A DNA stretch of 64,000 bases from Terriglobia bacterium (GTDB lineage Bacteria > Acidobacteriota > Terriglobia > JAIQFV01). The notes below the pieces were generated by a model that was not told where the DNA came from, searched no databases, and worked only from the letters and a program-made list of their open reading frames with translations. A program made the position numbers and the translations under genes. The stretch lies in assembly GCA_020073085.1 (NCBI GenBank), contig JAIQFV010000001.1, positions 372,001-436,000 of the forward strand, given 5' to 3'. This document shows positions 1 through 64,000 of this stretch, piece after piece; position 1 is the stretch's first letter; each line of letters opens with the position of its first letter.

Positions 1-117
1 CCCGATTTGAAGAGGCACCTCCGCATTTTTTTCATTCGCGATCTTCAGCTAACCCCCGCGCTGGCGCTCGCCCGTCAGCAATTGCAGAATGCGGAGACCC
101 TCGCGATTAGAAGATAG
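1..117 (+). CDS. Possible C-terminal end of an unidentified gene
   Basis: Frame 1 is open from the window edge to a TAG at 115-117, giving 38 residues rich in Leu, Ala, Arg and Gln. No family signature is visible. It could be the tail of a gene that starts upstream of the window or simply an open stretch by chance. The next start codon (150) follows after 32 bases. Confidence 0.2.
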   Translation, partial: PDLKRHLRIFFIRDLQLTPALALARQQLQNAETLAIRR

Positions 118-149
118 ACGCCTCGATTGATTGGGGTTAGACTCAATTA

Positions 150-424
150 ATGGAATTTGAATGGGACCTAAAAAAGGCAGCCACGAACCTTCGACGGCAT
201 AAGATTTCCTTCGAAGAAGCGGCCACTGTGTTCGGTGATCCCCTCAGCATTACCTTTCAAAATCCTGACCACTCATCGGAGGAGAATCGATATCTCACCA
301 TTGGGCCTAATACCGCCTCCGACGTTTGATCGTATCTCATACAGAACGAGAAAACAGGATTCGAATCATTGGCGCTCGCGAGCTCACAAGGGGAGAGAGG
401 GAAGCCTATGAAGAAGAAATCTAG
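150..424 (+). pseudogene. BrnT-like toxin, frameshifted
   Basis: An ATG at 150 opens a 59-residue product beginning MEFEWDLKKAATNLRRHKIS and containing FEEAATVFGDP, the characteristic N-terminal half of BrnT-family ribonuclease toxins (usually about 90 residues). It stops at 327-329. The missing C-terminal half is present in another frame from about 320 to a TAG at 422-424, reading LIVSHTERENRIRIIGARE, again typical of BrnT. The reading frame therefore breaks at about 311-322. Either the toxin is inactivated or the assembly has a one-base error. Its end overlaps the antitoxin start by 17 bases, the usual toxin-first layout of such pairs. Confidence 0.75.
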
Positions 425-659
425 GAGGGGGATTCAGGGCGACCTTCGCCCTGAATATGATTTGAAGAGGCTGCTCAAAGGCGGTGTCCGCGGGAAGTAC
501 GCGAGACTGTACCGGACCGGCGCCAACGTTGTCTTACTTGACCACGATGTCTCCAAAGCGTTCCCTAATGAGCAGGCTGTCAACGAGGCATTGCGTTTGG
601 TGATTAAGTTAACAAAGATTCCAAATAGCACAAAGTCCAGCGCTGCAAAGGCACACTGA
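408..659 (+). CDS. Antitoxin paired with a BrnT-like toxin
   Basis: This 83-residue protein starts at the ATG inside the end of the toxin gene; an in-frame non-ATG start at 369 would lie within the toxin and is less likely. It begins MKKKSRRG, then has LRPEYDL, GGVRGKYARLYRTGANVVLL and a C-terminal segment around FPNEQAVNEALRLVI. The EYD...GVRGKYA...VV.LD.DV...F....VNEALR pattern is what I know from small DNA-binding antitoxins sitting next to BrnT toxins. It would bind and neutralise the toxin and repress the operon. The gene is intact although its toxin partner appears broken. Family assignment rests on recalled similarity. Confidence 0.65.
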   Translation: MKKKSRRGIQGDLRPEYDLKRLLKGGVRGKYARLYRTGANVVLLDHDVSKAFPNEQAVNEALRLVIKLTKIPNSTKSSAAKAH

Positions 660-959
660 TTAGGAGCGAAAAAGAGGAGAAAAGGGGGGCAGCTTTTTGC
701 AATCGCGAGTTGATCCTTGACGTCTTGAAGGGGTCGTTCTCGTTCCTACTCGCTTGCCATTTGAAGAGATCTGACACGCCCTTTTCCTTTGATCCCCCCA
801 ACGGGAGTTGGGGGATGATTCAGGTACTCCCTCTAAAACAATACCCCGCGCTCTCCGGACTAGCTTCGTTGCTCCACCGCTACGGATCAGGGGCTTTCTT
901 GAGTCGACCGCAGGCAAGCAGTGGGAGTTGTGAGTCCCCCCTTTACCAAAAGGCAGTAG

Positions 960-1064
960 CTGAATGATCCACTCCGCCGAGGCGGACTGGTGGGATTTTC
1001 AAGTCGAACTTGGTCTGTGGGTAGGTTGGAACTGAATGATCCATCACCTGCCGGTGGTGGGATT
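960..1064. repeat. Two copies of a small palindrome-bearing repeat
   Basis: The units at 960-997 and 1032-1064 both start CTGAATGATCCA and end GGTGGGATT. The middle differs in each but is self-complementary in both: TCCGCC-GA-GGCGGA in the first and CACC-TGCC-GGTG in the second. The conserved ends with different but still pairing cores suggest selection for a hairpin rather than for sequence. Confidence 0.6.
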
Positions 1065-1078
1065 AGAGGTCTGGGCGG

Positions 1079-1114
1079 GGGTGGCGCACACATCGCGTCT
1101 TTGCGGTATGTGCG
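1079..1114. repeat. Dispersed hairpin repeat, copy A
   Basis: The first 20 bases (GGGTGGCGCACACATCGCGT) are identical to 27189-27208, and the right arm (GCGGTATGTGCG, 1103-1114) pairs imperfectly with the left. This is a decayed or partial relative of the complete element at 27189-27315. Confidence 0.7.
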
Positions 1115-1350
1115 ATGGCGGGTCAATGGCCTTTGGAGCCTGAAAAGGAGCATCCCTCCAAAAAAATCGCGTTCAGTCGCCACAAAGACTATAGATCAAC
1201 TATGCCCTCCCTCGCCAGATTCTCGATACAAGATTTTACAGCCTCGATCGGTACGGGCCAGCAATTGCAGTTGACAGGCCGCGGTCGACAGGGTAATAAA
1301 TGAGTTCTCAAAATAGATTCAACCATCAAAAAACAAGGAGAATTCGATCC

Positions 1351-1890
1351 ATGACCGATCGCGCTCGCTTCTTGAAAATCCTGGGTTGTCTGACACTGGG
1401 TCTTTTCCTGGCGATCCCCTTCCTATCAGCCCAGCCTCCCGCTGGACCCAATCGAGGAGTTGCAAACCTGACCCTTGACGGAAAGACGATTTCCATCAAC
1501 TACGGCCGACCCGCCCTGAAAGGCCGCGATCTCTCCAACTCCGTCGCGGTGGGAACGGTGTGGCGCTTCGGGATGAACGAGGCCACCGTCCTCAAGACCG
1601 ATGCGGACCTTTACACCTGCTGCGGCGTGTTGAAGGCGGGTTCCTACAGCTTGTGGGCAAAAAAGGTCGGGGAAAATAAATGGGAATTGATTTTCAATTC
1701 TCAGACCGGCCAGTGGGGAACCGACCATGATCCGCTTAAAGATCTGATCTCGGTCCCCATGAAGGTGGAGACCTCCAAGGACAGTGCCGAACAGGTCACT
1801 ATCACGCTGGTCAAGACGGCCAAAGGCGGGGAAATTCGGTGTGCCTGGGGCACACAGCTCCTCGCTGCTGAATTCAGCAATAAACCATAA
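1351..1890 (+). CDS. DUF2911 family secreted protein
   Basis: The start at 1351 follows AAGGAGAATTCGATCC and gives a 179-residue protein; an upstream in-frame start at 1300 would put a charged extension before the signal peptide. Residues about 9-28 form a hydrophobic signal segment ending near LSAQ. The rest carries hallmarks of DUF2911: an early INYGRPALKGR motif, a VWRFGMNEAT segment, and AGSYSLWAKK in the middle. The family is common in Bacteroidota and Acidobacteriota, is exported, and has no established biochemical role. The gene stands alone, convergent with acetate kinase, with a shared hairpin between them. Confidence 0.85.
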   Translation: MTDRARFLKILGCLTLGLFLAIPFLSAQPPAGPNRGVANLTLDGKTISINYGRPALKGRDLSNSVAVGTVWRFGMNEATVLKTDADLYTCCGVLKAGSYSLWAKKVGENKWELIFNSQTGQWGTDHDPLKDLISVPMKVETSKDSAEQVTITLVKTAKGGEIRCAWGTQLLAAEFSNKP

Positions 1891-1925
1891 CTCCGGCCCT
1901 GGACGAGTATGAACTGAATCAAGGC

Positions 1926-1949
1926 CCGCGGCGGGTGTGACCGCCGCGG
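1926..1949. terminator. Bidirectional hairpin between convergent genes
   Basis: A perfect 9-bp stem CCGCGGCGG/CCGCCGCGG with a six-base loop (GTGTGA) sits between the 3' ends of the DUF2911 gene and acetate kinase. There is no long T-tract on either side, so efficient intrinsic termination is inferred from position and stem strength only. Confidence 0.55.
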
Positions 1950-1964
1950 CGTCTCATTCAATCT

Positions 1965-3215
1965 TCAAGCGGAGACCTCTCCGGCAACGACCTGCGGCTG
2001 CGGAATCTTGAGAATCGTCCGATAGGTATCGCGGGCGATCAGAACCTCCTCGTTGGTGGGAATCACGAAGATGCGGGAGCGGCTCTTCTTCGTGGCGATG
2101 TCGCCCTCCTTGACGGCCTGATTCTTCTCCCGGTCGATTTCATAGCCGATCGACTGCAGCCGGTCACACGCCTTCTCGCGAATCAAAGATGCGTTTTCGC
2201 CGATCCCTCCCGTAAAAATCAACGCGTCCACGCGACCCAGAACCGCCGTATAGGCCCCGATATACTTGCGGAGCCGATAGCAGAACATGTCGATCGCCAG
2301 CTTGGCCCGGGCGTGCCCCTCCACCATGCTGATCATGAGCTGGCGCATATCGTTCGATTCCCCCGAAATTCCATACAGCCCGCTCTGCTTCATGAGCAGG
2401 TTGGTCACGTCGCTGGCGGTCAGTTCCTCCTGAAGCATCATGTACACCACGACGGCCGCATCCAGGTCGCCCGTGCGGGTCCCCATGACCAGGCCTTCCA
2501 GCGGGGTCATGCCCATCGAGGTGTCCACCGAATTCCCGTTCTCGATGGCGGTAATGGAGCAACCGTTTCCAAGATGACAGGTGATCAAGTTACAGGTTTC
2601 CTTCGGCGCCCGCGTGATCTGGCGATAGCGATAAGCCACATAGCGGTGAGAGACGCCATGAAAACCGTAGCGGCGGATCTGATGCTGCTTGTACTGGCTG
2701 TAAGGCAAGGCGTAAAGAAACGCCTCGGGGGGCATGGTTTGGTGGAAAGCAGTGTCAAACACCGCCACCTGGGGCAGGCTCGGGAAAAGCTCGCGGCAAA
2801 CGTAATATCCCTTCAGGTTGTGGGGATTGTGCAAGGGAGCCAGGACGACACAATCCTCGATCGCTCTGACGGCCTCTTCGGTCATCAGGGTCGACGAAGA
2901 GAATCGTTCCCCACCGTGTACGACGCGGTGACCGATCGCCTCGATCGGAGAGTCCACCCCCACCAATCCGTGGTCGGTCAGAAGGGAGATGATCTTGGCA
3001 ATGGCCGTCTTGTGGTCATAGATCGCCTGCACGTGCCGTTCGAAATCGCGCGTGGTCACCGACTCGAAGGTGATGATGGCATCGTCGGCGCCGATCTTCT
3101 CGACCTGGCCGCTGGCCAGCCGCCGATCGGTGGCGGTTTCGATCATGTGCTGATCCGTTTCAATCAACTGGAACTTAACGGAAGAACTCCCGGAATTCAG
3201 TATGAATATTTTCAT
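1965..3215 (-). CDS. ackA: Acetate kinase
   Basis: This 416-residue cytoplasmic enzyme interconverts acetate + ATP and acetyl phosphate + ADP. Every family landmark is visible in order: the N-terminal NSGSSSVKFQ, VFDTAFHQTMPP, RRYGFHGVSHRYVA, CHLGNGCSI, DTSMGMTPLEG with GTRTGDLD, and IFTGGIGENAS. The length is slightly above the usual 400, with small extra segments near the N-terminus. The start is an ATG at 3213-3215. No phosphotransacetylase gene is visible nearby. Acetate formed or activated here could feed the glyoxylate route whose isocitrate lyase lies at 18.3 kb, but that link is inference. Confidence 0.96.
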   Translation of the reverse strand: MKIFILNSGSSSVKFQLIETDQHMIETATDRRLASGQVEKIGADDAIITFESVTTRDFERHVQAIYDHKTAIAKIISLLTDHGLVGVDSPIEAIGHRVVHGGERFSSSTLMTEEAVRAIEDCVVLAPLHNPHNLKGYYVCRELFPSLPQVAVFDTAFHQTMPPEAFLYALPYSQYKQHQIRRYGFHGVSHRYVAYRYRQITRAPKETCNLITCHLGNGCSITAIENGNSVDTSMGMTPLEGLVMGTRTGDLDAAVVVYMMLQEELTASDVTNLLMKQSGLYGISGESNDMRQLMISMVEGHARAKLAIDMFCYRLRKYIGAYTAVLGRVDALIFTGGIGENASLIREKACDRLQSIGYEIDREKNQAVKEGDIATKKSRSRIFVIPTNEEVLIARDTYRTILKIPQPQVVAGEVSA

Positions 3216-3246
3216 GAGGACACCATTCTATGAATGAAGTACAGCG

Positions 3247-4434
3247 TTATTCTAACACAGGGGGAGCTGTCTTTTGCTTTCCAACCTTCACCGGCACGGA
3301 CCGAACATGCTCAACGGTCCGACACACAATCTCTGCGGCGCGATCAATCTCCTCCTCGGTATTGAATCTGCTTAAACTGAAGCGCAAGCTGCTTCGGAGA
3401 ATTTCGCTGCGGACCCCCATCGCCTTGAGAACGTGGGATGGTTCCAGGGACCCTGAGGAACAGGCCGCTCCCATGGAAGCCGCCACCCCCTCCATATCCA
3501 ACGCCAGCAACAGCGCCTCTCCATCGACCGCTTCAAAGCCGAGATTGCTGGTGTTGGCAACGCGGAACCAGCGATGTCCATTGACCTGGGAGTGGGGGCA
3601 TCGCGTAAGAACCGAATGTTCGAAGCGGTCGCGCAGAGATGCGACACGCGGCGACTCTGAGAGGCTATTCTGCCGGGCGAGTTCGGCGGCCCGGCCCAAC
3701 CCGACCGCGCCCGCCACATTCTCGGTCCCCGCCCGCCGCTTCCGTTCCTGACTTCCGCCGACCATCATCGGTGTCAAGCCGACCCCTTTGCGGACATAGA
3801 GGGCGCCGATTCCCTGGGGACCATGAATCTTGTGGGCGGACAGTGAGAGCAGATCCACTCCCAGGCTCTTCACATCCACCGGGATCTTCCCCACCGCTTG
3901 CACCGCGTCCGTGTGCACCGGGATGTGTAAGGCCCGGGCGAGCTCGACAATTTCCTGCACAGGCTGAATGACCCCGGTCTCATTGTTCGCCATCATAACC
4001 GAGATCAGAATTGTTTCCGGGCGGACGGCCGCGCGAAGTTCCTCCAGTTGAATCAGCCCGTCGCGGTCAACACCGAGATAGGTGATATCAAACCCCTGTT
4101 TTTCCAGGGTCCGGCACCCCGACAAGACAGCCGGATGTTCGATCGAGGACGTAATCAGGTGATGCCCTTGATTCCTGCGTGCCCCGCTCATCCCCAAAAT
4201 CGCCAGGTTGTCAGCCTCTGTGCCGCTGGAGGTGAAAACGATCTCCTGGGGAGCCGCGCTAACCAACGAGGCCACCCGCTGCCGCGCGCTCTCCAGGGCG
4301 GCCATGGCGCGCTGCCCGTACCAGTGCACAGAGGATGCGTTGCCATAGTTTTCGCGGAGCCACGGCAGCATGGCCTCAAAAACCTCCGGCGCCATAGGCG
4401 TCGAAGCGTTGTTATCCAGATAGATTCTTGTCAT
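3247..4434 (-). CDS. Cysteine desulfurase (NifS/IscS class)
   Basis: This PLP enzyme removes sulfur from cysteine and passes it on as a persulfide for Fe-S clusters or thiolated cofactors. The 395-residue protein begins MTRIYLDNNASTP, the classic family start; an in-frame TTG two codons upstream is less likely. EIVFTSSGTEADNLAI follows, then the PLP lysine in SAHKIHGPQGIG near residue 203, RRAGTENV, and the catalytic-loop cysteine in GAACSSGSLEPSH near residue 325. The group I form of the cysteine loop matches IscS/NifS. No scaffold gene (iscU/nifU) is adjacent, so its client pathway is unknown. It is separated from ackA by only 31 bases and probably co-transcribed with it. Confidence 0.92.
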   Translation of the reverse strand: MTRIYLDNNASTPMAPEVFEAMLPWLRENYGNASSVHWYGQRAMAALESARQRVASLVSAAPQEIVFTSSGTEADNLAILGMSGARRNQGHHLITSSIEHPAVLSGCRTLEKQGFDITYLGVDRDGLIQLEELRAAVRPETILISVMMANNETGVIQPVQEIVELARALHIPVHTDAVQAVGKIPVDVKSLGVDLLSLSAHKIHGPQGIGALYVRKGVGLTPMMVGGSQERKRRAGTENVAGAVGLGRAAELARQNSLSESPRVASLRDRFEHSVLTRCPHSQVNGHRWFRVANTSNLGFEAVDGEALLLALDMEGVAASMGAACSSGSLEPSHVLKAMGVRSEILRSSLRFSLSRFNTEEEIDRAAEIVCRTVEHVRSVPVKVGKQKTAPPVLE

Positions 4435-4571
4435 ACTCAATCCACAAAGCCCTTCTCATTCTATCTGAAATTTGAGATAAACTACAGCAGGGGTGCTCAT
4501 CCGGGAGCAGTGGAATGGGGAAATGCGTGCTCCGAAGGGTTGAAACTCCAAGCTGATTTTCAGAGGAAAAG

Positions 4572-5372
4572 ATGCCCGCTACATCCATCATCACTTTGAC
4601 CACTGATTTCGGTGAATCGGACTATTACGTCGGGGCCATGAAGGGGGTCATTCTCTCGATCAATCCCGATGCCCAGATCGTGGACTTGAGTCACGAGATT
4701 CGGCCTCATGACATTCTGGATGCGGCCTTTCTCATCAGCAGGGCCTACCGTTATTTTCCGGCGCGGACCGTGCATTGTGTCGTCGTGGATCCCGGAGTGG
4801 GAACCGCCCGCCGGCCGCTTGCCGCGACCGCGGATGGCCATTACTTCGTCGCTCCTGACAACGGCGTGCTCTCACTCATCTGTGAACACACCGAGGGCGT
4901 GCGCGTGGTAGGGGCCACCGCCACACATTACTATCTGAATGAGGTCAGCCAGACGTTTCATGGACGGGACATTTTTGCGCCCGTTTCCGCCTGGCTGAGC
5001 CGGGGAACCCAGCTTGACCACTTTGGCGACGGCGTGGAGGATTACGTTCGATTCAAAATGCCGAAGGCCCGTTTGGAAGGGTCGAATCTCGTGCGAGGGG
5101 CCGTGATCCAGATTGACCATTTCGGGAATTGCGTCACCAACATCTCCCCTCAACTCCTCCCGGATTTCTTTTCGTCACAGCGACCTTCATTCAAATTTCG
5201 GGTTGGAACAACCACCATCCAGCAGGTCTCAACGGCTTACGCCGCCAACGAAACCAATGTCCCGTTCATCATCCTCGGAAGTTCCGACCTCCTGGAAATT
5301 TCCTTGAGCCGCGGGTCCGCCGCCGACAGTCTGAAAATCTCGCGAGGGGCGGAAGTAGAGGTCACCTGGTAG
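4572..5372 (+). CDS. SAM hydroxide adenosyltransferase (DUF62 / SAM_adeno_trans)
   Basis: The 266-residue protein belongs to the family that includes the SAM-dependent chlorinase and fluorinase; most members instead hydrolyse S-adenosylmethionine to adenosine and methionine. The start LTTDFGESDYYVGAMKG, the VDLSHEIRPHDI segment, CVVVDPGVGTARRPLA and YFVAPDNGVLS are family signatures. The C-terminal domain has IDHFGNCVTNI. The start at 4572 is preceded by GAGGAAAAG. Halogenase activity cannot be claimed from the sequence; the ordinary hydrolase role is more likely. It diverges from the cysteine desulfurase gene and is followed by a 325-base gap. Confidence 0.9.
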   Translation: MPATSIITLTTDFGESDYYVGAMKGVILSINPDAQIVDLSHEIRPHDILDAAFLISRAYRYFPARTVHCVVVDPGVGTARRPLAATADGHYFVAPDNGVLSLICEHTEGVRVVGATATHYYLNEVSQTFHGRDIFAPVSAWLSRGTQLDHFGDGVEDYVRFKMPKARLEGSNLVRGAVIQIDHFGNCVTNISPQLLPDFFSSQRPSFKFRVGTTTIQQVSTAYAANETNVPFIILGSSDLLEISLSRGSAADSLKISRGAEVEVTW

Positions 5373-5697
5373 ACCCACCTGGCCGCCGACGCGGACCACC
5401 TAACCGAGTTTGAAATAATAGTAGATCTTCAATCCTCCCCAGAACGTAAGCTTCAAGCAATTATTATCGTTCTTCCTCATGCTTCCAATTGAAATACATG
5501 GGGAAATGATGATATCCTACAGGTGGTTGAGACTCGAAAAAGGACCACTCCGAGTCGCTCCTGTGAAAGCGGTGATTCCCGACCTGTTAAGACTGCTTAT
5601 TCACATCAAAAACCGCCCCTGAACCAGGGAGCTCCGCTGACATAACATCATCATTCGAAAAAATCTTTCCATTAATTCTCAATGAGGATCCTCCGCC
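5373..5697. other. Intergenic gap with a candidate promoter
   Basis: No gene is visible. The gap contains a promoter-like pair at 5489-5518 and the A/T-rich leader of the downstream aminotransferase gene, ending in GAGGATCCTCCGCC just before its ATG. Confidence 0.5.
5489..5518 (+). promoter_or_regulatory. Candidate sigma-70 promoter for the aminotransferase
   Basis: TTGAAA (5489-5494), an 18-base spacer and TATCCT (5513-5518) lie about 180 bases before the aminotransferase start. The -10 match is moderate. Confidence 0.35.
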
Positions 5698-6870
5698 ATG
5701 AAACTTGCCAAACGAATGTCCCGCCTGGGAACCGAAACAGCCTTTGAGGTCCTGGTCCGAGCCAAGGGCCTGGAAGCCAAAGGCCACGATGTAGTGCATC
5801 TGGAAATTGGTGAACCGGACTTTGATACACCGCCCAATATTACGGATGCCGCAATTCAAGCCCTCAAGAACAAGTGGACTCACTACGGCCCGTCGGCCGG
5901 CCAGCCTGTGCTGCGTGAGGCGATTGCCGAGTACATTTCGAAGACCCGTAACCTGAAGGTCGATGCAAGCAACGTGGTCGTTGTGCCCGGCGGCAAACCG
6001 ATCATTTTCTTTCCCATTCTCGCGCTGGTCGACGAGGGGGATGAAGTGATTTATCCCAATCCCGGCTTTCCGATCTATGAATCGATGATTAATTTCATTG
6101 GCGGAAAGGCGGTCCCCATCGCGTTGCGTGAGGAACGTGATTTTGCGTTCGACGTGAACGAGTTGATTTCAAAAATCAACGATCGGACCAAGCTGATCAT
6201 CCTCAATTCACCGCAAAATCCCACGGGCGGTGTGCTCCCGAAGGAAGATTTGAAAGCCATTGCAGACGCCGTCCGCGACCGCGACTTGATGATTCTTTCC
6301 GACGAGATTTACTCCCGCATCCTGTTTGAGGGAAAGGCCGAATCGATCACTCAATTTCCGGGAATGCAGGAGAAGACGATCATCTTGGATGGCTTCTCAA
6401 AGACTTATGCCATGACCGGATGGCGGCTGGGATACGGAGTCATGCGCACCGATCTCGCCACTCAAATTGCGAAGCTGCAAACCAACTCCACCTCCTGCAC
6501 TGCTTCCTTCAGCCAGATCGCCGCGGTGGAAGCGCTCCGGGGAGACCAGTCGGGCGCGGAGGCGATGGTCGCGGAATTTCACCGGCGGCGTGATTTCATT
6601 GTCAAGCGACTGAACGAAATTGAAGGGCTCAGCTGCCGGATGCCGAAGGGGGCCTTCTATGTCTTCCCGAACATCAAGAAGACTGGAATGACTTCCAAGG
6701 AATTTGAAGAAAGGTTATTGAACGAAGCGTTCGTGGCCTGTCTGGCGGGAACCTCGTTCGGTGCCTTTGGCGAGGGCTACGTCCGCTTCTCCTATGCTAA
6801 CTCGCTGGAGAACCTGAAGAAGGCCATGGATCGGGTCGAACATTTTGTGACCAAGAAGGTTTTAGTGTAG
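5698..6870 (+). CDS. Class I PLP-dependent aminotransferase (aspartate-aminotransferase-like)
   Basis: The 390-residue protein is a fold-type I aminotransferase transferring amino groups from an amino acid to a 2-oxo acid. Visible landmarks are HLEIGEPDFDTPPNI near the N-terminus, HYGPSAGQPVLREAIA, the substrate loop SPQNPTGGVLP, DEIYSRI, and the PLP lysine in DGFSKTYAMTGWRLGYG near residue 235. The C-terminus has the conserved arginine region EGYVRFSYANS. The start ATG at 5698 follows GAGGATCCTCCGCC. Substrate is not decided by the sequence; members of this subgroup act on aspartate, aromatic or branched substrates. It stands alone between two gaps. Confidence 0.9.
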   Translation: MKLAKRMSRLGTETAFEVLVRAKGLEAKGHDVVHLEIGEPDFDTPPNITDAAIQALKNKWTHYGPSAGQPVLREAIAEYISKTRNLKVDASNVVVVPGGKPIIFFPILALVDEGDEVIYPNPGFPIYESMINFIGGKAVPIALREERDFAFDVNELISKINDRTKLIILNSPQNPTGGVLPKEDLKAIADAVRDRDLMILSDEIYSRILFEGKAESITQFPGMQEKTIILDGFSKTYAMTGWRLGYGVMRTDLATQIAKLQTNSTSCTASFSQIAAVEALRGDQSGAEAMVAEFHRRRDFIVKRLNEIEGLSCRMPKGAFYVFPNIKKTGMTSKEFEERLLNEAFVACLAGTSFGAFGEGYVRFSYANSLENLKKAMDRVEHFVTKKVLV

Positions 6871-6886
6871 CAATGAGAACCAGATA

Positions 6887-6906
6887 CACCCCGACACATT
6901 GGGGTG
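6887..6906 (+). terminator. Weak hairpin after the aminotransferase
   Basis: CACCCC/GGGGTG with an eight-base loop lies 16 bases after the stop codon. No T-tract follows, so this is a tentative terminator. Confidence 0.3.
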
Positions 6907-7041
6907 CGCTGTGATGGCCACGGTCCCCAGGCCCGCTATTTCTCTTCTTTGTCTTTCGCAAATTCACATTTGCGGATTAATTCCTCGCACTCCCCCCTCG
7001 ATTTCTAATCAGGAGGCAAACTACGGACACAGGAGCGCTTT

Positions 7042-9399
7042 ATGCCAATGTTGACTGTCGAACAATCACCCAGCCGGTTGAAGGAACTTTCCAAGGACTT
7101 TCCTGCCTGGGAAAAAACCAAAGACTGCATTGATACCTATCTTGACCTTATCATCAACTATCGCCAAAGTGGTCATCCCGGGGGTTCCCGGTCCAAAGTC
7201 CATGCCATGGTTACCACTCTGTTGAGTGGCTTCATGCGATGGGACATCCGCCATCCCGAGAAGAAATTTGGAGACCGCTTCATCCTGAGCGGCGGACACA
7301 CCGTGCCGCTCGTGTATTGCACGCTGACCGTACTCAATGAGGCGCTCCGCACCAAGTACGAGCGCACGCAAAATCCGGATTTTCTGGTTCCCCACCCGGA
7401 AAGGTTTCAACTCACCTGGGAGGACTTGCTGGGATTTCGCAGGAATAAAGGCCTGTCCGGACACGCCGAAATGGAAGGGAAAACCCTTTTCCTCAAGTTT
7501 AACACCGGACCCTCCGGGCACGGCATCACGGCTGCCGTGGGAGAAGCCTTCGCCCTGAAACGCGCCGGCGCCGAAGGCGTTAAAGTGGTGCTCTTTGAGG
7601 GGGAAGGGGGCCTGACACCCGGGGCGTCGCATGAGGCCAAGAATTCCGCCTGGGGACTGGGGCTCAACAATCTTTATTTTCTCATCGACTGGAATGATTT
7701 TGGAATCGATGAGCAGCCCATCAGCTCGGTCGTCTATGGTACTCCGGAAACGTGGTTCAATTCATATGGATGGCGCACGTTCGGCGCAGAGAATGGCGCA
7801 GACTGGAATCTCCTCACGGAAGCTATTCTTGAAGCCCAGGGAGACAACCCCCAGAAGGTGCCCACGGCCATTTGGATGAAGACCCGCAAGGGGCGCGGCT
7901 ATCTGATGTATGACAACAAATCGCATGGCACGCCGCATCCCTTGAACTCAGAAACTTTCTGGGAGACCAAGAAGGAATTTCAGAACAAATACAACGTCAA
8001 GTTTGAAGGGTTCGGCCAGCCCGCCCCCAAGGATCCTGCGGAACTGCGCCAGCAATTCAAGAACAACCTGAAGGTTGTTGCCGACGTGATCCGGAGCGAT
8101 GAATCTTTGGTCAACTACCTGGCGGATCGGCTCCTGGAGTTGGGCGAGAGTGTTCCGGAGACGATTTCGAGCTTCCGCCTCGGTGGCCGGAAAAATCCGT
8201 TGTTAGACCCTGTTCTCACCGATATCAAGAATTATCCCAAAGAACTGTTTGCCAAGGGCGGGGCGAAGGAGGCGAACCGGGCAGGGTTTGCCAAGTGGGG
8301 GTCGTGGATCAACTCCTATTGCCGGCAGAAGTATGATCGCCCTCTGTTCATTGCCTGCTCCGCCGACCTGGCCGAATCGACTAACATTGCCGGCTTCGCC
8401 AAGGACTTTGGCGAGATGAAGAACTACGGGCGTTACTCCCGCGACAAGAATCCCGAAGGCGTCCTGCTGCCCCAGGAGATTACTGAAAACGTCAACGCGG
8501 GAATCATGGTGGGGGCGGCGAGCGTTAATTTTGCCGAAGATCCCTTCCAGGAGTTCAACGGGTTCCTCGGGACTTGCTCAACCTATGGTTCGTTCGTGTA
8601 CCTTAAGTACGGCATGATGCGACTCTTCAGCCAGATGGCCCAGGATGGGCAATTGAAGATGGGCAAGGTGATTTGGGTTGCCGGACACTCGGGCCCCGAA
8701 ACCGCCGATGACTCCCGAACGCACTTCGGCATTTTTGAGCCGGGTGTTACCCAGCTCTTCCCGGAGGGCCACATCGTGGATGCTCACCCGTGGGAACACA
8801 ACGAGGTCGCCCCGGTATTGGGTGCCTGGATGAAGACCACTATCCCCATTATCGCCCTGCACCTGACGCGACCGCCCATTGAAGTTCCGGACCGGGAGGC
8901 CCTTGACCTTCCCTCCCACCTCGAAGCGGCCCGGGGGGCCTATGTGATCCGGGACTACCGCATCGGGGCTAAACCGATGGGGACTTTGATCGTGCAGGGG
9001 ACCTCGACCACCGCGAACCTCATCAAGCTTCTTCCCGTACTCGATGAGCAAAAGCTGAATGTCAAGATCGTCGCCGCCATCTCCCCCCAGTTATTCGCGC
9101 TTCAGGATTTTTCCTACCAGCGGGAAGTTCTATCAGAAGTCGACTATATTGATTCCACGGTCATCTCGAACCGGGCCTTGAGGCTGATGAGCGACTGGAT
9201 CAAAACGGATGTGGCTCGTGAATACGCCATGTGCTCGGACTGGGACAATCGCTGGCGCACTGGCGGAACCGTCGACGAAGTGCTGGAGGAGGCCCACCTG
9301 TCTCCGCAATGGCTGCTGACAGGAATTGAACGATTCGTCCGTGAGCGCGAACGACGGCTGCGCCACCTGAAGTCGATCCTCGACAACATCACCAGCTGA
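7042..9399 (+). CDS. Transketolase-family thiamine-diphosphate enzyme, paralogue 1
   Basis: At 785 residues this is over 100 residues longer than a standard transketolase. The N-terminal cofactor domain has INYRQSGHPGGSRSKVHAM, an RNKGLSGHAE segment, FNTGPSGHGI, EGEGGLTPG with a downstream IDWNDFGID (the position of the GDG...N diphosphate-binding motif), and MKTRKGRGY. The pyrimidine domain, from about residue 430, has CSADLAESTNIAGFAKDFG and a TCSTYGSFVYLKYG stretch. The C-terminal domain includes MGTLIVQGTSTTANLIKLL. It would transfer two-carbon units between sugar phosphates if it behaves as a transketolase, but the unusual GEG motif and length leave the substrate open. A close paralogue follows 5.3 kb downstream. 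Confidence 0.85.
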   Translation: MPMLTVEQSPSRLKELSKDFPAWEKTKDCIDTYLDLIINYRQSGHPGGSRSKVHAMVTTLLSGFMRWDIRHPEKKFGDRFILSGGHTVPLVYCTLTVLNEALRTKYERTQNPDFLVPHPERFQLTWEDLLGFRRNKGLSGHAEMEGKTLFLKFNTGPSGHGITAAVGEAFALKRAGAEGVKVVLFEGEGGLTPGASHEAKNSAWGLGLNNLYFLIDWNDFGIDEQPISSVVYGTPETWFNSYGWRTFGAENGADWNLLTEAILEAQGDNPQKVPTAIWMKTRKGRGYLMYDNKSHGTPHPLNSETFWETKKEFQNKYNVKFEGFGQPAPKDPAELRQQFKNNLKVVADVIRSDESLVNYLADRLLELGESVPETISSFRLGGRKNPLLDPVLTDIKNYPKELFAKGGAKEANRAGFAKWGSWINSYCRQKYDRPLFIACSADLAESTNIAGFAKDFGEMKNYGRYSRDKNPEGVLLPQEITENVNAGIMVGAASVNFAEDPFQEFNGFLGTCSTYGSFVYLKYGMMRLFSQMAQDGQLKMGKVIWVAGHSGPETADDSRTHFGIFEPGVTQLFPEGHIVDAHPWEHNEVAPVLGAWMKTTIPIIALHLTRPPIEVPDREALDLPSHLEAARGAYVIRDYRIGAKPMGTLIVQGTSTTANLIKLLPVLDEQKLNVKIVAAISPQLFALQDFSYQREVLSEVDYIDSTVISNRALRLMSDWIKTDVAREYAMCSDWDNRWRTGGTVDEVLEEAHLSPQWLLTGIERFVRERERRLRHLKSILDNITS

Positions 9400-9642
9400 T
9401 CCGGTACGACAGGGGTAACCGGGGCGGAGGGAAACGAATGTGAACGTTGACGGGGAAGGGGTCCTCTCGGTGTGCCGGAAAGTGAACCTGGCATCGTGGA
9501 GAGTGTCTCTCCGACCTGGCTTCTCGAGGAAATCGGGCGTTTTTTCGAAAGTCTGGACACTCCTCTGGGCTTGTTCGTTCGCGCCAGAATCTGACCGATT
9601 TTCGCTAAGTCGGAAGTTGCCTCTTTAATTTTCTATTTGTCT

Positions 9643-9672
9643 TTGTTAAGTCGGCGTGATGTGGTTTATAAT
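9643..9672 (+). promoter_or_regulatory. Sigma-70-type promoter for the small membrane protein gene
   Basis: TTGTTA (9643-9648), an 18-base spacer and a perfect TATAAT (9667-9672). Transcription would begin near 9680, leaving a leader of about 250 bases before the ATG at 9930. Confidence 0.6.
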
Positions 9673-9691
9673 GACCCTGTAACCAAGGCCA

Positions 9692-9711
9692 GGTCCCCGG
9701 GTTTGGGGACC
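9692..9711 (+). promoter_or_regulatory. Leader hairpin near the transcript start
   Basis: A perfect 7-bp stem GGTCCCC/GGGGACC with loop GGGTTT lies within the first 35 bases of the predicted transcript; the stem can extend outward imperfectly. A short T-run (CTTTTTGCGG) follows at about 9729. It could be an attenuator or a 5' stabilising hairpin; no known riboswitch is recognised. Confidence 0.35.
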
Positions 9712-9929
9712 GTGGCTGCGGACGAGGCTTTTTGCGGCTTTAAAGAAATAAATCAACACAGCACCTCACCTCTGAACCCTCTCTTTTTCAGGAAGTCAGT
9801 CATTTGACTTTCGATCAGCCGCCTCGTGGTTCGATCCTTCTAGAACCCAAGATCCTGAAAAGCCGTTTAGCGGATTCACCCATCGTAGCGAGAGCATTTC
9901 AAGGAGCATCTGAATTCCTGGAGGGCACC

Positions 9930-10493
9930 ATGAAAAAACTATTCCTGCTGTCGCTCATCCTCGCGGTGGTGCTGGCCGCAGGGTGGGAAGTGTTGTCCTA
10001 TTACGAATCGAATTACACGGGGCTGGTGCTCTACGGTCACCTCGTGGCCATGGACAAGCTAAGCGAACTGCAGACAACCACCCAGCGCCTGCTGACCCAG
10101 CCTGAAAACAAACTCGTGGTCATGCGGTTCGAGGGCAAGCCGAAGGCGCCTCGCGAGATTGACTTCTATACGGCGAAACTGATCGACAACCAGGGTGGCA
10201 TCCATAAGCTTCAAACCGCCGTCTGGAATGAATCGACTCCGACCGAAAATCTTCTCGTTTTTGCAGTGCCTGAGAAGACCGAAATCGCCTCATTTCAGTA
10301 TTCCGATCAGCCCGTCTTCCCGATCAAATATTTCGACAGGTTCGCGTGGTTGCGCTTCCGGAACTGGGTGGGCGGATCGGCCCTGACGATGATTGCGCTG
10401 GCCTGTGTGTTTGGGATCGTGTTGCACTTCAGGCCCGTGAAGAAGCCCGTGGAACACGTGGATCCGTTCGACTACATCAACAAGGCAGCGTAG
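9930..10493 (+). CDS. Small protein with two membrane segments, function unknown
   Basis: The ATG at 9930 is preceded by GGAGGGCACC and immediately encodes MKKLFLLSLILAVVLAAGW, a hydrophobic N-terminal anchor or signal segment. The longer in-frame opening from 9804 lacks a ribosome binding site. The 187-residue protein has a central region of about 110 residues, probably outside the membrane, and a second hydrophobic stretch near residues 140-160 (GGSALTMIALACVFGIVLHF), then a short charged tail. No family is recognised. It lies between the two transketolase paralogues and has its own promoter. Confidence 0.75.
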   Translation: MKKLFLLSLILAVVLAAGWEVLSYYESNYTGLVLYGHLVAMDKLSELQTTTQRLLTQPENKLVVMRFEGKPKAPREIDFYTAKLIDNQGGIHKLQTAVWNESTPTENLLVFAVPEKTEIASFQYSDQPVFPIKYFDRFAWLRFRNWVGGSALTMIALACVFGIVLHFRPVKKPVEHVDPFDYINKAA

Positions 10494-11170
10494 TCCAAAG
10501 AGAGTGACGGCAAGTGTTCTTCCGCCTTCCTCCGGGGATGAGCAATCAAGGGGACATGCCAGGGGAAGGATTGCAGTTTCGTTGCCGGAGAGTCCCCTTT
10601 CCCGGATGCAATTCGACGCCCGTGGTTCAATAACCGGGTTTCGTGCTCTTTGATCATCTTGAATTCGCAACTGAACCAGACCTGTGGGTGGGCGTGAGTC
10701 TCTCATGACCCACCCATCAAAGCCCTGGTTTTGATCTAACGTCGGTCTCCCCTCCTCTATTTCCAGATCCTTGAGCCGTCTATTGAGTCGAATGGTTCAT
10801 CCCTTGATGGACGTCTCTCCGGGCAGAGCCTCTTTGCGCAAGGGCACCGATTCTCGGATACTGAGGTTTGAGGACTATCATTCCCAGATTGCATTAACTC
10901 CTCGGGTGGCATGTGTTATAATGACACACCGTGTGCTCTTTGAACTGTATTCGGAGGCTAAGCACGAGCCGAACAGTCGACTTGCTCACATACCAATGGA
11001 TGACCGGCCTTTCGTGGCCTGGGATGAAGTAGACAACTGACCTCCTCTCCTCAACCCATCGATTTCCACCTGTTGAGTTCGTGTCTCCAAGGAAGTTACC
11101 TGCTCATCCTTATGAGGTAGCTCTAATCGACACAATCAAACACAATCCACGCGGCCGAAGGAGAAAAACG
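10494..11170. other. Intergenic gap upstream of the secreted BACON-type protein
   Basis: An 89-codon open stretch at 10771-11040 has no family features, contains the promoter candidate at 10894-10922 within it, and is not considered a gene. The final bases hold the ribosome binding site GAAGGAGAAAAACG before 11171. Confidence 0.55.
10894..10922 (+). promoter_or_regulatory. Extended -10 promoter candidate
   Basis: A perfect TATAAT (10917-10922) preceded by TG at 10914-10915 forms an extended -10; a weak TTAACT lies 17 bases upstream. The sequence TTATAATGAC is shared with the promoter at 9667. The leader to the next gene would be about 240 bases. Confidence 0.5.
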
Positions 11171-14100
11171 ATGTCTATCAAAACACTCTCTTTTGCGGCG
11201 AGTGTGACCGGGCTTTTGTTTTTGAGCGGGGCTTTGTGTGCCCAGGTTCCACATTTCGTCCTCAGTGGCACGACCGCTCAGGTTCGTGTGCACGGACAGA
11301 CGGAGGTCATGGGTGATTTGGCATTGACCTGCGATGTGTCCGGAACGTTTCCACCCTCCTCTTCGTTCACGGTGCTTTACGCCCCCGTGTTTGGCCTGGT
11401 GAATTCCACTGGTGGCACATTTACCGTTGCGAACGCCCAGGCCTCCAATGCGCGCCAGTCCCACGTCGAGAGCGAACCCGCCACCACGGGGATTGTGATT
11501 GGCACCGCCACGCTGAATGCGGTCACGCCCAAAAGCCTCACGATCACCCTATCCGGGACTGCGGCAGTGGGCGATGTCATCCGTGTCGCGGGGATCCGCG
11601 CCAACATCGGCGAGGCGAATTTGCCTCCCGGAACTCCGGTTTCCGGCACCCTCGTCGCCAATCCCCCTAATGCCTTCCAAATCGACAATGTATCCAGCTT
11701 CCCCGTGGCCTTCGTCCTGGATGAGATCCAGGTCAAAGTGACACCGGCAGCGCCTTTGGTGTTCTGCGATCCCAGCCACTGCCAGGTTGGAACTGTCACC
11801 GTCACGGAGCGTTCTCCATCGGCGTTAACCTCCTTACTGGAAGAGAATGACCTGCAACGTAAGCCCGGCGCCCCCGGAGCGAAGGCTGCCACCAACGGCA
11901 CCCAAGTGAAGATTGTCCTTGCCAGTATATCGCCGGGAGTTACGGTGTCGGTCCCCCCTTCAGTCACCAACGCGACGCTGACTCTTTCCTTAAACGGGGC
12001 GTCCCCCTCTTTCACAAACACGTCTCTGACCACCCCGACGGATACTACTTTCACGTACAATGTGATCGCCGATGACCCGACCACGGTGGAAAATATCAGT
12101 ATCCCGGTGACCTTCTGTGCCACGGCGGTCCCCTTTCCCGCGGTATCTTCGACTATGACGGCTCAAGTCCTGATGGGCCCCAATGCGGGCTCCGGGTTTA
12201 CGTCCGAGATTCCGTCAGGCAGTATCTTGAGTTTTGTCCCGAACCCGCTGAGTGTTCCTCCCGGACCGATTGAAGGCCTCTCGGGCCCACCCTGTCACAC
12301 CAACCTCAAGGTGCAAAATGTTTTGGTGACTCCGGACAGCGGCCCTACTGCAACGCATATTTCAGTAGCGTTCACCATCGCCAACCAGGGCAATGGAACT
12401 GCCAGCCCCACGACGGTCTCTCTCCGCCTGAACACCTCGACCACCAGCGTAAGCGCAAGCGATTTCCTTCTCGCTACAGTTCAGAGCCCGGTTATAGGAC
12501 CTGGCGCCACCTTTGATGGCTCCCAGACGACAACCATTCCGTGTCCCCTGAATCCGGGCGGCTATGTGGTCTGGGTGGTCGTTCCAGGGGACCAGAGCAG
12601 AAATGAATTCGATACCACGGGATTCGGCCACTTTGCGGTTCTCAGTTCCTCGTGCGTTAGCGCAGTTTCTCCCGCCAGTCAATCTTTCACCGCCAGTGGC
12701 GGAACGGGCAGTGTCATCGTCCAGGCACCAAACTCCTGCAATTGGACGGCAAACAGCAATTCCCTCTCGCTCTCGGTTGCCCCCGGGAGCAGCGGCAGTG
12801 GAAATGGCACAGTGGACTTTTCTGTGGCGCCCAACTCCAATACCAACCCCCACACCGGGACAATAACCGTCGCGGGATTTCCTTTCATCGTGGTCCAAGC
12901 GGGGAACAACCCGGGCAGCTTCAGTACCACGCTGACCGTGGGGGGCGGCCTATCGAAATCGTCGCTCAACCAGGGCCCGCTGTCAGTCTTTTACGGCCAA
13001 CTCGTCGGCACAACCTCCTCTCAACCGGTCGCGCTCGCGAACTTCGGATTTTCACAGAACGGAGCGCTGATCTCTGAGGTCGGGGTTCCGGCCTCTTCCT
13101 TGCTCTCGCGCACCAGGCTCTTTGTGGACCTCGGGAGCGGGTTGGATACGGGTGTTGCGCTTGTCAATCCCAACGACACCTCCATTTCGGTCCATTTGGA
13201 GGCGAAGGACGCTACCGGTCTGAGTATTTCCCAAGGGACCCTGAACCTCGGCCCACGCGGCCATACAGCCCTCTTCGTCAGCCAGATGGGTTTGAATCTG
13301 CCGACCAATTTTCTGGGGACTTTGACCCTTTCGAGCTGCAACCTGTTTGGTGTAACCAACCTGCGGAACGCCACCAATGGGCACGGGGAGCTCATCTCGA
13401 CTGCATTGCCCCTGGCCGATTTGAATAGTCTTCCTCCCGGAGCAAACTTGATCTTCCCTCAAATCGTGGACGGAGGCGGTTTACCCACACAAATCCTCTT
13501 GATGAACCCCTCTGCCACCGCATCCAGCTCGGGAACGATCTCCTTGTTCGGGGATGACGGGGCGTCGTTGTCACTGGACTTCGGTTCCGGTCCCCAAAGC
13601 TCCCTGAATTATTCGATGCCGCCCGATGGGATGGTGAAATTTACGACAACGGGCCTGGGGGCGCTGCGCGTTGGTTATGCCGTGGTCACGCCCTCATCTG
13701 GCGCCCTGCCGATCGGAAGCGGGATCTTTACCAGTAAGAGTGGGGCCAGCGTCTCTTCTCAGGCCGGGGTGCCGAATTCTCCCCAGACCACAGCAGCCCG
13801 GCTGTTTGTGGAAGTTGCCGCCTCGCCATTGAGCCGCAACACGGGTCTCGCGATTATTAATCGAAATGCCGCGACGGCGACAGTGAATCTCAATCTGGTT
13901 GGTCTCGATGGCACGCCTTTCTCCGGTAGTTTGACCATTCCTCCCAACGGACATGTGGCGAGATTCATCACCGAACTGATTCCTTCGCTGCCCCCGAACT
14001 TTCAGGGGGTATTGACACTGAGTTCCAACGTCCCCGTCTCTCCCCTGACGTTAAGGCTGACGAAGAACCAGCGCGCCGAAGATATTTTCTCAACCCTGCC

Positions 14101-14272
14101 CGTCGCCGATCTGAACAATCCGCCGGTAGGATCCCAGTTCCTTCCTCAGATTGTCGATGGCGGGGGATTTCAGACTCAATTGATCTTGCTCAGCACTTCC
14201 ACCATCACGGGGGCCGTTCAACTCGATTTCTTCAACGACGGGGGGGCGAGCGTGGGACTAACCTTGCGTTGA
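11171..14272 (+). CDS. Large secreted protein with CARDB-like and BACON-like domains
   Basis: The ATG at 11171 follows AAGGAG and encodes a signal peptide (residues 1-22, ending ALCAQ); an in-frame start 30 codons upstream would bury it. The 1033-residue product is rich in Ser, Thr, Gly, Pro and Asn. Residues about 380-490 resemble a CARDB/Ig-like domain (TATHISVAFTIANQGNG). Residues about 495-577 resemble a BACON domain (VSPASQSFTASGGTGSV, then NSCNWTA). The C-terminal 390 residues hold two related modules starting ARLFVDLGS/ARLFVEV-type and each reaching FPQIVDGGG or LPQIVDGGG. No enzymatic motif or anchor is visible. Such proteins are probably extracellular adhesion or carbohydrate-binding proteins, but function is unknown. 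Confidence 0.8.
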   Translation: MSIKTLSFAASVTGLLFLSGALCAQVPHFVLSGTTAQVRVHGQTEVMGDLALTCDVSGTFPPSSSFTVLYAPVFGLVNSTGGTFTVANAQASNARQSHVESEPATTGIVIGTATLNAVTPKSLTITLSGTAAVGDVIRVAGIRANIGEANLPPGTPVSGTLVANPPNAFQIDNVSSFPVAFVLDEIQVKVTPAAPLVFCDPSHCQVGTVTVTERSPSALTSLLEENDLQRKPGAPGAKAATNGTQVKIVLASISPGVTVSVPPSVTNATLTLSLNGASPSFTNTSLTTPTDTTFTYNVIADDPTTVENISIPVTFCATAVPFPAVSSTMTAQVLMGPNAGSGFTSEIPSGSILSFVPNPLSVPPGPIEGLSGPPCHTNLKVQNVLVTPDSGPTATHISVAFTIANQGNGTASPTTVSLRLNTSTTSVSASDFLLATVQSPVIGPGATFDGSQTTTIPCPLNPGGYVVWVVVPGDQSRNEFDTTGFGHFAVLSSSCVSAVSPASQSFTASGGTGSVIVQAPNSCNWTANSNSLSLSVAPGSSGSGNGTVDFSVAPNSNTNPHTGTITVAGFPFIVVQAGNNPGSFSTTLTVGGGLSKSSLNQGPLSVFYGQLVGTTSSQPVALANFGFSQNGALISEVGVPASSLLSRTRLFVDLGSGLDTGVALVNPNDTSISVHLEAKDATGLSISQGTLNLGPRGHTALFVSQMGLNLPTNFLGTLTLSSCNLFGVTNLRNATNGHGELISTALPLADLNSLPPGANLIFPQIVDGGGLPTQILLMNPSATASSSGTISLFGDDGASLSLDFGSGPQSSLNYSMPPDGMVKFTTTGLGALRVGYAVVTPSSGALPIGSGIFTSKSGASVSSQAGVPNSPQTTAARLFVEVAASPLSRNTGLAIINRNAATATVNLNLVGLDGTPFSGSLTIPPNGHVARFITELIPSLPPNFQGVLTLSSNVPVSPLTLRLTKNQRAEDIFSTLPVADLNNPPVGSQFLPQIVDGGGFQTQLILLSTSTITGAVQLDFFNDGGASVGLTLR

Positions 14273-14698
14273 AGCGGTAAGGTCTGTCTCAATCGGGTTT
14301 TCCAGAATGAAGTTTTGGATCCTCAGGGGCGATCGGCTCCGGCTGATCGCCCCGAACTCTTTCGATGTATAATGCCTCCCTCCCCAAACCCCTGCCCTGC
14401 TTTTACTTCTTGACGATCTCCCGATGAAGATGAAATTATAGGCAGTCCTCACGCTGTCGCGACAATGATCCTGCCACACCCGAGGCTGTGGTGAGATGAC
14501 CCGACGGACACCCCGAGTTACCCTTTGGTCGCGGAGTCAGTCTTGTGTCCGGGGAATCCCCGGGTCGCTTGTTATTCGGTCTCGTGAAGCTCAAGAAAGA
14601 ATGTTGGTGCTCCCATGGGTCGCCACATTCAAATCGGTTCTGTCCAACGCATCGGCGGTCGCTGCCGGTCCAGAATCTGAAGTTCTCCAGGAGCCTCA
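14273..14698. other. Intergenic gap with terminator and possible promoter
   Basis: It contains the hairpin at 14326-14353 and, just after it, a TATAAT at 14368-14373 without a clear -35. No gene is supported. The end carries CAGGAGCCTCA, the ribosome binding site of the second transketolase-family gene. Confidence 0.5.
14326..14353 (+). terminator. Strong GC hairpin after the BACON-type gene
   Basis: GGGGCGATC pairs with GATCGCCCC around a ten-base loop that can pair partly itself. It is followed by GAACTCTTTCG rather than a clean T-tract. It lies 54 bases after the stop codon. Confidence 0.5.
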
Positions 14699-17059
14699 AT
14701 GCCCACGGCCACAGAAGATCTGCTCTCTTCCCGACACAAAGAACTCGCCGCCTTATTCCCGAAATGGGAAAAAACGAAAGACTGCATCGACCAGTTCATC
14801 GATATCATCTTGAATTACCGGCAGAGCGGCCACCCGGGAGGGTCCCGATCCAAGGTGCATGCCCTGTTGACGACTTTGTTGAGTGGCTTCATGCGGTGGG
14901 ACATCCGGCATCCCGAAAATCGCTTTGGAGACCGGTTTCTTTTGGGCGCGGGCCACACGGTTCCATTAATTTATTGTACCCTCGCCGTCTTGAATGAAGC
15001 GCTGCGGGCCAAATATGAACAGACGGGAGACCGCCGGTATATGGTTCCGGAACCCCAGGAGCGGCAGCTGACATGGGAAGACCTGCTCGGCTTTCGCCGC
15101 AACAAGGGACTGGCGGGGCATGCGGAACAAGAGGGAAAAACACTGTTTCTCAAGTTTAACACCGGACCCTCGGGTCATGGAATTCCAGTGGGCGTGGGCG
15201 AAGCCATGGCCCTGAAGCGTGCTGGAGCCATGGGAGTGAAGGTCATCCTCTATGAAGGCGAAGGCGGACTCACTCCCGGCTCGGCCCACGAGTCCAAGAA
15301 TTCAGCGTGGGGGTTGGGCCTGGACAATCTCTACTTCTGTATCGACTGGAATGATTTTGGAATCGACGACCGGCCGGCCAGTTCCGTCGTTCGGGGGGCG
15401 CCGGTGGATTGGTTCCAACCTTACGGATGGCGCGTGTTTGGAACAGACCAGGGGAGCGAGTGGGAGACCATTGTGGATCCCTTTATCGGAGCCATGGTCG
15501 CCGACAATCCTTCCAAGGTCCCCACGATGATCTGGTTCAAGACCCGCAAAGGCCGCGGGTACTTGAAGTACGATAACAAATCCCACGGCTCCCCTCATCC
15601 GATGAACCATGAGTTGTTCTGGCAGACCAAAAAGGAATTCATGGACAAGTACGGCGTGGAGTTCGATGGCTACGGCCAGCCCGCCCCCAAGGATTCTACC
15701 GCCATCAAAGAACAATTCAGGAACAATTTGAAAGTGGTCGCTGATGTGATTCGTGCCGACCAGGAACTCGTCGATTATCTTGCCGATCGCCTGGTGGAGA
15801 TTGGCGAGGGGGTCCCAAAGGATATTCAAGGCTTCCGGCTGAAGACGAAGAGGAATCCCGTTCACGACGACCGCCTTTACGATTATCGGAACTATCCCTC
15901 GGAACTGTTCCTCTCCCCGGGCGCCAAAGAGGCCAACCGCGCGGGGTTTGCCAAGTGGGGAGCCTGGGTGAATGCTTTCTGCAAGAAAGAATACGATCGG
16001 CCGCTGTTTCTGGCGATGTCGGCCGACCTGGCGGATTCCACTAATATTTCCGGATTCGCCAAGGACTTTGGCGACACAAAAGGCTATGGCTGGTATGAAC
16101 GTGATAAAAATCCCGAGGGAACACTGCTTCCCCAGGAAATCACCGAGTTTTCCAATTCCGGTCTTTCCGTCGGTATTGCTTGCGTCAATCTTTCAGAGAA
16201 ACCCTTCGAGGAGTTCAACGGGTTCTACGCGACTTGCTCCACTTACGGTTCATTCGTTTATCTGAAATATGGTCCGATGAGGCTGTTCAGTCAATTGGCG
16301 CAGGACTCGCAGATCAAGACGGGAAAAGTCATCCTCTGTGCGAGCCACTCCGGGCCGGAGACCGCTGAGGATTCGCGCACCCACTTCGGCATTCTGGCGC
16401 CCGGTGTCACCCAGCTTTTTCCCGATGGCAAGTGCATTGATTTGCATCCGTGGGAACACAACGAAGTCGCTCCCGTGCTGGGAGCCGCGATGAAAATGGA
16501 CGCCGCGATCATCGCGCTCCATCTCACCCGTCCTGCGATTGAAATTCCGGACCGGGAAAGGCTTGGCATCGCCTCCCATTTTGAAGCGGCCCGTGGCGCC
16601 TACGTGCTTCGTCCTTTTCGATCGGGCCAGAAACCGATGGGGACGATTCTGGTCCAGGGGACTTCGACGACGGCCAACGTGGTCAAGATCCTGAAGGATC
16701 TGGATGAAGCCAAGCTCAATGTCAAGATCATTGCGGCCATCAGCCCGCAACTGTTTGCGGCGCAAGAGGCCGCGTATCGAAGCACCGTGTTCCCGGAGAA
16801 AGACTGGATTGATTCGACGGTAATCTCCAACCGGGGCCGGCGCCTCATGCACGACTGGATGATGACCAAGATCGCCGAAGAGTACGCCATGACTTCCGAC
16901 TGGGACAACCGCTGGCGCACGGGCGGAAGCGTCGATGAGGTTATCGAAGAGGCGCATCTTTCGCCTCCCTGGCTGCTGAAGGGCATCGAGCGGTTCGTGC
17001 GCGATCGCGACAAACGCCTCCAGCGGATCCAGTCGATGCTTGATGCGGTCAAGGGCTAG
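14699..17059 (+). CDS. Transketolase-family thiamine-diphosphate enzyme, paralogue 2
   Basis: This 786-residue protein is collinear with the 785-residue product at 7042-9399 over its whole length, with most motifs identical: SGHPGGSRSKVHAL, RNKGLAGHAE, FNTGPSGHGI, EGEGGLTPG, IDWNDFGID, MSADLADSTNISGFAKDFG, GTILVQGTSTTANV and DSTVISNRGRRLMHDW. Differences are spread along the protein and both copies keep all motifs, so both look functional. The start follows AGGAGCCTCA. Paralogues could be differently regulated or have different substrates. An IclR regulator follows on the opposite strand. Confidence 0.85.
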   Translation: MPTATEDLLSSRHKELAALFPKWEKTKDCIDQFIDIILNYRQSGHPGGSRSKVHALLTTLLSGFMRWDIRHPENRFGDRFLLGAGHTVPLIYCTLAVLNEALRAKYEQTGDRRYMVPEPQERQLTWEDLLGFRRNKGLAGHAEQEGKTLFLKFNTGPSGHGIPVGVGEAMALKRAGAMGVKVILYEGEGGLTPGSAHESKNSAWGLGLDNLYFCIDWNDFGIDDRPASSVVRGAPVDWFQPYGWRVFGTDQGSEWETIVDPFIGAMVADNPSKVPTMIWFKTRKGRGYLKYDNKSHGSPHPMNHELFWQTKKEFMDKYGVEFDGYGQPAPKDSTAIKEQFRNNLKVVADVIRADQELVDYLADRLVEIGEGVPKDIQGFRLKTKRNPVHDDRLYDYRNYPSELFLSPGAKEANRAGFAKWGAWVNAFCKKEYDRPLFLAMSADLADSTNISGFAKDFGDTKGYGWYERDKNPEGTLLPQEITEFSNSGLSVGIACVNLSEKPFEEFNGFYATCSTYGSFVYLKYGPMRLFSQLAQDSQIKTGKVILCASHSGPETAEDSRTHFGILAPGVTQLFPDGKCIDLHPWEHNEVAPVLGAAMKMDAAIIALHLTRPAIEIPDRERLGIASHFEAARGAYVLRPFRSGQKPMGTILVQGTSTTANVVKILKDLDEAKLNVKIIAAISPQLFAAQEAAYRSTVFPEKDWIDSTVISNRGRRLMHDWMMTKIAEEYAMTSDWDNRWRTGGSVDEVIEEAHLSPPWLLKGIERFVRDRDKRLQRIQSMLDAVKG

Positions 17060-17148
17060 CCGATTCCTGGCCCCGCGGGGCGCAGGCTGCCCTTCCTGCC
17101 GGGTTGTACTTCTCAGCTATTGGCCGCCGCTAAGGTATCGGCCTTCCC

Positions 17149-17946
17149 TCAACCTGCGTGGCCCTTGCGTGCAGCCGACTGGTGGCCCAGCTGGTGGGAG
17201 ATTCGGCGCGCAGCGTCTTTCACCAGGTCCGCGATCTTCGACATGCTGGAGCGGTCCACCTGGCTCGTCGTGCCGCTGACCCCGACGCTCGCCACGGTGT
17301 CTCCCAGGGCATCGAAGATCGGCGCCGCCACACAACGCACCCCCAGGTTGTTCTCCTCGTCGTCCACCGCAAATCCCCGGGTTCGTATGTGTGCCAGCTC
17401 GCGCGAAAATTGCGGGAGGGTCGTTATCGTCTTTCGGGTCCGGCGGGTCAGTTCGAGGCCCTTCAAGAGCGCCTCCGCTTCCGACTTTGGCAGATGAGCC
17501 AGTATCGCCTTCCCCACACTCGTCGTATGCACCTCCATGCGGCGACCCACCCACGTGTCCATCTTGATAAAGCCGGGAGCTTCGACCTTTTCAATGTAGA
17601 CCGCCTTGCCCCCGTCCAGGATGGCCAAATGTGCCGTCAAGTGGACGTGCTCCACGAGGTGATGAAGGGCCGGAATCGCCAGTTCCCGGATGTCGAGGCC
17701 GCCAAGGACACCACGGCTGAGGCTGACCACCTTGAGCCCCAGGCGGTACTTGCCGGTGGTGCGCTCCCGGCGCAGGTATCCCCGCTGCTCCAGCACCCGG
17801 AGGATGTAACTGGCCGAGCTTTTTGGAATCCGCAGCTTGCGGCTGAGTTCCGCATTGGTCATTCCCCCGCTGCGCTCGGAAATGGCCTCCAGCATGCCCA
17901 GCGCCCGATCCACCGCCGATGACGCCTGTTCCGCTGCTCCACGCAT
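17149..17946 (-). CDS. IclR-family transcriptional regulator
   Basis: The 265-residue protein has an N-terminal winged helix-turn-helix (residues about 8-70: AVDRALGMLEAI, then NAELSRKLRIPKSSASYILRVL) and a C-terminal effector domain with VEAPGFIKMDTWVGRR, TSVGKAILAHLP and RGFAVDDEENNLGVRCVAAP, the standard IclR signatures. It diverges from isocitrate lyase across 383 bases that hold two copies of a 16-bp palindrome. In enterobacteria IclR represses the glyoxylate operon; the same role here is inferred from the divergent layout and the operator-like sites. The start ATG is at 17944-17946. Confidence 0.92.
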   Translation of the reverse strand: MRGAAEQASSAVDRALGMLEAISERSGGMTNAELSRKLRIPKSSASYILRVLEQRGYLRRERTTGKYRLGLKVVSLSRGVLGGLDIRELAIPALHHLVEHVHLTAHLAILDGGKAVYIEKVEAPGFIKMDTWVGRRMEVHTTSVGKAILAHLPKSEAEALLKGLELTRRTRKTITTLPQFSRELAHIRTRGFAVDDEENNLGVRCVAAPIFDALGDTVASVGVSGTTSQVDRSSMSKIADLVKDAARRISHQLGHQSAARKGHAG

Positions 17947-18036
17947 ACACTGTCCCCTGACCGATCGTCTTGCCGAATCTCATCCTAACAAGCCCCCTCG
18001 CCGCTGTCAAAGGCATGGTTCGCATTATGAATTTGC

Positions 18037-18052
18037 GTTCAGCATATTGAAC
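18037..18052. promoter_or_regulatory. Operator-like palindrome 1 (upstream of the aceA promoter)
   Basis: GTTCAGCATATTGAAC matches the perfect palindrome at 18117 in 14 of 16 positions. It lies 17 bases upstream of the -35 hexamer and is the site nearer to the regulator gene, so it might also serve autoregulation. Confidence 0.65.
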
Positions 18053-18068
18053 AAGACGGAAGTTGCGC

Positions 18069-18096
18069 TTGACAGCGCCCGCAGACCGGCTATGAT
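18069..18096 (+). promoter_or_regulatory. Near-consensus promoter of aceA
   Basis: TTGACA (18069-18074), a 16-base spacer and TATGAT (18091-18096). Transcription would begin near 18103, just upstream of the second palindrome. Such a strong promoter suits a gene held down by a repressor. Confidence 0.75.
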
Positions 18097-18116
18097 GTGC
18101 ACTGAATTGAATAACT

Positions 18117-18132
18117 GTTCAATATATTGAAC
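18117..18132. promoter_or_regulatory. Operator-like palindrome 2 (downstream of the transcription start)
   Basis: GTTCAATATATTGAAC is a perfect 16-bp palindrome, at exactly 80 bases from its twin at 18037. An additional ATTGAA just upstream (18106-18111) forms a second, overlapping inverted pair with TTCAAT. A repressor bound here would block transcription. Confidence 0.75.
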
Positions 18133-18329
18133 ACCGGCCCGAGGGCTGGAAAGGCCTTCCGCATTGCGCTGGGACCGAGGGGATGAAAACGAAGGATTCC
18201 CCGGTCGCCTCCAGCATGCGGCTCACCGCCGGGGACTAACTGGTCTGAACCAACGCCGGACCCGCATTTCTGATTTGCAGGGGCGTTTTCCTGGAATTGC
18301 TCGATCGATCTTTCTAGAGGAGAAGAGAC

Positions 18330-19688
18330 ATGAAGAACGATCTTCAGGCAGCAGAACTTTCTGAACAATGGGCCACTCACCCGAGATGGAAGGGGATCAC
18401 GCGGCCGTACACGGCGGATGATGTCATCCGGCTCCGCGGCTCCATCCAGGTCCAGCACACCCTGGCCGAAATGGGAGCCGAGCGGCTGTGGCATTTGTTG
18501 CACTCCGAGCCTTATGTGGCGGCCCTGGGCGCCTTGACCGGCAATCAGGCGGTCCAGCAGGTCCAGGCCGGACTCACGGCCATTTATCTCAGTGGCTGGC
18601 AGGTGGCGGCCGATGCCAACAACGCCGGCCAGATGTATCCGGACCAGAGCCTCTACCCGGCCGACAGTGTCCCCCACGTGGTGCGCCGAATCAACAATGC
18701 GCTCCAGCGGGCCGATCAAATCCAGCATGCGGAGGGTCGCCCGGGGCCCTACTGGTTCGCCCCTATCGTGGCGGATGCGGAAGCCGGCTTTGGCGGCACC
18801 TTGAACGCCTTCGAATTGATGAAATCCATGGTCGAAGCGGGCGTCGCGGGGGTCCATTTTGAGGACCAGTTGGCCTCCGCCAAAAAATGCGGCCACATGG
18901 GCGGCAAGGTGCTGGTGCCGACCCAGGAGTTCATCCAAAAGCTCGTTGCGGCCCGACTGGCGGCGGATTTGATGGGAGTGCCCACCCTCCTCGTTGCAAG
19001 AACGGATGCCAACGGGGCCAACCTTCTCACCAGCGACGTTGACAAGCGGGACCGGCCGTTTCTGACCGGCGGGCGGACCGTGGAAGGATTCTTTACGGTG
19101 AAGGGCGGGCTGGAAGCCGCCATCGCGCGTGGACTCTCATACGCCCCCTACGCCGACCTGATCTGGTGTGAAACCTCGGAGCCGAACCTCGAAGAAGCCC
19201 GCCGTTTCGCCGAAGCGATTCACGCGGAATACCCCAGCAAATTGCTGGCTTATAACTGCTCCCCCTCCTTCAACTGGAGGAAGAAACTGGATGATGCCGC
19301 CATCGCCCGCTTCCAAACAGAGCTTGGAGCCATGGGATACAAGTTCCAGTTCATCACCCTCGCGGGGTTCCATGTGTTGAACCTCGGCATGTTCGAGCTG
19401 GCCCAGAGCTACAGGGAGACCGGGATGACGGCCTATGCCCGGGTGCAGGAAAGCGAGTTCGCTCGGGAAAGCGACAGCGGCTACCGGGCTGTCAAGCACC
19501 AGTCGTTCGTGGGGGTGGGATACTTCGATGATGTCACACAGACGATCGCGGGGGGAACTTCCTCAACCACGGCGCTGGCGGGGTCAACGGAAGAAGAACA
19601 GTTTTCGCAACCCGCGTCAGCTCACGTCCCTGCTCCCTCGGATCCGCTGATGATCGATCCATCGCAGTTCCCTTCCCTGTCCGCGTGA
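18330..19688 (+). CDS. aceA: Isocitrate lyase
   Basis: Isocitrate lyase splits isocitrate into glyoxylate and succinate, the first glyoxylate-bypass step used for growth on acetate or fatty acids. The 452-residue protein contains [17 protein letters not shown], the catalytic [13 protein letters not shown] near residues 184-197, VARTDANGA, and YNCSPSFNW. It has a Ser/Ala/Pro-rich C-terminal tail. The ATG follows AGAGGAGAAGAGAC. No malate synthase gene is visible next to it. Regulation by the divergent IclR-family protein is likely given the paired palindromes. Confidence 0.96.
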
Positions 19689-19969
19689 GGGGATGCTGAG
19701 GAGCCGAGACCAGGGTCGTTCGGGGATCCCGGGAAAGCCTGATCCATCTCCGGTGGAGCTCCAGGACAATGGCCTCCTCCCACGTTTTGGAATTACAGGT
19801 TGATTTCCCCCATTCACGGTCCACTCCATTCAGGTGAGAGTACGAGGCAATCTTCGAGATTGCCTTCGTGCGTCTGCCTCATTTGAGCCTGGGGCTGGCT
19901 AGTAACCGGCCCCGGATCAAATTCGAATGAACCTCTTAGAGCTCCCAGCCGCGTTTTGACCGCCTTGTC

Positions 19970-21010
19970 CTAGGGCTGGTGAATCTCCTTCAGAGCGGCT
20001 AGAAATCTATCATTCTTCATGAACCGCTGGAACGAGGAGTCTTCCTCCGGGTGGGGCATTTGTTCTCCGGCAATAACGTTGTCCTTGTATTGGAAGGCAC
20101 GCTTCAGAAAGCTGATGGTATTGTCCAGATCATCCATTTCGGCATAGGTGCAGGCGAGGTTGTAATAAAAGAGGGGATAACGATCATCCTTCGACAGACC
20201 GTACTCAAAGGTCTCTTTGGCTTTTTTCATGTCCCCCGTCATCCCATAACACATCCCCAAATTATCGATGAGAACATGCCACCAGTCTTTCTCGAGCGTG
20301 GATTCTTTCTTCTCACGATCCAAGGCCTTCTGGTAGGGCCCGATCGCCTTCACAAAATCTCTCTTGAGGTAATAACCGTTCCCCTCGGTGACATAAGCCC
20401 AGGTGGGATCAATCGAGGGACTTGAGTCGACCGTCGAGGAGTGGTCCGGAGTTGCTGCAGTCGGAGCCGGGTTGCCCGGCTTCGGCTCAAAGTGAACTGA
20501 CTTCACGACATTCTCGAAAAGAGGTCGGTCCGCGGGTTTGTAGAGAACTTTCGACAAATGCAGATCCACCCAGAATCCGTCTACCACATATTCCGCATAC
20601 ATATTGTACTGCTGCACCGGGATTCCCTTGTAAGCCGGGAGGAGGTATTCAAGGATGCTGATCCCACCTATCTCAGACTGGGCGACATTCTTAGGGTTCT
20701 CAAGCTGTGGCTGGTTGCTCTTCCAAACAAAATCGCGACAAGACTTGCTATCATTGCACTTCCGGGCCGATTCAATGAAGAATGAAATGTTCAACTGATT
20801 CTTATTATCTTCCAGGAGAAAATATCCCGAAGAGCCTTCGGGCTTAACCTGTTGGCTCTTGACCTCCACGTTGTCTCCGTCAATCAGGAGAATCCAAGGC
20901 GCCTGGGGGATGGTGAATCTCAGTTCTTTCTTGGTGGAAGTCGCTGCGCAAAGCAGAGAGGTTCCAAGTCCCATCAAGAGAGCAAGCCAGCTGATCGTGA
21001 TTCGCTTCAT
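19970..21010 (-). CDS. Secreted protein with C-terminal TPR repeats
   Basis: The start at 21010 is preceded by AAAGGAGCCGTGC and gives MKRITISWLALLMGLG with a signal peptide ending near LCAATS; the longer reading frame upstream encodes an Arg-rich stretch and is unlikely. Of 346 residues, the first 200 form an unrecognised exported domain, then a Pro/Thr/Ser linker (residues about 185-205), then about three tetratricopeptide-type repeats (YYLKRDFVKAIGPYQKAL; NLGMCYGMTGDMKKAKETF; YYNLACTYAEMDDLDNTI). TPRs mediate protein contacts. Function unknown. Confidence 0.75.
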   Translation of the reverse strand: MKRITISWLALLMGLGTSLLCAATSTKKELRFTIPQAPWILLIDGDNVEVKSQQVKPEGSSGYFLLEDNKNQLNISFFIESARKCNDSKSCRDFVWKSNQPQLENPKNVAQSEIGGISILEYLLPAYKGIPVQQYNMYAEYVVDGFWVDLHLSKVLYKPADRPLFENVVKSVHFEPKPGNPAPTAATPDHSSTVDSSPSIDPTWAYVTEGNGYYLKRDFVKAIGPYQKALDREKKESTLEKDWWHVLIDNLGMCYGMTGDMKKAKETFEYGLSKDDRYPLFYYNLACTYAEMDDLDNTISFLKRAFQYKDNVIAGEQMPHPEEDSSFQRFMKNDRFLAALKEIHQP

Positions 21011-21219
21011 GCACGGCTCCTTTACATAGATGCCGCCTATTCGAAGAATCGCTTTCCGAACAGTACCCCACGGAGAGCGTCTGCAGGCAGATGTCGGTGT
21101 CTGTTCCCCACTCTTCCGACCTACTCGAATGGGCATGTGGTTGTGAAGTCTATCAGGTTCTTCTGCCTTTCTGAACACTGGGCGTTCTCCAGGCAGAGGG
21201 TCAACACGCCTGTGAGCAC

Positions 21220-22542
21220 TTACCGCTTGCGCTTTAGATTCCATCGGCCGATGGCCACTATCGCTCCGTCCGTCAGGACGATCCGGGCCTCGCCTTCGAG
21301 CGACCGGCCAGTGAACACGCCTTCGTACTTTACGACGGCACCGCTGACCCCCTGCGGCTGGATGAAGGATACTCCGGTTTCAGTTAGCACGACCTCGGAC
21401 ACCTGAGACGTCATATCGTCCCGGGGATTTCCAAAGCGGACCTTCAATTCCCCCTGCCAATCCTCGCCGGTCCGGGTCAGGTGCAGTTCCATCGTGGCGG
21501 GCCAAGCCATTGCCCGGGAGAAGACGCGCGTCTCTCCCGTCCAGGATCCTTCGAGATCCGCCGGTGTGGGTTTGCGCCCGGCGGGCAGTGCCGTGCGCTG
21601 GGGCTCGGGCGGCGGTGAGACATTCAAGTAACCTCCGGAGGTCTCCAGCTTTTGGTGCGCCTTCCACGCCGTCTCTTGGATGAGCTCGGCAGACGATGCC
21701 GAAAGCCCCACGAGCTGCACTTTTTTGTCATCGGTGATGCGGCCGGTGTCGTCTACAGCAGGTCCTGAGATTTCGTGCGCCAGCCCTTTGGGGCTCCGGC
21801 CGGTAAAGGTCGCATAGAACACGCAGGCGGCGAGGTATGTCCCTGCGGGTGAGGGATGAGAACCATCCTGCCAGTAGGGGTCAACGGCTGAACCTTTTGA
21901 CCGGAGGTCCTGCCAAGCCATCCCGACCGGGGCCATCCGGGCATGTCGCTCGCGCGCGATCTGCATATAAGCATAGTCCAACAACTGCTGATTTTGGACG
22001 GGAGCGTTACGCCGTCCCCACGTGGAATAAAAGACTGTGTTCGCGCCTGCCTGCCGGATGGCTTCGTCGAAAAGACGTGCATACCTGTAAAAATCATCAG
22101 GAGAGCGAATGGTCGGCAAACCGTCCAACATGGGGCTTGGGCCGAGCGAACTCTGCTCTTGCAGCACCACATAATCCCAGCCGCCATGCTGGATAGCCCA
22201 TAGCGCCGCCCCCCTTTGCCAGTGTTGTTCGAGGGTCGCTCCCCCTGCCACAACCATCCGGGCCTGGATGCGGGAGTCTGTGCCCGCCGACAACGACAGT
22301 TGTTCCAGCATTTCCGGAAGGTTGTTGTAATAGGTGTAACTATTCCCGACAAAAAGGACCCGCAGCGGCTTCCGCCGCGGCTGCGGCACCGGCGCGTGGG
22401 GAGTAATGCGGGAAGCCGTCACCAAAAGCAAACTCAACAGCACCCAGTGCAGGACGGCGGCACGCAATGCTCTGCCTCGCGACCGCCGTATCGCCCTCTC
22501 GCTACCCAATTCCACAAAACCGTTATAGAGCGGCCTCTTCAT
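21220..22542 (-). CDS. SGNH/GDSL-type hydrolase with C-terminal beta-domain
   Basis: The 440-residue protein has an N-terminal membrane or signal segment (residues about 28-45). The hydrolase domain begins VLFVGNSYTYYNNLP, with the serine in the GNS block I form, has GGDS-like GG/VVLQEQSS segments, and ends with DGSHPSPAGTYLAA carrying the Asp-x-x-His pair. After about residue 285 a separate domain of roughly 130 residues (from DLEGSWTGETRVF) looks like an all-beta module. The enzyme is likely an exported esterase or deacetylase on glycans, as inferred from the fold. It precedes the trehalase-to-TPR series on the same strand. Confidence 0.8.
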   Translation of the reverse strand: MKRPLYNGFVELGSERAIRRSRGRALRAAVLHWVLLSLLLVTASRITPHAPVPQPRRKPLRVLFVGNSYTYYNNLPEMLEQLSLSAGTDSRIQARMVVAGGATLEQHWQRGAALWAIQHGGWDYVVLQEQSSLGPSPMLDGLPTIRSPDDFYRYARLFDEAIRQAGANTVFYSTWGRRNAPVQNQQLLDYAYMQIARERHARMAPVGMAWQDLRSKGSAVDPYWQDGSHPSPAGTYLAACVFYATFTGRSPKGLAHEISGPAVDDTGRITDDKKVQLVGLSASSAELIQETAWKAHQKLETSGGYLNVSPPPEPQRTALPAGRKPTPADLEGSWTGETRVFSRAMAWPATMELHLTRTGEDWQGELKVRFGNPRDDMTSQVSEVVLTETGVSFIQPQGVSGAVVKYEGVFTGRSLEGEARIVLTDGAIVAIGRWNLKRKR

Positions 22543-22654
22543 CTGGGTTGTTCAAGTCCCTCCCGGGTTCACTTCCTGAAGCCCAAGTGCATTCTAACGA
22601 CAACGCTGCCTCCGTTCGATTTACATCCGTTTAGAACTAGAGAGGACGGACCAT

Positions 22655-24346
22655 TCATTTCGCCCCCAGGCGTTTCGCCCAGGGTTCAGGCAGGGCGTGC
22701 AACAACTCGAGAAAGACTCCGTTCGTCCATCCAAACCCGACCACGTTCTGCGTGTAGCCCTCCGCGACATGGGTCTCCGAAGATCGGGTCACCACATTAT
22801 ATTTTTCACGAATCGTCTTATCGCGCCGGAAGTTCTCAAGCACCATCGCCAGGAATTTATAAGAGAGGCGATCGGCATCCTCGTTGAACCCATAGCGTCG
22901 CAACCCTTCGATCGCAATCAGATGAACGGGAGCCCAACCATAGGGAGAATCCCATTGCGCGCCCGAGGCCGTCTGACTCATCGCGAGTCCACCCGGTTGT
23001 TCAAAGAGCTTCAGGTTCTGGCGAACCATTCGCGCCTGTTCCGGCGAAGCGAGTCCCGCCCAGAGCGGATAGAGGGTCGCAGCGAAGACATAGGAAGACG
23101 GGGTGTGACCCTCAAAGTCGTAATCGAAGTAGAGCCCGCGCTGTGAGTTCCAAAGAAACTTGTCCATGGCCTCACGTCGTTTCTCAGCCCGCGTCCGCCA
23201 TTGGGCCGCCTGCTGAGCTTTTCCCAGAATCCTGCTGATTCGCTCCAAGTCCATCTCAGTTTTGTAAAGCAGGCTGTTCAGGTCCACCCCGGCAAAGTGA
23301 TGAGTCGCCGCGCTGAAAGGCCCGAAGCGGAACGAGACGTCAAAGCCCGACTCGCGCATGCTGCGGTCCCCTTTGTAATATTCGCGCGAAAGACTCACCC
23401 CTTCAACGGGGGTGCAATCTTTCGTGGACTCTGCATCCGGTTCGCAGAGTTCGAGAGGAAAAAGCGGCCCGATGGCCTGCGCGTCGCGCGGCTTGTCCCC
23501 GGATCGAACGAGATATGAACCCGTTTCCCTGGGCGATGCGAGAAAATGGCGGGCAACCTCCCGATAATAGCCCGGGGAGTCCGCCATTTCAGGTACGGGT
23601 CCATTGCCGAAATCGTAGTAACGTGAAAGGCCGGTATCGCCGGCAAGATGTGGCGAGCGGGTCCAAAAGCGGTGGTCTCTGACGGCATAAGGATAGGCCT
23701 TCTCCAGCCATGCCGGATCGTCCTGCCCCTTTGCTTTTTCGGCGTCGTATAGGGCGAGAATCATCGAGGTCAGGAAAGGGGGCTGTGAGCGGGTTAAATA
23801 ATAAGTGCGGTTGGCATTCAACACTCCTCCGTAATGGTCGATCTCGAAGAAGAAATTTTCAACGATCCCCCGGGCGAGATCGAGCCTTCCATCTCGCAGA
23901 AGGCCCCGCAGGATAAAATAACTGTCCCAACCATACATCTCGTTGAACCGGCCGCCGGGAACAACATAGGGGTGTTCCAGATAAAGCAAACCGGGCGGCT
24001 CAATCTTGGCCGGGTCAACCTCACCCAAAGTTGAGATTTCCCGGGGAAGGTGTTCCACATGAATCGAACAATCCTTTTCCAGCCCCTTTACGTCGGGGGG
24101 CACCGCAAACCCTGCAGGAAGATACAAGACGGACCGCTCGGACTCTTTGGGGTCGAGGACCTCGTTGCACGTCGTCATTGACCGGGTTAGAGAATCCCAG
24201 GACCGTGAAATATACCCAAGGATGTCTTTCATACCCTGCGTCTCCTTCGCGACTTGCGGTCCGGCGGCGGATGCAGCCCTTCCAAGCAGCAGGACAGCCA
24301 GAAACAACCCTGCCACAATCATCGCGCGACCCACTTTATTTCTCAT
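22655..24346 (-). CDS. treA: Periplasmic trehalase, glycoside hydrolase family 37
   Basis: Trehalase hydrolyses trehalose to two glucose molecules. Both family signatures are present: PGGRFNEMYGWDSYF near residue 135 and QWDSPYGWAPVHL near residue 468. A signal peptide occupies residues 1-28 (hydrophobic run VAGLFLAVLLLG, cleavage near ASAAG), so it acts in the periplasm or outside. The 563-residue length is normal. The start ATG is at 24344-24346. The neighbouring SGNH hydrolase gene starts 112 bases downstream on the same strand. Confidence 0.92.
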   Translation of the reverse strand: MRNKVGRAMIVAGLFLAVLLLGRAASAAGPQVAKETQGMKDILGYISRSWDSLTRSMTTCNEVLDPKESERSVLYLPAGFAVPPDVKGLEKDCSIHVEHLPREISTLGEVDPAKIEPPGLLYLEHPYVVPGGRFNEMYGWDSYFILRGLLRDGRLDLARGIVENFFFEIDHYGGVLNANRTYYLTRSQPPFLTSMILALYDAEKAKGQDDPAWLEKAYPYAVRDHRFWTRSPHLAGDTGLSRYYDFGNGPVPEMADSPGYYREVARHFLASPRETGSYLVRSGDKPRDAQAIGPLFPLELCEPDAESTKDCTPVEGVSLSREYYKGDRSMRESGFDVSFRFGPFSAATHHFAGVDLNSLLYKTEMDLERISRILGKAQQAAQWRTRAEKRREAMDKFLWNSQRGLYFDYDFEGHTPSSYVFAATLYPLWAGLASPEQARMVRQNLKLFEQPGGLAMSQTASGAQWDSPYGWAPVHLIAIEGLRRYGFNEDADRLSYKFLAMVLENFRRDKTIREKYNVVTRSSETHVAEGYTQNVVGFGWTNGVFLELLHALPEPWAKRLGAK

Positions 24347-24460
24347 GGCTCCAAACTATAGTACGGCCATTCGAGTTCCGCAACCCGCCGGAAGATTTCC
24401 CTCCAAGGGTTTTCGCCTCATTGACTTGACCCGCATAGACCGCAACCAATCAGGGCGAGT

Positions 24461-25108
24461 TTGCAGGAGTTAGAAGTTTTCCGACCGAGCTAAGATCTGC
24501 ATCAACAACAGGCGCCCAGGCAGTTCGAAGAAAACTTCTTGCCAATTAAATAGGTTCATAAGGCAGTGCTGATGCCCAGCTCGATCGCAACCGACACGCG
24601 TTGATTTCGAATCGGCCATACCCCAACTCCGTAGGAGTGAAATATTTATAGACTACCCACACCGCATCCGCCCTATCTTGGTTTAACCCCGTCAGGGGTG
24701 GCATAGGGGCTGCGAGCCTGCCCTCCTCCACCGGGCTTGGCCATGGATCTCTCCTCGTGGATGAGCTTGGCAGTTTAGATGTCACCCCTGACGGGGTTAA
24801 ATCGAAGAGGAAAAGAAGGGCCCACCGGACTATAAATATGCCACTCCTACGGAGTTGGGTCACCGCTGCATCAGGAGGAAAGCAGGTTATTGGGGCTGTT
24901 TCACTTCTCTTTGGGCGCGCGTGCTGGGAACCGACGCTCTGCTATCTTCATCGAGTCAGAATCTATGCCCAAACCGACACAGGCCGGAACCAAACAGTGT
25001 TAATCTGCAGGAGTTCGATGTTTCCAGACCGGCCTAAGATCTGCATCGACAACAGGCGCCCAGGCAGCTCGAAGAAAACTTCTTGCCAATAGAACCGGTT
25101 GATAAGGG
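24461..25108. repeat. Direct repeat pair of about 104 bp
   Basis: Copies at 24461-24564 and 25005-25108 align without gaps at an offset of 544 bases over most of their length. The best-conserved core is TAAGATCTGCATC followed by ACAACAGGCGCCCAGGCAG. They flank the inverted repeat at 24622-24859. Confidence 0.8.
24622..24859. repeat. Long inverted repeat
   Basis: Left arm 24622-24704 and right arm 24778-24859, loop about 73 bases. The outer ends are CCCAACTCCGTAGGAGTG and its complement; the inner ends are TTTAACCCCGTCAGGGGTG and its complement. Both end blocks contain small palindromes of their own (CTCCGTAGGAG; CCCCGTCAGGGG). The arms diverge in the middle. This could be a non-autonomous mobile element or a structured RNA. 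Confidence 0.8.
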
Positions 25109-25184
25109 ATCAATTCCTCAGAGGACCCAATTCGAAGCTCCCATGACCTTCTCTTTTTTGACGATTTCGAAGGGCCTCTCCTCG

Positions 25185-25193
25185 TGTTATGAT
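25185..25193 (+). promoter_or_regulatory. Extended -10 promoter candidate for the decarboxylase operon
   Basis: TGTTATGAT is a good extended -10. A TTGACG at 25158-25163 lies too far upstream (24 bases) for normal spacing. The leader to the start codon at 25241 would be about 40 bases. Confidence 0.4.
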
Positions 25194-25240
25194 CCGCTTC
25201 GGTCGGAACCCGGAAAACCAATAGTCCTCAAGGAACAGCC

Positions 25241-25753
25241 TTGGCGGTCTCTGTCGCTCATTCGAAGATTGTGTATGACGCCTTAAAGCGTTGCGGCATC
25301 CGTTTACTGTCCGCCCTCCCGGAGACCTGGCTCGTCCATCTGATCCGGATGGCGGAAGAGGATCCTGAGATGACGCTGGTCCGGCTGGCCAAGGAGGAGG
25401 AGGGGATCGGAATTTCGGCAGGCGCCCATTTTGCCGGTGTGAAGTCAGCCCTGTTGATGCAGAACCATGGCTTTCTGGCTTCGATCAACGGGATCGTTTC
25501 CTTTGCCCATCTCTACAAAATCCCTCTGCTCATGCTCATCAGTTATCGCGGGACATTTGGAGAACGCGATCCCTGGCAAACGCAGGGCGGAAATGTCACC
25601 GAGCCGTTGCTCCAGGCGCTGAGAATTCCCTACCACAGGCTGGATTCTCCGGAGATGGTGGAACGGCGTATTCGTGAGGGCCAGACGCTGGCGGAGAGCA
25701 GTCTTCAGCCGGTGGCCCTTTTATTGACTCGCGACCTGATGTGGGAGGAGTGA
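25241..25753 (+). CDS. Thiamine-diphosphate decarboxylase, alpha (pyrimidine-domain) subunit, sulfopyruvate-decarboxylase-like
   Basis: This 170-residue protein equals the N-terminal (PYR) domain of ThDP decarboxylases. It carries VRLAKEEEGIGISAGAHFAG, with the glutamate that activates the cofactor, then LLMQNHGFLASINGIVSF and ISYRGTFGERDPWQ, closely resembling the split sulfopyruvate decarboxylase alpha subunit ComD and phosphonopyruvate decarboxylase. The start is a TTG at 25241 preceded by AAGGAAC. Its stop overlaps the start of the beta subunit gene by one base, so the two are made together. The true 2-oxo acid substrate is unknown. Confidence 0.8.
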   Translation: MAVSVAHSKIVYDALKRCGIRLLSALPETWLVHLIRMAEEDPEMTLVRLAKEEEGIGISAGAHFAGVKSALLMQNHGFLASINGIVSFAHLYKIPLLMLISYRGTFGERDPWQTQGGNVTEPLLQALRIPYHRLDSPEMVERRIREGQTLAESSLQPVALLLTRDLMWEE

Positions 25754-26355
25754 TGCTGCGAATCGAATGCCTTCGGGCGATTTATCCGGAACTGGAGCGA
25801 TCCCTCGTCGTCACGATCATGGGAGCGGTCGCTGCGGAACTGCAATCGCTCGGACACAAACCGAATTTCTTTTACCTCCAGCATGCCATGGGCCTCGCTT
25901 CGTCCCTGGGGCTTGGACTGGCGCTGTCGTTGCCGCATCAAAGGGTCGTAGTATTGGATGGCGACGGATCAATCCTGATGAACCTCGGAAGCCTGAGCAC
26001 CCTCGCCCGATACCAACCAAAGAACCTTGTTCATGTCATTTTCGACAATGAGAGTCTGCTCTCGGTGGGAGGCTTCCCTACTGCCACCTCCGCCGGAACA
26101 GATCTGGAAGGCATCGCCCGGTCATCCGGGATTCCCCGGGTTGCGACCGTCCGGAGCATTGAGGATTTTCGGGATTGTTTTTCGGAAGCCATCCAAGGCG
26201 AACAACTCACAACGCTGGTGGCCAAGGTAGAAGCCAAGGGGCCTCCAACATTCCTGACTGATCTGACGCTTCTGGAAAATCGGATGGAGTTCCAACGACA
26301 CGTCCGATCGCGAGCCAAAATTGACGCACCATTCACCCGGGTGGAGAAACCATGA
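25753..26355 (+). CDS. Thiamine-diphosphate decarboxylase, beta (cofactor-domain) subunit, sulfopyruvate-decarboxylase-like
   Basis: The 200-residue protein equals the C-terminal (PP) domain. It holds HAMGLASSLGLGLALS and the diphosphate and Mg-binding motif starting LDGDGSILMNLGSL and running to the asparagine in FDNESLLSVGG. The ATG at 25753 shares its A with the TGA of the alpha gene and is preceded by GGGAGGAG; the longer frame from 25741 is unlikely. With the alpha subunit it would form a 2-oxo acid decarboxylase producing an aldehyde. Homologues include ComE. The last four bases overlap the next gene (ATGA), indicating translational coupling. Confidence 0.82.
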   Translation: MLRIECLRAIYPELERSLVVTIMGAVAAELQSLGHKPNFFYLQHAMGLASSLGLGLALSLPHQRVVVLDGDGSILMNLGSLSTLARYQPKNLVHVIFDNESLLSVGGFPTATSAGTDLEGIARSSGIPRVATVRSIEDFRDCFSEAIQGEQLTTLVAKVEAKGPPTFLTDLTLLENRMEFQRHVRSRAKIDAPFTRVEKP

Positions 26356-27146
26356 GTAATGCCCTTATTCAATTGATTCAGGAACTCACGGCCGGAAAAC
26401 TCCATGTCGTGGATCTCACACAGCCCCTGAGCCCTGAATCTCCTCTACTGGTTTTACCCGAGCCTTGGGCCAATACCCCTCCCTTTCGGATGTGGGAGCT
26501 CTCCCACTATGACGAACGCGGACCGGCGTGGTACTGGAACGCGTTTGAGACCGGGGAGCATACCGGGACACACTTCGACGCCCCGGTGCACTGGGTCAGT
26601 GGAAAAGATCTGCCAGATAACACCGTCGACCGGATCCCTGTGAGCCGATTTGTTGGTCCTGCCTGCGTCATCGACGTCGCGGCAGATGTGAAATCGAATC
26701 CGGACTTCCTGTTGACTCCCGAGCACGTCACCGCGTGGGAGCAGAAGCATGGCCGGATCCCAGCCGGAGCTTGGGTCTTGTTGCGGACGGGATGGTCAAA
26801 CCGACATGCCGGGCAGGATACCAACTACTCGGGGGATGAAGCGCCCCGTACCCCGGGATGGTCGTCCCAATGTTCGAAATTACTCGCTCATGAACGGGAC
26901 ATTCTGGGCGTGGGGGTGGAGACCATTGGAACTGACGCGGGGAAAGCCGCCGGCTTTAGTCCGCCTTTCTCGAATCACTATTTCATGCACGGAAGCGGCA
27001 AATTCGGCCTGGCCAGCCTGTGTAACCTCGACCAACTGCCCCCCACCGGCGCCATCGTCATTGCCGCGCCCTTGAAGATCGTCAACGGCTCGGGAAGCCC
27101 AGTCCGGGTCCTCGCGATCGTTCCCGCCAAGAGTCCCCATCCCTGA
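26352..27146 (+). CDS. Cyclase / kynurenine-formamidase-like metal hydrolase (PF04199)
   Basis: The 264-residue protein has the family start VDLTQPLSPESP, the metal-binding motif GEHTGTHFDAPVHW (HxGTHxDxPxH) near residues 70-85, VLLRTGWSN, and GVGVETIGTDAG. Members hydrolyse amide or cyclic substrates such as N-formylkynurenine or isatin with a divalent metal. The ATG overlaps the upstream stop by four bases, so it is the third gene of a coupled operon with the split decarboxylase. Together they might process a cyclic or N-acyl precursor to a 2-oxo acid and then an aldehyde, or the reverse order. Substrate is not recognisable from sequence. Confidence 0.85.
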   Translation: MSNALIQLIQELTAGKLHVVDLTQPLSPESPLLVLPEPWANTPPFRMWELSHYDERGPAWYWNAFETGEHTGTHFDAPVHWVSGKDLPDNTVDRIPVSRFVGPACVIDVAADVKSNPDFLLTPEHVTAWEQKHGRIPAGAWVLLRTGWSNRHAGQDTNYSGDEAPRTPGWSSQCSKLLAHERDILGVGVETIGTDAGKAAGFSPPFSNHYFMHGSGKFGLASLCNLDQLPPTGAIVIAAPLKIVNGSGSPVRVLAIVPAKSPHP

Positions 27147-27188
27147 ACCGGGCGGCCGACAAGGCAGCCGCGCATCTCTCCCACCGCG

Positions 27189-27315
27189 GGGTGGCGCACA
27201 CATCGCGTTCTCCGCGATGTGTGCGAGAAGGGATCAATCCGACCTATCTACTCATGTGAATCTGTACCCCGGGAGCTCCGCACACATCCCCAAGAGCGGA
27301 ATGTGTGCGCCACCC
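27189..27315. repeat. 127-bp palindromic element with 15-bp perfect terminal inverted repeats
   Basis: The ends are GGGTGGCGCACACAT (27189-27203) and its exact complement (27301-27315). Two hairpins are nested: CGCACACATCGCG/CGCGATGTGTGCG at 27195-27225 with a five-base loop, and CGCACACAT/ATGTGTGCG at 27279-27309. The left end also occurs at 1079. It lies between the cyclase gene and the convergent receptor gene, so it might also terminate transcription. No target-site duplication was established. Confidence 0.75.
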
Positions 27316-27365
27316 AGTCCATTCCGGTCTTTGCGACTCTGTGGTTCGTGGCTCGCCCCAAGCCC

Positions 27366-29975
27366 CTACTTTCTCCCCAAAAACCGGATTCGAGCCGTGA
27401 ACACCCGTCCCTGAACTCCATTCAGACTTGAAAATCCCGGGGAGTCGACGTTGTTGTTGATTCCGGCTGCGTTCTGATGATTGGTGATATTGTTGAAGCC
27501 GGCGCGCAGCGCCAAATAGTATCCCAGCAGGTGAAACCTTCTTTCCATGTGCAGGTTCAGGGAAAAGAAATCGGGCAGGCGGCGAGAGTTTGGCGCTCCA
27601 ACCAGGAATTGATTCTGGTCAATCACACTGAACGGAAATCCAGTGCGCCAGTCAAGAGAGTAGAACAGATCAAACCCCTTGATCAGGGGATACCCGCCCC
27701 AGGAGAGAAACCGGTTTGGAGAGTCCCAAGGAAGCGGCCCTCCCGCCTGCTGAGAGAAAACGGGGTTTCCGAGATTGAAATCGACCACGGCATTGGAACG
27801 AGCCGCGGACCGTGTATACGAGGCGAGGAATGAATAACTCCCTTTGAAAGTATGCCGGACATTGATCTGAAATTCATCAAAGTGATCCTGCCCCTCATTG
27901 GTCAACAAAAACTGACCGCCTGCCCCACCGGTCCCGATCGCTTCCGTGTTGACGAAAGCGAAACCGCGGGTTCCCCGCCTCTCAATGAAATTCATACCCA
28001 AATCCACTGAATGCGGAAGGGTTCGCTCCAGCCCGATGCTCCAATTCAGGAATCGAGGGGCTTTCAGCGCTTGCTCGTTGACGAGGAACGCCGTCAGGAC
28101 AGGCGGGCCAAGGGGTGTCAATCCATCGGCCGCAAAGGTCTCATCGATTCGTTGTCCTCCCAAGGGGCGAGTGACAAAATCCAGGTTCGTGGCATCGTGG
28201 TAGAGACCGATTCCCACTGACAATTTCGTTCGGCCATCCGGAGTTAGAAGATACGTCGATGCCAGCCGGGGAGAAATCAGCACGTCGCGAATGATCTGAT
28301 CCCAGTCCTGACGAATCCCGATTTCGAGCAGGAGCCGGTCCGACAACGACCATCGATCCTGCACATAACCCGTCCACTCAGAATTGGTTCGTCTGAAGCT
28401 TGGGTTTCCCACAAACGTTATCAGGCGCGCGAGCGTTCCATCCTCCCGGACGATGGAGATCGGCTGGCGTTCCAATGCTTGTTGATAGGTGACATGATCG
28501 ATATCCGTCCCCACTTTAAACTCATGCCGGCCGTGCCATTGCATGGGAGGCAAGGTCACGTTGGCCTTCCATTCAAACCGCCGCGCCTCCCCATGGTCGG
28601 TTTGGAAGAAGCTACCGGTGGCGCCCTCGGGGTGGAGCAGGAAGGGCAGTCCACCGGATTGCGGGGCATCATCGGTCCGGAACTGATTTACCGCCATCCC
28701 CACTTCCAGCAGCATGCCGTTCCGAAAGTAGATTTGGTCGTTGATCGTCGCCAGGTAGGCGGATTGTCTTTGATCGATGGTCGAGGGCAGCGGGTTGGAA
28801 AGGGACAAGCCGAAATTCGGGGAGTGAAATTGATTGATGAGGACACTCGCCGTCAAGATATTCGCCGGGCTGAGATTGATTTGCGCCTTGGCGAGATTGC
28901 TCCATCGCCAGGCATGTGTCCGGTCGGCCCCCACAGGCAATTCGTCGACGATGTTCAAATCGTACTCGCCATCGAGGGCGTCAAAAAACCAGACCTTCCC
29001 TTTCTTGAGCGGACCCGAAAAAGTGGCCCGGGGGGTCCACTCATTGAAGTTCACCCCCTTGCGCGTTTGAAGGGAGGGGACAAAGTTCGTGGCGGAAAAG
29101 CGGAAGTGATCATCACCCATTCCCGTGAGCATGCTGAGAACCGCTCCTGAGCTTTTCCCGTATTCGACCGGGATGCGGCTATCCTGGATGTTGACGGATC
29201 GAACCGCATCCGCGCTGACTCGCAGATCGAGCAGTCCCGTGACGGGATGGGTGATGTTGAATCCATCGAGCAAATCAAAAATCTGATACGTGGCGGCCCC
29301 ATTGACGTGAATTTGCCCGGTGGCATCCGGCAGCACTCCCGGGATCAACGGCAGCGCCTGGCGGATGTCCCGAGTCGTGGGATACGGGAGATTGACGATG
29401 TCCTGCCCCGTCAGTCCTTCGCTACTTGTGGTTTTCTCGGGATCGATGGCGGGAGGGGAATAGTCCACATTCATGACCTCGTGCAATTCCTGGAGGTGGT
29501 TGAGAGTGATCTCCACGGCCTGGGTTTCACCCACACGGGGTTCATCGGAAGTGACTACATAGAATCCTTCCTTCTCGACGCGCAGTTGATAACGACCGGG
29601 AGCCAGATTTTCAAACTCGAACCGACCGGTGTGATCCGTTCCGCCCTTGACGATCCGCGCGCCCTCCGTTGAAGTGAGCGTCAGTTGAGCGGCGGAAACA
29701 GGAACCCCATTTTCGTCGATCACTGTGACCACAAGTTTCTGGCTCCCAAGCCGGGCGGTAGTTGAGGGCGCCTGTACAGGAGCCTGACGGAGGGATGGAG
29801 GCTCTTCCCCCGGGAGAGCCTGCGGCAGCGCAAAAACCACTGAGAATGAGGCCCCGGAAAAGAGAAACAGAAAGGCGGCCCGGCGAAACACACGTCGAGC
29901 CCCGAGGCCGTGACGAGTGGACTTGCAAGGAGAATGCCCTCGAACTCCACTGGGACCGACTTTAACCGAATGCAC
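27366..29975 (-). CDS. TonB-dependent outer-membrane receptor (Oar-like)
   Basis: This protein of about 869 residues has a signal segment (AAFLFLFSGASFSVVFA), a carboxypeptidase-regulatory-like beta-sandwich (VTVIDENGVPVSAAQLTLTS, then GRYQLRVEKEGFYV), a plug region (GLTGQDIVNLPYPTTRDIRQ; LDGFNITHPVTGLLDLRV; RIPVEYGKSSGAVLSM) and a large barrel ending in TARIRFLGRK. It would import or bind a large substrate at the outer membrane. The start is uncertain: a GTG at 29975 with AAGGAC upstream is preferred, while a TTG at 30065 opens 30 more codons. Neighbouring genes give no clear substrate. Confidence 0.85.
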   Translation of the reverse strand: MHSVKVGPSGVRGHSPCKSTRHGLGARRVFRRAAFLFLFSGASFSVVFALPQALPGEEPPSLRQAPVQAPSTTARLGSQKLVVTVIDENGVPVSAAQLTLTSTEGARIVKGGTDHTGRFEFENLAPGRYQLRVEKEGFYVVTSDEPRVGETQAVEITLNHLQELHEVMNVDYSPPAIDPEKTTSSEGLTGQDIVNLPYPTTRDIRQALPLIPGVLPDATGQIHVNGAATYQIFDLLDGFNITHPVTGLLDLRVSADAVRSVNIQDSRIPVEYGKSSGAVLSMLTGMGDDHFRFSATNFVPSLQTRKGVNFNEWTPRATFSGPLKKGKVWFFDALDGEYDLNIVDELPVGADRTHAWRWSNLAKAQINLSPANILTASVLINQFHSPNFGLSLSNPLPSTIDQRQSAYLATINDQIYFRNGMLLEVGMAVNQFRTDDAPQSGGLPFLLHPEGATGSFFQTDHGEARRFEWKANVTLPPMQWHGRHEFKVGTDIDHVTYQQALERQPISIVREDGTLARLITFVGNPSFRRTNSEWTGYVQDRWSLSDRLLLEIGIRQDWDQIIRDVLISPRLASTYLLTPDGRTKLSVGIGLYHDATNLDFVTRPLGGQRIDETFAADGLTPLGPPVLTAFLVNEQALKAPRFLNWSIGLERTLPHSVDLGMNFIERRGTRGFAFVNTEAIGTGGAGGQFLLTNEGQDHFDEFQINVRHTFKGSYSFLASYTRSAARSNAVVDFNLGNPVFSQQAGGPLPWDSPNRFLSWGGYPLIKGFDLFYSLDWRTGFPFSVIDQNQFLVGAPNSRRLPDFFSLNLHMERRFHLLGYYLALRAGFNNITNHQNAAGINNNVDSPGFSSLNGVQGRVFTARIRFLGRK

Positions 29976-30176
29976 GGCGTTACTGTCCTTAGTGAATATT
30001 CTTCCCGGGATGACGAATGGTACGTCCCCGCTGAACCCTATGACTTGATATTCGAATGGATGCAACTTCCGCGTCTTTCGTTGTCACCTCGACGCTCTTC
30101 AGTTCCAATGGCTCGAACCGCCGTGGATGACGCAGCAGGACCCAAGGCTGAAAAGAATTGGCGGCGACTTGAGGGT

Positions 30177-31754
30177 TCATCCTGACTTGACATTTCGGTG
30201 ATGGTATCCTGAGGCCCCGTCCGGGATGGGGGGAGCTTCTTCCTCGGTCTGCAAATGGCCCTCTCCGTCGGTCGCCCGCACCACCAGTCCGTGATTCCCC
30301 GCGCGGGTCGGGGTCCACTCCTTGTGCCACAGGGCCCATGAGTAGGGAGAAATCGCTGGTTTAATTTCAGCCCGCTCCCAGGTCTCTCCACCGTCCATAG
30401 AAATCTCGACCGATTTGACTCCGCGATCGCCGGCAAAGGCGATTCCGGCAACCGCCGTGCTGCCTTGAAATGATTTTCGTGGGACATCAATGCGCGACAA
30501 GGTCTTATATTCCGCCTTGTCATCCCAACCGCGCGCCTGCCAGTATCCCTTGAAGTCGTAATCGACCGCCTCAATCCGGGTGATCCATTTGACATTCTTC
30601 ATCCCGTAGATCCCGGGAACGATGAGGCGAAGAGGAAATCCATGGATCGCATTGAGCGCCTCCCCGTTCATCGCGTAAGCGAGTATTGTCCCCTCCTGCA
30701 TGGCACGATCCAGTGGAATGGAATCCGCATAGTGGTCGCTCGCGTGAAGCACAATCTTGAGGACCCCGGGTTTGAGTTTAGCTCGTTCAAGCACATCTCT
30801 CAGTCTCACGCCTCGCCACAGGGCATTGTCGATCAGGGCCCCCCCCACCGTGTTGCTGATACATTCGAGGGTCGCGTACTGCTCGATTGCCGGGAGGGCC
30901 TTGATGTCGGAATAAGTGAGGGACAGCGGGTTCTCGACAAGCCCGCCGACGTCGAGTTTCCATGAATGAACTTCAACGTGGGGGTCAAAAGCGTTCTTGG
31001 AAACCTGATAGAAGTCAGCGGTGGGCGAAACTTCACGAGCGAGCCCGTCGATATCAGGGAAAACCCCGCTCCCTCCCGTGATCAACCCAGCGGTATTTTG
31101 TCGCAACCACGTCCACAGAGGACGTGCAATGATGTCGTAGATGCCCGCTGCGACGAGGGTATAGCCCAGGCCGGTCATCACCTGCCGCCGTGATAGCCAT
31201 CGCTCGCCTACCCGGCTGAACCAGGAGTTCCTGCCGATTCGCTCCTGGAAAACCCCTCCAAAAAATCCGACAAAGAAGCCGTAGCAAGCGTACACGAAAA
31301 GAAACCAGACAGAAACCGGGACTATCCCGAGGGGCGATTTCCTTGCAATAAAACCAAAACCGAGCAAAGGCATCGCCACCGTCAATGTGAACAACCAGAG
31401 GAAGAGACTGAATAGGGCGATGGAGAGTGGACGCCGTCCTTTCCGCAGGCGAAGAAAAAGCGAGGCCGCCGCCGTCAGCAGGGCCACATAAATCACCGCG
31501 CACCCGATGAAAGCAAAATGTTTCGCAAACTCACCCAGCAGGCTTACGGCAAATTCCACCAGGCTGATGGGCACGACGGCAAACAGGCGCTCCGTCATCA
31601 ACTCCGGGATGGTGGGTGCGCGAAAAGCAAAGCGGACCACGAGATTCAGCGCCACAGCGAGGATTGAACTGAGCAACCCCACCTGCCATCGAATCTCCGC
31701 TTCCGCAGGGGCCGATGGCTTCCTTCCTTGAAGATCGAGTTTCAACAGGTCCAC
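30177..31754 (-). CDS. Membrane-fused sulfite-oxidase-type molybdopterin oxidoreductase
   Basis: The 525-residue protein starts at a GTG preceded by AAGGAGAAGG. Residues about 25-215 have four or five hydrophobic segments ([76 protein letters not shown]; and one at the end). Residues about 245-420 form the oxidoreductase molybdopterin domain with the molybdenum-ligand cysteine in [12 protein letters not shown] and [13 protein letters not shown]. Residues about 425-510 match the Mo-co dimerisation domain ([14 protein letters not shown]). The active site likely faces the periplasm. Substrate unknown; no separate cytochrome b partner is adjacent, so the membrane part may take its place. Confidence 0.88.
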
Positions 31755-32196
31755 AAACCTTCTCCTTGTCCGAGCGAAGCTCCATGAGGAGATGCACGCC
31801 GAAGAGGTCGACTCCGCAGCGAGCGAAGCCCTCTTTGCGGGCGGGGCACACCGCCTTCCCTGGACACTGTTTCTCCGAAGAATTCAGCCTACTCCAAGCG
31901 AAGACAGACTTCAACCAAAAGTCCGGAGGAAGGCGAAGACACGCGTGCAACCTAACCTGGAGTCAGAGCGGTCGACGACAATTCGCTCTTCCATGTTTCG
32001 GAGGCCTCAACCGGGAGATTCAAGCTGCCTTGACTTTTTCCTACCAGCGTTTATAGTTCTTTTGGACCATTCATCCGGCACCGGTTCCTCGCCTGGCCCG
32101 TCCACTGATTTCGTGCCGTGCGGTTGGAAGGGGGGGTTGCTTCCAAGGAACTGGCACGAACTGAATTCCAGTTTCGCTTCCTGTAGATCGATAAGC
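31755..32196. other. Divergent control region of molybdoenzyme and kinase genes
   Basis: It is open in one plus-strand frame continuous with the kinase, but that extension has no family features and contains the kinase promoter at 32030-32057, so it is regarded as non-coding. Confidence 0.6.
32030..32057 (+). promoter_or_regulatory. Promoter of the kinase-TPR gene
   Basis: TTGACT (32030-32035), 16-base spacer, TATAGT (32052-32057), in the context GCCTTGACTTTT...GTTTATAGTTC. It nearly duplicates the promoter at 35164-35191. Confidence 0.7.
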
Positions 32197-35145
32197 ATGA
32201 TCGGAAAAACCATTTCTCATTACCGGATTGTGGAAAGACTGGGTGGCGGCGGCATGGGCGTTGTGTATAAAGCGGAGGACCGCCGCCTCGGCCGGTTCGT
32301 TGCACTCAAGTTTCTTCCTGAAGAATTCTCACAGGACCCCCAAGCCCTGGATCGTTTCCAGCGAGAGGCCCGTGCGGCCTCCGCGCTGAGCCATCCGAAC
32401 ATCTGCACCATTTATGATATTGGGGAAGACTCGGCCGGGGACGGGATTCAGCGTTTCATTGCTATGGAGTACCTTGATGGGAGCAGTCTCAATCATCTTA
32501 TCGAGGGAAAACCGCTTCCGTTGGACCGCCTGCTGGAACTGGCCATCCAAACCGCGGATGCCCTGGACGCAGCACACGGGCAGGGCCTTGTCCATCGCGA
32601 TATCAAGCCCGCCAACATCTTTGTCACCTCTCGCGGGCAGGCCAAGATCCTGGATTTCGGCCTGGTCAAAATGACCAATCCGCCCCACGCGAGAATTTCC
32701 AGCAGCCCGCAAGAGCCCACTGTCGTGGTCCCACCGACGGAGGCCCATCTTACCAGTCCAGGCAGCACCGTGGGGACCATCGCTTATATGTCTCCCGAAC
32801 AGGCCCGAGGCCAGGAGTTGGATGCCCGCACCGATCTGTTTTCATTCGGGGCCGTCCTTTACGAAATGGCGACCGGGCTGCAGCCGTTTCGCGGGGAGAC
32901 CTCCGCTGTCATCTTTGATGCGATTCTCAATCGCGCGCCCGTGACTCCCGTCCGGTTGAATCCTGGCCTTCCATTGCCGCTCGAGGAGATTATTAACAAA
33001 GCGCTTGAGAAGGACCGGGAACTTCGTTATCAAAACGCATCCGATCTGCGCGCGGATCTCAAACGGTTAAAGCGCGATACGGACTCGGGCCGCTCCGCTG
33101 TGGTCGGCGCGTTCGTTGCGTCCGAACCGGAGATGCCTTCCTATGGCCGCACCGTCGAGCCTGCCCTTCCGGCCGCGGGTTCCGGGAAACCCGCGGCCTC
33201 GTCCGGAAGCGTCGCCAAGGTCGAGGCGGGGAGCGAGACCCGCAAGGGCAGACGGCTCTGGCAATATGGCGCTCTCGCAGCCGCCGCCGTGATCGTGGTG
33301 GTGGCAGTCGCTTCCTTCTATGGTCATCGCGCCCGAGCGCTGACGGAAAAGGATTTCATTTTACTCACTGATTTCATCAACACTACAGGGGACTCGATGT
33401 TCGACGGAACCCTGAAGAAGGCCCTGGCGGTGGATTTGGAGCAGTCCCCGTTCCTGAATGTTTTTCCCGAGGAGAAGATCCGGCAGACGCTGAAGTTCAT
33501 GGGGCGCTCGCCCGAGGATCGGGTGACCACCGAGGTCGGTCGGGAAATCTGCCAGCGCAACGGAATTAGAGTCATCCTGACCGGTTCGATTTCGAATCTC
33601 GGCTCGCAGTACATCGTCGGCCTGGAAGCAACTGACGCCAGCACCGGCGACTCCCTGGCCAAGGAGGAGTCGCGGGCCGCCTCCAAGGAAAAGGTGCTCG
33701 GTGCCCTCGATAAGGCCAGCGCCGGGGTCCGTGAGAAGTTGGGGGAGTCGTTGAGTTCTATTCAGCGATTTGATAAGCCTTTGCAGGAGGCGACGACATC
33801 TTCACTCGAGGCCCTCAAGGCGTTCACCCTCGGAGACGCGAAACGGAACCAGTTCGAAGAGCTGGCGGCAATCCCCTTCTACCAGCATGCCATCGAACTG
33901 GATCCGAATTTTGCCCTGGCCTATGCGCGGCTCGGCACGGCCTACCACAACATCGGCCTCAGCGAGTTGTCCGAGGAATACCAGCAGAAGGCCTTTGATC
34001 GCAAGGACCGCGCCAGTGAGCGTGAACGACTCTATATCACCGCACATTATTACGCCGATCGGCATCAGATCGAAAAAGGGATCGCGGCCTATGAAGTCTT
34101 CAAGCAGACCTACCCGCGGGACTCTGTCCCATACAATAACTTGGCCCTTCAATACGTCGCTCTGGGACAATTTGAAAAGGGGCTGGAAAACGCCCAAGAA
34201 GCTATCCGCCTTGCCCCGGACTCGGTTTTCGGATACGGCGTGGTTGCCGAGGCGTTCTGCGCCCTTAACCGTCTGGATGAGGCCAAGGCGGTGGTGGAAA
34301 GCGGGCTGCAACGCGGAGTCGGCGGCAACCAGCTCCATGGAAACCTCGCGATGATCGCTCTTGCACAAGGGGATAGGGCCGCCATGGAACGGGAATTCGC
34401 GAGCTTGAAGGGCACCCCCCAGGGGGAGCTCACGATTCTCTTTACCGAGATGGGCTTGGCCGCATCGCACGGACAGATGCGCCGCACTCGTGAAGTTGCG
34501 AGGCGAATCACGGATACTGTGCATCGTTTGGGCCTGAAGGAGGGTGAGGCGGGCGTGTATGCCCAGGAGGCCGTTCTGGAAGCGGCGTTTCTGAATCATT
34601 CACAAGCGGCTGAGGGCGCCGCAAAAGCCCTGGCGATCTCGCCAAGTCCCGATGTGACGATGACAGCGGCTTTAGCCCTGGCCCTGGCGGGCGCCGACAA
34701 CAAGGCCCGGGAATTGGCTGCAGACTTGGCTAAGCGCCGCCCTGAAGATACCATCGTCCAGTACGTGTTAGTCCCAGCCATTCAGGCGATCCTGGAGATG
34801 AACCACGCCAACTATGCAAGGGCTCTTGAGTTGCTAAATACCGCCTTGCCTTACGATCGCGCCAATTCCGGGTCCCGTTATACACGGGCCGAGGCACTTC
34901 GATTGTCCGGCCGCCCCAAAGAGGCTGTCCTGGAGTACGAGCAGATTCTAAGCCTTCGCAATTTCAATCCCAGCGATTCCATCTTATCCCTGGCGCATCT
35001 CGGTCTGGCCCGCGCTTATGCCGCACAGGGGGACAAACCCAAAAGCCGGATCGCCTATCAGGATTTTCTTGCCCTATGGAAGGACGCAGACCCGGATCTT
35101 CCACTCTTAAGAGAAGCCCAAGCCGAATACGCCAAACTCCAATAG
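32197..35145 (+). CDS. Transmembrane Ser/Thr protein kinase with C-terminal TPR domain
   Basis: The start [20 protein letters not shown] is the usual one for this family and puts the promoter upstream; 135 further in-frame codons before it are unlikely to be translated. The 982-residue protein has a kinase domain (residues 8-285) with the glycine loop [21 protein letters not shown], catalytic HRDIKPANI near 132, DFG near 153 and SPEQARGQ. A membrane helix lies at about 355-378 ([20 protein letters not shown]). The outer part has a domain beginning [21 protein letters not shown], then many tetratricopeptide repeats from about 550 on. It probably senses an envelope signal and phosphorylates cytoplasmic targets. 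No phosphatase gene is adjacent. Confidence 0.92.
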
Positions 35146-35163
35146 AAAGCCGCTCCGCTCGCC

Positions 35164-35191
35164 TTGACTTTTTTCGAATGCCGTTTATAGT
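35164..35191 (+). promoter_or_regulatory. Promoter of the prolyl oligopeptidase gene
   Basis: TTGACT (35164-35169), 16-base spacer, TATAGT (35186-35191), about 100 bases before the ATG. Both hexamers, the spacer length and flanking GCC and GTT/TTC bases are shared with the kinase promoter at 32030. Confidence 0.7.
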
Positions 35192-35292
35192 TCCTGTGAA
35201 ACCCTGAATTACACAGAACTCGATAGAGCCTCTCTTGACCCGGTTCTTGTCGGAGGCAATCTGAATGACCTTTCATCGCAAGGGAGAGAAGC

Positions 35293-37521
35293 ATGAAACT
35301 TGTTGGAATGATTTTACTAGTCCTCGCCCTTCCGGGCGGAGTGATGTTGGCCCAGCTCGCTGCAAACTCGAAGGCCCAGCCTATGGCGGCCAAGAACATG
35401 GAAACCAGGGCGGCAGGCTCATCGCTTGCCTACCCGACAGCCCAGCGCGATAACGTGGTGGACAATCTTTTTGGTGTCAAGGTACCGGCACCGTATCGAT
35501 GGATGGAAGACTTGAACAGTCCGGCCGTAAAAAGCTGGGTCGACGACGAAAACAAGCTGACCTTCTCCTATCTGAACGGGATTCCGGCGAGAAGCTGGAT
35601 CCGCGAGCACCTGACCAAGCTGTGGAACTATGAAAAGGTGGGGGTGCCGCGCCGGGAAGGGGGCAAGCTGTTTTTAAGCAAGAACACCGGGCTTCAAAAC
35701 CAGTCCGTGGTGTATGTGCAAGATTCACTGGGCGCCCAGCCTCGTCTCCTCATCGATCCCAACAACCTCTCCCCCGACGGCTCGGTGGCCCTGGCCGACT
35801 ACTCGCCCTCGCCTGACGCGCGCTACCTCGCGTACGGCCTCTCGCAGGGAGGCTCCGACTGGATTGTCTTCCACATCAAGGAAATACCCTCGGGCAAGGA
35901 TTTGTCCGACCAGGTCCAGTGGGTCAAATTTTCTGGAGTCTCTTGGACCAAAGATGGGAAGGGTTTTTTCTACTCGCGTTACCCGGCGCCTCCTGCCGGC
36001 CAGGCAATCAGTGACCAGGTTAAGAACCAGGCCCTCTACTATCACCAGGTGGGGACGGACCAGGCGAAGGACCGACTCATCTACGCGCGGCCGGATCTGC
36101 CCAGTTGGATCATTGAGGGCTCTGTGTCTGAAGACGGTCATTACCTGGCGATCGCACTGGTCAACGGGACGGCCCCGACCAACGAATTGTTCCTTGTCGA
36201 TCTCGGTGATCCCGCCCATCCGAATGTGGCCGCTCCCGTGAAGCCGCTTTACACCCGGAATGATGCCGAATACGCCCCCATCGGAAATATAGGGGATACC
36301 CTCTTTCTTCAAACCACCCTCGCCGCACCCAAAAGGAAGATTGTCGCGGTCAAGCTGACCGACCCCGCCCCTGAACACTGGCGTACCGTCATCCCGGAAG
36401 GCGAGAGCGTCATTCAAAGCTCCCTGATGGCCGGCGGCCAGGTGGTCGTCCAGTATCTTGTGGACGCAAAGAGCGAGGTTAAGATTTTCTCGACCAACGG
36501 CGCTCCAGGCGGGACACTTCCCTTGCCAGGCATCGGTTCGGTAGAGGGATTAAGCGCCCGCAATGACACCCCGGAAATATTTTACGGCTTCACCTCTTAC
36601 CTCTATCCGACCACAATTTATTTCTTCGACATGCATGCGGGCCGGAGCGCCGTGTTTGCCAAACCCCAGGTCGCCTTCGATCCCTCTCCGTATGAGACCC
36701 GGCAAGTCTTTTACCAGTCCAAGGACGGGACTCGGATTCCCATGTTCATTACTGCCCGGAAGGACTTGAAGCAGGATGGACAAAACCCGACCGTCCTTTA
36801 CAGTTACGGCGGGTTCGACATCAGTATCACCCCGGGCTTCTCGCCCATGCTGCCGATCTGGCTCGAATTAGGGGGGGTGTACGCGGTGGCAAATCTGCGG
36901 GGCGGGGGTGAATATGGGGAAGTATGGCATGAGGCGGGAATGCTCAGTCACAAACAGAATGTGTTTGATGATTTCATTTCCGCGGCTGAATACTTAATTC
37001 ACGAAAAATACACATCGCCTTCCCGGCTGGCGATTGAGGGCTATTCCAACGGCGGCTTGTTGGTGGGTGCCACCATCACGCAGCGACCCGACCTGTTTGG
37101 GGCAGCTTATGCCGGGGCGGGAGTGCTGGACATGTTGCGCTATCACAAGTTTTCAGGAGGCGACTTATGGGCGCCGGAGTATGGCTCGCCCGAAGATCCC
37201 CAGGCCTTCCAATGGCTGCGGGCTTATTCGCCGCTCCAGAATTTGAAACAGGGCGCCTGCTATCCGCCCACCATCATCACGACGGCCGATCACGATGACC
37301 GCGTTGTGCCCAGCCACTCCTATAAATTCACCGCCGCGCTGCAGCGCGACCAAGGATGCGGAAAACCGGTGATCATCCGTGTCGAAACTCAGACGAGCCA
37401 TGGTTACATGCCCACCGACAAGCGGATCGCCCAGACCGCCGATGTGTGGGCCTTCCTGGCACACAACCTCGGTGTAAAAGAGCCATCTGTCGATAAGGGG
37501 TCTGGCGGGCCGAAGCCATGA
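35293..37521 (+). CDS. Prolyl oligopeptidase (S9A family), exported
   Basis: The 742-residue serine peptidase cleaves short peptides after proline. A signal segment is at residues 1-20 (VGMILLVLALPGGVMLAQ). The N-terminal propeller begins VVDNLFGVKVPAPYRWMEDL, the standard family motif. The catalytic domain carries the serine in EGYSNGGLLVGA, the aspartate in ADHDDRVVPSHSYKF and the histidine in SHGYMPTDK. RGGGEYGEVWHEAG precedes the serine. The ATG follows AAGGGAGAGAAGC. Being exported it may degrade extracytoplasmic peptides for uptake. It follows the kinase gene by 147 bases with its own promoter. Confidence 0.93.
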   Translation: MKLVGMILLVLALPGGVMLAQLAANSKAQPMAAKNMETRAAGSSLAYPTAQRDNVVDNLFGVKVPAPYRWMEDLNSPAVKSWVDDENKLTFSYLNGIPARSWIREHLTKLWNYEKVGVPRREGGKLFLSKNTGLQNQSVVYVQDSLGAQPRLLIDPNNLSPDGSVALADYSPSPDARYLAYGLSQGGSDWIVFHIKEIPSGKDLSDQVQWVKFSGVSWTKDGKGFFYSRYPAPPAGQAISDQVKNQALYYHQVGTDQAKDRLIYARPDLPSWIIEGSVSEDGHYLAIALVNGTAPTNELFLVDLGDPAHPNVAAPVKPLYTRNDAEYAPIGNIGDTLFLQTTLAAPKRKIVAVKLTDPAPEHWRTVIPEGESVIQSSLMAGGQVVVQYLVDAKSEVKIFSTNGAPGGTLPLPGIGSVEGLSARNDTPEIFYGFTSYLYPTTIYFFDMHAGRSAVFAKPQVAFDPSPYETRQVFYQSKDGTRIPMFITARKDLKQDGQNPTVLYSYGGFDISITPGFSPMLPIWLELGGVYAVANLRGGGEYGEVWHEAGMLSHKQNVFDDFISAAEYLIHEKYTSPSRLAIEGYSNGGLLVGATITQRPDLFGAAYAGAGVLDMLRYHKFSGGDLWAPEYGSPEDPQAFQWLRAYSPLQNLKQGACYPPTIITTADHDDRVVPSHSYKFTAALQRDQGCGKPVIIRVETQTSHGYMPTDKRIAQTADVWAFLAHNLGVKEPSVDKGSGGPKP

Positions 37522-37557
37522 GCGACCGCATTACCAGCCGGTCTTAGATAAATCCAC

Positions 37558-37900
37558 CTGTCGTGGTTTTGGAGGCGGACCCGAGGGGCTGGGGGCTCAC
37601 ACTCCTGGTAGTTTTTGTCCGACCGGCAGTTCCGATATAAAGCAGGACAAGCGCGACATTCGCCATGATGCGCGCGACCTCAAGCACGACCGCCATGATG
37701 TCTACAACGACAAGAAAGATATCCGGTCAGACCGCAAGGACCTCAAGCAGGCAGACAGCAAGGCGGATATCAAAGCCGACCGAAAGGACCTCTATCGCGA
37801 TCGCAAAGACCTGCGTCAGGACACCAAGGATGTTCACCGGGATGCACGCGACCTGCACCGTGATCGCAAAGATCTCCGTCAAGATCAGCACGGACACTGA
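37558..37900 (+). pseudogene. Charged seven-residue-repeat protein, N-terminus apparently frameshifted
   Basis: From about 37628 to the TGA at 37898-37900 one frame encodes about 90 residues, almost all Arg, Lys, Asp, His and a single aliphatic per unit. It is built from 11 tandem heptads of form [R/K/A][K/R]D[L/I/V]xxD, such as KRDIRHD, ARDLKHD, RKDLYRD, RKDLRQD, with a two-residue insertion before KADIKAD. No good start codon opens this frame. A hydrophobic stretch LTLLVVFVRPA in another frame just upstream (about 37592-37625) looks like the missing signal peptide, suggesting a frameshift near 37625-37635. The product would be a highly charged helix. Similar Asp/Arg repeat proteins are known to me in Acidobacteriota without assigned function. 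Confidence 0.6.
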
Positions 37901-38432
37901 TTCAACGCCTTCGGATACCCACTCCGGGTCGATCTGCCCTTGCGGGTCGACCCTTTTTCATTCCAAACCACCTCCTCGCCCCGCCCCGAGCCCCGCTCTT
38001 CGGATGGAGCAATTTTCGTACCTAATCCTCCTCCCCCGGCTTGAAATCTCCTCCCGGTCAGGCGAAAGATTTCCCATTCAGCCCGCAGATTTTTTATTCG
38101 CATGATGGCTTGAATTTTTTCGGGTCTTGGCATATAAAGATTGCGAAATCCAGCTATTTCCAATCGGAAAGTCCCAAGACTCATGGAGGCAGCTTCTTCC
38201 GCTTGCAGCACGAATTTGTGAGGGGATGTGACAGGCAGCCATATGTCTGAGTAGCACGGGCACGCGTCTGGACAATATACCCTTTTCAGAGAGCCCAGGA
38301 CGATGGAGGCAGATCGGATTCAGACCTTCTCTTGGCTCTGCGCGGGAGACTTTTGACCCAACGAGCTGGGCACTTGGCGATGCACAAGTTCGAGAAACAA
38401 GAAAATGGAAGATCAAACTAGGGGAGGAAACC
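37901..38432. other. Intergenic gap with receptor promoter
   Basis: No gene is visible. A promoter candidate lies at 38110-38138, and the ribosome binding site GGGGAGGAAACC directly precedes the receptor start. Confidence 0.55.
38110..38138 (+). promoter_or_regulatory. Promoter candidate for the second TonB receptor
   Basis: TTGAAT (38110-38115), 17-base spacer, TATAAA (38133-38138), about 290 bases before the start codon. The T-rich spacer start resembles the promoters at 32030 and 35164. Confidence 0.5.
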
Positions 38433-41400
38433 ATGCGCACCAATTTGTCACATGCCATGCCTGCATGGCTTAGGGGCAGCATCTGTTGTCTACTGATCAC
38501 TCTGGGCGTTACATCTGGCCTGTACGCCCAATCGTCCATCATTACGGGGACCATTCAGGGAACGGTGACGGACCCGTCAGGGGCCGTTGTGCCGGGAACG
38601 AGCGTTGAAGTCAAAAACCTGGACACCAACCTGACCCGCACGATTGTGACCGACAGTGATGGCCGCTTTGTCTTCCTTCAGTTGCCGTCAGGTCGATATT
38701 CTCTGACAGTTTCGAAACAGGGATTTGCCACCCTCGTGCAGGAAAGTGTCAGTCTGACGGTAGGTCAGACAATCACGCTCGACCTGGCCATGAAGGTTTC
38801 CCAACGGCAGGAGCGCATCACCGTCACGGCAACGCCCACGATTGAAACCACGGAGACGGTTTCTGCCAGCACCTTGAATGAGCTCTCGGTGGAGAAGACC
38901 CCGGTTCTCGGGAGAAAGTTTGAAGATCTTCTGACTTTGACGCCGGGGGTCAGCATCGTTCAGGGCCCGGATGGCGATGAGATCAACTTCAACGGTCAAC
39001 GCGGGATCTTCAATAATATCAGCCTTGATGGAACCGACTACAACAATGGTTTTTTCGGAGAACAGTTGGGAGGCCAGCGTGCCGCGATTGATATCACTCT
39101 CGAGGCCGTCAAGGAATTTCAGGTGGTCGCAGCGGGCGCCAACGCGGAGTTTGGAAGGACTGCGGGTGGAGTCGTCAATGTCATCACCAAGTCCGGGGGC
39201 AACCAGTTCCATGGAAGCCTGTTCCACTTTCAACGTCTCGAAGCCTTGACCGCTGACACCTCCGATGGCAAAGGGCTGGACGGTTTCAAGCGCGAACAAT
39301 TCGGGGGCACCATCGGCGGGCCCATCAAGAAGGACAAGGTGTTTTTCTTTGGGGCTTTCGAACAAATTTTCGAAGACTTCACACGAGCGAATCTGAGCCA
39401 ACCGATCGGCTCCACGCCGTGCCCAGTGGCCGCACCGATCGTCGGGACCAATGATTCCCAGATCAACAGCAACCCCGACTGCCAGCGGCTCGCCCTTATC
39501 AATTTTTTCCAGACCCGATTCAACCAGGCCGAAGGGAATCCCATCCCGCATCCCACTCGCAACTCCTCTGCTCTGGGAAAGCTTGACTGGAACATTAACC
39601 CATCGAACCAGTTCTCCGCCTCGTACACCTTTGATTATTCGAAGAATACGAACCAGACCTTCGACGTTCCCACGTATGGAAACTCCGCCAACGGCATCGA
39701 AGGACCTTCCAAGATACAAACCGTCAACGCGAGCCTGTTTACGACGCTTTCTCAGACCAAGCTGAATGAATTCCATTTCGGCTATTCACGCGAAAATCGC
39801 CCGCGGAGTGCAGTGCCCTCCGCCGTACCGGACACGGCCATGGGGTTCGCGACAACCTTCCGATTTGGACAGCCGTTCTTCCTGGAGCCGAACGTTGATG
39901 AGCTGTTTTATCGGACCGACCTGAGGGATAACCTGTCCATCGTCTCCGGGAAGCACAATATCAAGTTTGGCGGCGAGTGGCTTCACAGCCGGAATGTCCA
40001 GGTCTTCCGTGGATTCTTTACCGGTCGCTACATTTTTGACAGCGTGACCGGCTTCCTCCATTACGCTTCGCCGGCATCGCTGGGACCGGGTTTCGGACCG
40101 ACGGCCGTGGAATGTTCCAACGGCGCATTTGTGGGACCCACCGGAACCTGCCCGGCCGGCTCCACCCCCACAGGTGGACCACTCCTTCTCTACTTGCAAA
40201 ACGCCTCCCCGAGCGGACCCACCACGGATGCGGCGGGAAAGGCCGATCAGACCAACCAGAATTATGCCCTGTTCATCCAGGACAAATGGCAGATCCGGCC
40301 CGGCTTTACCTTCAATTACGGCCTGCGCTGGGAAGCGCAAATTCTCGCCCAGCCAGTCATCCCCGGGTCACAGACCGCTTATGGAGTCAATCTGAGCAAT
40401 CCGAGTTTCCCCGGGGACGGCACTCTGCCCAACCAAAAGAAGATGTTCCAACCGCGCGTCGGGATCGCATGGGATCTCTTCAACAACAGTAAATCCGTGC
40501 TGAGGGCTAGCTGGGGGATTTACAACGGAAATCAGAATATGTTGACCCAGGTGGGACCGATCACCACCAACGGTGTTCAGCTTCAGGGAATTACCGCCGG
40601 GACTGGATTTAATACGGCGGGTGGGAATCCCCCCACTTATCCAGGCGTCGTGGTCGCCCCGGTGATCCCCCCTGGAACCTTCCCCTCTACGCCCGGCGTG
40701 ACCGTCTTCAGCAAGGACTACGCAAACCCTAGGATTTACACCGCCAACTTCGCGTTTGAGCAGGAGTTGATGGGAGGCATGGCAGCGTATGTTGATTTTA
40801 CGTGGTCAAAGGGTGTTCACCTCACCCGCTTCACCAATCCCAACGTCGGGCCAGTCTCGATCATCCCTCAAAATGCTGACACGGTGACATACTCGGGTCC
40901 AACACCCTTCCCGAATCTGGGTGCCATCACCGACACGGTCAGCTCGGCAAAATCGCTCTACCGAGGCATCACATTTGGTCTCCGCAAGCGATTCAGTCAG
41001 CACTACCAGATGGATGCGAACTACACTTATTCGAGAGACTACGACGACGATTCCAACGAACGCGACCCATTCACCTTCCGTTATGCCGATCTGCACAACC
41101 TGGCGGCGGAGTATGGCCCTTCGGACCGCGAAGAACGCAACAAGTTTAATTTTTACATTTACGGCGAATTACCCAAAGGTTTTCAAGGAAGCATTCGGAT
41201 GCAGGCCCATTCCGCACAACCGATCACAGACAACCCAGCGGGGACTGGGACTGGGCCGGCTTGCAGTCTCAACAATTCGGTCACCCGGTTCGTTAACGGG
41301 GTCGACTGCGGCCGCAATCACTTGCGCAAGGACAACGCGTTCTTCACTCTCGACTGGCGGATGGAGCGCCCTTTCAAGTTTAAGGAACGGTATGCGGTGA

Positions 41401-41549
41401 CACCGATCATTGAGATGTTTAACACCTTCAACAACGTCAACAATGTCAACCCGCTCATTACACCCGGTCTGTTCAACTTCGACGGGTTCTTGCGACAGGG
41501 CGTGGGAGATCCGCTGCAAGTTCAGCTTGCAGTCAAGTTCACGTTCTGA
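38433..41549 (+). CDS. TonB-dependent outer-membrane receptor (Oar-like)
   Basis: The 1038-residue protein has a signal peptide (ICCLLITLGVTSGLYAQ), a carboxypeptidase-regulatory-like domain (GTIQGTVTDPSGAVVPGTSVEV; GRYSLTVSKQGFATL), a plug with FEDLLTLTPGVSIVQG, FNGQRGIFNNISLDGTDYNN and GRTAGGVVNVITKSGGNQFHG, then GGPIKKDKVFFFGAFEQ and a large barrel ending LQVQLAVKFTF with a terminal Phe typical of outer-membrane proteins. It is more complete than the receptor at 27.4-30 kb and belongs to the expanded Oar/TonB set of Acidobacteriota. Substrate unknown. A strong terminator follows. Confidence 0.93.
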   Translation: MRTNLSHAMPAWLRGSICCLLITLGVTSGLYAQSSIITGTIQGTVTDPSGAVVPGTSVEVKNLDTNLTRTIVTDSDGRFVFLQLPSGRYSLTVSKQGFATLVQESVSLTVGQTITLDLAMKVSQRQERITVTATPTIETTETVSASTLNELSVEKTPVLGRKFEDLLTLTPGVSIVQGPDGDEINFNGQRGIFNNISLDGTDYNNGFFGEQLGGQRAAIDITLEAVKEFQVVAAGANAEFGRTAGGVVNVITKSGGNQFHGSLFHFQRLEALTADTSDGKGLDGFKREQFGGTIGGPIKKDKVFFFGAFEQIFEDFTRANLSQPIGSTPCPVAAPIVGTNDSQINSNPDCQRLALINFFQTRFNQAEGNPIPHPTRNSSALGKLDWNINPSNQFSASYTFDYSKNTNQTFDVPTYGNSANGIEGPSKIQTVNASLFTTLSQTKLNEFHFGYSRENRPRSAVPSAVPDTAMGFATTFRFGQPFFLEPNVDELFYRTDLRDNLSIVSGKHNIKFGGEWLHSRNVQVFRGFFTGRYIFDSVTGFLHYASPASLGPGFGPTAVECSNGAFVGPTGTCPAGSTPTGGPLLLYLQNASPSGPTTDAAGKADQTNQNYALFIQDKWQIRPGFTFNYGLRWEAQILAQPVIPGSQTAYGVNLSNPSFPGDGTLPNQKKMFQPRVGIAWDLFNNSKSVLRASWGIYNGNQNMLTQVGPITTNGVQLQGITAGTGFNTAGGNPPTYPGVVVAPVIPPGTFPSTPGVTVFSKDYANPRIYTANFAFEQELMGGMAAYVDFTWSKGVHLTRFTNPNVGPVSIIPQNADTVTYSGPTPFPNLGAITDTVSSAKSLYRGITFGLRKRFSQHYQMDANYTYSRDYDDDSNERDPFTFRYADLHNLAAEYGPSDREERNKFNFYIYGELPKGFQGSIRMQAHSAQPITDNPAGTGTGPACSLNNSVTRFVNGVDCGRNHLRKDNAFFTLDWRMERPFKFKERYAVTPIIEMFNTFNNVNNVNPLITPGLFNFDGFLRQGVGDPLQVQLAVKFTF

Positions 41550-41619
41550 TCTCAGCAGCTGAGCGACTTCCGGGGTCCCGAAGTTCTCGGAAGTCGCACC
41601 TCAATGATCAACTTCAGGG

Positions 41620-41649
41620 GCCGATCCGGCTGAGGATCGGCTTTTTTTT
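41620..41649 (+). terminator. Intrinsic terminator of the receptor gene
   Basis: A perfect stem GCCGATCC/GGATCGGC with loop GGCTGA is followed directly by eight T residues. It lies 71 bases after the stop codon. Confidence 0.9.
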
Positions 41650-42089
41650 GCCAATTCTTTCAGGCAGTAAGCACGCCCCAAGAGGGATGGGGCATGCAAG
41701 TGGCTCGGGCTGGATTCGATTGATCTCAAAAGATTTCTTTTGGTCATTCGAAAATGGAACCGGTTCCAAGCAGAATCTCACCTCGGACCTCCACGAAGCC
41801 CTCGTGCCGAAGTCGACCGCCAGGTCAAGCTCACCTCTCCCTGTACCTTCAGTTCAGATGTCGCCCCTGCCGGTTTCCCCAAATCACAAGCAGCATATTG
41901 ACAGCCGATTTGAATTGGCAGTAGCATTCAAGCGGGACAAACACCCATTCTTCATAATAACTACTTCCTCCAGGCAGGAGCAGCTCACTGACGTGGTTCT
42001 GGCGAAATCCGGCGGGGGCAGGATTTCACGCGCAAAGAAACAAATACGTCGCTCTCAATCTCTACCAACCCGAGCCCGGGTGATTCGAT
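41650..42089. other. Leader region of the caspase operon
   Basis: No gene is supported; an open stretch at 41648-42097 lacks a family signature and starts inside the terminator T-tract. A possible promoter is at 41898-41927. Confidence 0.5.
41898..41927 (+). promoter_or_regulatory. Promoter candidate of the caspase operon
   Basis: A perfect TTGACA (41898-41903), 18-base spacer and TAGCAT (41922-41927), about 160 bases before the start codon. The -10 is weak. Confidence 0.4.
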
Positions 42090-44492
42090 ATGGCTGAGAA
42101 GAAAAGTGCGCTCATCATCGCCAACTTTCAATACGAAGACCAAGTCTTGCAGCAGCTGATCGCGCCGGCCCAGGACGCTGAAGCCCTGGCTGCCGTGCTG
42201 GGAAACCCTGACATCGGCGGATTTGAGGTTCAGACCCTATTAAACGAACCTTCCCACGTGGTCAGCGAACGGATCGAGGCCTTTTATGCAGATCGGAAGC
42301 GGGATGACCTGCTGCTGCTCTATTTTTCCGGTCACGGGGTCAAGGACGAAGATGGGCAGCTCTACTTTGCCACCCGCAACACCCAGCACAAGCTGCTTCG
42401 TTCCACGGCAGTGTGGGCGAATTTTGTGAATGACGTCATGTTCCGAAGCCGCTCCCGACGGCAAGTCCTGTTGCTGGACTGTTGCTACAGTGGGGCCTTC
42501 GCTCGCGGGATGGTAGCCAAGGGGAGCAAGGACGTCGGGACGAGAGACCACTTCGAGGGGCGCGGCCGGGTTGTTCTAACCGCCTCGGACGCAATGCAAT
42601 ATTCCTTTGAAGGCGGTGAGGTCAAGGGAGAAGGCGTCCGTTCCATATTTACTCAGTCCCTGGTGCGAGGCCTGGAGACCGGTGAGGCCGATCTGGACGG
42701 CGACGGCTTGGTCACGCTCGATGATCTATACGATTACATCCACGATCGCGTTACCGACGAAATGCCCCAGCAGAGTCCGGGAAAGTGGGCGTTCGACGTC
42801 CAGGGTGAAATCATCATCGCCCGGAACCCCCGCCCTCCCATCGTGAAGGTGGGCAACCTGCCGCCGGAGCTGAGAGAAGCGATCGAGAGTCCACTAGTTG
42901 GAGTGCGAGTCGGTGCGGTCCAGGAATTGGAACGCCTGCTCCGGGGCAAGAACAAAGCCCTGGTCATGGCGGCGAAAGAAGCTTTGGTGTCGCTGAAAGA
43001 GGACGACAGCCGCCAGGTTTCAACCGCCGCCGAAAAGTGCCTGGCGGCCTATTTCAAAGTCGAACAACCCGAACCGGCGACTGTAGAACATTCCCGTCCT
43101 CCGGAACCTGCCGAGGTCCACAAGACGGATCGGGCGGTCCTTCCCTCCACTGAAACGGCCGCTCAACAACGGTTGCTGGAGGCGGCGCTGCCAAACAAGA
43201 TTTCCGTTGGAAGATCCACTCAACTCCTTGCCCTCATCCGACGCACGGATTCAGAGGGTCTCCGTGCAGTGCTCGCCCAAGAGAATATTCAGTCATTGAC
43301 CGCCGAGGACGTGACTTCGCGGACGTTTCAACTGGAATTTCCGACGGATCAAAATGGAGGGATACAGTCCGCCGAAATCTTTCTCAGGGTTGACGCTCCG
43401 GATTTTGAGCCGAAGTCACAAACCAAGAAACTTCTTGTTCCTCCCCGGGGCGACTCTGCAACCTGCACTTTTCTACTCACTCCCCAAAAACCCGGTGATC
43501 TCCTGGTAAATTTAGAGGTGTTCAAAGGAGATCTTCATGTCGCCTCGCGCGTCATCACCACGTTGGCAGAATTTTCAACCCGCGACCTGATCGGCGTCAC
43601 TACGACTTTAGTTTCGCTCCCCCTTGTAGTTGTGGTCCAGCCCATTCAAGCGGAAGGCGCTCGAATCGACCCCAGAGAAGTGTCGGGAACCCTTCCTCTG
43701 TCGGGGGGACCGGCCAAGCCCGCAGCCATCCCGCGGGCGCCGGCAGAGCCAGTGCCACAAACAACACGGATGACGCCAGTCCCCCAAGTGAAGGAGAAGA
43801 AACCCTCTCAATCTATTCCGCCGCCGAATCCTGCGCCGGTGATAAGACAACCCGTTCTTGTTGAACCGCCGAGCAGGCCGCGGGTTGAGCCCGTGGCGGC
43901 ACCCGGAAGAACTTCTGTTTCCACGCCCGTGGCGCGGGAGGTTCCGCGCGGTCCCAGCCTCAAAATCTGGGCGTCCGCAGCAACGGTCGTTATCGCCCTG
44001 GGCATCGGTGTCGGATACTTGAACCACCGATCGCCGCCCATCCGCGAGAGCCCCGCACCCATCGTTACTCCTGCGCCCACTGATTCAAAGGGGCACGCCG
44101 GTGAAGCGGGTCCGCTTCAACCTTCAAAACCTCCGGTGGCCACAACGACACTGCCGGAGGTGTCCTCTGCACGCTCCCAAGGAGACGCGTTATATGAACG
44201 GGGTATGTACGGGAAGGCCATCCATGAGTACCAAAAAGGCTTAAGCGTGGATCCAGGGAATGTCGAACTCCGAAACAAGGTCGAGCAGGCTCGGCTGGCC
44301 CAAGCCAAACTGGAAGAAGAGGTGTCCTCTGCCGGTTCCCAGGGAGACGCCTTGTATGAAAGAGGGGCATACGAGAGGGCCATCAAAGAATACCAAAGAG
44401 CCCTGAGCGTGGACCCGTCGAACGAAGTGCTCCAAAAGAAGATCGATCGAGCCCGGCGCGCACAAGCCGCCGAAAAGAAATTCGGACGGTGA
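42090..44492 (+). CDS. Caspase-family protease with HEAT-like, membrane and TPR regions
   Basis: The 800-residue protein begins with a C14 caspase-fold protease (residues 5-245): SALIIANFQYED, the catalytic His82 in LLYFSGHGVKD, and the Cys131-Cys132 pair in LLLDCCYSGAFARGM, of which Cys132 fits the catalytic position. LTASDAMQYSFEG follows. Residues about 270-320 look like a HEAT-type repeat (VGVRVGAVQELERLLRG). A beta-rich region follows at about 365-500, then a Pro-rich linker, a membrane helix near 625-645 (WASAATVVIALGIGVGYL) and two TPR units (SQGDALYERGMYGKAIHEYQ and a second copy). The protease part resembles caspases found in predicted bacterial conflict and signalling proteins. It is followed after 33 bases by a TPR gene. 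Confidence 0.85.
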   Translation: MAEKKSALIIANFQYEDQVLQQLIAPAQDAEALAAVLGNPDIGGFEVQTLLNEPSHVVSERIEAFYADRKRDDLLLLYFSGHGVKDEDGQLYFATRNTQHKLLRSTAVWANFVNDVMFRSRSRRQVLLLDCCYSGAFARGMVAKGSKDVGTRDHFEGRGRVVLTASDAMQYSFEGGEVKGEGVRSIFTQSLVRGLETGEADLDGDGLVTLDDLYDYIHDRVTDEMPQQSPGKWAFDVQGEIIIARNPRPPIVKVGNLPPELREAIESPLVGVRVGAVQELERLLRGKNKALVMAAKEALVSLKEDDSRQVSTAAEKCLAAYFKVEQPEPATVEHSRPPEPAEVHKTDRAVLPSTETAAQQRLLEAALPNKISVGRSTQLLALIRRTDSEGLRAVLAQENIQSLTAEDVTSRTFQLEFPTDQNGGIQSAEIFLRVDAPDFEPKSQTKKLLVPPRGDSATCTFLLTPQKPGDLLVNLEVFKGDLHVASRVITTLAEFSTRDLIGVTTTLVSLPLVVVVQPIQAEGARIDPREVSGTLPLSGGPAKPAAIPRAPAEPVPQTTRMTPVPQVKEKKPSQSIPPPNPAPVIRQPVLVEPPSRPRVEPVAAPGRTSVSTPVAREVPRGPSLKIWASAATVVIALGIGVGYLNHRSPPIRESPAPIVTPAPTDSKGHAGEAGPLQPSKPPVATTTLPEVSSARSQGDALYERGMYGKAIHEYQKGLSVDPGNVELRNKVEQARLAQAKLEEEVSSAGSQGDALYERGAYERAIKEYQRALSVDPSNEVLQKKIDRARRAQAAEKKFGR

Positions 44493-44525
44493 TTTCCTCT
44501 CGCGTCCCGGATTGAGGTTTCTATT

Positions 44526-45872
44526 ATGGGAAAAGTGGTCGGCGTCCACGGCCGGATGGGCAACGCATATCGAGCTCCTATGGCATTGGCACTCCTTACC
44601 GCCACAATATTCCTTGGGGCTGTGCTCCCCCTGATGGCCGCCGCGAAGGGCGCTTCACAGAATTCATTCAGTAAAGCCGACATCCTTGGATTGCTGCAAG
44701 GCGAGGTCTCACCCAAACGGATCGCGGCATTGGTGCGCGAACGGGGCATTTCGTTTCAACTCACCCAGGAAGCAGAGAACGAGTTGCGCCAGGCGGGTGC
44801 TGACTCTGACCTTTTGGAAACTCTCCGGGAATTGGCTGCCCGGCTCCCAAAACCAAAACCCTTACCCCCCAAGCCGCCCCCACAATCACCGGAGACCTTA
44901 ATGCGGCAGCACACGGCGCAGGGCGCGGCTTTTGTTGACGCGAAAAAATGGGACGAAGCGATCAGCGAATTTCGTGAAGTGATCAAACTCGGTCCGGCAG
45001 ATTTCGGTGGGCATTACAACCTCGGCTATGCACTCCTCCAAAAAGGGGACCTGGACGGAGCGGTCACGGAACTTCGCGAGGCGATTCGGCTGAAACCGGT
45101 TGACGCCTCCGCGCATTTCAACCTCGGCCTGGCGCTGGAATTCAAGCACGACTTGGATGGAGCGATCGCGGAATATCGCGAGGCGGTTCGACTCCAACCG
45201 GAGGATTTTGGCTGGCACACCCTGCTTGGCTACCGGCTGCTTGGTCGAAAGGACTGGGGCGGGGCCATTACCGAATTTCGTGAAGCCGTCCGGCGGAGTC
45301 CGGGATACGCCCTGGCCCATTACGGGCTGGGCCAGGCACTCGATGGTCAACAGAATCCGGACCAGGCGATTGCCGAATACCGCAAGGCGGCCATCCTGAA
45401 ACCTGAAGACGCCGCAATTCATTACAGTCTGGGGAATGCCCTCTACAACAAATTCGACTGGGATGGAGCCCTTACCGAATTCCAGGAGGTCGTTCGTCTG
45501 AATCCTGCCGACCCCGTCGCCCTCACCAAGCTGGGAAACACCCTGTTTGAGAAGCGGGACTGGGATGGCGCTATTCTCGTATATCGCAAGGCGTTGGGAT
45601 TGAAACCCGACAACGCCACCGCGCGCAACAACCTTGGCGTCGCCCTTTACAACAAACACGACCTGGAGGGTGCCATCACTGAATTGCGAGAGGCGATCCG
45701 AATCCGGTCAACGGATGCCACTGCCCACAACAGCCTTTGCCACGCCCTCCTCGAGAAAAAGGATAGACCGGCCGCCCTGCAGGAATGTCGCATCGCCTGT
45801 GACCTACAACCCAATAGTAACCTCTGCACCGAATACCAGAAGCTGACCAGCAGGAAAACCCTCAAGCCTTAG
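44526..45872 (+). CDS. Exported or anchored TPR-repeat protein
   Basis: The 448-residue protein has a hydrophobic N-terminal segment (residues about 19-38: ALALLTATIFLGAVLPLMAA). A helical region of about 60 residues (FSKADILGLLQGEVSPKRIAALVRERG split over the start) and a Pro/Lys linker (PKPKPLPPKPPP) lead into about nine consecutive 34-residue tetratricopeptide repeats, e.g. HYNLGYALLQKGDLDGAV and HFNLGLALEFKHDLDGAI. It likely serves as an interaction scaffold. Position 33 bases after the caspase gene, which itself ends in TPRs, suggests they work together. The start follows GAGGTTTCTATT. Confidence 0.85.
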   Translation: MGKVVGVHGRMGNAYRAPMALALLTATIFLGAVLPLMAAAKGASQNSFSKADILGLLQGEVSPKRIAALVRERGISFQLTQEAENELRQAGADSDLLETLRELAARLPKPKPLPPKPPPQSPETLMRQHTAQGAAFVDAKKWDEAISEFREVIKLGPADFGGHYNLGYALLQKGDLDGAVTELREAIRLKPVDASAHFNLGLALEFKHDLDGAIAEYREAVRLQPEDFGWHTLLGYRLLGRKDWGGAITEFREAVRRSPGYALAHYGLGQALDGQQNPDQAIAEYRKAAILKPEDAAIHYSLGNALYNKFDWDGALTEFQEVVRLNPADPVALTKLGNTLFEKRDWDGAILVYRKALGLKPDNATARNNLGVALYNKHDLEGAITELREAIRIRSTDATAHNSLCHALLEKKDRPAALQECRIACDLQPNSNLCTEYQKLTSRKTLKP

Positions 45873-45932
45873 GAGCGTTTCGTTCGGTAACGGCTTGCCA
45901 AGCCACATGCGTGCTATCGTGAGGGCGCCCCC

Positions 45933-46937
45933 ATGTCAAAGCAGTGGACAAGAGAAGAGGTTTTGGAGCTGGCGAGGAGTTTCCAGCCAGCTTGTGTGCT
46001 CGCTGCGGCTGCGGACCTGGATATATTCAGCCGGCTCACCACGAGGCCGTTGACTGCGGAAGAAACCGCAAAGGCCGTAGCCGGTGATATCCGGGCGACC
46101 ACCATTCTGCTCGACGCCCTGGCCGCACTGAAGCTTCTGGACAAGCAGGGAGCTCGTTATTCCGTCCCTCCGGGTCTCGTATCTATTTTGACTGAGCAGG
46201 GCACGAGTAGTGTCCTGGCGATGGCACAACACCAGTCCAACTGTCTTCGCCGTTGGGCACAGCTGGCGTGGGTTGTCAAAAACGGCAGGCCGGCAGAACG
46301 CTCGCCCAGCATCCGGGGAGAGGAAGCAGATGCGGCGTCTTTCATTGGAGGGATGAGAAACCTTTCCACACCCCTGGCCGGGAAGGTCATACGAGAAATA
46401 CGGCCCCTGGTCTTCCGACACCTCCTGGATGTCGGCGGTGCTTCGGGCACGTGGACCCTCGCCTTCCTCGATGCTTGTCCGGAAGGAAAGGCCACCCTCT
46501 TCGATCTGCCTCATGTCCTCCCCATGGCAAAGCAGTTTCTCACCGAGGAAGGCGTGATTGACCGTGTCAGACTGGTTGGCGGGGATTACCAGGTCGACCG
46601 GTTGCCTCGAGGAACTGACCTCGCTTGGGTCAGCGCCATCGTGCACCAGAACTCCCGGGCACAAAATCAAGCGCTCTTTGCTCAAGTCTTCCAGTCTCTG
46701 GAACCGGACGGCAGACTTGCGATCCGGGATATTTTAATGGAGCCATCTCGAATTCTCCCTGTCGCAGGGGCGCTTTTTGCGGTCAATATGCTGGTCGGAA
46801 CAGAATCGGGAGGGACCTTCACCTTTGAAGAGCTGAAGGCAGATTTAGAGGGCATGGGATTTCAGGAGGTCGCTGTCGCCCGGCGGGATGAGGGGATGAA
46901 TTCAATTGTCACTGCAAAAAAGCCATCCCATTCATAA
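45933..46937 (+). CDS. SAM-dependent O-methyltransferase (caffeate OMT-like)
   Basis: The 334-residue protein has an N-terminal dimerisation winged-helix (residues about 10-85, with AAADLDIFSRL and TTILLDALAALKLL) and a Rossmann methyltransferase domain with motif I LLDVGGASGTWTLAF, FDLPHVLPMA, GDYQVDRLP and IRDILME. The usual catalytic histidine region is present as IVHQNS rather than the common LHxW form. It methylates hydroxyl or similar groups of small molecules. It lies 60 bases after the TPR gene on the same strand and could be the third gene of the caspase operon, though a functional tie is not obvious. The start has GTGAGGG upstream. Confidence 0.82.
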   Translation: MSKQWTREEVLELARSFQPACVLAAAADLDIFSRLTTRPLTAEETAKAVAGDIRATTILLDALAALKLLDKQGARYSVPPGLVSILTEQGTSSVLAMAQHQSNCLRRWAQLAWVVKNGRPAERSPSIRGEEADAASFIGGMRNLSTPLAGKVIREIRPLVFRHLLDVGGASGTWTLAFLDACPEGKATLFDLPHVLPMAKQFLTEEGVIDRVRLVGGDYQVDRLPRGTDLAWVSAIVHQNSRAQNQALFAQVFQSLEPDGRLAIRDILMEPSRILPVAGALFAVNMLVGTESGGTFTFEELKADLEGMGFQEVAVARRDEGMNSIVTAKKPSHS

Positions 46938-47121
46938 CCCCTTGGCACGGGACCGAACATGAGCATATCCATCCGCAATTGTGCCTCCCAAACCGATTGA
47001 GTCAACTCGACCTCCCATGTCTATCAAACCTCACTCGAGAGAACGCGGCGCAAATCCGAGCAACAAACCGATCGCGCCAGTAAATTTCGACCTCAGGGCT
47101 GCCGCTACGACAATTTGCAGT

Positions 47122-47742
47122 CTAGGCTCCTTTCACGAATTTCAGAGAGGCAGAATTCATGCAATATCGAAGGCCGGTGGGCTTTGGACCGTCGTCGAAC
47201 ACGTGACCTAAATGAGCGTCGCACCGGCTGCACAGCACCTCCACTCGCTGCATGAAGAGGCTGTCATCGGTCCTGGTCTCGATGTTCTCCTTGGCGATGG
47301 GCGTCCAGAAGCTGGGCCACCCGGTTCCGGACTCGAATTTGGTGGCTGAACTGAATAAATCATTGTCACAACAGACGCACTGATAAATCCCTTTCTCATG
47401 ATTGTCCCAATATTCTCCAGTGAACGCCCTTTCAGTCCCCTGTTTTCGGGCCACCTCAAACTGTTCCGGGGTTAAAAGTTTCTTCCATTCGGCTTCCGAC
47501 TTGACCACCTTTTCAGTCATAATCAATCTCCCCTGCTTTACTGAATACACCTTCAGGATCGTTGCCCTTCCGGCCGGTCTTCCCTTTGCAGTATTTTGGT
47601 CCTCCACACTTGCCGCGGCTTCACCCACGGCATTTGATCTGGAACAGGCTGTTGAAGCTGCTGCCACTACAACCCAGAGCATCAGTTGACGACGGCCCAG
47701 CAGGGGGTGCGAACGAATTGAGGACAGCATGTCGATAATCAT
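47122..47742 (-). CDS. msrB: Peptide-methionine (R)-S-oxide reductase, exported
   Basis: MsrB reduces the R-epimer of methionine sulfoxide in proteins. The catalytic domain has the start [41 protein letters not shown], two CxxC zinc pairs (CVCC and CSRC), [13 protein letters not shown] and the catalytic cysteine in [11 protein letters not shown]. The ATG at 47742 adds about 75 residues with a hydrophobic segment and STAC, a possible lipoprotein site ([14 protein letters not shown]), so the enzyme likely works in the periplasm. A TTG 12 codons upstream is less probable. It overlaps none of its neighbours; dapF lies 60 bases upstream on the same strand. Confidence 0.92.
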
Positions 47743-47802
47743 AACTCTTGTACAATCTCCTTTGCGTTCCAGTTCCAACGAAGCCTTGGGTCAGTTCCAA
47801 TG

Positions 47803-48702
47803 TTATATCCCCTTCGCCCCCAAAAATATTCCCTCACAAACGATCTCGGCGTCCCCGGTCAGGAATACAGGTTCCCCTTCACCCTTCCATTCCACCTGGA
47901 GCACCCCGCCCTCAGTGATGACCCGGACGGGACTGGTCGCGCGGCCGTTGAGGAGGGCCCCCAGTGCGGAAGCAATCGAGCCGGTCCCGGAGGATTCGGT
48001 GTGTCCTGCCCCCCTCTCCCAAATCCGGATCTCGACTGTGTGTTCATCGATGACGCGCACAAACTCCACGTTGGTCTTCTTAGGAAACCTCGGATGGGAT
48101 TCGAGGGCACGGCCATACCGTTTCCAATCGAACGATTCAAACTCCTCGACCAACGTAATACACTGGGGATTCCCGACCGACATCACGGTAATCTCGAAGG
48201 TTCGATCCTCCACATCTAATGGAACGCCGACAAGGCGGGGATTCCCTGGAGAGGGACGAACCTTCCTCCCCATCCCCTCCACCGCAAATGGAATGTCCTC
48301 GGGATTAAATCCTGGGACTCCCATTTCAGCGACATAGGTAAATTTTGCACCCTGGCGATCAATTAGACGCAGGACACGGCGGCCGACGACCGATCCCAGC
48401 ACTACCTCTCTCGAAGCCTCTGGATTTTTCCAATGATGGACCGCCGCGGCGCACCGTATGCCGTTGCCGCTCATCTCCGCTTCGCTACCGTCACTGTTGA
48501 ACAGACGGATGGAAAAATCATATTGGGGATAGTCCATACCTGGAAAGATGTAGACCACCCCGTCCGCCCCGATACCGCGGTGTCGATCGCATCCCTGCTG
48601 CGCCAGCAGGGCCAGAGACTCCTCGGAGGCGTCCGGCAAAGCCTCCCGGTCAACGATCAGGAAATCATTCCCCAGCCCATGCGCTTTGTAGAAAGGGATC
48701 AT
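47803..48702 (-). CDS. dapF: Diaminopimelate epimerase-like protein with Cys-to-Ser change
   Basis: DapF converts LL- to meso-diaminopimelate for lysine and peptidoglycan. The 299-residue protein keeps AHGLGNDFLIVD, RHRGIGADGVV, FNSDGSEAEMSGNGIRC (first catalytic Cys, residue 84), VGNPQCI and WERGAGHTESSGTGS. The second catalytic cysteine, normally in an ACGTG motif, is serine here (residue 238; codon TCC). This could reduce or redirect activity, or the family may tolerate it. The protein is about 25 residues longer than the E. coli enzyme. It is 20 bases downstream of mgtC, in a long minus-strand gene series. Confidence 0.85.
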   Translation of the reverse strand: MIPFYKAHGLGNDFLIVDREALPDASEESLALLAQQGCDRHRGIGADGVVYIFPGMDYPQYDFSIRLFNSDGSEAEMSGNGIRCAAAVHHWKNPEASREVVLGSVVGRRVLRLIDRQGAKFTYVAEMGVPGFNPEDIPFAVEGMGRKVRPSPGNPRLVGVPLDVEDRTFEITVMSVGNPQCITLVEEFESFDWKRYGRALESHPRFPKKTNVEFVRVIDEHTVEIRIWERGAGHTESSGTGSIASALGALLNGRATSPVRVITEGGVLQVEWKGEGEPVFLTGDAEIVCEGIFLGAKGI

Positions 48703-48722
48703 CCGGAGCTGCCCGCCTCAAT

Positions 48723-49382
48723 TCATTTTTCACTGAAGATGGACGATTTAATATCATTCAACTCCCTGACCTGCAAGAGGCGGCGCATCAATTCCGTATG
48801 GAGATCGGGGGACAGGGAGGTGCTGAAGCGAAGGAAATGGCCTTCACCCTCGCGGGACCAGCTGACCTCTTCGGACTGGATCTTCAATTCATCAAGCAAC
48901 GCTTTTACTTTCGTCGAAGCCTCCGCCATTTCATCCGTGGACATTGAAAACTGGTAATGGACGAACTTAGTCCCGAGTTTTCGCTCGACATAGCGGAGGA
49001 GAAAGAGGGCTGCCAGGATCATGCCGGTGGCGATGCTCGAGGAGCCAAAATAGCCATAGCCAATGCCCATCCCGATGGCCGCCACCACGAACATGGTGGC
49101 AGCGGTCGTCAGGCCGACCACGCTCAACCCCTCCCGCAAAATAGCTCCCGCCCCGATGAACCCGATGCCCGGAATAATCTGGGCCGCGATGCGCTCAGGG
49201 TCGCTGTGGAATTTCTCGGCCACTTCAAGTGAGAGCATCGTAAACATCGTCGACCCGAGACAAATGAACATATTGGTGCGCAGACCGGCAGGCTTGTGGT
49301 GCAGCTCGCGCTCCAGACCGACCAGGCCCCCCAGCGCCGCGGAAGCACCCATTTTGAGGATTGTCTCGATTTCGATGTGCAT
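48723..49382 (-). CDS. MgtC/SapB family membrane protein
   Basis: The 219-residue protein has four or more membrane helices in residues 1-130 and a soluble C-terminal domain. Family landmarks are GGLVGLERELHHKPAGLRTN, LGSTMFTMLS, AAQIIPGIGFIGAGAI and GLTTAATMFVVAAIGMGIGYG. MgtC proteins modulate Mg homeostasis and ATP synthase in pathogens; in free-living bacteria the role is uncertain. The C-terminal part (TDEMAEASTKVKALLDEL) resembles the small regulatory domain of the family. The gene ends 20 bases before the dapF start. Confidence 0.88.
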   Translation of the reverse strand: MHIEIETILKMGASAALGGLVGLERELHHKPAGLRTNMFICLGSTMFTMLSLEVAEKFHSDPERIAAQIIPGIGFIGAGAILREGLSVVGLTTAATMFVVAAIGMGIGYGYFGSSSIATGMILAALFLLRYVERKLGTKFVHYQFSMSTDEMAEASTKVKALLDELKIQSEEVSWSREGEGHFLRFSTSLSPDLHTELMRRLLQVRELNDIKSSIFSEK

Positions 49383-49405
49383 GAACGGTCTCCTTCGTCT
49401 CCCCT

Positions 49406-51064
49406 CTACCCGGGGGGCTCTCCAACCGGCGCATGATGTGCGTACACGTGGATTACATGGCCCCGGATTCCGCGCACCGTCTTCTCTTCACGATAGTAAC
49501 GCCGATAGGCCGGGACCGTGGTGACCATTTTCCAAACATCATCCCCTTCTTCAGCCAGGACCCACTGGACACGAGGAAAGGGGAATCGCAAGGCCAATTG
49601 CCAAGCGTCCAGATTATCTTCGAACAGGATTTTTCGAAAGGGAATTTCGTCGAGTTGTGCAATCCGCCCCAGGTACCCCGAATTCATCAGGATCATTTCC
49701 CCGTGCCAGCGAGGTTTCAGGTAGTCGGCCAGGTCCCTAAGAATGCGGCGGTCGTCGCCATTGTTGAAGTACGGCTCTTCGTGTGCCGGCAGTGAATGGA
49801 GATGGGTCTTGACGGCAATTCCAAGGGGCACGAGCAAAACTCCGAGAAAAACAGTGACGAGCACTCGCCGCAACCAGCGGGTACGAATCCATCCCGAGAC
49901 GAAGCCAAAAAGCACAGTGCCCAGGGTAACGACCGCCGGGATGGGGGTATGGCCGTATCGGACTCCAAAGTTCGTGTAGGGATAATATTCCGCAACGTAT
50001 GTGGGTGCACGCCCTTTGGCCAGGGAAAGGACATAGAAGACGAACGGCACCAGAAACAAAATTGGGGTGTAGGACCATGACCCCTCAGGGTCCCTCGGTT
50101 GTGGCGTTCCCACTCGGCGCTTTGAAATCACCCATAGGATCACCACCAGCAGCCCGATCACTGCCAACCAGAAGGGCACTTCCCCGGCACAGTGGCGGAC
50201 CGACTTCGTAAAGTAGAGGAGAGAGAGCCACCAGTGTCCTTCAGTCGGATAGCGAAAGTGGTAAGTGGCGATTTGCTTCCAGTAAAGAGCCCTTGCCGAG
50301 TAGGGACCCCGAATGAACTCCCACACGTCTCCGTATTCAAACCAGTTATGTGCAAACCAGTAAACCGGGGCGAGCGACGCGATGAGTCCGTAGATCATGG
50401 CGTCTCCACAACGGGATAGCCAAGCTCGGTCTTGCTTTCTCCCCACGGCGGCGAATAATACCCAGAGTGTGCTCCAGGGGATGAAGAACCACGCTTCGTA
50501 TCGATTCAGCGCCGCCAGAAGATTCATGGCCGCCGCAAGCAACAGGTACCGTCTTGTTCCCCGCTGCTGCCACAACACCAGAAACAAAACATTGAGCACG
50601 AGGAGCGCCATGGAGAGCGGTTCCTGCATCGGCGTGGTCTGATAGTACAGCCAGCTCGGGTTGAGGACGAATAGGCCCACCCCCAACCACACGACGGCAC
50701 GTTCTTCAATCATCAGCCGCAAGATCAGGAAGAGCCCAAGGCCCGCTCCCACAAAGCTGGCCATCGAGACCACACTGCCGGCCAATCCCGTCCGCCACAG
50801 AAAATTATTCATCGCCAGGGGGGCCGCCAGCAGGTGAAACAGCGGCAGCCACACCGTGCCTATCTGGGGATACCCCGGATTCACGGAATCGGTAAGCACG
50901 CGGGCCCGCTTGATGTGCGACCACCCGTCTCCATCCAGATCGGTGGAGCCCTGGGCGTAAACATAGGCCAAGCTCAGTATGCTGAAAACGAGGAGAACCA
51001 CGAGTGCGAGGGCACATTGACGATCCAGGAGGCGAGAGGGATGGGGGGATGGCTCGGATCGCAT
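49406..51064 (-). CDS. Polytopic membrane glycosyltransferase-like protein (GT-C / ArnT-PMT type)
   Basis: The ATG at 51064 gives 552 residues; the further 75 in-frame codons upstream overlap pfkB and look non-coding. About ten membrane helices follow, starting LALVVLLVFSILSLAYVY. The first outer loop has STDLDGDGWSHIKRARV, with an acidic pair like the catalytic loop of GT-C glycosyltransferases, and FLWRTGLAGS and NRYEAWFFIPW later on. The last 130 residues are soluble (NGDDRRILRDLADYL to VHVYAHHAP). It may transfer sugars from polyprenyl phosphates. Family assignment is by topology and loop motif only. Confidence 0.65.
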   Translation of the reverse strand: MRSEPSPHPSRLLDRQCALALVVLLVFSILSLAYVYAQGSTDLDGDGWSHIKRARVLTDSVNPGYPQIGTVWLPLFHLLAAPLAMNNFLWRTGLAGSVVSMASFVGAGLGLFLILRLMIEERAVVWLGVGLFVLNPSWLYYQTTPMQEPLSMALLVLNVLFLVLWQQRGTRRYLLLAAAMNLLAALNRYEAWFFIPWSTLWVLFAAVGRKQDRAWLSRCGDAMIYGLIASLAPVYWFAHNWFEYGDVWEFIRGPYSARALYWKQIATYHFRYPTEGHWWLSLLYFTKSVRHCAGEVPFWLAVIGLLVVILWVISKRRVGTPQPRDPEGSWSYTPILFLVPFVFYVLSLAKGRAPTYVAEYYPYTNFGVRYGHTPIPAVVTLGTVLFGFVSGWIRTRWLRRVLVTVFLGVLLVPLGIAVKTHLHSLPAHEEPYFNNGDDRRILRDLADYLKPRWHGEMILMNSGYLGRIAQLDEIPFRKILFEDNLDAWQLALRFPFPRVQWVLAEEGDDVWKMVTTVPAYRRYYREEKTVRGIRGHVIHVYAHHAPVGEPPG

Positions 51065-51260
51065 CACATGGGTGAGAGATGACAAAGAATGAGCCCTTTC
51101 AAGGCGGTGATCCAGCCCCGCGCGGGCTGGGCACTCACTTCTTGATTTCCTGCTGAACAACTCCCGCGGCCTCGCCGGGTGTTCATTCTCCTTGCGGACT
51201 GCGCCTTGTCGGAAACAAGGGCGGCGATGCATGTGCCCCTGGTCTGGACACCGACTGCAC

Positions 51261-52184
51261 TCAATGCCTCCTGCCGCGGGCCGCCTCAAAGCGCATCAGT
51301 CTTTGAAATGCCCTGAAGCGGGTTTCGATCTCCGACCGGCGCAGGCGCGTCAACCGCCTCAGGCTGAAATCCTCCACATTAAATGAGGCGACCACTGAAC
51401 CGTAAACCACGGCGCGACGAATGTTTGCTTCGCTCAATGACGGACACGAGGCGAGGTAACCCATGAATCCTCCCGCAAAGCTGTCGCCGGCCCCTGTAGG
51501 ATCAAACACCCTTTTCAAAGGAAAGGCGGGGGCTGCGAAGATGGATCCCCGCCGAAACATCGCGACGCCATATTCTCCCCGCTTCACCACAAGCGTTTTG
51601 GGCCCCATGGAAAGAATCTTTTCTGCACCTCTCACCAGGTTGTGCTCTCCCGTAATCATCCGGGTTTCGTTGTCGTTGATAATCAGCATGTCCACCAGCT
51701 TCAGGGTTTGGCGCAACTCTTCGGGCGTGTTATTGATCCAGTAGTTCATGGTGTCCATGGCAATCAACCGTGGTCGCCGCACTTGTTTGAGCACTTCGCG
51801 CTGGAGGCGCGGATGGATATTGCCGAGAAATACAAATTCGCTGGATTGATACTCGCGGGGAATCCGAGGGGAAAAATCGGCGAATACATTCAATTGCGTG
51901 TCCACGGTACGGCATTCGTTCATGTTGTCGTTGTACTCTCCCCACCAGAAAAACGATTTGCCCGGTTTCCGCTGGAGGCCCCGCAGATCGACTTGGTGCT
52001 TCCTGAAGATCCTCTCATCCTGTCTCGAGAAGTCCTCTCCCACCACGGCGACGAGATTCACGGCCGAAAAAAAACTGGCGGCCACCGAGAAATAGGTCGC
52101 CGAGCCGCCCAACACATTGTCCGCCTTGCCAAACGGGGTTTTCACGTTGTCAAAGGCCACAGAACCCACCACGAGGGTCGCCAT
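51261..52184 (-). CDS. PfkB-family carbohydrate/nucleoside kinase
   Basis: The 307-residue protein begins VVGSVAFDNVKTPFG and has GGSATYFSVAASFF, LIINDNETRMITGE and the signature DPTGAGDSFAGGFMGY with its catalytic aspartate. PfkB kinases phosphorylate sugars or nucleosides with ATP. The closest contexts I know place this subtype near MTA phosphorylase or in purine salvage, and here mtnP-type gene lies two genes upstream on the same strand; hence a nucleoside or 5-deoxyribose role is a guess. The start ATG at 52184 is 130 bases after the VWA gene end. Confidence 0.88.
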   Translation of the reverse strand: MATLVVGSVAFDNVKTPFGKADNVLGGSATYFSVAASFFSAVNLVAVVGEDFSRQDERIFRKHQVDLRGLQRKPGKSFFWWGEYNDNMNECRTVDTQLNVFADFSPRIPREYQSSEFVFLGNIHPRLQREVLKQVRRPRLIAMDTMNYWINNTPEELRQTLKLVDMLIINDNETRMITGEHNLVRGAEKILSMGPKTLVVKRGEYGVAMFRRGSIFAAPAFPLKRVFDPTGAGDSFAGGFMGYLASCPSLSEANIRRAVVYGSVVASFNVEDFSLRRLTRLRRSEIETRFRAFQRLMRFEAARGRRH

Positions 52185-52314
52185 GAAGTAATGGTTATTC
52201 CTTTCAGGTCAATGAATGTTTCTGCTTGAATTAAGTGAGGGGGCTGACCGGCTTAGTAATTGCCGGTGCCTCCAGCACTCATGATTGGGGAAAAGCTAAG
52301 CGATCGCCCCGGCG

Positions 52315-53235
52315 CTACTCTTTCACAAACTTCGAGGTGACCAGAAGATTCTTGTCGTCTTTGCGATCGCGATCAATCTGAACACGCAGCCGCCGTTGGG
52401 CCTCCTCGAGGCTGACGGGAGGTGACTCCACCACCAAATCATAATATTCGCGGCCCGTGGCGCTTCCCAGGATCTGGCTCACAATGCCCGCGATGTCGGA
52501 TACCTTCCTCGGGTAGAAGGCGCGACCGCCGGTTGCGACGGTCAGTTTTTCAAAAATCTCGCTGGTCCCTCCTGCGAAAAACCCTCGTCCTCCCAACGAC
52601 ACGCCATAGAGGGTGATCTTCTCCCGCTGGAGCACGGGCGCCACATCCTTCAGCCTGACCCGGGAACCGGTGTCAATTCCTGTGGACAACAGAACCATCA
52701 CACGGCGGCCGGTTGAATTGGCATAACCGCCATCCGCCGTCGCATAGATGGCATCGAGCAAGGCGGCCCCGTTCCCATATTTCATCCCGCGCAAGGCGTC
52801 GGTCAGCAGTTTCTTGGAGGGGGTGAAGTCCTGGATCAGGTTCGCGGAAGAATCATATGCAATAATCGCCATCTGATCGCTGGCACCGAGGGCCTTAATG
52901 AAGGACTGCGTGATGTCAGTCAGCGGATTGGCCACCTGGCCCGCAATCACACTCGTGTCAATCAGCAGGGAGATATCACTCGGCCCGGCATCCGATTTGA
53001 CTTTGGCCTCCCGCACGGCGAGTTTCGACTTGTCAAGTGAAACCACGAAGTTGACCGCGGACAGGTCGCGAACGAAAATCCCGGTCTCATCGGTGACCGT
53101 GACCTGGAGATGGACCTCGCTTCCGCTCTGCGACAGGACGTTGTGGGGAGCGCAAATCATCGCCAGGACGAAAACGGCTGATCGCACCCGCCGGTTGGAA
53201 GGTCTATAGGTCTTCTGCAAAGCAACAGGGTCCAT
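52315..53235 (-). CDS. Exported von Willebrand factor A domain protein
   Basis: The 306-residue protein has a signal peptide (VFVLAMICAPHNVLSQ), an N-terminal segment of beta type (VTVTDETGIFVRDLSAVNFVV), and a VWA domain from about residue 88. The metal-binding motif usually DxSxS appears as LLIDTSVIAG, so its last Ser is Ile, though GNGAALLDAIYATADGG and LLSTGIDTGS are retained. This domain pattern is abundant in Acidobacteriota secreted proteins of unknown role. The ATG at 53235 (a GTG at 53238 is possible) lies 7 bases after the MTA phosphorylase stop, so the two are likely co-transcribed. Confidence 0.85.
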   Translation of the reverse strand: MDPVALQKTYRPSNRRVRSAVFVLAMICAPHNVLSQSGSEVHLQVTVTDETGIFVRDLSAVNFVVSLDKSKLAVREAKVKSDAGPSDISLLIDTSVIAGQVANPLTDITQSFIKALGASDQMAIIAYDSSANLIQDFTPSKKLLTDALRGMKYGNGAALLDAIYATADGGYANSTGRRVMVLLSTGIDTGSRVRLKDVAPVLQREKITLYGVSLGGRGFFAGGTSEIFEKLTVATGGRAFYPRKVSDIAGIVSQILGSATGREYYDLVVESPPVSLEEAQRRLRVQIDRDRKDDKNLLVTSKFVKE

Positions 53236-53242
53236 CACTACT

Positions 53243-54154
53243 CTAAAGATATTTGTTTACCAGCAAGTCGAGTTTACGCCGGGTCGCCGGATGGATCCGG
53301 CTCCGTTCAGTGATCAAGGCGTGGGAAAGGGCTGAACCACACTTGCAGGTCCGTTGTGCCGGCATGGCGGCAACTGCCGCCGCGATTACCTTCTGCGCAT
53401 TGACCGCGTTGCGATTCAGGTTGTCAATAATCTGCGTGACGGTGACGGCGTCATGGTCGGGATGCCAGCAGTCGTAATCCGTGACCAGCGCCATCGTGGC
53501 GTAACAGATCTCGGCTTCCCGGGCCAGCTTGGCTTCCTGCAGGTTGGTCATCCCAATGACATCCATTCCCAGCCCTCGATACACCTTGGACTCGGCCTTC
53601 GTCGAAAACGCCGGGCCCTCCATGCAGAGATATGTTCCCCCCCGATGGATCGGAATCGATTCGACACGGCCAGACATTTCGAGGAGGTCACTGAGTTGGG
53701 GACAGACCGGATCGGCAAATGAGATGTGCGCCACCAGGCCGTTTCCAAAGAAGGTCTCGCCTTCGCGGTAACGCGTGCGGTCGAAGAATTGATCCGGCAA
53801 CAGGATATCGAGGGGTTTGTGCTCTTCCTTCAGAGAGCCCACAGCACTGGCCGAAATAATGCGTTCCACTCCCAGCTTTTTCATCGCAAAGATGTTCGCA
53901 CGAAAATTAATCTCCGTCGGCATGAGCCGATGACCCTTGCCATGCCGGGCCAGAAAGGCCACTCTCCGGCCTCGCAGAGTGCCGATGACAAGCGGATCGG
54001 AAGGCCTGCCGAAGGGGGTGGAGACGGCCACTTCCTTCCTATCGGTCAGTTCGGCCATTTCGTAGAGACCGCTCCCTCCGATCACCCCAATTTCGATTTC
54101 TGTTGCGCGTCCCCTTTGTATCCGCGATTTCGATTTTGGTCTATGGGCAGTCAT
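53243..54154 (-). CDS. mtnP: S-methyl-5'-thioadenosine phosphorylase
   Basis: The enzyme splits 5'-methylthioadenosine with phosphate, releasing adenine, in methionine and purine salvage. The 303-residue protein has EIGVIGGSGLYEM, STPFGRPSDPLVIG, ARHGKGHRLMPTEINFRAN, ISASAVGSLKEE, GGTYLCMEGPAFSTKAES, GMDVIGMTNLQEAKLARE, and TDYDCWHPDH, all family signatures. The Cys-rich CKCGSAL near the C-terminus recalls archaeal-type and related MTAPs. The ATG is at 54152-54154. It is followed closely by the VWA gene and preceded by a metallo-hydrolase gene after 72 bases. Confidence 0.93.
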   Translation of the reverse strand: MTAHRPKSKSRIQRGRATEIEIGVIGGSGLYEMAELTDRKEVAVSTPFGRPSDPLVIGTLRGRRVAFLARHGKGHRLMPTEINFRANIFAMKKLGVERIISASAVGSLKEEHKPLDILLPDQFFDRTRYREGETFFGNGLVAHISFADPVCPQLSDLLEMSGRVESIPIHRGGTYLCMEGPAFSTKAESKVYRGLGMDVIGMTNLQEAKLAREAEICYATMALVTDYDCWHPDHDAVTVTQIIDNLNRNAVNAQKVIAAAVAAMPAQRTCKCGSALSHALITERSRIHPATRRKLDLLVNKYL

Positions 54155-54226
54155 ATGGTGTCATGGGTTGCAAACATTTAAGTCAAATCAAGCTCCCGCC
54201 GCAGGGGGCGGATGCACCAGGCGGTC

Positions 54227-55063
54227 TCAGGCGGGGGGTTCGGCGACAATCTTTCCCCTTTGCTCCGCCAGGAATCCCATGGGGCATTGCATATCGTGAT
54301 AAAACACGCACAGCCAGTGTTCACGCAACGCGTCCTCGATCAACGGTCTCTTGTTCTCGATCACTTCCAGAGGAAACAGATCAAACGATGTGATCCATTG
54401 CGGGTTCAGGTGGAATTGGGTCGAAACCAGATCCGAAAACACGATGCCCTTCTCCCCTTGAGATTCAATTTCCACAATTTGCATAAAGCGGTTATGGCCC
54501 GGCTTGACGGCCACTCGTATCCCTGGAACGACCTCCTGATCGCCTTGCAACAACTCGTACTCGCAATAAGGGGGCATGAATTTGGCACGATCGAGGGCAT
54601 AACTTGGACGGTCCCGATCGAACGGGGCCAAGGCATGGTCAAATTCCCCCTGCTGGGCATAACAACAGGCATTCGGGAAGGTCCGGACGATCCGTCCATC
54701 TGAAAGTTGTGTAGTGTTCCCCCCGGCGTGATCAAAGTGGAGGTGGGTATGGATGATTGTATCAATGTCCTCCGGCCTGACGCCGAGGCGGGCCAGGGAG
54801 CCGACCAGCGTTTGCGACCGGTCCACGTCGTAAATTACATTCCATTTCGCATCAAACTTGTTGCCGATGCCTGTGTCGATCAGGACCTGGTGGCCGGGGG
54901 TGCGAACATACAAGCAATTCAACGCCAACCTGACCCGGTTCTTTTCATCGACGTCGACATGCCTTTCCCAGAGGGTCCTGGGCACAATACCAAACATCGC
55001 TCCGCCGTCCAGCCGGAATGATCCATCCGAAACGATATGGAGTTCGAATTCTCCCAATTTCAT
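54227..55063 (-). CDS. Metallo-beta-lactamase-fold hydrolase
   Basis: The 278-residue protein contains the zinc motif IIHTHLHFDHAGGNT (HxHxDH) near residue 105, a later GHNRFMQIVEI, FSDLVST and the final histidine in VFYHDMQCPMGF. N-terminal ELHIVSDGSFRLDGGAMFG and VLIDTGIGNKF belong to the lactonase-like and glyoxalase II-like branch. It hydrolyses an ester, lactone or thioester; the substrate is unknown. The start is an ATG at 55061-55063. Confidence 0.9.
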   Translation of the reverse strand: MKLGEFELHIVSDGSFRLDGGAMFGIVPRTLWERHVDVDEKNRVRLALNCLYVRTPGHQVLIDTGIGNKFDAKWNVIYDVDRSQTLVGSLARLGVRPEDIDTIIHTHLHFDHAGGNTTQLSDGRIVRTFPNACCYAQQGEFDHALAPFDRDRPSYALDRAKFMPPYCEYELLQGDQEVVPGIRVAVKPGHNRFMQIVEIESQGEKGIVFSDLVSTQFHLNPQWITSFDLFPLEVIENKRPLIEDALREHWLCVFYHDMQCPMGFLAEQRGKIVAEPPA

Positions 55064-55128
55064 GGTGTCGTTCGCTTCTCCCTACTTCGATGCTTTCACT
55101 TTTGAAAACGAGACTGAGACGCGTGCAG

Positions 55129-56160
55129 TCACTTCTTCTTTTCTTTCGCTGGAACTGTGGGTGGAGTCGAAGTGGAGTTGGAGACGGGTTTCCCGTTTTT
55201 TTCCACTTGCACCGTGATCGACTTGTACCCCGAAAGGGTCTCACCCTCTCGAGCGAAGTATTGTTCATTCACCGAAGGCTGCACTTCATGGATCAAGCTC
55301 GACAGTGATGCCTGCAGCAACTTGGTTTTAAGGATTTCAGCGATCGCCGGCTTTGCCTCGGAGAAAGGCTGCGGCCGGTCTTCAAGCGCTTTGAAGAGAT
55401 GGATGGAACCAGGAGCATCAAATACCGCGCTAATCTCCCCGGGTTTCAACCGGAAAACAACGGAATCCACCGTTTCCCCTAAATCCCCTCTCGCCAGAAA
55501 GCCCAAATCCCCACCCTTCTGGGCATCACTGTCTTTGGAAAACTCTCGTGCCAGCGCCCTGAAATCCTCCCCCTTCAGCGCACGCTGCCGTGCCTCCTCC
55601 AGGCCTTTCCGCATCTGGGCATCCTGTTCCGCATCTGACCCTGTCAGGCGGAGAGAGATATGCAGCAAATGCAACTGGACGAATCGATTCTGATCCTGGT
55701 CATAGTATTTCCGAAGGTCCTCATCACTGATCCACAAGCGATCTGCAATGGCCTGTTGCTCCGCAAGGGCGAGCACCTGGGCGCGGGCAAATTTGAGTCG
55801 GGCGGCTACTCCCGGATTCCGGTCGAGACTCTCCTTTTCCGCCCCCTGACTGAGCACGAGGAGTTGGGCCAGGTATTCGGCAAAGGCTTTGGTCCCCCCC
55901 GGGCCTGAATATTGGCGGCGCTGCTGCGCCGGGAGATGCGAGAGGATTTCTCTGAATTCACTTGCCCTGATCTTCTGATCATTGAGAGAGACCACAACCG
56001 GATCGGGCTCCATCTCGACCTTTTTGGAGGGCTGACTTGTCGTTGCGGGGGGAGCGCCAGCGGCGGGCTCTTGCGCCCGCAATAACGTTCCCAGCCCCGG
56101 GAAAAGCAAACCGGTCAAGAGTAAAAAACCACCGCGTCGAATAAAAATTGAAGGTTTCAT
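55129..56160 (-). CDS. PpiC/SurA-type peptidyl-prolyl isomerase, exported
   Basis: The 343-residue protein has an N-terminal signal segment (FIRRGGFLLLTGLLFPGLG), a SurA-like helical chaperone region (residues about 60-165) and a parvulin domain at about 165-260 (LLHISLRLTGSDA; KGGDLGFLARGDLGETVDSVVF; LKPGEISAVFDAPGSIHLFKAL). It would help fold exported proteins in the periplasm. The C-terminal tail is low complexity (STSTPPTVPAKEKKK). Its ATG directly abuts the stop of the epimerase gene, so the two are co-translated even though the functions differ. Confidence 0.9.
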   Translation of the reverse strand: MKPSIFIRRGGFLLLTGLLFPGLGTLLRAQEPAAGAPPATTSQPSKKVEMEPDPVVVSLNDQKIRASEFREILSHLPAQQRRQYSGPGGTKAFAEYLAQLLVLSQGAEKESLDRNPGVAARLKFARAQVLALAEQQAIADRLWISDEDLRKYYDQDQNRFVQLHLLHISLRLTGSDAEQDAQMRKGLEEARQRALKGEDFRALAREFSKDSDAQKGGDLGFLARGDLGETVDSVVFRLKPGEISAVFDAPGSIHLFKALEDRPQPFSEAKPAIAEILKTKLLQASLSSLIHEVQPSVNEQYFAREGETLSGYKSITVQVEKNGKPVSNSTSTPPTVPAKEKKK

Positions 56161-56568
56161 TTACTTCACTTCCTCGTTGAGTTCGATTAACACACCCTGA
56201 GTCGATTCCGGATGAATGAAAGCGACCCGACAGCCTCCTGCGCCCGTTCGCGGGACCTCGTCGATTAAACGAACCCCGCGAGCCTTGAGCTCCCGGAGCG
56301 AGGCCTCCAAATCCTCCACCTCAAGGCACAGATGATGGACTCCCTGCCCACGCTTATTGAGGAATTTGGCGATCGGGGACAGCGGGTCGGTGGGTTCCAG
56401 CAATTCAATGCGGCATTCTCCCAGCGGGTGCATCGCGACAGCCACTTTCTGCTCCTCAACATTCTCCCGAGACGCCACTGGGATCCCCAGGGTCTCTCCA
56501 TAAAATCTGCTCGCTTGATCCAGCGAGTGGACGGCAATCCCCACATGACTGATCCGCAGGATCTTCAT
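56161..56568 (-). CDS. mce: Methylmalonyl-CoA epimerase
   Basis: The 135-residue vicinal-oxygen-chelate protein interconverts (R)- and (S)-methylmalonyl-CoA. It starts MKILRISHVGIAVHSLDQA (metal-binding His in SHVGIAV), then GIPVASRE, RIELLEPTDP, KRGQGVHHLCLEV (HH site), and FIHPESTQGVLIEL. Its length is typical. It is 3 bases from meaB and adjacent to ppiC, an obvious operon. The mutase subunits themselves are not visible in the window. Confidence 0.94.
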   Translation of the reverse strand: MKILRISHVGIAVHSLDQASRFYGETLGIPVASRENVEEQKVAVAMHPLGECRIELLEPTDPLSPIAKFLNKRGQGVHHLCLEVEDLEASLRELKARGVRLIDEVPRTGAGGCRVAFIHPESTQGVLIELNEEVK

Positions 56569-56571
56569 AAC

Positions 56572-57543
56572 TCAGGCCCCCCTCCGGTTCCTTGAGGTTT
56601 CTCCGCAAAAGCCTGAGATGATTTCATCCACCACCGAGTAAGGGTCGCTCTGCCGCGATGCCACCAGTTCCACGTACCGATCGAGCGTGCCATTCTCCAG
56701 ATGCTCATGAACTACCCTGCCCACCAATTGCTCGCTCAAGAGTTCGAGCACTCGCTCGCGTGCATGCGTGCGCCTCTTCTGGGTGAAAAGGGCCGAGTCT
56801 TTTGCAAACCGGGCGTATGACTCAATCGCCGTCGCCAAAGGGTTGATTCCCTCGTTTTGAGTGGCCACCGTGCGGACCAACGGCGGCACCCAACCATCCG
56901 GGCGAGGAGAGATGGAGAGCATCGCCTGCAGTTGGGTCTCGATCCTTTCCACGCCCTCGCGGTCGGCTTTGTTGATCACAAACACGTCGGCAATCTCCAT
57001 GATTCCTGCCTTGATGGCCTGGATGTCATCGCCCATCCCGGGAACCAGCAAAACCAGGTTAACGTGTGCCACCTTGATGACGTCGATTTCATCCTGTCCC
57101 ACCCCCACCGTTTCGACAAGGATGACCTCTTTGTGAGCGGCATCGAGCACCGAGACCGCGTCATGGGTCGCCCGCGAGAGGCCGCCGAGAAACCCCCGCG
57201 TCGCCATGCTGCGAATGAAAATACCCTCCTCAAGGGCGACATTTTGCATGCGAATCCGGTCGCCCAGGATGGCGCCGCCAGTAAATGGACTGGTGGGATC
57301 CACCGCCACAATCCCCACCGATTTCTTCTGCCCATCCAAATAAAAGCGCGCCAGGCGATCAACCAGGGTGCTTTTTCCGGACCCAGGCGCTCCCGTGACC
57401 CCCACCACAAAAGCGTGCCCCGTATGCGGAAAAATCCGCTTGAGGATCTTAGCCGATCCCTCACGATCATTCTCGATGCAGGTGATCGCCCGCGCAATGG
57501 CCCTGGGATCGCCTCGAAGCAGCTTGTCGATGTCGATGGGCAT
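56572..57543 (-). CDS. meaB: Methylmalonyl-CoA mutase-associated GTPase (MeaB/ArgK)
   Basis: MeaB protects and reactivates the B12-dependent methylmalonyl-CoA mutase and gates cofactor loading. The 323-residue protein has the Walker A GAPGSGKSTL near residue 55, DPTSPFTGGAILGDRIRM, IFIRSMATRGFLGGLS, VETVGVGQDE, the guanine motif VINKADREG, and a dimerisation C-terminus. The start ATG is at 57541-57543, just before heptamer repeats. It is the first gene of meaB-mce-ppiC. Confidence 0.94.
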   Translation of the reverse strand: MPIDIDKLLRGDPRAIARAITCIENDREGSAKILKRIFPHTGHAFVVGVTGAPGSGKSTLVDRLARFYLDGQKKSVGIVAVDPTSPFTGGAILGDRIRMQNVALEEGIFIRSMATRGFLGGLSRATHDAVSVLDAAHKEVILVETVGVGQDEIDVIKVAHVNLVLLVPGMGDDIQAIKAGIMEIADVFVINKADREGVERIETQLQAMLSISPRPDGWVPPLVRTVATQNEGINPLATAIESYARFAKDSALFTQKRRTHARERVLELLSEQLVGRVVHEHLENGTLDRYVELVASRQSDPYSVVDEIISGFCGETSRNRRGA

Positions 57544-57549
57544 GGTGAA

Positions 57550-57749
57550 GTTATCAGTTCTCAGTTGTCAGTTCTCAGTTGGAAGAACAGGTGCCAGCTC
57601 TCAGTTGTCAGTTATCAGTTTTCAGTGATTGTGAAACCTGCTCTGTTTGTGCTCGCGAATGGTGGATGCATAAAATCTTTGATTCAATCGACAAAGGTTG
57701 TGGTTGAACCACGGTATTAACCGAGAACTGACAACTGAGAACCGGCAAC
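57550..57749. repeat. Heptanucleotide tandem repeats in inverted arrangement
   Basis: At 57550-57579 the unit GTTNTCA repeats without gaps (GTTATCA, GTTCTCA, GTTGTCA, GTTCTCA), again at 57604-57626 (GTTGTCA, GTTATCA, GTTTTCA). At 57722-57749 the complementary form appears (CGAGAAC, TGACAAC, TGAGAAC, CGGCAAC). The two arrays point toward each other across about 95 bases and fill the gap between meaB and the acyl-CoA dehydrogenase gene. Confidence 0.85.
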
Positions 57750-57754
57750 TGCTT

Positions 57755-58900
57755 TTAGAACTTCTTCAACAGCTCCCTGGCAATCACCATGCGTTGAATC
57801 TCGCTGGTTCCTTCCCCGATGGTACAGAGTTTGGCGTCCCGATAAAACTTCTCAGCGGGATAGTCTTTGATAAATCCGTAGCCGCCGTGAATCTGCACGG
57901 CTTCATTTGCCGCACGGACTGCCACCTCGCTGGCGTAGAGCTTTGCCATCGACGATTCCAGCGTGGTCTTTTTCTTATGGTCGTACATCCAGGCGGCCCG
58001 ATGCGTCAAACACCGGGCGGCATCAATCTCGGTCGCCATGTCGGCGAGTTTCCATTGGATTGCCTGAAATTCGCTGATCGGCCTTCCAAATTGCTGCCGC
58101 TGCTTCGAGTATTTGAGCGAAGCATCCATCGCGCCCTGCGCCATCCCGAGAGCCAGGGCCGCAATGGAGATGCGTCCCCCGTCCAAAACCCGCAAACTTC
58201 CCGTAAACCCTTCGCCCTCCGCACCCAGCCGGTTCTCTGCCGGCACCCGGCAATCCTCAAAGATGACTTCCGACGTATCGCTGGCCCGCATCCCGAGTTT
58301 GTTTTCATGCTTCCCCGCGCGAAACCCGGGAGTTCCTTTCTCGACTACAAACGCCGAAATGCCCTTGTGGCCCTTCGAGGAGTCGGTCACCGCCATAGCC
58401 ACACAAATGTCGCCTACTCTCCCATGCGTGATGAAGGTCTTCGCCCCGTTGAGGACATAGAATTTGCCGTCCCTTACTGCAGTGGTCTTTGTCCCGCCGG
58501 CATCACTGCCCGCTTCAGATTCTGTAAGCCCCCATGCCCCGATTTTCTCCCCGCGGGCCAGGGGCACCAGGAACCTCTTCTTTTGCTCCTCGGTTCCCAT
58601 CAGGTAGACGTGGCCGCAACACAGCGAGTTGTGAGCTGCAACACTCAAGCCGATGGACCCGTCCACACGACCCAACTCCTCGATGAGGATGACATATTCC
58701 TGGTAGCCCATGCCTGCGCCCCCGTACTCCCCGGGAAAAATAGTTCCCAGGAACCCGAGTTCACCGAGTTTCCGCAAGATCTCCCGCGGAAACTCCTGGG
58801 CCTCATCCCACACCATGACATGAGGGGCAATTTCAGTTCGCGCAAATTCCCTTACCGTCTTTTGGACTTGACGTTGCTCATCAGTCAGCTCGAAATTCAT
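57755..58900 (-). CDS. Acyl-CoA dehydrogenase
   Basis: The 381-residue FAD enzyme introduces the alpha-beta double bond into acyl-CoA thioesters. It begins [19 protein letters not shown] and has [84 protein letters not shown] and the catalytic glutamate segment [14 protein letters not shown]. This pattern fits short-chain or general acyl-CoA dehydrogenases. Position upstream of meaB-mce suggests use in fatty acid or branched-chain amino acid breakdown feeding propionyl-CoA, but that is inference. A good promoter lies about 195 bases upstream. Confidence 0.94.
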
Positions 58901-59301
58901 AAGTTTAAGGTCCTGTGGAGTTCAAGGATGCCCGTGCCGTAACGCCTCTACGCCGGATCTCCCCGGCGTTTGCATCATAAACATTCCTGACCCGAGGGAA
59001 TCAACCGTGACGTGCGACCCTGAGATGTTCGGAGCCAGGGAATTAGGGAGTTCATCGCATTGGAGGCGCGGATCCAGGTCCGGGCAAACGCATGTTTATA
59101 ACACAGCCATTTTAACAACGTCAACGCGGGTTGCCGTGGTGGGACGATGTCGAGAAACATCGCGCATTCGATGGAGCGCCGTTAAGAACTTCCCGCCTCG
59201 AATCGCCCCTTTGCCGGTGTAAGGTCGCCCTTTATTTTCACAAGCGATCTCTTCGCACCCGGTCGACCTCACCCCGGCTTCAGAGGGGCTGCCATCCGCA
59301 C
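58901..59301. other. Gap holding the acyl-CoA dehydrogenase promoter
   Basis: No gene is supported on either strand. The minus-strand promoter at 59095-59124 is the only element recognised. Confidence 0.5.
59095..59124 (-). promoter_or_regulatory. Promoter of the acyl-CoA dehydrogenase gene
   Basis: On the minus strand TTGACG (59124-59119), an 18-base spacer and TATAAA (59100-59095). The leader would be about 190 bases. Confidence 0.6.
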
Positions 59302-60138
59302 TCACCGGACTCGCCGCCACCGGGAGCCGCCGAAGTCGTCGCCGGTGTTTTGCTCGCGATGAAATTCGTCGCGGGAGTCCAGGCGCAATCGCATCGCGCC
59401 ATTGTTGCGATCGCGGCCTTTGGGAACATCTAACCAGAAGCCCTCCAGCCAGTCGCCGTCCAGGGCCCCATGAAAAATATTTGACCATTGGCCATTGGAG
59501 GCTTCGCCGTACCACCACACGTTGCCCCCGAGCTGCCGCAGGTAATAGGTTCCCCCGTCATTGCAACTCCAGATACCGGTGAGGTCAAAGCGCCAATTGC
59601 CATGTTCCTGGCTGTATCGGGGGACAATGGGGCCCTCCCTCCTGCCGCCCGGCCCATACCCCGGACTTAACACCTCCCGGTGGTCTTGAATTGAGTCCCC
59701 CTGTTTGTAAATGGTGGCATTCCAGTTCGCACGGGGCCCGTTGTTGCAGCTCACCCATCCTTGGGCCGATCGCCAATCCTTGGAAATCTGGCCCTGGTAT
59801 TCGCATCGTTGGTTGGTGTACTGGTCAACCCGGTTCATGCGGATGTTGCGGTCATCCAGACGCATATCGACGACGCCGCGAATTTCGGATTGACCGGGCA
59901 TCGTCCATCGGGCGTCAAAGGTGTTCGAATTGCCGCGCCGGACCCAAATCCCGGTCCAACCTTCCTCGACCACTTGCCACTGGACCCCCAGCCGGGTGTC
60001 CAGGTTATCGGCGTCCGTCCTGGCAGGACGGGACACCAGCATGATGGATGCCATCGCACACAACAGTAAAACGCCTGCGAATGAAATATAGAAACCTCGT
60101 ACCCCTTTTGTTGTCATAGCGCCCCCATCTTGGGTCAT
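59302..60138 (-). CDS. Secreted Trp-rich protein, function unknown
   Basis: The 278-residue protein has an N-terminal signal or anchor (GFYISFAGVLLLCAMASIMLV). An alternative ATG 7 codons later (60117) has a G-rich upstream sequence and may be the true start. The mature part contains two related Trp/Gly-rich beta-type modules: WTGIWVRRGNSNTFDARW at about 60-80, and LTGIWSCNDGGTYYLRQLGG at about 187-207, each followed by tryptophan-rich strands (WWYGEASNGQW). Such lipocalin-like modules might bind small ligands. No known family is recognised with confidence. The gene lies downstream of larB on the same strand. Confidence 0.7.
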   Translation of the reverse strand: MTQDGGAMTTKGVRGFYISFAGVLLLCAMASIMLVSRPARTDADNLDTRLGVQWQVVEEGWTGIWVRRGNSNTFDARWTMPGQSEIRGVVDMRLDDRNIRMNRVDQYTNQRCEYQGQISKDWRSAQGWVSCNNGPRANWNATIYKQGDSIQDHREVLSPGYGPGGRREGPIVPRYSQEHGNWRFDLTGIWSCNDGGTYYLRQLGGNVWWYGEASNGQWSNIFHGALDGDWLEGFWLDVPKGRDRNNGAMRLRLDSRDEFHREQNTGDDFGGSRWRRVR

Positions 60139-60152
60139 GAAGTCACTCTGTG

Positions 60153-60905
60153 TTAGTCTTTCAGACGATTGATAATGCTGGCGACGTACCCTGCGCCAAA
60201 CCCGTTGTCAATGTTCACGACCGTGACATTGGAAGCGCAAGAATTCAGCATCCCCAGCAAGGCCGCAATCCCTCCAAATGACGCTCCGTAGCCCACCGAG
60301 GTAGGGACCGCGATGACCGGGGCAGCCACCAGGCCGCCGACCACGCTGGGCAGGGCCCCTTCCATCCCAGCCACACAAACGATCACACGAGCCTGCCGCA
60401 ATCGCTGATTTTCCTGCAGCAATCGATGAATGCCAGCGACCCCGCAATCATAGATAGCATCCACATCATTCCCCATCACGCGGGCGGTCACCAGGGCTTC
60501 TTCAGCAACGGGCATATCCGCAGTGCCCGCGGAAATGACAAGGATTCTCCCGGTCCCATAGAGGTGCTTGTCTCTGACAACCGTCAGCGCGCCACTGGCT
60601 TTGTGAAACTGCGCCAGGCGCGTGATCTTCCGGATGGCTCGAAAGGTCGCTTCATCCGACCGCGTGACGAGAATGTTGTGCCGATTTTTCAACATCCTCC
60701 GGACGATTCCCACGACTTGCTCCGTCGATTTTCCGCGGCCTAACACCACCTCGGGAAACCCCACTCGCAGGGAGCGGTGATGGTCGATCCGGGCAAAACC
60801 CAGATCCTCGAAGGGAAGCCTTCGCAAAATCTCCATGGCTTCGTCAACGCCGAGTCTTCCCTCTTTAACCTTTTCCAGTAAGCGCTTAATCTCAGCCGCG
60901 GTCAT
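60153..60905 (-). CDS. larB: LarB-type pincer-cofactor biosynthesis protein (AIR carboxylase family)
   Basis: LarB carboxylates and hydrolyses nicotinic acid adenine dinucleotide as the first step to the nickel pincer cofactor of lactate racemase-like enzymes. The 250-residue protein has an N-terminal segment ([20 protein letters not shown]), [42 protein letters not shown], and the PurE-like [27 protein letters not shown] and [10 protein letters not shown]. The ATG at 60905 is chosen; an in-frame TTG at 60953 exists. larC and larE are not visible, nor a lactate racemase, so the pathway partners must lie elsewhere. Confidence 0.9.
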
Positions 60906-61212
60906 AGTCGTCAGGCGATTTTTCCAGAATCCCCTCGGGAGCGAGTATACCAAATGCCTTGCGAATCTCCATCACGGCAGAACCTGTCCCGGGGTCAAGC
61001 GGACCCTCCCAGGCCCGGGCGAAGGTGACCGAATCGTCCACGGAACCGGCGGATCAAAGATGGAGGAATCATTAAACCACTTGACAATTCCGCGTGGCTA
61101 TATAAATCTAAAAATTCTCTCGAGGGAACCGCCAGGGGGAGACCTCTTATCTCCCCGAAGGGTAATCGCAATTCACATTATCGACAGCTCAAATCCGAAC
61201 CAGAAGACATTG
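60906..61212. other. Divergent region between larB and lepB
   Basis: No gene is supported. A promoter for lepB is likely at 61081-61108; no clear promoter for larB was found. Confidence 0.5.
61081..61108 (+). promoter_or_regulatory. Promoter candidate for lepB-carA
   Basis: A perfect TTGACA (61081-61086) is followed by TATATAAATC. TAAATC (61103-61108) has a 16-base spacer; TATAAA (61101-61106) would have 14, which is short. Confidence 0.5.
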
Positions 61213-61785
61213 ATGGACCCTGAACACGACTTGCCCCCCCTTAGAAAGATCCCGCAAAATGGTACCCGGGGGTTCTGGGGCAACCTGCATTCCTGGGTGC
61301 GCGACCTAGTCATCGCAGTCGGGCTTGCGCTGGTCATTGTCGTGTACCTCTATCAGCCCGTGCGGGTGGAGGGGGTCTCCATGCTGCCCCGCATCGAGGA
61401 TCAGGAGCGCATCTTCGTCAACAAGTTTATTTACCGGTTCAAACCGATTGAACGCGGAGATGTCATTGTCTTTTCCTATCCGCTCGATCCTCAGCGTTTT
61501 TTCATCAAGCGGGTCATCGGCCTGCCGGGCGATACCGTTCAAATCCGGGACGGGAAGGTAGTCATCAACGGCCAGGAACTGAAGGAGTCCTACATACCGA
61601 GGAAGTTCCAGACCCCTGAGAACGAACCCCCGGTTGCGATCGACGCCGGCCACTTTTATGTGTTGGGAGACCATCGTAGCTCATCCAACGACAGCCGCGC
61701 CTGGGGGCAGGTCCCCCGTCAGAACATCTATGGGAAGGCGGTCTTTTGTTACTGGCCGCTGGAGAAGCTCAGCTTCATCCGTTGA
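61213..61785 (+). CDS. lepB: Signal peptidase I
   Basis: Signal peptidase I removes signal peptides at the outer face of the cytoplasmic membrane. The 190-residue protein starts MDPEHDLPPLRK (126 earlier in-frame codons overlap larB and the promoter region and are not used). One membrane helix (LVIAVGLALVIVVYLYQPV) precedes the catalytic serine in VEGVSMLPRI and the lysine in FFIKRVIGLPGD, followed by FYVLGDHRSSSNDSRAWG. The stop is ten bases before the carA ATG, suggesting co-transcription. Confidence 0.93.
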   Translation: MDPEHDLPPLRKIPQNGTRGFWGNLHSWVRDLVIAVGLALVIVVYLYQPVRVEGVSMLPRIEDQERIFVNKFIYRFKPIERGDVIVFSYPLDPQRFFIKRVIGLPGDTVQIRDGKVVINGQELKESYIPRKFQTPENEPPVAIDAGHFYVLGDHRSSSNDSRAWGQVPRQNIYGKAVFCYWPLEKLSFIR

Positions 61786-61794
61786 AAAATCTTG

Positions 61795-62967
61795 ATGAAT
61801 TCCCAGACAGCCGTCCTTGCCCTTGAAGATGGTCGTTGTTTCCGGGGACACGCCTTCGGTGCGCCCGTTGAGAAAACCGGAGAAGTGATTTTCAATACCT
61901 CGCTATCCGGCTATCAAGAGATTTTTACAGACCCTTCCTACTGCGGCCAGATTGTCGTTCTGACCAACCCTGAAGTCGGAAATTACGGATTGAATCGTTT
62001 CGATGAAGAATCGCGGCAGCCATTCATTGAAGGGCTGGTCGTGCGCGAGCACTCGCCGATTGCCTCCAACTGGAGGTCAGAGTGGGTGTTGGGAGATTAT
62101 TTGAGGCAGCGTGGGGTTCCCGCCGTTTCCGAGATTGATACTCGCGCCCTGGTTCGACATCTGCGGGACCGCGGTTCCATGCGCGCGGTGATTTCATCCC
62201 TTGACACTGATGAGCAAAGCTTGGTGAAGAAAGCCTGCCAGGCTCCCTCCATGGTTGGCCTGGATCTGGCGCAGAGGGTGACCTGCGGGGAAAAATACGG
62301 CTGGAAGCAGCAAAGCATTGACATCTTCGCAGGCAAGACGGGTAGTTCTCCTTCCTGTGGCATCCATGGCCCACAAATCTCTTCATCAACGGGGCCATCG
62401 CGACGATTCCAGGTCGTCGCTTACGATTTCGGGATTAAGTACAACATCCTCCGAAGGCTGACCGATGCAGGATGCGATGTCACGGTCGTCCCCGCGCAAA
62501 CTTCGGCTGAAGAGGCGTTGGCGCTTCAACCGGATGGCATCTTTCTATCCAATGGGCCGGGCGACCCGGAGCCAGTCACCTATGCCGTCAGCGCCATCCG
62601 GGGATTGATGGGCCGGAAGCCCATCTTTGGCATCTGCCTGGGACACCAACTGCTGGGCCTCGCCCTGGGCGGAAAAACTTACAAACTGAAGTTCGGCCAT
62701 CATGGCGGCAATCAGCCCGTAAAGAATCTTAGGACGGGCAAGGTGGAAATAACGGCGCAGAACCACGGCTTTGCAGTGAGTCCGGATTCTTTGAAAGACA
62801 GCGAGGTGGAGGTCACCCATTTAAACTTGAACGATCATACCTGCGAGGGATTACGGCACCGATCCCTGCCTGCTTTCTCGGTTCAGTATCATCCCGAGGC
62901 CTCGCCGGGTCCCCATGACGCCGGTTATCTCTTCAGTGATTTCATCAGGCTTATGTCCGAACACTGA
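61795..62967 (+). CDS. carA: Carbamoyl-phosphate synthase small subunit
   Basis: CarA is the glutamine amidotransferase subunit supplying ammonia to CarB for pyrimidines and arginine. The 390-residue protein has the N-terminal [64 protein letters not shown] and a class I amidotransferase domain with [24 protein letters not shown], the nucleophile cysteine in [22 protein letters not shown] and [12 protein letters not shown]. The ATG at 61795 is chosen over a TTG three bases upstream. CarB does not follow directly. Confidence 0.95.
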
Positions 62968-62980
62968 ACAAGGCTCCCGC

Positions 62981-63649
62981 ATGAATGCTCCGGCCATTCC
63001 CTCCCCCGTCGCCCAGTTCAGGGCCGAATACCGCACGGCCGAGATTTCCCCTTATTACTCCGGCATCCTCCATTTCCTCTTCACGAGCGTTACCTCACTG
63101 GTCGTCATTGGTTTTTCGATCAAGGAACTCCACGGCATAACCCCTTTCGAATGGTCTACAGTCCTGCTGACCTTTCTTTATGCCAACCTCGTGGAGTACC
63201 TGGGCCACAAGGGCCCGATGCACCACCCCGTGCGTCTTCTGAGGACCCTGTTCGTGCGGCATACATTGCAGCACCATCGCTTTTTCACGCACGAGGCCAT
63301 GGCCTATGAGGGCACGCAAGACTACAAAATGGTCCTCTTCCCACCGGTCATGATCCTCTTCTTCGTGGGACTGCACGCCGTGCCGGTTGGTGTCCTGCTT
63401 TATTACCTGACCAGCCGAAATGTTGCATACCTTTTTGTGGCGACGGCCATCGGATATTTTCTCACGTACGAATGGCTGCATTTTATGTACCACCTTCGTG
63501 CAGACTCCCTACCCGGTCGATTCCCTTTCATGAAAACCCTTCGTCGGCTCCACACCGAACATCACGACCCCGCCTTGATGTCGAACTACAACTTCAACAT
63601 CACGTTTCCGATCTGCGATTACTTGTTCGGAACCCGCTACAAGACCTAG
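62981..63649 (+). CDS. Fatty-acid-hydroxylase / sterol-desaturase-type membrane protein
   Basis: The 222-residue protein has about four membrane helices (FLFTSVTSLVVIGF; FPPVMILFFVGLHAVPVGVLLYY; VAYLFVATAIGYFLTYEW) and the histidine clusters of di-iron membrane hydroxylases: HKGPMHH, HTLQHHRFFTHE, LHFMYHL and HTEHHDPAL. These enzymes hydroxylate or desaturate lipids. The ATG at 62981 is 13 bases after carA; the frame is open further into carA but without a suitable site. The lipid substrate is unknown. Confidence 0.85.
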   Translation: MNAPAIPSPVAQFRAEYRTAEISPYYSGILHFLFTSVTSLVVIGFSIKELHGITPFEWSTVLLTFLYANLVEYLGHKGPMHHPVRLLRTLFVRHTLQHHRFFTHEAMAYEGTQDYKMVLFPPVMILFFVGLHAVPVGVLLYYLTSRNVAYLFVATAIGYFLTYEWLHFMYHLRADSLPGRFPFMKTLRRLHTEHHDPALMSNYNFNITFPICDYLFGTRYKT

Positions 63650-63860
63650 ATAGGGCCGGATCCCGCTCCTCCCATTCTGAATTTCTAATGGCGATCTTCG
63701 CGTCTCAGCGGTGATACTCGATCGTTATCATGCAAACACTCTTCCCTCCAAAAATCCCTCTTTGCAAAGATGGCCTTCGCAATTATGATGGAACGCGATC
63801 CATTGACCTTGAAATCGCAACCTCATCTCTTTGCACGCTGCATAAGGGGTCCTTCAAAAA

Positions 63861-64000
63861 ATGCACAGCAGCTCATCGGAAATGGCCGGGAACTCGATCC
63901 GACCCATGGAAGTATCGATTCCCGTCATTGTCCGCTCGTATGACATCGACTTCGCGGGGATCGTCAGCAACATTGTTTACGTGCGATGGATGGAAGACCT
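63861..64000 (+). CDS. Start of a hotdog-fold acyl-CoA thioesterase (runs off the window)
   Basis: The frame from an ATG at 63861 encodes 46 residues reaching the window edge. The segment VIVRSYDIDFAGIVSNIVYV followed by RWMED is the N-terminal signature of 4-hydroxybenzoyl-CoA thioesterase/YbgC-type hotdog proteins, with the Asp-x-x-Gly catalytic region. A second ATG at 63906 would start closer to the fold and could be the true start. Confidence 0.7.
   Translation, partial: MHSSSSEMAGNSIRPMEVSIPVIVRSYDIDFAGIVSNIVYVRWMED

Follow-up and report, generated by a model that had tools for sequence, protein, structure and literature searches.

A probable 5'-truncated remnant of a secreted Asp/Arg heptad gene in a Terriglobia genome and its uncatalogued family

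The heptad-encoding locus described here is most probably the 5'-truncated, probably non-functional tail of a gene that lost its start codon and export signal to a deletion of about 4.4 kb; we give this reading a probability of roughly 0.88. The locus lies in a 64 kb stretch of DNA (the window, G000:C1:372001-436000) from a draft genome of 5.79 Mb, and an intact counterpart is present in G001, a genome of the same genus. Its relatives form what we call the secreted Asp/Arg heptad family, which is defined in the present analysis and has no database name. The features discussed are collected in Table 1.

Table 1. Features of the heptad locus, its surroundings, and comparable loci (window coordinates unless a locus is named).
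Feature	Position	Strand	Basis
Prolyl oligopeptidase (S9) gene, intact, left of the junction	35293..37521	+	G001 alignment
Stop-to-stop open frame with the heptads, without ATG, GTG, or TTG	37478..37900	+	frame reading
Oligopeptidase 3' flank, non-coding; holds the hydrophobic stretch (in another frame) of the original prediction	37522..37618		G001 alignment
Putative deletion junction: homology of the oligopeptidase flank to G001 ends and that of the heptad gene begins; few shared bases	37619..37630		G001 alignment of draft assembly
Eleven Asp/Arg heptads (5 + 6), probably what is left of a secreted heptad protein's mature part; stop at 37898-37900	37634..37897	+	unit pattern, G001 orthologue
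12 bases of G001 missing, at the break between heptad blocks	37748..37753	+	G001 alignment
TonB-dependent receptor-like gene with carboxypeptidase regulatory-like domain, colinear, right of the heptads	38433..41549	+	G001 alignment
Oligopeptidase-heptad loci	L063 (G119:C91:129000-148000) 7261-10048; L066 (G126:C29:48000-67000) 5963-9522; window 35293-37900

The remnant contains exactly eleven D[LIV]xxD units at a seven-residue step, five before a short break (LKQADSKAD) and six after it. Codon-shuffled versions gave at most five units in any frame (3000 shuffles), and the self-identity of the heptads at lag 7, 0.37, was reached in 0 of 100,000 residue shuffles. The charged heptads of the original prediction are thus real and far beyond chance. 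No second cluster of such units was found elsewhere in the 64 kb window. At the DNA level the array was not detected by TRF, which indicates that the periodicity is kept in the protein. The prediction was also right that the frame lacks a start codon, as none of its 140 codons is ATG, GTG, or TTG.

The sole close relative of the window heptads is in G001. The G001 gene is whole: an ATG and an export signal, MNPSKIIRRILTGGALVGLLSIGAWAQ, are followed by PTGSSDIKQDRRDIRHD, and the frame runs on to the same C-terminus as in the window copy. The shared parts of the two proteins are 92% identical, and the DNA 3' of the heptads is colinear with G001, at about 82%, through the TonB-dependent receptor gene. 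The heptad unit, the C-terminus, and the downstream gene are alike in the two genomes, but the window copy, unlike the G001 gene, has no upstream region, start codon, or N-terminal export signal. Within the array, the window copy has 21 residues more of heptads than G001, and its break is four residues shorter and without the Gly of the G001 break; the extra residues and the loss of 12 bases look like ordinary slippage between repeat units.

On the other side, the window oligopeptidase gene and the next 100 bases match G001 at 87%. This left homology stops near 37624-37630, and the right homology starts at 37619. In G001, the oligopeptidase block and the heptad gene are separated by 4.4 kb of DNA that holds VapB, a PIN-domain VapC, an 866-residue PDZ-GAF-SpoIIE phosphatase, and the 5' part of the heptad locus (upstream region, start codon, and export signal). 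Save for repeats and distant paralogues, this segment was not found elsewhere in the G000 assembly, which is 98.7% complete, and a search of the whole G000 genome found no second copy of the heptad gene.

From these alignments, we infer that the change is a deletion in the lineage of the window. In the simplest history, one such event would have taken out VapBC and the phosphatase gene together with what lay 5' of the heptads in their own gene (upstream region, start, and export signal), and the remnant would either not be translated or yield a product stranded in the cytoplasm. An insertion in G001 was rejected because it would have to create a fitting, family-type export signal in front of the heptads. 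The polarity of the deletion is based on two genomes, G000 and G001. The next genome of the family, G002, has an orthologue of the oligopeptidase, without the phosphatase and receptor genes beside it, and the heptad gene was not found in G002; this arrangement does not polarize the deletion. In the distant genome G119, just 128 bases separate an oligopeptidase gene from the intact heptad gene that follows it, and some of the 4.4 kb may accordingly have been added in G001.

The original prediction saw an apparent frameshift before the heptads, which in this version separates an intact export signal from them, and it pointed to a hydrophobic run, VVVLEADPRGWGLTLLVVFVRPAVPI, in another frame just upstream. 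This run lies in the frame starting at 37548, inside the oligopeptidase 3' flank. The flank has a homologue in G001, with a 2-base indel that changes the frame, but there it sits 4.4 kb from the heptad gene, and the run is dissimilar to the true export signal. The frameshift is rejected on the G001 alignment; the start is missing owing to the deletion junction, and the hydrophobic stretch is flanking DNA of the oligopeptidase gene. The further proposal that the gene was once secreted stands on other evidence, namely the export signals of the G001 orthologue and of nearly all full-length relatives read. It is also very unlikely that the junction is an assembly artefact and that the strain has an intact gene. 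The genome is a draft in 68 contigs, but the junction is inside a contig of 604 kb, the few bases shared there offer no long repeat to mislead an assembler, and the missing 4.4 kb is nowhere else in the assembly.

Across 72 aligned codons, G000 and G001 differ by 22 synonymous and 7 non-synonymous changes, the amino acid changes being mostly R to K, and the remnant is free of stops and frameshifts. The pN/pS of the heptads is about 0.08, compared with 0.08 for the receptor gene and 0.14 for the oligopeptidase gene (crude counts, uncorrected for saturation). Over the shared codons, this shows that the heptad gene encoded a constrained protein. The low ratio implies either that purifying selection acted during most of the time since the G000/G001 split and the deletion is young, or that the product is still made, and together with the intact frame it would also fit the latter. 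Translation might begin at a rare start codon, or depend on the oligopeptidase gene through coupling or frameshifting; the product would then be a heptad protein in the cytoplasm or a peptidase extended at its C-terminus. The open frame, which overlaps the end of the oligopeptidase gene (37478-37521), and the low pN/pS are in keeping with this idea. However, the usual start codons are absent, inspection by eye showed no ribosome site at a suitable distance from the few CTG and ATA codons, the overlap is a novelty of G000 (unrelated DNA follows the oligopeptidase gene in G001), and a recent deletion would give a low pN/pS too. We thus judge continued expression improbable, and a non-functional, truncated tail remains our preferred reading.

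The intact family is, by its profile matches, widespread in Acidobacteriota, found in one Sulfuricella, and uncatalogued. A profile built from eight sequences matched in 43 of 297 genomes of the phylum and in 46 of 200 genomes of the class, the weakest matches being of low complexity. The window heptads match it with an E value of 4.6e-33, a figure to be read knowing that the profile itself includes the window sequence. A scan of named genomes with the relative from G041 returned a sole relative, the family member of Sulfuricella sp. T08. Nothing exceeded the curated cut-offs of Pfam and NCBIfam for the window heptads or for sets of eight and nine members, and a sequence search of the PDB gave nothing over cut-off. 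Heptad matches were not found in plasmid and phage records, and no literature on the motif or such a family was found among open-access papers. The second, weak match in G001 was discarded as a 7-base minisatellite rather than a relative: when translated, this tandem array (L118, 760-1062) mimics a heptad protein in several frames. A short tandem array with a 7-base unit is also present in the window at 57549-57626.

Intact members combine a Sec-type export signal with the Asp/Arg heptads. A crude export-signal rule is satisfied by 41 of the 42 relatives examined, and the remaining one has a signal by eye. One of those that pass, L028, has an apparent frameshift inside the signal. The heptad gene of G246 (L119, G246:C1:73300-74600, 538-978) is apparently frameshifted within its export signal; it is perhaps a second broken copy, or else a sequencing error. 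In many members, the two heptad blocks are parted by a break that carries Gly or Asn, an arrangement that would be in keeping with a hairpin.

The family unit is Asp-Ile/Leu-Arg-x-Asp-Arg/Lys-Arg/Lys. Asp outnumbers Glu 1070 to 128 overall. Since D or E was required at two positions of the pattern by which units were gathered, what this count tells us is the preference for Asp. Residue pairs at i+3/i+4 are like-charged in 2365 cases and opposite in 700 across the family, compared with about 1533 opposite pairs in shuffles, and the window heptads alone have 49 like and 7 opposite pairs. One Ile, Leu, or Val per heptad, at a fixed position, forms an aliphatic seam. On a helix, this layout would make an Asp ridge and an Arg/Lys ridge flanking the single seam. 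From single sequences, AlphaFold modeled the window heptads as a two-helix hairpin (pLDDT 88, pTM 0.72) and the Sulfuricella relative as one helix of 103 residues (pLDDT 92, pTM 0.42). The predicted helix is consistent between the two models, which disagree on the hairpin. A Foldseek comparison of the window model with the PDB returned generic helical hairpins only (best E value 0.26).

The family resembles several known systems without belonging to them. With SAH/CSAH sequences it shares very high charge, seven-residue spacing, and a predicted helix. In SAHs, Glu is matched at i+3/i+4 by oppositely charged Lys/Arg, and a hydrophobic seam is lacking (PMC5347031), whereas the heptad family has like charges at these spacings, an aliphatic seam, and Asp replacing Glu. 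Membership among SAHs was rejected because opposite i+3/i+4 pairs are not enriched and the seam is present; the single charged helix (SAH) suggested by the original prediction does not agree with a charge spacing that is the reverse of the SAH one. Canonical coiled coils likewise have a heptad repeat with an aliphatic residue at one core position, but here the second core position is Asp and the first is the only aliphatic one, which bears out the view that the repeat is unlike a normal coiled coil. The acid-shock protein Asr (NF033636) is also small, exported, repetitive, and highly charged. One of nine members scored 21 bits against its model, versus a cut-off of 50, the eight others had no match, and NF033636 was not listed among the matches of the window heptads. 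The resemblance to Asr can be read as a functional analogy only.

As a clue to function, the surroundings of the heptad genes yielded no partner conserved across the phylum; neighbors are shared inside a single family of genomes and no further. In three lineages (G000/G001, G119, and G126), a prolyl oligopeptidase gene is found no more than 5 kb from a heptad gene, although each of these genomes has few such peptidase genes. This proximity exceeds chance by our estimate, but the comparison was drawn once the window had been seen. A repeat about 270 bases long, interspersed in the genome (L010, about 13674-13966; 855-1147 of the missing-segment query) has dozens of copies in G001 and one good copy plus fragments in G000, and it could be a miniature mobile element that spread recently. 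Further to the right, window positions 41892-45929, which encode a caspase-domain and TPR protein (42090-44492), are missing at the matching place in G001, indicating that the neighborhood gains and loses genes.

The intact protein would be exported to the periplasm or the cell surface, where it would form either a long helix or a helical hairpin. Such helices would pair through contacts between the acid ridge of one and the base ridge of another, or would hold charged polymers of the envelope, and we propose a role as an envelope-packing or protective protein. That the intact family acts through salt bridges in this way, by self-pairing or by pairing with charged envelope polymers, is a tentative suggestion that we would put at clearly less than even odds. 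We hold with similar reserve, as possible rather than probable, that the relatives constitute an undescribed, widespread class of exported two-faced helices assembling by inter-helix salt bridges in the envelope.

The locus in the window is a case of ordinary decay, a clear beheading by deletion that is of use mainly for annotation. The family, which is real and structurally odd, is the interesting part: it is without a curated model and deserves one, and its charge layout would allow a clean test of what in a sequence favors a lone charged helix over an assembly held by salt bridges.
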